In this document: one piece after another, positions 1 through 25,537 of the stretch
Layout: every line of letters begins with the position of its first letter
How positions within the stretch are numbered: position 1 is the first letter of the stretch
Virus record (IMG/VR): IMGVR_UViG_3300023109_003069
Location: 1 to 25,537 of that record
Source of the DNA: a virus
Direction: 5' to 3' (one strand)
Length of the DNA: 25,537 bases
Program-made: the position numbers and the translations under genes
The notes under the pieces: generated by a model
The model's database searches: none
Seen by the model: only the letters and a program-made list of their open reading frames with translations
Told to the model about the DNA's origin: nothing

Positions 1-2
1 CG

Positions 3-3000
3 ATGTCCAAAAGATCAGAAAGTATCGCCCTCGGATCCGAGCTTGGGTTGTCAACGGATGTCCCTAGCCTCATGCACGACAGAGATGTGTTGGCTGTAAG
101 AGCCGCCATGATGGGGGGTTATAAAAAACTACCAGAAAGCTGGAAGAAGGGTTTTGATAAAGTTTACTATAAGATACGGCTTGGGATTTCTAATCAGCAT
201 GCGTCACTGGAAGAAATGGCGCTCCGCATAAATAAAGAACTTTACGGAGACAAGATGACGGCGGGTATGGATTTCTTTGACATGATGGGCGTAATTTTAC
301 CCACATTCGCAAAGACTAAAACCGCATCGCGTATATTTCGTGCTAAATACAGACAACCCTTAATGGATTCCCTTAAGAAAGTTGGGTACTCAATGAAGGA
401 AGCTGGTCGCTTATTTCAAAATCTAGGAGCCCTTACATTTAATCACAAAATCAGAATGAAGCTTAAGGAGGCGAGAAAGGAAGCTCAGAAGATTTTGGAT
501 AAATCAATAGAACAGCAAAAAAGAGCTGAAGAAGAGTGGGCTAAACTACCTGATGATAAGAAGACAAAGGAGTTAACGAAAGCCCATAAAGAGTCTTTAG
601 AAAGTTTTAAAAAGACTCAGAAAAAACAAAAAGCAGATGTAAAAGCTTTTAGCGAAGATCAGTATTTTAACGATAAAGGTGAGTTCCGACCTTCCGGCAT
701 TTCTAATGAAGAAATGGCAAAATATCTTGAGCAAGAAAGAACTAAAACAAGATTTACAGGTTTGGAAAAACTAGCCGAAGATAAAAACGCTCTCGGTATA
801 TGGACCAAGATGAATGCCAGAACGATCCAGGTTCAATGGGAAACCGGGCAAATTACTTTTGGTGAAGCGATATCACTCATAGCTAGTTCTTCCGTAGCGC
901 AAACACCTCAAAGGCTTGAAAACTTAGTAGCCGATCATTTAGGACTATTAGATAAAAAGGGGAAATTTAATAGAGACTCCCTTGATGCGGAAGACTTAGC
1001 AGAGTGGGATAAATCTAAAAAAGTTTTCGAAGATACATTTAAATCCACTGAACACAAAGAGTTAGTCGCTTTTGCTAAACAACATTCGATACCCGATGGT
1101 TATTATTACGCGCCCATGCGCGGGTTTGAAAATAACGAATTCCACTACGAGGAAAGAGAAGAGATTGAAGAGTTATTAGGAGGTAATAAGAAAGGTCAAA
1201 AAGGTTGGAACGCATCTAGTAGTAATAAGGTTTCCGAGTATGCAATGGGTCGTAAAAAAGGAGCCGACAGACCAGACCCAAGGTCCGCCATAGCTCACGC
1301 TTTTGCAGCTCACGATGAGGCTGTTATGCGCGGCACTAAACAAGTACCCGGACAGAGGATGCGTGAATGGTACGAGCTGTTCTTAGCAATGCGTGAAAAC
1401 AAAGAAACAATTGAAAAAGGCGGTAAGGTAAAATGGTCAGAGGAAACTTTGGAAGTTTTAAAAGAAAACAATTTGGAGGGTGCGTTTAAAAACCCTCGTA
1501 AGCTACAGTTTCTATGGGAAGAATTTAATAGTGTTTTTGATTACACCACAGAAACCGATTTAGGGATTACTCCGACAAAAGAAACAACTAGGATACAAAA
1601 CAAGACTCAAACAAATAAAGACGGAACTTCATTTACCAGACCCGTCATGAGGAGGGGTGATTATCCGATAGCTAGAGATGACACTACGGTATTCCTAGTA
1701 AAAAATAAAGGTAAGATGCAGTTTGTGAAATTTAAGGAGAACCCTAAAGCCCTTAAGTTAGTTAGAGAGTTAGGAAATATGGATGGTTTCGTCATGCCCA
1801 AGCTTATCCAGCCTGTTTATAATACCGTAAATTCAGTAACCCGTTTATTGGCCAACGCTTATACCTCCTGGTCACCCGAGTTCATAATAACAAATGCGGT
1901 AAAAGATATGCTCGGCGGTTTCTTCAATTTAACGGAAGATTCAAAGACTAAAATAAAAGGGGATGTAGCAAAAGATCTTTTAAGTTACGGTAGTATAGTC
2001 AAAGCCATATATGACGTTGAGAAATCAACTACCGAAGGCACTCGTTCTGAAAGTTTTGTAGGTATGACTAAGGAGGAAGCGGTTAAAAAAATCGCTCCCG
2101 ATGATTGGAAGTCGTGGTTTAAATTCTTTGAAGCCCACGGTATGCGCACAGCATTCACAGCTCCAGAACAGTTAACAGAGTCAATGCGTCAAATTGAGAA
2201 TGATTTGAAGTCTTTAGATACCGAAGGTCTGAGCCCAACAGCTATCGGTAATAAACTCTTCGAAAAGAAAATGGCTATAGCCAATAGTGCCGTATTCAAA
2301 TGGGTAGAGCATGCTAATGCGGCAGTTGAAAACGTTATGCGCGTAGTGACTGCTAAAAATTTGCTGACCAGCACAGACCCCAGCGTCAATTTTACTACAC
2401 AACAAGCGGTGATGGCCGGTAGGAACATAACTGTAGATTTTAATAGAAAAGGTGTAATCAGCTCAAACATTGGGGCTCTTATTGTATTCTTTAATGCAGG
2501 CATGCAGGGTTCGATAAGATTTTTTAAATCTCTTACTCGTAGGCCAAGTGCGGCAAAAATGGCTTTTGGTATAGTCGGAGTTTCCGTACTCCACGGAGTG
2601 TTATCCAGAATAATGACTCAGCGTGATGAAGACGACGAAGAAGGCCCCGGCAATTGGTATGACGAGCACCCTGAATTTAGAAAAAACACAACAGCTATAC
2701 TTCACTTTGGCCCAAGTGAAAGACACCTGAAGGTACCTCTTCCTTGGGGGCCTAATCTTCTATGGATGCTTGGTCAAAAAATTGCTAACGTAGTATCCGG
2801 TCAATACGGGTTAAGTGCTTCTAAGAATGGTATAATAGAAAACGGGCTTGAAGGCTTGTCGGATATCCATTCAACGATGAACCCGGTCGCTAAATCGCTA
2901 TGGCCTACGGCAATGGCTCCTTTTGCGCAATTATCTAAAAATGAAAACTTTTTCGGTGGTACGATATCTCGAGAAGATGGTGATTTTGTAAAATACGACA

Positions 3001-3671
3001 CACCTGGTGCGTATAAGCACAAGTTTGGCACTAAAAAAGTGTGGGTGGATTTAGCTCAATGGATGAATTCCGTGAAAGGTGGGGATAGAGTAACCCCCGG
3101 CTCTTTAAAAAGGATGCTTGATCCTAATTACATAGGAGACGAAGAAGATGATATGCTCATTTCAACTCTGTCGGGTAGTGATATAGAACACTTGTTTGAC
3201 TCATCAGGTGGTTTTATGAGGAACATATCCCAGTTGTTTTCGGGTGCTTCTTCACTTGCCGAGGGTCAAATAAACTTTGGTGAGGAAGATGATATAAATT
3301 GGGATCAATTACCTTTCATAAGCAAGTTCTACGGTAAAGAACCTCAACAATCAGGGACATACTATGCATACAAAAGGTTGGCAGAAAGAGCTAATAGGGC
3401 TGTGGACGGTATGGAAGAAAAGAAGGGGAACGTCAGCCCTCAACAATATAAAGATTTCGTGAATGCAAACAGGCCTTACATCCCCCTTCTCGCAATGGTT
3501 AACAATTGGGAAAAAGACAGAAAGAAACTTACCGCAAAAATCGCCAAAATAGAAGACTCCAACTTGCCCGCTGATAAAAAGTTAGATATGGTAAGGCCGT
3601 TGGAAAAGCAACGGGTGGTGCGGATGAGGAAAATCCTCCATTATGCACATAAGCATAACATAGATGTATAA
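3..3671 (+). CDS. Large virion-associated polyvalent protein, LPD38-like (probably 5'-truncated by window edge)
   Basis: A 1222-residue reading frame that begins two bases from the window edge, so the ATG at position 3 may be internal and the true N-terminus missing. Residues about 150-215 are very rich in K, E and Q and should form a coiled coil. The middle and C-terminal parts are mixed helical. The stretch about 615-650 (ASPEF-like: WSPEFIITNAVKDMLGGF) and the stretch 804-836 (AGRNITVDFNRKG followed by FFNAGMQGS) match what I recall of the LPD38-type domain in phage polyvalent proteins, which are usually packaged and ejected with DNA or linked to internal virion enzymes. No catalytic motif is obvious in the visible part. 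It lies directly before the portal gene (11-base gap), so it belongs to the virion operon. The gene is A+T-richer than the portal. Function beyond 'virion-associated, possibly ejected' is inference. Confidence 0.65.
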   Translation: MSKRSESIALGSELGLSTDVPSLMHDRDVLAVRAAMMGGYKKLPESWKKGFDKVYYKIRLGISNQHASLEEMALRINKELYGDKMTAGMDFFDMMGVILPTFAKTKTASRIFRAKYRQPLMDSLKKVGYSMKEAGRLFQNLGALTFNHKIRMKLKEARKEAQKILDKSIEQQKRAEEEWAKLPDDKKTKELTKAHKESLESFKKTQKKQKADVKAFSEDQYFNDKGEFRPSGISNEEMAKYLEQERTKTRFTGLEKLAEDKNALGIWTKMNARTIQVQWETGQITFGEAISLIASSSVAQTPQRLENLVADHLGLLDKKGKFNRDSLDAEDLAEWDKSKKVFEDTFKSTEHKELVAFAKQHSIPDGYYYAPMRGFENNEFHYEEREEIEELLGGNKKGQKGWNASSSNKVSEYAMGRKKGADRPDPRSAIAHAFAAHDEAVMRGTKQVPGQRMREWYELFLAMRENKETIEKGGKVKWSEETLEVLKENNLEGAFKNPRKLQFLWEEFNSVFDYTTETDLGITPTKETTRIQNKTQTNKDGTSFTRPVMRRGDYPIARDDTTVFLVKNKGKMQFVKFKENPKALKLVRELGNMDGFVMPKLIQPVYNTVNSVTRLLANAYTSWSPEFIITNAVKDMLGGFFNLTEDSKTKIKGDVAKDLLSYGSIVKAIYDVEKSTTEGTRSESFVGMTKEEAVKKIAPDDWKSWFKFFEAHGMRTAFTAPEQLTESMRQIENDLKSLDTEGLSPTAIGNKLFEKKMAIANSAVFKWVEHANAAVENVMRVVTAKNLLTSTDPSVNFTTQQAVMAGRNITVDFNRKGVISSNIGALIVFFNAGMQGSIRFFKSLTRRPSAAKMAFGIVGVSVLHGVLSRIMTQRDEDDEEGPGNWYDEHPEFRKNTTAILHFGPSERHLKVPLPWGPNLLWMLGQKIANVVSGQYGLSASKNGIIENGLEGLSDIHSTMNPVAKSLWPTAMAPFAQLSKNENFFGGTISREDGDFVKYDTPGAYKHKFGTKKVWVDLAQWMNSVKGGDRVTPGSLKRMLDPNYIGDEEDDMLISTLSGSDIEHLFDSSGGFMRNISQLFSGASSLAEGQINFGEEDDINWDQLPFISKFYGKEPQQSGTYYAYKRLAERANRAVDGMEEKKGNVSPQQYKDFVNANRPYIPLLAMVNNWEKDRKKLTAKIAKIEDSNLPADKKLDMVRPLEKQRVVRMRKILHYAHKHNIDV

Positions 3672-3682
3672 CATTATATAAC

Positions 3683-5728
3683 GTGAAGGATACGAATCTT
3701 ACATTAACTGAAAAACAAGAAAAAGATCTTGTAGAATATGCCTTAGATAGAGTTGAGAAACTCAAGGAGGACAACAAGATACGTATGGAGAGTGATAAGT
3801 TGTCTTGGAAGACTTACCTCAACAACCGAGACGACAGGCACGATTTCGACAGCATCTATGCAAATTCGAATACCCCCGTACCGCTGACCAGTCTGGTTGT
3901 GGATCACTTCCTCGCAAGAGCGGAGGATGATATTACGGGAACGAGTCCTTATTTCGAATTCAAACCACAAGGTATCTCCGATACCCAGATGGCTGAAGAA
4001 TTCAATCGGTTCTTTCAATGGAAGATCGAAACCAAGGGTAGGATCAGAGAAAGACTAGAAGAATCCTACCTGCATATCTTTTTACAACGAGCCGCGATCT
4101 TCAAGTCCGTGTATGAAGAACGTAGATCAATATGGTACGACAAAGAGCGTAATGCATTGTTTGATAATGCATCTCAAGAGTTCGTAGATTTATTGGATCA
4201 CGGGCCGGTGGTCGAAGGGCAGGACGGGGTGATTCCCGAAATGAATCCCGAAACTGGGGAGATGGAAGCTAGGCTTGAGGCTGATCCTTCATTCACACTT
4301 GTTCCCGGTCAGCATGAATTCAAAAAATTCCCACAGGGGATACCTACCGAACAGATCAAGTACAAAGGTCCTCGGTCGGTGGTCGTAGATACCGATAGAT
4401 TCTTAGCTCCCTCTTCTGTAGAGCATCTTGAATACGCAGACTTTATTGCCGAGTTGTACGACAAGGATGCCAGATGGTGTGAAGATATGTTCCTCAATCG
4501 GGAATGGCTCACCTTTGCCGATTGGGAGGGTGGTATTAAGAAAGATTCTAACCCAAGAACAGACAGCGAAAAGAATAGAGATTCCAGGGAGAATAGAGAC
4601 TATCATAAAGAGAAAATGCCGATGGTTCCAATCGTGGAATGCTGGATCACTCGTGATGTTCTCGGTACGGGATTCCCTCAAGAATTTTGTGTGTTTGTAG
4701 ATGTCGATCAGAAGAAGGCTTTGTACTATGAGTACACAGCCAAGCTCACACCCGACAACCAACCACCATACACCACGGTAGCTATTGGTAAGATGAAGAA
4801 CCGCTGGTGGGGGCCAAGCTTACCTGAGAAAATTCGCGTGTACCAGGAATACGTGGATAAACAATTTAACAGCGAGAGCTATCGTAACGAACTCTCTGCG
4901 AACCCAATAGTAGGTGTTAACCCACAGGCCGTCGAGGACGAGCCCGAGGATGTCGAGCTTCATGCCGGCAAACTCTTCGAGCTTAAGGATCAGTACAGCA
5001 TGGACGATTTCCTTTCGTTCTCCGCTATGCCTAATCTCGATAATAAAACCCAAGAACTTATCGATTTCGTATTCGGAATGGTTCAGCTCTGGCTAGGGGT
5101 TAGCAACATGGCGCAGGGAGACTACCAAGCACTGTCCCCAGCCAACACCGCAACAGGTGTGGAAGCCACTCTTAACGAAGCTTCGAAAATTGGTCGCAGA
5201 TGGATGCGTAGAATCGTAAGAGGGTTCGAAGAGCATCTCGCAAAACTTATCAAGGTAGCAATTGCTACAATGGATGAGGCAGAGGTTTACGAGTACATGG
5301 AGGGGGAGGTCACATCCTTTGCCGAAATGACACCCGAAAAAGTTGCCAATCTAGAGATGAACTGCAAGGTCATCCTTTCGCAGGACCAAGGTCAACGGTC
5401 TATCGAAAAGGCTAACCTTGCCCTTCAGGTTCAAGAAAGATTCCTCGAGCATCCTCCTGAGATTCGCCCATTTAGTCGTCCAATGTTCAAGAGAATTCTT
5501 GATGCATTAGGTTACGAAAATACCGACGAACTTCTTCCCGAAGCAGCTCCGGCCGATCCTCGTAGTGAGGCGGAGATGATGAAGCTTATGGCTGATGCGC
5601 AGGGCGCAGGTCAAGGGGCGCAGGGAGAAGCACCCGAAGCAGGTGACGCAATTTCGGCACAAATTCAAGGGATGGGGAATAGTAACCCCCAAGGCCAAAA
5701 CCAATATCAGCAGGGAGTACAACAATAA
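3683..5728 (+). CDS. Portal (head-tail connector) protein
   Basis: A 681-residue protein with the size and layout of podovirus portals, the dodecameric ring at the capsid vertex through which DNA is packaged and ejected. The N-terminal helical part is followed by PLTSLVVDHFLARAEDDITG, a short membrane-like or wing region. The C-terminal half carries the long helical stem and crown (about 470-560), including GVSNMAQGDYQ and NTATGVEATLNEASKIGRRW, where portals typically have an 'A-x-G-x-x' turn before long helices. The last 60 residues are Q/G/A-rich and probably disordered. The start is a GTG at 3683; the next in-frame ATG is at 3785 (residue 35). The GTG is preferred because it leaves only 11 bases to the upstream stop and the extra residues are well-formed helix. 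No Shine-Dalgarno is seen. Its place ahead of scaffold and capsid genes supports the call. The subfamily is not resolved. Confidence 0.75.
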   Translation: MKDTNLTLTEKQEKDLVEYALDRVEKLKEDNKIRMESDKLSWKTYLNNRDDRHDFDSIYANSNTPVPLTSLVVDHFLARAEDDITGTSPYFEFKPQGISDTQMAEEFNRFFQWKIETKGRIRERLEESYLHIFLQRAAIFKSVYEERRSIWYDKERNALFDNASQEFVDLLDHGPVVEGQDGVIPEMNPETGEMEARLEADPSFTLVPGQHEFKKFPQGIPTEQIKYKGPRSVVVDTDRFLAPSSVEHLEYADFIAELYDKDARWCEDMFLNREWLTFADWEGGIKKDSNPRTDSEKNRDSRENRDYHKEKMPMVPIVECWITRDVLGTGFPQEFCVFVDVDQKKALYYEYTAKLTPDNQPPYTTVAIGKMKNRWWGPSLPEKIRVYQEYVDKQFNSESYRNELSANPIVGVNPQAVEDEPEDVELHAGKLFELKDQYSMDDFLSFSAMPNLDNKTQELIDFVFGMVQLWLGVSNMAQGDYQALSPANTATGVEATLNEASKIGRRWMRRIVRGFEEHLAKLIKVAIATMDEAEVYEYMEGEVTSFAEMTPEKVANLEMNCKVILSQDQGQRSIEKANLALQVQERFLEHPPEIRPFSRPMFKRILDALGYENTDELLPEAAPADPRSEAEMMKLMADAQGAGQGAQGEAPEAGDAISAQIQGMGNSNPQGQNQYQQGVQQ

Positions 5729-6009
5729 TGGCTAATATTAGAGTTTCATGGACAAACCCGGCAGATGTCTCCGATCAGGATTCAGTAAAAATATTCCGAG
5801 CAACTGGTGATCAGACAGCTCTTTCGGACGAGGCTTTTCGCACGGCTGCTGGTACTGAAATATATACCGAAACAACCGTCGCGACTGGTACAGACGAGTA
5901 CATCGATCAGAGTGTACCAGCGGGCGAAACTTATACTTATGGAGCATTCTCCTACAACACAGCGGGTTTCGGTCCTGGGGACATCTCCGACACCTCTATA
6001 ACAATATAA
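5728..6009 (+). CDS. Small fibronectin-III-like protein
   Basis: A 93-residue protein that reads as a single FN3/Ig-like beta sandwich. It opens with IRVSWTNPADVSDQDSVKIFRA, the typical 'W-x-x-P ... D-x-V-x-I-Y-R' start of FN3 strands A-C. It ends with YIDQSVPAGETYTYGAFSYNTAGFG, the usual 'D-x-x-V-x-x-G-x-x-Y-x-Y-x-V-x-A-x-N' strand pair. There is no signal peptide or membrane segment. The ATG overlaps the portal stop codon as TAATG, so translation is probably coupled. FN3-like modules in virions usually sit on the capsid surface or tail and bind carbohydrates weakly; a minor capsid decoration role is inferred from position only. An adaptor role cannot be excluded. Confidence 0.65.
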   Translation: MANIRVSWTNPADVSDQDSVKIFRATGDQTALSDEAFRTAAGTEIYTETTVATGTDEYIDQSVPAGETYTYGAFSYNTAGFGPGDISDTSITI

Positions 6010-6014
6010 TAATT

Positions 6015-6221
6015 ATGGCTAATAAATACACACACAATAAGACACCTAACGCCTTTGGAGTCGCTCGTACTAACAACCGCTACAAAGGAGCTAATCTCGA
6101 AGTCGGAGGCAAGCGCCAGCTTGGTGCCAACTTCGGAGAATTCTGCCACCCACTTGGTAAGACTTATAACACCTCCACCGGTGTTATTGGTAAGAACCGC
6201 AGAGTTGTTTCGGTAGTTTAA
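6015..6221 (+). CDS. Small basic protein of unknown function
   Basis: A 68-residue basic protein rich in Asn, Gly, Lys and Arg, with no hydrophobic segment. I do not recognise the family. It starts six bases after the FN3-like gene in an A+T-rich context (ataattatg) without a Shine-Dalgarno. Its stop overlaps the next start as TAATG. The tight packing on both sides argues that it is translated as part of the portal-to-scaffold operon. A head-completion or DNA-contact role would suit its charge and position, but nothing in the sequence shows it. Confidence 0.65.
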   Translation: MANKYTHNKTPNAFGVARTNNRYKGANLEVGGKRQLGANFGEFCHPLGKTYNTSTGVIGKNRRVVSVV

Positions 6222-6502
6222 TGTCCGATATCGTCATATTCGACCAGCTCTCTGACTTAAAGAAGCTGTCCGTAGATGAGTCTTTTCTCCATCTTGAAAA
6301 ACGTTTTCAGAAGGAGAGGGGGCGTTATCTCGGGCGCATGCTCGACAAGGATACGACGTCAGAAGAGACTATTGCTCTCAAAGCCGTCGTTAACGCGCTT
6401 GAAAGTTTATCGCCGATGGCTCTCCTCGAAGCGGTGCTCAAAATAGAATCGAAAAACTCGAAGACCAAAAACCCGGAAATGTGGAAAATTAAGAACACAT
6501 GA
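6221..6502 (+). CDS. Small helical protein of unknown function
   Basis: A 93-residue, largely alpha-helical, charged protein. The central stretch (residues about 24-70) has a long amphipathic helix with RGRYLGRML, a short polar turn and a second helix ending in ALESLSPMALLEAVLK. I do not recognise a named family. Small helical proteins with an 'RGR' motif of this kind are frequent beside portal genes in environmental phages, but that is only recollection. It overlaps both neighbours: TAATG with the gene before and ATGA (6499-6502) with the LamG gene after, consistent with coupled translation. Confidence 0.65.
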   Translation: MSDIVIFDQLSDLKKLSVDESFLHLEKRFQKERGRYLGRMLDKDTTSEETIALKAVVNALESLSPMALLEAVLKIESKNSKTKNPEMWKIKNT

Positions 6503-8148
6503 GCTCTGCCAAGACTATAGATTTTGTAAATTCAGCCCTCGCTAGATCTTCTATATCCGGACCTACTCCTAAGCGGTTGGTAGGTAGGCCGGGGTCTGTA
6601 GACGGGTTAAAAGTTTTACCGATATACCGCAACCTTTCGGGAGGCGGTGATGCACCCTCAGATGATACACCCGCAGATGATTCGCCATTCACAACAATGT
6701 CTATCGCATTAGACGGTGCTGATGATTATTTAAGTACAACTGTTGTCCCCTCCTCATTTGGTACTTCCAACTACTCAATAAGTTTGTGGTTTAATATAAA
6801 CTCTGGTGCAACAGACGATCACCCTTACTTTTTCGTTTTCGGATCAAACTCAAGCCAATCAGCAAATACATACCAAGGACTGGGTTTAACGCAAAGAAGC
6901 GGGGATGGTTACAAAGTCAGGGTAAACAACTATCACACAAGTTACACCCAAACTGCGAGTGCAAGCACTTCTGACGTAACTGCGGGAACTTGGTACAATC
7001 TAGTTCTTGTCCGGGATGGCAACTTACTTACTTTGTATAAAGATGGATCATCCTTTTTAACGCTGACAAATACAGAGGTCGGAACTAATGATTTTAACCA
7101 AGGTTCTGAATTACGGATCGGATATGGTTATGGGGCAGGGTATAATACACGATACATCAACGGCTTAATTGATGAGTTCGCAATTTTTAATTCTGCGTTA
7201 ACCGCGACTGATGCGTACAATATCTGGAATGGTGGAGCGCCAAATGATTTAGGCACTGATGGATTAAATTTAGATCTGGCACATTATTGGAGGATGGGAG
7301 ACGGGCCAGATGATACTGATTCGGGCGGAGGGACACCTGAAAGTGGGGACACTGTTGGGACAGTATTCGATCGGGTGGGGAGCAGCAATGCGACTACTCC
7401 GAATGGAGCGCTTTATTCTAACAATCTACCAGTGTTGCCGTTTTCTAATTATGCACTTGCTCTAGATGGCACTAACGATTACGTGGATTGTGGCGGTGCA
7501 TCTGACTTTTCATTTACTGACGGTTCAGGCACTGACTCAGCGTTTAGTATTAGTGCTTGGGTCAAGTTAGATAGTACAGATCGTATGCGTCTTGTAAGTA
7601 AAGACACTAGCTTATCATCTCGTGAATATTTATTTGGAACTAATGGCACTAATAAATTTAATATGATTCTTGGCACAGGTTCTGTAAACTTGGATATTCA
7701 AAATAATTTTTTATTGAATACTACAGATTGGTTTCATGTTGTGGCCACTTATGACGGTTCTAAATCTGCAAGTGGTTTAAAGGTCTATGTAAACACTGAC
7801 ACTTCAAGTCTAACCGACAACTCGTTAGGTTCATACACAGGTATGCCATCTACTACAAGTAACCTAGAAATAGGAAGATTTGCAAATGGACACAGTTTCT
7901 TTAACGGACTTGTCGATGAAATAGCAGTTTTCAGTAAGGAGCTTACTGCTTCAGATGTGACTAATATTTATAACACGGGGTTGCCCAATGATATTGGAAC
8001 TAATGGGTTAAATCTTGATCCTTTAGCGTGGTGGAGAATGGGAGACAATGACGGCGGGACAGGTACTACAGTAACCGACCAAGGGAGCGGAGGAAACAAC
8101 GGAACACTTACAAACGGGCCTACCTTTTCAACCACAGTACCATCTTAA
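6499..8148 (+). CDS. Tandem LamG (concanavalin A-like) domain protein
   Basis: A 549-residue protein with two LamG/concanavalin A-like jelly rolls, a fold used to bind glycans or proteins. Residues 1-60 form an attachment region ending in a G/D/P-rich linker. Domain 1 spans about 65-275 and domain 2 about 318-540. Each begins with the same strand (SIALDGADDYL and YALALDGTNDYVD), has an S-[IF]-S-[LA]-W-[FV] strand, and ends with a matching block: GLIDEFAIFNSALTATDAYN then YWRMGDG, and GLVDEIAVFSKELTASDVTN then WWRMGDN. The asymmetric repeat shows an old internal duplication. The gene is A+T-richer than the capsid gene. It starts inside the previous stop (ATGA). Lying between portal and scaffold, it is more likely a head decoration or whisker than a tail fibre, but location on the particle is inference. 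A pure adhesin role is the alternative. Confidence 0.85.
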   Translation: MSSAKTIDFVNSALARSSISGPTPKRLVGRPGSVDGLKVLPIYRNLSGGGDAPSDDTPADDSPFTTMSIALDGADDYLSTTVVPSSFGTSNYSISLWFNINSGATDDHPYFFVFGSNSSQSANTYQGLGLTQRSGDGYKVRVNNYHTSYTQTASASTSDVTAGTWYNLVLVRDGNLLTLYKDGSSFLTLTNTEVGTNDFNQGSELRIGYGYGAGYNTRYINGLIDEFAIFNSALTATDAYNIWNGGAPNDLGTDGLNLDLAHYWRMGDGPDDTDSGGGTPESGDTVGTVFDRVGSSNATTPNGALYSNNLPVLPFSNYALALDGTNDYVDCGGASDFSFTDGSGTDSAFSISAWVKLDSTDRMRLVSKDTSLSSREYLFGTNGTNKFNMILGTGSVNLDIQNNFLLNTTDWFHVVATYDGSKSASGLKVYVNTDTSSLTDNSLGSYTGMPSTTSNLEIGRFANGHSFFNGLVDEIAVFSKELTASDVTNIYNTGLPNDIGTNGLNLDPLAWWRMGDNDGGTGTTVTDQGSGGNNGTLTNGPTFSTTVPS

Positions 8149-8151
8149 ATT

Positions 8152-8388
8152 ATGAGTAAAAAATATGTAATAATAAATGCGGACGATGTTCCTTACATTA
8201 ACTTTCAACAAGTACAGGAAACTTCGGCCCAAACTTTAAGACATTCACTCGACGGGTCTAAAACTTTTGTAAAATTCGAGGGATCGACTCCTAGTTTTCT
8301 CGAAGGCAAAACCCAATACGACCATTCGGAAATTCTTACCATTCTCGCAACAGACGAATGGTCCGTTCCTGATTTCCCGCCCGCATGA
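8152..8388 (+). CDS. Hypothetical 78-residue protein
   Basis: A small protein with alternating hydrophobic and polar stretches that suggest a mixed alpha/beta fold. It opens with KKYVIINADDVPYINFQQVQE, has a central DGSKTFVKFEG strand pair, and ends in HSEILTILATDEW. I do not recognise the family. Short proteins that begin 'YVIxxxxEVxxIdFsqv' are often seen in marine phage tail or fibre regions (recollection only). It starts three bases after the LamG stop (aaattatg, no Shine-Dalgarno) and its stop overlaps the next gene as ATGA. The pairing with the LamG gene may mean a linked role, but this is not shown. Confidence 0.65.
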   Translation: MSKKYVIINADDVPYINFQQVQETSAQTLRHSLDGSKTFVKFEGSTPSFLEGKTQYDHSEILTILATDEWSVPDFPPA

Positions 8389-8864
8389 AACGGTGTTACA
8401 CCATACTCGCGGTTGACGCCATTCTCATCCTCGTGCTTGTTCTTCTCACTTCTTGCAAGATGAGTTCATGGTATCCGGCAATTGGCTCAGTGGCCGGCGG
8501 GGCGAGTGGCGCGATCGCGGGTCCAATGGGAGGAGCAGCAGGTGCGGGTATCGGGTATGGTGCGGGGAAAACAGCACAAATGATGACGGAGAATGAAGAC
8601 CTGAGAGAAACGGTCGACATTTTAAGCGAAGGTGACGTCGATAAATTGCTTCAAAAAGGGTTAGAATCCCAAGCCGGTGGTTTTGAAGAATTTACATCAA
8701 GTATCAAAAAAATACTAACGGTAGCAGGGTCCGTACTACTGGCTTATCTTTGTATACCTATACTCCTAGCTAGAAAAACCGCTCAGAGATGTGCGAAAAC
8801 TGAAGCCGAAAAACATTTAACTAGACCACCTTTCCCCGTGAAGCCACCAAATGAAAAACTTTAA
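8385..8864 (+). CDS. Lipoprotein with C-terminal membrane segment (possible unimolecular spanin)
   Basis: A 159-residue protein. Residues 1-23 are a lipoprotein signal: KRC, a long hydrophobic core, then a lipobox L21-T-S-C24, so Cys24 would be lipidated after signal peptidase II. Residues 34-61 are a Gly/Ala zipper (GSVAGGASGAIAG and related). Residues 66-108 are a polar helix. Residues 110-129 (ILTVAGSVLLAYLCIPILLA) are a transmembrane helix followed by a basic, proline-rich tail. An outer-membrane lipid anchor plus an inner-membrane C-terminal helix is the topology of u-spanins such as T1 gp11, which fuse the membranes in the last step of Gram-negative lysis. The glycine zipper and 30-residue tail are not typical, so a host-like glycine-zipper lipoprotein is the alternative. 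It is ATGA-coupled to the gene before and precedes two tiny membrane proteins. Confidence 0.65.
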   Translation: MKRCYTILAVDAILILVLVLLTSCKMSSWYPAIGSVAGGASGAIAGPMGGAAGAGIGYGAGKTAQMMTENEDLRETVDILSEGDVDKLLQKGLESQAGGFEEFTSSIKKILTVAGSVLLAYLCIPILLARKTAQRCAKTEAEKHLTRPPFPVKPPNEKL

Positions 8865-8967
8865 ACTGTTAAAAGAATATTTCTTATCATTATCAAACGT
8901 AGAAAAAGCCTTAGCCGGCTTGGGTGCGTGCGTAGCCCTTTATCTATTTTTAGAACTTATATCATGA
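8851..8967 (+). CDS. 38-residue single-pass membrane microprotein
   Basis: An ATG at 8851 lies inside the end of the lipoprotein gene in another frame and opens a 38-codon frame ending in TGA at 8965-8967. The product starts MKNFKLLKEYFLSLSNVEKA, a basic and amphipathic part, and ends in a hydrophobic helix LAGLGACVALYLFLELIS. The stop overlaps the next start as ATGA, and the gene fills what would otherwise be an unexplained gap. Overlap with both neighbours in the pattern used by its operon is the main evidence that it is real. It could be a lysis accessory (pinholin or antiholin-like) protein, but size and topology alone do not prove that. Confidence 0.55.
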   Translation: MKNFKLLKEYFLSLSNVEKALAGLGACVALYLFLELIS

Positions 8968-9122
8968 ACGACTCTACACCTATAATCGGTATGATTGGTA
9001 CCGGTCTATCGTTCACACTAGGCCAATGGAATGACTTGGTGGGTTTAATCGCAGGTACCCTCACATGCGGGTATATGCTTTGGAAAATTCTTAAATTCTA
9101 TAGAGATGGCAAAAACAGTTAA
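8964..9122 (+). CDS. Holin-like small membrane protein
   Basis: A 52-residue protein starting at ATG 8964, which shares ATGA with the stop of the preceding microgene. A GTG at 8928 would add 12 residues but lies inside that gene, so the ATG is preferred. There are two hydrophobic stretches, PIIGMIGTGLSFTL (about 6-19) and VGLIAGTLTCGYMLWKILKF (about 26-45), joined by a short polar turn QWND. It ends in the basic tail YRDGKNS. Two closely spaced membrane helices with a charged C-terminus suit a class II holin, the small protein that opens the inner membrane at lysis. No endolysin is visible nearby, so the call rests on topology and on the lipoprotein beside it. A virion membrane protein is the alternative. 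Confidence 0.5.
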   Translation: MNDSTPIIGMIGTGLSFTLGQWNDLVGLIAGTLTCGYMLWKILKFYRDGKNS

Positions 9123-9234
9123 AAAAACAAAACCGGAAATACCTTGTAAGCAGTGCAAGAACCCAAATAAATGCAAAGCTGAAAAGCAATGCGCTAAGTT
9201 AGCACGGGGTAGGCGAGGTATTTACGGGTACTAA
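9106..9234 (+). CDS. 42-residue basic four-cysteine protein
   Basis: An ATG at 9106, within the last 17 bases of the holin-like gene, opens a 42-codon frame that ends in TAA at 9232-9234. The product is strongly basic, with a Lys-rich start (MAKTVKKTKPEI), four cysteines in the arrangement C14-x2-C17-x5-C23-x5-C29, and an Arg/Gly-rich tail LARGRRGIYGY. The spacing could hold one zinc ion. Reading frame, overlap and spacing all match the local gene style. No family is recognised; a small nucleic-acid-binding protein is a guess. Confidence 0.5.
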   Translation: MAKTVKKTKPEIPCKQCKNPNKCKAEKQCAKLARGRRGIYGY

Positions 9235-9278
9235 TACAACCGCTTTAAGTAGCGGTATAACAATAGTATTTTCAGTGA

Positions 9279-10304
9279 ATGGAAACAGAGACCGGGGCGG
9301 TTGATTCCCCCCAGCAAACCGAGTTAAATCTCGCGGATGTGTCAACAGACGACCTTCGTGAGGCAATGATAACGCAAAGTTCCGAATCACCGGAAGTTAC
9401 CGAAGCTATTTCTGAGGAGCAATCCCAGGAGCCGGGAGAAGTAATTCAAAGTGAGGGGGAAACCTACGAGGCAGAGCCGGAAGGCGAAACCGAAGAGGAA
9501 CAGCTGGCCAAGAGGAGGATTCGTCCCAAAAACGAAATGGACCAACAGGTCATCGATCTTTATAGATCTGATGGGTTTGGAGGTACTTTCGCTGATGCGT
9601 CGAGAATCATCTACGGCCAAGAAGCTCAGAATCAACAAGCTCCGCAGTACGCCGAGCCGAGGGCACCCGCCCCGGAACAAAGGCAAGACCCTTTAAAAGC
9701 GCAAGCGGCAGGACTCCAGCAAGAAATTGCTAATCTTGAGAAGCAGGTTCACGATGCCGCCGAGGAATTGGATACTACCAAAGCATTAACTCTCCAAAGA
9801 GAGATAATGAAAAAGGAAATGACAATCCAAAGCCTTGTCGCCAAAAGAGAACGCGAAAACGAGAGATATCAAGAGTCCAAACAAGCTCAAGAACGCTCAA
9901 AAGCGGAGGAGAGCAGGGATACCGTTTATCAAGCATATCCAGAGTTAGCAGATTCCAATAACGTATACCGTAAGGAATTTGATGACTTCTGCAATATAGC
10001 TCAAAGAGATCCCGATTTTGCGCATGTGTTTAACTCGCCGAGATGGCCAGAGATTATGGCTAACGACTTCGCTGCAAGAAAAGGATACACGCCACAGGCG
10101 GCTAACACAGCCCCACCGGTAAATCCTCAACCGCAAGCGCCACAGTTAGGCACTCAGGCAAAGGTCTTGACGACAGGACAAACAGCGCAACCCGCAAATC
10201 AAGCGCCAACCGCAAAAAACATTCTTAATAACATCTCAGATTTATCCAACGATCAAATTTTTGAAATGTTGGGATCTCCGGATGGGAGAACATTTTTACG
10301 ATAG
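9279..10304 (+). CDS. Capsid scaffolding protein
   Basis: A 341-residue, highly polar protein with the usual features of an internal scaffold, which guides coat assembly and then leaves the prohead. Residues 1-80 are very acidic and Gln/Glu-rich. Residues 140-210 form a long coiled coil (QQEIANLEKQVHDAAEELD and KKEMTIQSLVAKRERENERY). Residues 215-270 are a compact helical part. Residues 275-310 are Pro/Ala/Gln-rich, and the end carries ILNNISDLSNDQIFEMLG, a C-terminal helix like the coat-binding helix of other scaffolds. It sits immediately before the major capsid gene, the standard order. The ATG at 9279 has no Shine-Dalgarno. The predicted fold and position carry the call, since scaffolds share little sequence. 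Confidence 0.8.
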   Translation: METETGAVDSPQQTELNLADVSTDDLREAMITQSSESPEVTEAISEEQSQEPGEVIQSEGETYEAEPEGETEEEQLAKRRIRPKNEMDQQVIDLYRSDGFGGTFADASRIIYGQEAQNQQAPQYAEPRAPAPEQRQDPLKAQAAGLQQEIANLEKQVHDAAEELDTTKALTLQREIMKKEMTIQSLVAKRERENERYQESKQAQERSKAEESRDTVYQAYPELADSNNVYRKEFDDFCNIAQRDPDFAHVFNSPRWPEIMANDFAARKGYTPQAANTAPPVNPQPQAPQLGTQAKVLTTGQTAQPANQAPTAKNILNNISDLSNDQIFEMLGSPDGRTFLR

Positions 10305-10337
10305 GCATCAACCAACATCATCTAATTATCACTAATC

Positions 10338-11804
10338 ATGGCTATTAAAGCAATATCAGGAGCCGCCGGTGGCGGTGGGTTCCCATCATCACCTAACGCT
10401 AACGTCGACTTGGCAGCAAGTAACACCGACTACGGCTCAATCTTTAACGACAGCAATAATGATTTGCGCACACAGCTCTGGTCGGAGCTCGTAACCCGTG
10501 ATGCTCGCGAAAAGAACGTTTTCGCCAAGTTCATCGGTTCCGAGGGTTCCGGCTCACCAGTTGTCGAAAAACGCGACCTTTCCGCAGGCGGTTCTGACAA
10601 GGTTACTTTTACGACCGTTGCACCCATCCGTGGTCAAGGCGTTCGTGGGGAAGAAATCCTTAAGAACAACACCGGAAAGCTCAACTTCGGAACATTTAAT
10701 GTTGAAGTCGATCTGATCCGTCACGCTGTCGCTTGGACGCAAGTTATCAAGCTCATGCGCTTCACCGGAAAAACCATCGATCAGCTCTCAGCTGAGGTTA
10801 TGTCCGAATGGTCAGGTCGTACTGAGCAGGATCATATCCAGCAGTGCCTTAGGGACACTTGCCTTGGCAACAGCACTTCGAACCTTATCTCAGGTTACGG
10901 AGCAACAGCTAACCTCCTGTACACGGAAGGTCTCAGCACCGATATTATCCAGGAAGCTAAACAAGCATTGATCGCCCAAGGCGGTGAGCCAATGAATGTT
11001 GGTGGGGATGACAAAACCGAAATTCCCGGTTACTTGTTCTTCGCTCCCGACGCTTGCTTACGCCCTCTTCGTTCGGATCCCGACTACCTCGAAGCCATTC
11101 TTCAGGCTGACGAGCGCAGTAGCGCCAACAAGTTGTACAGCGGTAACTACGCAATGTGGGACGGCAACATTATTGCCAACCATAACGTTATTCTCGACAC
11201 AGCTGACGGTCGCCAAGGTTCTCCTTTGCTTCCTACAGCTTTGCTTTCCTCTTCTAAGTCCCCGGCCAACGCAGGTGACCTTGATCTTGGAGGCGACACA
11301 TTCGCAAACTTCACCGGATTCGACGCAAGAATTCCTGGAGGCGGAGGATCCGAGTACAGCGTAGGAGGAGGTTCCACAGCGGGACACATTCTTATCGTTG
11401 CTCCTGACGGAAGTTACTCTGTATTCAGCTACGCCACAAACTCTGGTGACAAACTTCAAACCTTGGGTTATGTTGATATATCAGGGGGTCAAGGTGCAAA
11501 TCAAGTAGCTAACGCAACAGCGTTCCCATCTGGGTCGGTTGTCTATCAAGCCAACATCCTCGGAACTCCTATCGGATATGCTCTCGCAATGGGTAAATCT
11601 GCTCTCTACTACGCTAAAGGAAGTGTGTTTAATGAACAGATCTTCCACTTCGACGATTTTAGCACGCAAGGGAATGATGCTCACTTGAGCGCCGTCGGTA
11701 TCCAGTCGGTCTACGGAATGGCTACTTACCAAGACACCAAGAAGAGAATTCCAGGTGTTCAGTTGGTAGAAGCAGTTCGTCAGATCCCCGGATTCTCTTA
11801 CTGA
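10338..11804 (+). CDS. Major capsid protein, N4-gp56/DUF4043-like
   Basis: A 488-residue protein placed right after the scaffold and followed by a strong terminator, as expected for the most abundant virion protein. The N-terminal arm is Gly/Ala/Ser-rich. The core has RTQLWSELVTRDAREKNVFA, then a beta section with KVTFTTVAPIRGQGVRG (E-loop-like), and a spine helix region RHAVAWTQVIKLMRFTGKT followed by QLSAEVMSEWSGRTEQDHIQ. This last pattern is what I associate with the N4 gp56/DUF4043 capsid family, an HK97-type fold. A Gly-rich insertion (about residues 330-350) could be a surface loop. The end, VYGMATYQDTKKRIPGVQLVEAVRQ, is compact and helical. The upstream leader (actaatcatg) lacks a Shine-Dalgarno despite the expected high expression. 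Family assignment is from memory of motifs, not from a search. Confidence 0.8.
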   Translation: MAIKAISGAAGGGGFPSSPNANVDLAASNTDYGSIFNDSNNDLRTQLWSELVTRDAREKNVFAKFIGSEGSGSPVVEKRDLSAGGSDKVTFTTVAPIRGQGVRGEEILKNNTGKLNFGTFNVEVDLIRHAVAWTQVIKLMRFTGKTIDQLSAEVMSEWSGRTEQDHIQQCLRDTCLGNSTSNLISGYGATANLLYTEGLSTDIIQEAKQALIAQGGEPMNVGGDDKTEIPGYLFFAPDACLRPLRSDPDYLEAILQADERSSANKLYSGNYAMWDGNIIANHNVILDTADGRQGSPLLPTALLSSSKSPANAGDLDLGGDTFANFTGFDARIPGGGGSEYSVGGGSTAGHILIVAPDGSYSVFSYATNSGDKLQTLGYVDISGGQGANQVANATAFPSGSVVYQANILGTPIGYALAMGKSALYYAKGSVFNEQIFHFDDFSTQGNDAHLSAVGIQSVYGMATYQDTKKRIPGVQLVEAVRQIPGFSY

Positions 11805-11839
11805 GAACTTTTAGGTCTCGCACCTATACATCCACCACC

Positions 11840-11875
11840 AGCCCCTCCCTGATCCACCGGGGAGGGGCTTTTTTT
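11840..11875 (+). terminator. Rho-independent terminator after the capsid gene
   Basis: A perfect 10-bp G+C-rich stem, AGCCCCTCCC (11840-11849) with GGGAGGGGCT (11860-11869), has a 10-base loop and seven consecutive T residues (11869-11875). It begins 36 bases after the capsid stop. The next gene starts only seven bases after the T run, leaving no room for a separate promoter between them. It probably caps a capsid-rich transcript while allowing partial read-through into tail genes. Confidence 0.92.
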
Positions 11876-11882
11876 AAAAAAC

Positions 11883-12293
11883 ATGAAAATTATAATAATT
11901 GGAAAAAGAGATCAAATGGGCACAACGCCGGTAATCCGGGTCAAGGGTATGAGTCGTCTGCAATATATCTTTCAATGGGATAAAGATTGCAGGCACTACG
12001 CTTACGAGCCAAAGGATCAACGGGAAGCGGACGACATATTCAGGACGCAGGGTAGATTATACAAGCGCATGTTCTTCTCCGTTCTTATGGATGAGAAAAA
12101 AGAACCCGTGAAGCAGGCTGTAGAATCAGACCACCATTTTATAAAAGAAGAGCCAAAGAAAGAGCTAAAAGAAGAGCCAAAGAAAGAGCTAAAAAAAGAG
12201 CCAAAGAAAGAGCCAAAGAAAGAGCTAAAAAAGAGTAGGGTAAAAGCCAAACCCGTTTTGCAAGCGGTGGAAGAAGAAGCCACTACTGAGTAA
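11883..12293 (+). CDS. Lysine-rich repeat protein downstream of capsid
   Basis: A 136-residue protein. Residues 1-80 form a small mixed domain starting with MKIIIIGKRDQMGTTPVIRV, with YAYEPKDQREADDIFRTQGR in its middle. Residues about 88-117 are an imperfect repeat of the octapeptide EEPKKELK, encoded by 24-base units, followed by a basic region and an acidic end. The repeat should be an extended, charged, flexible tail. Position between capsid and head-tail adaptor is where many phages have small head-completion or capsid-associated proteins, but I do not recognise this one. Its ATG lies seven bases from the terminator's T run and no Shine-Dalgarno is present. Repeat length could vary among relatives. 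Confidence 0.7.
   Translation: MKIIIIGKRDQMGTTPVIRVKGMSRLQYIFQWDKDCRHYAYEPKDQREADDIFRTQGRLYKRMFFSVLMDEKKEPVKQAVESDHHFIKEEPKKELKEEPKKELKKEPKKEPKKELKKSRVKAKPVLQAVEEEATTE
12147..12230 (+). repeat. 24-base coding tandem repeat
   Basis: Two identical 24-base units (12147-12170 and 12171-12194) are followed by a third copy (12195-12230) that has an extra 12-base internal duplication and one changed base near its start. The units encode the charged EEPKKELK motif of the host gene. The period keeps the reading frame, so slippage would lengthen or shorten the tail without a frameshift. Confidence 0.9.
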
Positions 12294-12302
12294 CATAGCG
12301 GT

Positions 12303-13049
12303 ATGGCTAATGTTACTTTTGATGAGATATGCGACCAGGTAGCTAGTATGCTTGGTGCGGATGCTCTTGATGATCTCCCCAGTATAGATGCTAAGAGAGT
12401 CCAGATTTTTGTAAACCAAGCTTACAGGGAGTGTTACGCTCCTTTAGATGGTAAGCGACCTAGATGGGCTACCAAGAAATTCACCTTGGTATTCCCCGAG
12501 GATACGCAGTCCATGGATATGGATACAACTATCATAGATGTTGAAAAGTATCCCGAGCTCGTAGGCCACGGACCGTTGTCATCGTTTCAATCTAGAGAGG
12601 ATGAATTGATCGCTAGATCCCATTACTCGGGGGACTTCAGGACTGTGGGTAACTATAGAGGTAGGTTCCCAAGCATCAATATGGATGAGGCCGAGAAGGA
12701 CAGACCTCTTTGGTACTTCATAGATCAGACGGATGAAGGCACCGATGTGGATGTAATACCCCGCATGGTTCTATACCCCATACCCGACAAGGAATATACG
12801 GTCAAATTCACCGCTAATGTAATGCCCGCAGAGCTTCAGCTTGGTGACTATCCAAGATTACCCGCTGATGTCTGTTGGGATGTTATGCTCCCATTTGCTC
12901 AGCATAAGCTTTTGGTCGATCCTCGGTACAACGGAGACAACAAAGTTAACATCGAAAAGGCGGTAATAGAGGCGAGGATGAAGCTAAGTAGGCTACTTAC
13001 CCCACAGAAGCAAAAGAATTTACGAATAGTAAAACGAGGAGGTTGGTAA
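12303..13049 (+). CDS. Head-tail adaptor / tail tubular protein A-like (T7 gp11-like)
   Basis: A 248-residue protein. It opens with FDEICDQVASMLGADAL followed by RVQIFVNQAYRECY, a short helical pair typical of gp11-type adaptors, where two long helices pack against the portal. A beta-rich middle follows (WATKKFTLVFPEDTQ; RMVLYPIPDKEYTVKFTANV). A C-terminal helical part (PADVCWDVMLPFAQHKLL and ARMKLSRLL) ends in a basic tail. T7 gp11 is shorter (about 196 residues). The segment 'R-x-x-L-Y-P-x-P' followed by 'Y-x-x-x-F' recurs in this family as I remember it. It lies at the usual point, after the capsid and before the tail proteins. It should form the ring that bridges portal and tail nozzle. 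Moderate certainty on family, high on being a virion assembly protein. Confidence 0.7.
   Translation: MANVTFDEICDQVASMLGADALDDLPSIDAKRVQIFVNQAYRECYAPLDGKRPRWATKKFTLVFPEDTQSMDMDTTIIDVEKYPELVGHGPLSSFQSREDELIARSHYSGDFRTVGNYRGRFPSINMDEAEKDRPLWYFIDQTDEGTDVDVIPRMVLYPIPDKEYTVKFTANVMPAELQLGDYPRLPADVCWDVMLPFAQHKLLVDPRYNGDNKVNIEKAVIEARMKLSRLLTPQKQKNLRIVKRGGW
13036..13042 (+). promoter_or_regulatory. Strong Shine-Dalgarno (AGGAGG) for the 13051 gene
   Basis: AGGAGG lies eight to nine bases before the ATG at 13051, inside the end of the adaptor gene. It is the only canonical ribosome binding site I see ahead of a gene in the window, and it supports the 13051 start. Confidence 0.6.
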
Positions 13050-13050
13050 A

Positions 13051-14730
13051 ATGTCCCTTAAATCCATGACCGCGAGTCTTCGGACTCTCTTGAGTGGGGG
13101 TAAGCTAAAAGACCTCACTATGCGTCCTGTAGGTCGTGCTTCCGTAGAGCTCGATTCAAAGGTTGGATACAGCAAGATTACTCGTAAATTCGTACTAGAG
13201 GGCGTACGGGTGAGTAAATATTGTATGGAGTGGGCGGCTTACGATGACACCAAAGTATATGTAGCGGGTGAGATCGTTTTGCATAACGATGATTACTGGG
13301 AGTGTATATTACAAGACACTCAAGCAATAGAACCTACATCCTCGAACACTCTTAATTGGAGGACGGGAGCCCCCGTACTTATACCCATCGGTACGGAGGA
13401 TGAGGAATACCAAGATCATTTCCTAGTTGATCAGAAGGTAATGCCGGGTGCTACTATCGATCAGGCATACATTCAAAGAACATTTGTAGAGTTCCGAAAA
13501 GACACATGGTCTAGCGAAACGGTAAGTGAGGGAGGCGATTTGAAAAGGATGAACCGCAAGTACGTCATTCTCAGGTCGAAGAACGATGATATCGGATATT
13601 CCGACAGCACTTTTATCCAAGAGCACCCCCAGTATAATCAAAAACTAAATACCGGAGTAAATAACCCTTCCGTGGAGCCTTGGCCTTGGATCCCCAATAC
13701 AATCAAAAATAGTGAGCCCGTAGCCATACTCAATTACACGCCCTCCAATTACTACGGAAATTCAGGGCAGTATAGTACGCTCGGGCTCGAGCAACCTATG
13801 CTTGAGGGCGACACTCTTTATAACAAGCTGACCGATGGAGACACCTACCAACCCAAATGGGTAAGAGGTCCGATCACGGTTGATATGTCGAACCCGGGAT
13901 TTGACGTATGGAGCGTCACGTGGGTTGCACCAGTCACCCCTCATTGGTTGGCGTACGGAAAATCCACTTCTTCTTATACCAACCCACAACTACCTCAGGT
14001 TTTAACATTCTCCCACAGGGGGGTGAAATTAGAGCCTATGGGTGATACTGGGGGTTTTAACCCCGGATCCACATCGGTCTGGACTTATATTTGGTATTAT
14101 GTCGGGGCTATGCCATCTGCGGATATGATCGGGTTATCGAAATTCCCAGAGTCCCCCTCGGTAAATTTCGATTTTCATTTCTCGCCTGAGGAAGATAGGC
14201 AAGGTTTTAAATTCACAAACAGGTTTAAGAACACCCTTTGGAAACCTGTACGATCGACCCAAAACGACGATATTTATTTTCCCGCCACTAACCTGTACCA
14301 GGGGAAGGTAACTACTCAGGTTGAAACAGACCCAGATGGATTCGGGCAAATCAGAGTAGGAAACACCCATTGGTCGCAAATCCCAATACAAGTGGCTAGT
14401 GGGCAAGGGTTGGTAAACGAAATTTGGTTTGATTTTACACATCCGAATGTAAAAGGGCCAGACCTTACAAGCTCAGCCGACTGGGGTGAGGGGCTAGGGC
14501 GCCCTGATGGTAATGGCGGTATAGCTGTGGGGACGAAAGACGGGAGTAACATACCTCTCACCCCTGGGTATCAGGGAATCGCTTTGAAAAAATGTGCGGG
14601 CTTGATTAACTACACGTACGACATAGACCCTAACGCAAGCTATTCTTCCGTAATCGGGTACCGGGTAAAACCAATATTTTCTCACGGTGACGAAAGAATC
14701 TGGAAAATCGAAGTTACATACGCAAGCTGA
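13051..14730 (+). CDS. Tail structural protein with CBM5/12-like module
   Basis: A 559-residue, mostly beta-rich protein with no signal peptide or catalytic motif that I can see. Residues about 57-105 contain WAAYDDTKVYVAGEIVLHND then DYWECILQDT and a closing NWRTG. This is the layout of small CBM5/12 (chitin-binding type 3) modules: 'W-x-x-x-x-x-Y-x-x-G-D-x-V-x-x-x-x-x-x-Y-x-x' and a final W. The rest is a long series of short strands with many W, Y, P and G, as in tail-tube or fibre proteins. It follows the adaptor and has the window's only strong ribosome binding site. Its stop overlaps the next start as TGATG. A nozzle, fibre anchor or baseplate-like part is inferred from position; the exact role is open. 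Confidence 0.65.
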   Translation: MSLKSMTASLRTLLSGGKLKDLTMRPVGRASVELDSKVGYSKITRKFVLEGVRVSKYCMEWAAYDDTKVYVAGEIVLHNDDYWECILQDTQAIEPTSSNTLNWRTGAPVLIPIGTEDEEYQDHFLVDQKVMPGATIDQAYIQRTFVEFRKDTWSSETVSEGGDLKRMNRKYVILRSKNDDIGYSDSTFIQEHPQYNQKLNTGVNNPSVEPWPWIPNTIKNSEPVAILNYTPSNYYGNSGQYSTLGLEQPMLEGDTLYNKLTDGDTYQPKWVRGPITVDMSNPGFDVWSVTWVAPVTPHWLAYGKSTSSYTNPQLPQVLTFSHRGVKLEPMGDTGGFNPGSTSVWTYIWYYVGAMPSADMIGLSKFPESPSVNFDFHFSPEEDRQGFKFTNRFKNTLWKPVRSTQNDDIYFPATNLYQGKVTTQVETDPDGFGQIRVGNTHWSQIPIQVASGQGLVNEIWFDFTHPNVKGPDLTSSADWGEGLGRPDGNGGIAVGTKDGSNIPLTPGYQGIALKKCAGLINYTYDIDPNASYSSVIGYRVKPIFSHGDERIWKIEVTYAS

Positions 14731-17700
14731 TGAGTTTTAATTTCGAGGAGTCGGAACAAGAGCAGAAAATCCAGGAGATAGAGAGAACGCTCGAATATGT
14801 AGTCTCTCAAATTGAAGACGGGTCGATAAATGAATCAGATGGTGAAACTATTATGGTTTCCGGTATGGATACAGAGGGTCGGCGTCAGGTAATACTTCAT
14901 TGGGTGAAATGGGGTCAAGTTGAGAGCTACGACTCCTGCGAAGAAATACTGACCATTGAAGACGCAAAAATAGCGGTAAGAGAAGCCGCCGAATTTCGAG
15001 ATAAGCTGAATACAGAAGACGCGACTGATCCGGACAAAGATGTCGAGGTTTGCCGGCCGGTACACCAGGGGGATATTCTCGTCTTACCATGCAGTCCATG
15101 TACGTACATCGCGTACGCTACGTGGGTAGATATGGATAAAGGCCCCAACTATGCTGGGTATCAAAGTAAGGATTATTCGGGAACTGCTGAAACGCAATAC
15201 GTCGGGGGTCAGGATGAAGCGGATAGAGGCGATGATGCGTATAGACAAGATCTGAATGAGTACGTAGTTCGCAGAGAATTCCTAATCTGGAATGTATCGA
15301 GTGTCGTAAGTGAGGTGGACATCCCCATAGGGACGGTTAATTCGACCGAGGGGCCTACAACTTCAACTGCTCTGGCGACCCTTGACGTGACTGAGCTGGC
15401 CACCGTCACTGAAGAATTCAATGTCGCAAGTCTCGCTGTTACGCAGACCGTAGGAAATCTTGTTAATTTAGAAGCTCTTACGGATATTGAAGATGAAGAT
15501 GTCGACCCATGCGAAGATGAGCCTGATGAATACGACGCCAACACTACTTATGCCATAGGGGATATAGTGTATGTGTTGGTTAACGGAGTTAAGGAATATT
15601 TTAAGGTTGTACATCTTAATGCAAATTTACCGCTCAACCCACTCACGCACAATCTTGGTATAGGTATAGCCGAGTGGCAAACTAATGTAGTTTACGCAAT
15701 CGGGGATGTGAGGAAAATAACGCTTGATGCCGTAGAAGCTGCTGCTATGGGGATCGCAACAGGGCCTGGGGAGTATTTTTTCGAATGTACTACAGCCCAT
15801 ACATCGCCCACCAATTTCACGGATGAACCAGCCAAATGGCAACAGCTCACCGAAGAAGAAGCGCACCCATGGAAACCGATCGAAGACTGGTGCCTAGAAC
15901 AACGTATTGATGACGGCATAGCCCAGACTTTGGACATAAGTGCCTTGGAAGTAGAGGATATAGATTCCGGAACCACTGGGCCTTATGCGGTTGGTGTCTA
16001 CGAACCGCAGGCCGAAGGTACGCCGGTACAGTTCGATGCACTAACGTCAATCGAGACTTTAAATTTTACAGCCGGCTCTTCAAGCAACTCGGGGAATCTG
16101 GACTCTATTCAAGTAACCACGGCAGACACCGGGGTGACTGGAGTTGTTTTCAAGGACGCTCCCTCCTACAATTGCTCCGCCTCAGACGATGAATACCCCT
16201 GCTTGGATTCGGGAGCGGCGGTGAATGAGGATGATGAATTTTACGACCCCGCTACTCAAAAACACTACCGGGCGAAAGCTAATGACAGTGGGGGCTTTCC
16301 CGTATCCGACAGTACGAAGTGGGAGGAAATTAACCCCACGACCACACCAAGCAATTGTTTAGTCTTGGCTGTCCATGACTACACCGAAAAGCAGGTAACT
16401 GTAAATAAAACCACACTGCCTTACGCATATGGATCAACTACAATCTCGGGTACGGCAAAATCCAGGCCAATAACGATAACCCCACAAGAATACAAGCTCG
16501 AGCAAAAGAATCTTACCTTTAGTATCGATAGGAAGTATCTGAACACCTCGAATGCAAAGGTCGTTCTTAGTAATCACTTAAAAAATCTGACTTTTAAAAG
16601 AAAGCCTTTTACACTCACGCCCTCGCTTGCTCAATTCACCCAGCAAATAGAAAAGTTAAGGCTTACTAGTGAAAAACTTCGGTTTGAGTCGGTAAAAGAA
16701 ACGGGTGACTTATTAGACTTTACGGTTTCCATATTCAGCGGAAATCAAACGCTTACGTCGACCCCCTGTGGTGCTTTAGCTGTGTCGATCGGTGCTTCCA
16801 TAGGGTCATCGTTAGGAACCGCGAGAACATTTACAATTAAAGGATTCGAGCCCGACGGTTCGACGGTTTCAATATCAAAAGATCTTTTCTCCCCAGTTGT
16901 TTCTCTTTTTGCTGTAGGGGGGCCGTCGATTTATAATATCGGAGGTACGGCACTAACTGTAGGTGCTGAACAAGACACCGTAGTTAACTTATCGATAGCT
17001 AATATATCTGTAGGGGTGGTTACCCCTGACCAGCAAATACTGCTGAGTAATATGTTCATGGCGGAATCCGATCCATGCGTCGATCCGGATTCATGGGATA
17101 CTAATCTACTGTATGATGCGGGTGACTATGTAATGCATGGCGGTAGTTATTGGAAAGCTTTACAAACATCTCAAGCCATAACACCTTCGGCAGCAGTTCC
17201 CACCTATTGGGAGGAGTTTACGCAAGAAGAATATTGCGACGAAATTAAGCCGGTCATAGCTAACTCCAAAATCGTAGTAGACCCAGAAGCAACGGTATCT
17301 CTTTCGGGTACAGGCCCGAGTACATTCCAATTGACGGGTACCCCTCAACCCGACGGATCTGAAAATTTCAAAAGCCTTGATATTTCGGCTACACCTAGGA
17401 ACGCGAATGCTTACATACCAATGCTTTATCAATGCCCTGTGGATAATGTCACAGTGGAAGCTTTTTCGGGAGCAAATCCGGTATCTATAGCAGGCTCTAC
17501 GAGAGTCAGCATAAGTGCATCTGGTAGTTGTGATCTAGTAATCCAGAACCAACTTAAGTTCAAAACGAAGAGCTATGATGTCAAATGCGGAGTACTGGCT
17601 CATACTGACGATGTATGCCCTGAAGAAACCGTAGTCACTAATGATATGGTGGTCGATGCGTTCACTACGCAAGGGTACACTGAGCAATCCTTGGATATGG

Positions 17701-17915
17701 TCTACCAATCCTCCGTAGAAGTCTGCATAGGTTCAAGCTCTGTGAGTTTGAATTTATTACATGTAGACCCCGCGGAAGGCGTTACGGCAACCTGTGCCGG
17801 ATGGTTTATACCTTGCGAAGTTGACTCCTATGGCGACCCAATCACGCAAGCCCCTAAGGTTCTTAAAAAGGATGACACAGGTGAACTAAGCCTACTTTCC
17901 CTTGACTGTTCATGA
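14730..17915 (+). CDS. Large modular tail/fibre protein with several CBM5/12-like modules
   Basis: A 1061-residue acidic, beta-rich protein. At least three, perhaps four, short modules resemble CBM5/12. Examples are YDANTTYAIGDIVYVLVNGV (about 268-290), EWQTNVVYAIGDVRK with a later KWQQL (about 313-370), DEFYDPATQKHYRAKANDSG closing in KWEEI (about 505-535), and SWDTNLLYDAGDYVMHGGSY then YWEEF (about 788-830). Between them lie Ser/Thr/Gly-rich beta regions that look like repeated short strands. No enzymatic motif is visible. Such modules bind surface polysaccharides or form fibre shafts in phage and secreted proteins. TGATG and ATGA overlaps join it to both neighbours. Receptor binding is the best guess, on domain content and place after the adaptor. 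It could instead be a tail shaft subunit. Confidence 0.65.
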   Translation: MSFNFEESEQEQKIQEIERTLEYVVSQIEDGSINESDGETIMVSGMDTEGRRQVILHWVKWGQVESYDSCEEILTIEDAKIAVREAAEFRDKLNTEDATDPDKDVEVCRPVHQGDILVLPCSPCTYIAYATWVDMDKGPNYAGYQSKDYSGTAETQYVGGQDEADRGDDAYRQDLNEYVVRREFLIWNVSSVVSEVDIPIGTVNSTEGPTTSTALATLDVTELATVTEEFNVASLAVTQTVGNLVNLEALTDIEDEDVDPCEDEPDEYDANTTYAIGDIVYVLVNGVKEYFKVVHLNANLPLNPLTHNLGIGIAEWQTNVVYAIGDVRKITLDAVEAAAMGIATGPGEYFFECTTAHTSPTNFTDEPAKWQQLTEEEAHPWKPIEDWCLEQRIDDGIAQTLDISALEVEDIDSGTTGPYAVGVYEPQAEGTPVQFDALTSIETLNFTAGSSSNSGNLDSIQVTTADTGVTGVVFKDAPSYNCSASDDEYPCLDSGAAVNEDDEFYDPATQKHYRAKANDSGGFPVSDSTKWEEINPTTTPSNCLVLAVHDYTEKQVTVNKTTLPYAYGSTTISGTAKSRPITITPQEYKLEQKNLTFSIDRKYLNTSNAKVVLSNHLKNLTFKRKPFTLTPSLAQFTQQIEKLRLTSEKLRFESVKETGDLLDFTVSIFSGNQTLTSTPCGALAVSIGASIGSSLGTARTFTIKGFEPDGSTVSISKDLFSPVVSLFAVGGPSIYNIGGTALTVGAEQDTVVNLSIANISVGVVTPDQQILLSNMFMAESDPCVDPDSWDTNLLYDAGDYVMHGGSYWKALQTSQAITPSAAVPTYWEEFTQEEYCDEIKPVIANSKIVVDPEATVSLSGTGPSTFQLTGTPQPDGSENFKSLDISATPRNANAYIPMLYQCPVDNVTVEAFSGANPVSIAGSTRVSISASGSCDLVIQNQLKFKTKSYDVKCGVLAHTDDVCPEETVVTNDMVVDAFTTQGYTEQSLDMVYQSSVEVCIGSSSVSLNLLHVDPAEGVTATCAGWFIPCEVDSYGDPITQAPKVLKKDDTGELSLLSLDCS

Positions 17916-18556
17916 CCTACGTACTCAGGAAGAATTGCTGTGACCCACCATGTCCCAGCAGCGTAGGGCCATGTGATGATTGCGTTGGTGATTGCTGTTG
18001 CACAGAAGAATTCAACCCATTCCCTACTAGTTTAACCGTATATACTTATAATACACAGTATTATAGCGCGAGTTCGGAATCATGCCCAAGTTGGCCAAAT
18101 ATAACTAGGCAGATTGATGACGGTGGCCTTGTCACAAATAATTACGGAGGGGATCAACATCAAGAGTACCTTTTTAATACTACAACTACAGGAGCACCTG
18201 GGAATTTTAACTGCAAATCTGATGGAACGTTAGGGACTACATCTGAGGACTTTTGCGATGATTTGGATTACAAGGCTCAATATGATACGGGCACTAGTCC
18301 AATTTACTATGCCAGTTGTAATGGGTGGTATAACTCTAATTCCACGGCATCTAAAAGCCTAGAAATTACGATACACCCAACTTACAACAGCAACGGGACA
18401 ATAGCTGACAACTGCACTTGGTACATACTCGGTCTGGGGAGTGCGGGTGCAGATTTTTTCATACCGGTATCACCGGGAGATACTACAGCGGAAGGCTACG
18501 TTGGTTATAATTTCGGCATTGGTAACTGGTATTGGATAATAACATTAACCTACTAA
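17912..18556 (+). CDS. Cys-rich N-terminal virion/fibre protein
   Basis: A 214-residue protein. Eight cysteines (9, 10, 14, 21, 24, 28, 29, 30) fall within 22 residues near the N-terminus, in CCDPPC and CDDCVGDCCC clusters. The rest is beta-rich with scattered Cys, Trp, Tyr, Asn, Gly and Thr, ending in GDTTAEGYVGYNFGIGNWYW. This layout, a Cys knot then a beta sandwich starting FPTSLTVYTY, suggests a disulphide- or metal-bound anchor with a binding head. It is not recognised as a named family. ATGA overlaps the stop of the large tail gene. No signal peptide is present, so it would reach the outside as part of the virion. Confidence 0.6.
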   Translation: MTYVLRKNCCDPPCPSSVGPCDDCVGDCCCTEEFNPFPTSLTVYTYNTQYYSASSESCPSWPNITRQIDDGGLVTNNYGGDQHQEYLFNTTTTGAPGNFNCKSDGTLGTTSEDFCDDLDYKAQYDTGTSPIYYASCNGWYNSNSTASKSLEITIHPTYNSNGTIADNCTWYILGLGSAGADFFIPVSPGDTTAEGYVGYNFGIGNWYWIITLTY

Positions 18557-18558
18557 TT

Positions 18559-18744
18559 ATGACACCTGAAGAATCTAAAAAGAAACACGAAGAGTATCTG
18601 AAAAAGAAGAGTAAAGGCTTAGGGGATACTGTAGCTAAAATAACAAAAGCCGTTGGGCTCAAGCCCTGCGGTGCTTGTAAGAAGCGTCAAAAGAAACTCA
18701 ACCGGTTGTTTCCGTACAAGGAAGACCCTAATGTAGAGTCGTGA
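18559..18744 (+). CDS. Small basic CxxC protein (KPCGACKKRQ motif)
   Basis: A 61-residue basic protein. A TTG at 18532 is possible but lies within the preceding gene, so the ATG at 18559 (two bases after the preceding stop, A+T-rich leader) is preferred. The first half is a charged helix (EESKKKHEEYLKKKSKG); the second contains GLKPCGACKKRQKKLNRLFPY. The CxxC plus 'RQxxLNxLFPY' pattern recurs in small phage proteins in my memory and may bind metal or mark a head-tail junction factor, but its function is unknown. Its stop overlaps the next start (GTGA). Confidence 0.65.
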   Translation: MTPEESKKKHEEYLKKKSKGLGDTVAKITKAVGLKPCGACKKRQKKLNRLFPYKEDPNVES

Positions 18745-20390
18745 GGTTTTTTAGGGTACCAGCCTTCAGCGGGATTGAAGTTCATCGCGATGACGCCGAT
18801 CGCGGGTCTCTTCGTGTGGTAGAAGGGTGCCTCCCCCACGGGCCGGGGGGAATGCGCTCCAGTCCTGTGTGGACTAAGCTGGGAGAGTTGGCGGAGTATG
18901 CGAAAACGGGAGAAGGGAACAAACTATCAGCTGCTAATGACGGGAAAGGTAACTCAATCCTTTTTGCTAGCCGCGACGATGAAGTTCACGACATTGGTTT
19001 AATTACTACAGAAGGTACGAATTTTGTCAGTATCGGGTCGGGGTACCCACTCGTTTCATTAGGGGCTTCGTTAGGTAATGCAGGCTCGTTCAGTAATGTC
19101 GGCAACGGTGCTTATTCCTATGGGGATGGTGCTAACACTGTTTTCATAGGTCAAGGGGGTGATGAATTACTCCCCAACCTTTCGATTTACAGTATGGAAT
19201 TTTCTTACTTCCCTGGGTGTACTTCTTTTATAGTAGGTCCGAGAAAGTGCCTTTTTGCCGCAGGGAATCCTAATCAACCTCTTAGGGTTTACATTTCTGA
19301 GCCCGCTGGTAAGACAACACCGTTTAGAGACAGCCCATATTCAACTGAAAAACCCGCATCTTCTTCTATTTTTAAGCCTCAAGTAGGTCTTTTAAGCACT
19401 GTTGATATAATCGGTTCCAATGCAACAAAGATAACCGGGTTGAGTACTCGGTCTAATCAGGTGGTCGTTCATACGGATAAAGGGTGCCACCTTCTGTACG
19501 CACCAAAGGAGGATCAGGCGGCAACGGGATTTAGGGTAGAACAAGCCCCCGCAACCAATTTCTCAGCGGCTGTGAACAATCAAGTTGTAGCGGGGGAGGG
19601 TGGCCCCATGGCATTTTGGCTTGGCCACGATTCTCAAATTTATAAAGATTCTAGCGCCAAGAGGGGTGCGGAAGACACTGAAACTTTTGCAGATGCCGAC
19701 CAGGTATCCTATAAAGCCAAGGGTGGCTGGGAATCAGAGCATCCAATTAATCTAGGGAAAGCATTTGCTACATTTGATCCGCAATCAGGGATGTATTGGG
19801 TGTTCATAGAAAATCCTAACTATACAGAGGAGGTAATAGAACCCGTAACTATAGCGGAGGATAATGTCGATTCTGCTGCGGTAGCTGTTGACCCCGGGGT
19901 CGAAATTCCAATCGTACCGATTTTAGCCACAGGTTATTTGAAAGAACTTTATGGCGTCGATTTTATAGTTTACCTGGGTGGTAGTACGTGGACCGGTGGA
20001 AATAAAAACGGGGTGGTTTCCGTACAACCCTGGCAGAACGGGCTTAGATCACTTCAAATAGTAGGGATACCTGCGGGTACTGCAAGGCATATGGGTCGAA
20101 ACGACAAAAATGATATGTATTCCTGCTTCGTATTAGGTGAAGGAGTTGGTGAAGTGACTGTGACATGGAATAAAGTAAAAGAACCGGTCGCAATCCCATT
20201 TGCGGCCGAGTTTACTTGGGGGGATGACGTGACCACTATTAATTCGACTACGGAGGACGGCACCTTTTCATTTCAGAAAGACGATCCAGAAGAAACTATT
20301 TTATATGTCAAATCGCTTAAAATCCCCGCTCCAGCTCCTACGGGTTATGATACGTGGGGCTGGATGCTTTACTGCTCACAACCGGTCTAA
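18741..20390 (+). CDS. Tail protein with beta-propeller-like repeats (nozzle/stabilisation-like)
   Basis: A 549-residue protein beginning at GTG 18741 inside GTGA with the previous stop. It is dominated by short strands and turns with recurring 'F-x-G-P-R/A-x-x-x-L' and 'x-x-V-H-T-D-x-G' motifs. These include SFIVGPRKCLFAAGNPNQ, VYISEPAG, NQVVVHTDKGCHLLYAP and GGPMAFWLGHDSQIY. Such repeats, each ending in an aromatic or glycine turn, resemble the propeller-like or beta-sandwich nozzle proteins (P22 gp10 or T7 gp12 type) that cap the head-tail junction. No catalytic site is seen. Its stop overlaps the next start (TAATG). The nozzle assignment is inference from fold style and position. Confidence 0.6.
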   Translation: MRFFRVPAFSGIEVHRDDADRGSLRVVEGCLPHGPGGMRSSPVWTKLGELAEYAKTGEGNKLSAANDGKGNSILFASRDDEVHDIGLITTEGTNFVSIGSGYPLVSLGASLGNAGSFSNVGNGAYSYGDGANTVFIGQGGDELLPNLSIYSMEFSYFPGCTSFIVGPRKCLFAAGNPNQPLRVYISEPAGKTTPFRDSPYSTEKPASSSIFKPQVGLLSTVDIIGSNATKITGLSTRSNQVVVHTDKGCHLLYAPKEDQAATGFRVEQAPATNFSAAVNNQVVAGEGGPMAFWLGHDSQIYKDSSAKRGAEDTETFADADQVSYKAKGGWESEHPINLGKAFATFDPQSGMYWVFIENPNYTEEVIEPVTIAEDNVDSAAVAVDPGVEIPIVPILATGYLKELYGVDFIVYLGGSTWTGGNKNGVVSVQPWQNGLRSLQIVGIPAGTARHMGRNDKNDMYSCFVLGEGVGEVTVTWNKVKEPVAIPFAAEFTWGDDVTTINSTTEDGTFSFQKDDPEETILYVKSLKIPAPAPTGYDTWGWMLYCSQPV

Positions 20391-20671
20391 TGGCAACTAG
20401 CGCAGACATAACCTTAAATGTTTCCGATTTTCCTTCGGAGATTCCTTGCGGACGTACCCATTTATCATACCTCGACAAAATTCTAGTTTATAGGCATGGC
20501 GTGCTTTTGGTTGCCGGGCGTGATTACCTTTTAGATTTTGAATTTACAAAAGATGGCGTAGTCGCTTCCGATATTGACTGGTGCGACCCGAGTAATTCAT
20601 TCTCCGCTGAAATTACGGTAAAAGTTAAGCCTGAGTTCGGCCCTTCATCTACATCCTGTCAGTTGGAATAA
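20390..20671 (+). CDS. Small tail-associated protein
   Basis: A 93-residue beta-rich protein. The start is set at ATG 20390, which shares TAATG with the preceding stop; the GTG at 20354 would lie inside the previous gene. It reads SADITLNVSDFPSEIPCGR, then ILVYRHGVLLVAGRDYLLDFEFTKDGV. The pattern 'V-Y-R-x-G-x-L-L-x-x-G-x-D-Y' is common in short phage tail or fibre-joint modules that pack as beta sandwiches. No family is named. It is likely part of the tail or fibre tip. Confidence 0.65.
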   Translation: MATSADITLNVSDFPSEIPCGRTHLSYLDKILVYRHGVLLVAGRDYLLDFEFTKDGVVASDIDWCDPSNSFSAEITVKVKPEFGPSSTSCQLE

Positions 20672-20674
20672 TCA

Positions 20675-21439
20675 ATGAGCACACCAACAGCACAAGTTAC
20701 GATAACGTTGACCTCGAGCATCATAGAGCGAGTGTCTTACAACGGTAGTACTAGAACGACCAGATATCTGGGTTACGCTTTCGATCAAAGATCCAGCTCA
20801 CTTTCCGGCCCGTTCACGAATGAAGACATCACAGCAGTAACCACCAAAGACAACTGCGCCGAGATGTTTTGCGTGAATACGGACATGGAAATCAAGAAAA
20901 CTGACTTGCTTGATTACAACAACCCGAATTTACCACCAAATGCGAGTGATCCATTTGATGATTCGGAGACGGATCACCACGAGACGGTTCAGTATTTCAA
21001 CGGTGAATCTCAAAAAGGTGTTATATGTTCGGAGACGGGTGAGGGGTTTGCTTATCGTGGACGCTATATGTCCGGCCCGTTTGAGCGATCCGTAGCGGGT
21101 GGTGGGGAGGTAAAAAACCCGCTGTATTTTAGAGATGGCTATCTTTCCGTAGCGGAGACAAATTGGTTGCACCTTGGAGACGAGCACTCTGAGAAACAAT
21201 ACTTTCGTACCGACCTGTCTTTCCTCAAAAACTCATACGGCTATCTATGGCTATTCGTGAAAAACGAGAATGGTCAGACCAAAGGGCAATATAAAGGGCG
21301 GATCAAGGATCACATGAAGGTGTTCACCAACCTGCGGGGTCGGTGCTTCAGGATCCAGATGATCATAGCGGGACATCCGCAACTCCCATGGGCTTTGCGG
21401 GAGATGGCCATCGGCCACCTGTACGGCAAATCTTTCTAG
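20675..21439 (+). CDS. Tail/fibre tip protein
   Basis: A 254-residue protein. Its N-terminal half begins AQVTITLTSSIIERVSYNG and includes the acidic stretch DPFDDSETDHHETVQYF. The C-terminal half reads YLWLFVKNENGQTKGQYKGR, then RCFRIQMIIAGHPQLPWALREMAIGHLYG. A 'G-R-x-F-R-x-x-x-x-x-A-x-x-x-x-x-W-x-L-R-x-M-x-I-G-x-x-Y-G' end resembles the last domain of several phage tail proteins in my memory, a jelly roll packed against a partner. It is the last rightward structural gene. Its TAG stop shares CTAG (21436-21439) with the integrase stop on the other strand. Exact role is unresolved. Confidence 0.6.
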   Translation: MSTPTAQVTITLTSSIIERVSYNGSTRTTRYLGYAFDQRSSSLSGPFTNEDITAVTTKDNCAEMFCVNTDMEIKKTDLLDYNNPNLPPNASDPFDDSETDHHETVQYFNGESQKGVICSETGEGFAYRGRYMSGPFERSVAGGGEVKNPLYFRDGYLSVAETNWLHLGDEHSEKQYFRTDLSFLKNSYGYLWLFVKNENGQTKGQYKGRIKDHMKVFTNLRGRCFRIQMIIAGHPQLPWALREMAIGHLYGKSF

Positions 21440-22683
21440 GCCGCCCAACAGGCAAGCATGTCTTTTGAGGGCATTAGCTTGGCGTAGTATTGAGAGGTCA
21501 CGGCCGGGCTTGTATGCCTGAGATAACTCTGAGCGACGTACAACCCCTCGGTTGTGGCCAAGTATGAACCGTAAAGCTTCCTGAGTTCATGCAGAGGGCT
21601 TTGCCTCGTCCATCCAATTGCTCTCATGTCATCTAGCAAGCTCTTCATTGTCTTCTCAGCCTGACGGGCTCGATCGGTTACCAGAAAATCAAAACCGCCC
21701 GATTGCTCTAATATTTTAGACCCAAACCCAGGCTTGCCAGCCGTGTACCCGTCCATGCCGTTCTTGGTTCTGAACTTACCCTCGGATTTGATCAATATGA
21801 CACACCGCTCGTCATCAATATCGAACCAATCTCGTTTGGCGTAGAATATCTCTTTGCGGCGCATACCAAAATGCAAGGCCATTGCCATGATTACGAATTT
21901 GTCGTGATCAGTGGACTCATACCCATTCATCAAATCGAATGTTTTCGTGATCAAGGGAGTCTCGGGAAGGGTGTAACTCTTCTTTACTCGATTGAAAAAG
22001 ATCTCGTTTCTTAAATAACTAAGCCCCTCGAAGCTCCAGCTGTCTGGGTAGTATGCCATGGCGGTATTTGAAAACACGCTCTTGGCATTCTTTAGGAGTG
22101 TGTTGTACGACCTTTTTTTCTCAGCCAATGCAACCACGTCCTTTATACCCTGAACGCTTGCCGCTTTAACATCCCGAATCATTTTCTTAGTGAGCTTCTT
22201 GAGGTGTAGGGCTCTAGCACCAGCGTCCGACAAACCTGTGACCCTGTACAACGCTCTGCGATAGCATTGAAACGTTCGATGGGTTATACCGACCACACTC
22301 TTCTGCGTCTCTAAAAAATCGATTATTTCTCCAAGGGTTGGAGAGCGTAGGACGTCGGTCGCGGGGGCGGGGGCTTCATTACCTTTACTTTTATTCGGGT
22401 TGTATTGGGCCTCCGCGTCTTCCAAAGAATTGAAAAACAGGTATGCATCTATCTCGTCAGCTTTACCTAAAGCGACATCTATGTTGTCGCCTAGATTAAA
22501 ATAAACCGTCTCGCCTTTTCTGATTACGCGAAATGTCCAATGTTTTGCACCCGGGTTTCTTTTAAACACGCGGTTGCCCTTTTTACTTTTTTTACTCTTC
22601 ACAGTGTACCTTTTTTTGACCTTTATGTTATTAGTTTGTGCCCCCAGATATTGTATACCTTTCTGAGGAACGCTAGAAAACAT
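21436..22683 (-). CDS. int: Tyrosine recombinase (phage integrase)
   Basis: A 415-residue protein with a complete tyrosine recombinase catalytic domain. Arg275 lies in GMRRKEI, a likely beta-hairpin Lys is at 303 or 307 (SEGKFRTKN), HxxR is at H365-E-L-R368, His390 lies in YLRHTSPAV, and Tyr399 in TSQYYAK is the nucleophile at the usual nine-residue spacing. Residues 1-75 are very basic, an arm-binding type DNA contact (KSKKSKKGNRVFKRN). Residues about 115-210 are the helical core-binding domain. The enzyme would join attP with a host attB, here probably a tRNA-Tyr gene given the tRNA fragment just upstream. An in-frame TGA six bases before the ATG fixes 22683 as the first possible start. It converges on the last tail gene with a 4-base overlap. 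Confidence 0.92.
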   Translation of the reverse strand: MFSSVPQKGIQYLGAQTNNIKVKKRYTVKSKKSKKGNRVFKRNPGAKHWTFRVIRKGETVYFNLGDNIDVALGKADEIDAYLFFNSLEDAEAQYNPNKSKGNEAPAPATDVLRSPTLGEIIDFLETQKSVVGITHRTFQCYRRALYRVTGLSDAGARALHLKKLTKKMIRDVKAASVQGIKDVVALAEKKRSYNTLLKNAKSVFSNTAMAYYPDSWSFEGLSYLRNEIFFNRVKKSYTLPETPLITKTFDLMNGYESTDHDKFVIMAMALHFGMRRKEIFYAKRDWFDIDDERCVILIKSEGKFRTKNGMDGYTAGKPGFGSKILEQSGGFDFLVTDRARQAEKTMKSLLDDMRAIGWTRQSPLHELRKLYGSYLATTEGLYVAQSYLRHTSPAVTSQYYAKLMPSKDMLACWAA

Positions 22684-22719
22684 GCGTCAACCTACAAGAT
22701 GTTGTGGTTTTTGGGCTAA

Positions 22720-22758
22720 TTTACAGTCCGCATCCTTTAGCCACTTGGATACCCTACC
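22720..22758 (-). other. 5' half of a tRNA-Tyr(GUA) gene; probable attP
   Basis: On the minus strand a 39-base segment reads acceptor strand GGTAGGG, TA, D stem TCC with D loop AAGTGGCTAAA closed by GGA, then T, anticodon stem GCGGA and loop CTGTAAA with anticodon GTA. Stem, loop and spacer lengths match bacterial tRNA-Tyr base for base in layout. After the loop the next five bases (TTAGC) would pair with GCGGA at four of five positions, one as G-U. No long variable arm, T arm (GGTTCGAATCC type) or 3' acceptor (CCCTACC) follows. The integrase start is 37 bases further on. This is best read as the phage attachment site within host tRNA identity, with crossover near the anticodon loop. Confidence 0.75.
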
Positions 22759-22768
22759 TTGCAGTTGA

Positions 22769-22797
22769 TTGACAATGCTTTACAAAATTGTTATTAA
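22769..22797 (+). promoter_or_regulatory. Candidate promoter with internal palindrome, for the 22840 operon
   Basis: A consensus -35 TTGACA (22769-22774) is followed after 17 bases by TATTAA (22792-22797), a fair -10; TAAAAT at 22795-22800 is an alternative. ACAAT (22772-22776) and ATTGT (22787-22791) form an inverted repeat between the two boxes, the usual place for a repressor operator. The first gene starts 43 bases beyond the -10. Confidence 0.5.
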
Positions 22798-22839
22798 AAT
22801 GAGATTAGTGGATGACCTTTATTTGAACCTATTGAGCTT

Positions 22840-23091
22840 ATGGAGTGGTTAAAGAATTCAGCGGAACTTGAAAAACCTTTAATATCGACGTGCGGGGATG
22901 TAGTGGAGGCGTTGGTGGATGAATTGATACCGCAGATAAAACTTGCGGCTTATGAAAACGATGGCTTCGCAGATGTCGAGTGCAAAATAAATATTACGTT
23001 CAAAGATGATACCTTCGAGCTGGTTACGGAAGGTTTTGTCGAGTTCCCGGCTCGCTTGATCAGAGTGAACGCCAAGGAAACAGATGAGTGA
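22840..23091 (+). CDS. Small acidic protein of unknown function
   Basis: An 83-residue acidic protein, first in a two-gene plus-strand unit that diverges from the integrase. Residues 1-40 look helical (ISTCGDVVEALVDELIPQIK). Residues 44-75 look like a beta pair (DVECKINITFKDDTFELVTEG). It is not a recognised family. It overlaps the next gene by 8 bases. Placement between att/int and an HTH protein suggests an early or lysogeny-region gene. Confidence 0.6.
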   Translation: MEWLKNSAELEKPLISTCGDVVEALVDELIPQIKLAAYENDGFADVECKINITFKDDTFELVTEGFVEFPARLIRVNAKETDE

Positions 23092-23404
23092 GTTGCTTAG
23101 CGGGCTTGGGCTCACGAAAGATTTTGTTCAGGACTCGTTCGGGGTAGAATTTGAGACGGAAGGGGTTGAGCTGAAAAAAAATTACCTCTTCGTCGATGAT
23201 CAGAAAAGGATTCGGAAGAGATTGACCGACTACGAAAAATTTATAATCGCCCGTTTTTTGGATGGGTTGGAACCCGTGGTTATCTCGCAAATCGTAGGGG
23301 TGTCTGAGGAGTCGATAAGAAGCCGTTTGCGCAAAGCTAAATTATTCAGCTCAACAGGACCGGGTCGTCCCTCGAAAACCCAAACACGCCCCATTTTTCT
23401 CTAA
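23084..23404 (+). CDS. Small HTH protein (sigma-region-4/LuxR-like)
   Basis: A 106-residue protein. Residues about 46-88 read LTDYEKFIIARFLDGLEPVV, then the turn and recognition helix SQIVGVSEESIRSRLRKAKL. This is the 'E-x-x-I-x-x-x-x-x-x-G-x-x-x-x-x-I-A-x-x-x-G-V-S-x-x-S-I-x-x-R-L' layout of sigma-70 region 4 and LuxR-type helix-turn-helix domains. A short basic GRPSK near the C-terminus resembles an AT-hook. It is probably a DNA-binding transcription regulator of the early or lysogeny region, but its target is unknown. It overlaps the gene before by 8 bases, preceded by AAGGA. Its last 59 bases are antisense to the end of the leftward nuclease gene. Confidence 0.6.
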   Translation: MSELLSGLGLTKDFVQDSFGVEFETEGVELKKNYLFVDDQKRIRKRLTDYEKFIIARFLDGLEPVVISQIVGVSEESIRSRLRKAKLFSSTGPGRPSKTQTRPIFL

Positions 23405-23804
23405 ATTTTTCGTACTGGCCTTTTGAGGCTGGTGTTTGAGGGTACAGGCTGACATTGTCAGCAACGATTTTTTTCACGGGGATAAAATACCAAACTAGGG
23501 GTGTGCAGTACACGGCTAGAACGTCAACGTTAGTATCTCGGATGTGCATCGTGTCCGAGTTGCAAAGAGCCTTTGTGTGGTATCGATTACCACGCCTTTT
23601 GTCACCATGTAAATCTGGAGTTCTGGTTTGAACAACCATCGGTTTACCTGATTTTCGGTGTATGACCAATGTGTCAAAACAGGGCGGGTCGCCCTCTGGT
23701 TTACACGGGAATAGACCTCGCCTGTACGATTCATAGATGAAAAGAAGCTCCCCAGCTGTCCCTTTCTGTTTATTAGAACCTATTCCCTTCGCGAAATAAT
23801 CCAT
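23346..23804 (-). CDS. Small PD-(D/E)XK-like nuclease (Holliday-junction resolvase-type fold)
   Basis: A 152-residue protein with the outline of the short PD-(D/E)XK endonuclease families related to archaeal-type resolvases. KGTAGELLFIYESYRRG is the first helix with the conserved Glu19. FPCKPEGDPPCFDTLVIHRK carries Asp44, and VVQTRTP places Q59-T-R61 where these enzymes have (E/Q)-x-K. Two further strands (VDVLAVYC and VWYFIPVKKI) complete the core. The Lys of the motif is replaced by Arg, which may weaken or alter catalysis. Start ATG is at 23802-23804, overlapping the helicase end by 25 bases on the same strand, so it is translated with the helicase. A role in junction resolution or DNA processing during replication is inferred. 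Confidence 0.65.
   Translation of the reverse strand: MDYFAKGIGSNKQKGTAGELLFIYESYRRGLFPCKPEGDPPCFDTLVIHRKSGKPMVVQTRTPDLHGDKRRGNRYHTKALCNSDTMHIRDTNVDVLAVYCTPLVWYFIPVKKIVADNVSLYPQTPASKGQYEKFREKWGVFGFSRDDPVLLS
23448..23474 (+). terminator. Weak candidate terminator for the plus-strand HTH operon
   Basis: GCTGAC (23448-23453) and GTCAGC (23457-23462) form a 6-bp stem with a 3-base loop, followed after five bases by seven T residues (23468-23474). It lies 44 bases after the HTH stop, inside the antisense nuclease gene. The spacing to the T run is longer than usual. Confidence 0.3.
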
Positions 23805-25537
23805 CTATAAACACCCTTTTTTTCATCCCTTTTAATCCAGGGGATTCCCTTGGACGTCATGTGACGAAGCCCCCAACCGAGCTTCCTTGAGTTGACGTCG
23901 CGTAGAAGAATATCCACGCCAGTAACCTTAGAGAGGTGCTTCAACAGCTCTGAACAGGTGCCAGCCCATTCATCTCCCGGATCAATTTGAGAATCCCGGA
24001 ATATCTCCAAAAGTTCGACAATATGAGCATACCTGCCATCGGCTTGAGTAATGCCCTCAATAGCTGGGGCTAGGTAAGCTTTAACACCAAACCGAAACTC
24101 CTTGTGCTCCTGCGGGATCTCGTAGGCGTCTATCCAAGCCGCGAAATGAGACAATTCTTTTTGCATCTTATCAAGCCACCCTTCATAGAATCCGGTGTAC
24201 TTGTTACAACTAAATATCATCAATTTATCCTTCGTACTCATGTCGAGGTCAGGAAGCATCCTCATAGATACGGGGTCGTTGTTCAACGTGATGCCAACCC
24301 GCCCGCACCAATACACCCGCCCGCTCTTTCTAAACTTGGCGTTCACAACGAATGTGTCATTCGCTACAAACTCCTTGATCTTGGACGAGAACTGAACGTG
24401 CGAGTCACCAGTACTTCCGGCCTCATCATCAACCGTCCAGAACCCGCATTCAAAAAGATGATCATTGAAATCGGTCTTACCGACGAGATACTCGGAGCAC
24501 TTCATATGACCCCCAAACAGGGCGGGCAACAGTTTGGTGTTCCACATCGTCTTACCGCAATTACTCGGCCCGACTAAGATGTGGCAGTGACCTTTCTTAG
24601 GTGTACCCTTTCTCGCGTTTTGGTATGCGTAGGCTAACCACGAGAGTTCCCATGGTAGCTGTTCCTCGCCAAACATTTTCTCAGCCCATTCGGCAATGAA
24701 CGGGAAATGTTCACCCCATTCACCCGCCCGCTCTTGCGGAGCTAAAGGGGTGATGCGAGCCGTATTGAAATACCGTTTGCCCTCGAAATGGACTACCCGG
24801 TTCTTGTCGAACACGAAAGGCACAGCCGATTCGACCCGCTTGCTCGTATGAATTTGGAACAATGCTCGCTGGCCCTCGGAGAGATTCTCCCTGCGACCTC
24901 GCTGATTGGAAATGTCGTGCCGACATTGGAGGTCTAAAAAAGCCTCCTCTTTCCCGGCTACTATAAATCCACCTATCTCATCCTCGATCAGGTAGTTCTT
25001 TCCGTCGTACCAATATTTTTCAATGCACTGACCTATCCGACCTACCTCAAATTGGGATACGAATTTGTTACCGAGAATCTCACCCCAGGTGTAGAATGGT
25101 TTATCGGCGGAGAAGCATTGCATACCCTCCGAGCGGACGATCGCAGCAGTAGGATTCCAGGTGTCATTGGCACCCGGCCCCCAGAACCATATACCTCGAG
25201 CGCCTTCAACAAAGGGGCCAGTCCACAGGTTGGGGAATTGTTTCTTTACCTCATCCTCGATCAGATCAAGTGGTATTATAGTACCCTTCCCTTCAAAGTC
25301 TTCAGCCCTACTGGTTTCGTATTGCCAGTAGTGTAGAGTGGACGCAGGGATCTTGGCATCGGAAACCTTTTTCCAACCCAATCCGAGATTGTAGTAGGTG
25401 TGAGGATTATGAAACGCAGGTTTGTCGAACCCACGGCACAGCTTGTCGAGCTCCAGCTCAGCGGAGATTCGCGTGAGCAATCTCTTGGTGGCCTTGCTCC
25501 CGTGAAGCATGATCGGTTTTTCGAACTCCCATGTTGC
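23780..25537 (-). CDS. SF3/D5-type replicative helicase (primase-helicase C-terminal part, open at window edge)
   Basis: The reading frame has an ATG at 25510 but stays open through nine more codons to the window end (…WEFEKPI), so the true start probably lies outside and the protein is longer than the 576 residues counted from that ATG. Residue numbers here count from 25510. Walker A is G314-PSNCGKT-321 in HCHILVGPSNCGKTMWN. Walker B is 358-WTVDDE-363. Motif C is 406-GITLNND-412, with Asn410/411 as the sensor. This set identifies superfamily 3 helicases, used by phages and plasmids to unwind their origin, often fused to a primase. No primase catalytic residues are clear in the visible N-terminal 250 residues. 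The C-terminal 150 residues could be a winged-helix domain. It overlaps the nuclease gene by 25 bases on the same strand. Confidence 0.85.
   Translation of the reverse strand, partial: ATWEFEKPIMLHGSKATKRLLTRISAELELDKLCRGFDKPAFHNPHTYYNLGLGWKKVSDAKIPASTLHYWQYETSRAEDFEGKGTIIPLDLIEDEVKKQFPNLWTGPFVEGARGIWFWGPGANDTWNPTAAIVRSEGMQCFSADKPFYTWGEILGNKFVSQFEVGRIGQCIEKYWYDGKNYLIEDEIGGFIVAGKEEAFLDLQCRHDISNQRGRRENLSEGQRALFQIHTSKRVESAVPFVFDKNRVVHFEGKRYFNTARITPLAPQERAGEWGEHFPFIAEWAEKMFGEEQLPWELSWLAYAYQNARKGTPKKGHCHILVGPSNCGKTMWNTKLLPALFGGHMKCSEYLVGKTDFNDHLFECGFWTVDDEAGSTGDSHVQFSSKIKEFVANDTFVVNAKFRKSGRVYWCGRVGITLNNDPVSMRMLPDLDMSTKDKLMIFSCNKYTGFYEGWLDKMQKELSHFAAWIDAYEIPQEHKEFRFGVKAYLAPAIEGITQADGRYAHIVELLEIFRDSQIDPGDEWAGTCSELLKHLSKVTGVDILLRDVNSRKLGWGLRHMTSKGIPWIKRDEKKGVYRWIISRRE

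Follow-up and report, generated by a model that had tools for sequence, protein, structure and literature searches.

The 5′ half of a tRNA-Tyr gene as a putative attachment site upstream of a phage tyrosine integrase

The integrase locus and its tRNA-Tyr half

The window analysed here, i.e. the whole stretch of DNA under study, is a linear viral fragment of 25.5 kb. The features that concern us are as follows:

21436–22683, minus strand: tyrosine integrase (int), longest ORF (phrog_1 match, 1.9e-17)
22605–22623, minus strand: candidate P′-arm arm-type site AAGGTCAAAAAAAGGTACA, partner of 22813–22830
22692–22707, minus strand: imperfect palindrome CCACAACATCTTGTAG, conserved in the Tyr-type phages (alignment)
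22719–22758, minus strand: putative attP core, nucleotides 1–40 of the host tRNA-Tyr(GUA), with exact matches to host genes and identical in relatives with diverged flanks
22769–22797, plus strand: divergent sigma70-like promoter (TTGACA-17-TATTAA), directed away from the tRNA half and toward the early genes
22813–22830, minus strand: candidate P-arm arm-type site AGGTTCAAATAAAGGTCA, forming with 22605–22623 a 16-mer direct-repeat pair with 3 mismatches
22840–23091, plus strand: small ORF on the P side of attP, with a similar ORF beside attR in the integrated element described below

The integrase retains the catalytic R, HxxR, H and Y residues (invariant R275/R276, H365, R368, H390 and Y400 in alignment A2), and alignment to relatives points to the GTG at 22602 as the likelier start. 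Upstream of it, the minus strand from 22758 to 22719 reads GGTAGGGTATCCAAGTGGCTAAAGGATGCGGACTGTAAAT, an exact 40-nt match to positions 1–40 of the tRNA-Tyr(GUA) of Opitutales that runs from the acceptor strand into the anticodon loop. An initial annotation of this DNA, made from its letters, had described a minus-strand 5′ half of tRNA-Tyr(GUA) directly upstream of the integrase, with identity ending at or after the anticodon loop. All of this was borne out: 36 bp separate the half from the longest integrase ORF downstream of it, which runs in the same direction, and the identity of the half to the host gene ends just past the anticodon loop, as expected of integration at that loop.

An exact scan of one genome per species (84,980 species) returned 32 matches to the 40-nt half, each in a record whose title names Opitutales, Opitutia, Opitutae or Verrucomicrobia. 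ARAGORN recovered a complete tRNA-Tyr(GUA) at 30 of the 32, with contig ends cutting the other two. The half is real and exact, and chance is excluded. Since exact copies are confined to tRNA-Tyr genes of Opitutales and Verrucomicrobiota, marine Opitutales (Verrucomicrobiota) are the likely hosts of the window phage. Within the 25.5-kb window ARAGORN found no complete tRNA, including the full tRNA-Tyr that the initial annotation had named as a finding that would count against it, and the 40-nt half was unrecognised by Rfam. The remark that the following TTAGC nearly pairs with the anticodon stem did not survive comparison; relatives read TTCGACC or TTTTAGC at the same place, and the pairing was rejected as a conserved feature.

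As in the attP/int module of a tyrosine recombinase, the core is identical to the presumed host attB, adjoins int and is flanked by paired arm-type repeats, although the pair is weak in the window (3 mismatches in 16). Many phages of the family have a direct repeat on either side of the core, near −84 and +96, with strong exact pairs in several of the tRNA-Leu relatives; the repeats are the same or nearly so within one phage and different between phages, as expected of arm-type integrase sites. At the threshold used, they were not found in L135, L136, L153 and L125. The palindrome at 22692–22707 is a possible accessory-protein site.

Most family sites carry a sigma70-like promoter that reads away from the half, with its −35 box 10–22 bp from it. 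A conserved block upstream of the half was considered as a tRNA promoter and rejected for most sites, where it is the −35 of this divergent promoter; as a host tRNA leader it was likewise rejected, the block of the Tyr attP being absent from 273 Opitutales genomes (≤3 mismatches). Scans for a promoter reading toward the half, longer leaders included, gave no consistent signal or consensus across family sites, and no consistent signal was obtained between core and int. A −10-like TATAAC, TATAAT or TATAGT lies ∼42–54 nt upstream of the half and overlaps the divergent −10 in several phages, making this region a candidate for bidirectional transcription. Elsewhere in the window, the ORF at 11883–12293 encodes a lysine/glutamate-rich tandem repeat of EEPKKEL type.

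Related integrases and an element integrated at tRNA-Leu(CAA)

Neither the integrase nor the portal of the window had a tblastn match in 50,697 catalogued phage records, and a single-sequence integrase search of viral contigs gave no matches. Alignment-based searches then found relatives, amounting to 38 family integrase loci in viral contigs, with L125 coming from a separate alignment search. A pattern search located the identical tRNA-Tyr half in three viral contigs with diverged flanks, two of these contigs being the same in sequence around the site. Most of the family loci carry at the same place the 5′ half of tRNA-Leu(CAA), while L153 carries that of tRNA-Leu(UAG), and L125 and L171 that of tRNA-Leu(AAG); the core is 40 nt long in every 5′ type examined. 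The diverged family integrases with Leu 5′ halves are ∼30–35% identical to that of the window. Opitutales genomes contain host genes that match the Leu(CAA), Leu(AAG) and Leu(UAG) halves, except for one difference at a stem position between the Leu(UAG) half and the host copies observed; no full Leu(CAA) tRNA was found in the viral contigs. The integrase of L125 (5016–6166) is frameshifted near position 6000, through either sequencing error or decay.

The initial annotation had reasoned that related phages lacking the segment would speak against its reading. Most relatives have a tRNA half at this place, but L149, L159 and L165 have int and no tRNA half or core between the divergent promoter and int; their integrases may work without an attP there or with another site.

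A search for prophages in tRNA-Tyr genes with attL and attR, as the same annotation proposed, yielded a mixed result. No copy integrated at tRNA-Tyr was found, and all Tyr-type sites seen are unintegrated attPs. A related element was recovered at tRNA-Leu(CAA), however, and is the only 5′-type integrated element in the genomes searched. It occupies 14.3 kb of contig C27 of the Opitutales genome G266 (L249:2261–16565), encodes a family integrase (E = 8e-184) and is bounded by two copies of the 40-bp Leu(CAA) half. At attL, the host leader and host 5′ half are followed by int, which is whole; at attR, element DNA (the P arm) runs into a complete tRNA-Leu(CAA). The 40-bp half is common to the two ends, whose sequences differ outside it. 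The host leader at attL contains TTGCCAAA, which is also found upstream of tRNA-Leu(CAA) in the Opitutales genome L179, and the right flank holds the same acetyltransferase gene that follows tRNA-Leu(CAA) in other Opitutales. On the attR side, the element DNA resembles the P side of the viral attPs, including a small ORF (L249:16149–16403) that by inspection is similar to the one at 22840–23091 in the window.

These two copies are the only Leu(CAA) 5′-half matches in G266 (≤1 mismatch), although the assembly may lack part of the genome or a more diverged copy may exist in it. The element thus has a displaced 5′ fragment at one end and a complete tRNA at the other, as in an Islander-type island. 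From the arrangement of attL and attR it follows that the 5′ half of the working tRNA-Leu(CAA) is supplied by the element and that the native promoter has been separated from the gene. The element encodes Kelch, MORN-repeat and GP88-like ORFs, with no match to the structural proteins of the window. Because the structural genes of the phage are absent, it is possibly a relative, remnant or satellite, distinct from the window phage.

Proposed integration at tRNA-Tyr and alternative readings

We consider it highly probable (roughly 0.9) that 22719–22758 is an attP core at which the integrase recombines with the 5′ half of a host tRNA-Tyr gene, rebuilding the tRNA from a phage-supplied 5′ half. 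By analogy with the G266 element at tRNA-Leu(CAA), the window phage would integrate at tRNA-Tyr as follows. The tyrosine integrase would recombine the core with its exact counterpart, the 5′ half of the host tRNA-Tyr(GUA) gene, strand exchange presumably taking place within or close to the anticodon loop. The int-distal end would then consist of phage DNA, the phage-supplied 5′ half and the host 3′ half, restoring a complete gene; the predicted attR reads phage ...CAATCAACTGCAA followed by the complete tRNA-Tyr. The int-side end would hold the host leader and promoter, the displaced host 5′ half and int, so that the predicted attL continues from the half into TTAGCCC. The rebuilt tRNA would be transcribed from phage DNA, possibly from the bidirectional −10 region, and the host tRNA leader would face int, an arrangement that suggests transcription of int from the host tRNA promoter. 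The initial annotation had proposed that the phage supplies both the 5′ end and the promoter. Supply of the 5′ half and separation from the native promoter are seen in the G266 element, but no clear phage promoter reading into the half was found.

As in the T7-like marine cyanophages, integration might instead be an infrequent or short-lived event, in which case the 5′ half would serve sporadic insertion and not stable lysogeny; an essential tRNA gene cut off from its promoter could then help to destabilise the integrated state. The scarcity of integrated copies (none of Tyr type, a single 5′-type element in the genomes searched) accords with this, as do T7-like cyanophages with a tRNA-Leu attP, which integrate without stable lysogeny (PMC8776855). 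Nevertheless, such an element does sit in an assembled genome, and the whole 5′ half, including the D-arm, is unchanged while the flanks diverge, which suggests selection for a working tRNA. We regard rare or transient integration as possible but doubtful.

Two further readings appear very improbable. That the half is a relic of imprecise excision, or a broken phage tRNA gene, with no role in integration, would agree with the failure of ARAGORN and Rfam to recognise a functional tRNA and with the three loci that keep int without a core; yet its place, 40-nt length, repeats and identity are conserved in several lineages of integrases and for four tRNA isoacceptors, and an integrated homologue exists in G266. 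Its position just upstream of int and codirectional with it in phage DNA would suit a regulatory RNA or decoy derived from the tRNA within the leader of the int mRNA, a suggestion we give very little credence, since one clade of the family carries an inverted 3′ half there instead (see below), hence no common sense-strand RNA, and since the position between arm repeats fits an attP.

Known systems and the polarity of the tRNA half

In the usual form of integration at the anticodon loop of a tRNA gene, attP carries the 3′ half and the native promoter is kept. The system described here shares with this textbook form a tyrosine integrase, a crossover that would lie in the anticodon loop and arm-type repeats, but the polarity of the tRNA is opposite, so that the restored gene would lose its native promoter. 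The statement in the initial annotation that phage att sites in tRNA genes normally hold the 3′ part is too strong if taken as near-universal: Islander reports a 3′ tDNA fragment in 3760 islands and a 5′ fragment in 159 (159/3919) (PMC4383910), and for the archaeal pTN3 integrases (Thermococcus, tRNA-Leu) the ∼41 bp common to attP and attB is the 5′ half of the tRNA, including the anticodon (PMC5495485, PMC8371274).

The Islander 5′-fragment islands resemble the G266 element in having a displaced 5′ fragment at one end and a complete tRNA at the other; there, however, the 5′ form is a minority, whereas it is the norm in the phage integrase family studied here, which has also switched to the 3′ form. 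Integration in pTN3 disrupts int and restores an intact tRNA that is separated from its former promoter and expressed from the integrase promoter (PMC5495485, PMC8371274). The use of a 5′ half with the anticodon and the rebuilding of the tRNA away from its native promoter are common to both systems. Unlike in pTN3, where int is split, the core here lies upstream of int and int is whole in G266; and while the integrase promoter expresses the tRNA in pTN3, the strong promoter beside the core here reads away from it. The T7-like marine cyanophages P-SSP7 and S-TIP37 likewise combine an integrase with a perfect tRNA attP and have rare integrated copies (PMC8776855); they differ in an unrelated host and in an attP downstream rather than upstream of int.

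Polarity is not fixed within the family. In four loci forming one nested clade (L146, L148, L150 and L151), the position of the 5′ half is taken by the reverse-complemented 3′ half of tRNA-Leu(UAG), and three more distant integrases from genomes of Opitutales or other Verrucomicrobiota also have inverted 3′ halves: G083, a tRNA-Arg prophage and outgroup whose 54-bp att ends at the anticodon loop; G416, with the 3′ half of tRNA-Arg; and G252, with that of tRNA-Asn at attP. The window attP is not of this classic 3′-half type, the 3′ half being found only in the one nested clade and in the outgroups. In all of these 3′-half sites, too, it is the anticodon-loop end that is turned toward int. At least two changes on the integrase tree are required to account for the 3′ state, and the polarity of the tRNA has therefore switched; the tree has several long branches and is uncertain in its deepest part.

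Attachment sites in tRNA 5′ halves were already known as a minority; what is new is a bacterial phage family that uses 5′ halves systematically, with polarity switches, as judged from the open-licence literature, beyond which earlier bacterial cases may be more numerous. Whether the family routinely swaps promoters with an essential host tRNA gene, such that the tRNA of the lysogen is transcribed only from the phage and the host promoter drives int, with 5′/3′ polarity switching and the anticodon-loop end always toward int, is a proposition to which we give even odds. Related integrases using either half of a tRNA gene constitute a natural experiment on tRNA-targeted integration, and indicate that the orientation of the gene is left free by the integrase, which determines only at which of its two ends the core has the anticodon loop. 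Where the 5′ form is used, transcription of an essential tRNA would rely on phage DNA, which turns host tRNA supply and int expression into testable features of lysogeny. The sites also point to Opitutales (Verrucomicrobiota) as the likely hosts of this uncultured family of marine phages.

Three contigs have features of their own. Contig C48 (1–63814) of G252, an Opitutales MAG, is probably a complete circular phage because its ends overlap, the start matching 63121 onward. In the tRNA-Arg prophage of G083 (C35), the portal gene at 50096–52201 reads through two in-frame TGA codons. Lastly, contig C5 of G008 carries a divergent tRNA-Leu every 5065 bases (4785, 9850 and 14914), which suggests either a tandem array or the multimeric assembly of a small circular element.
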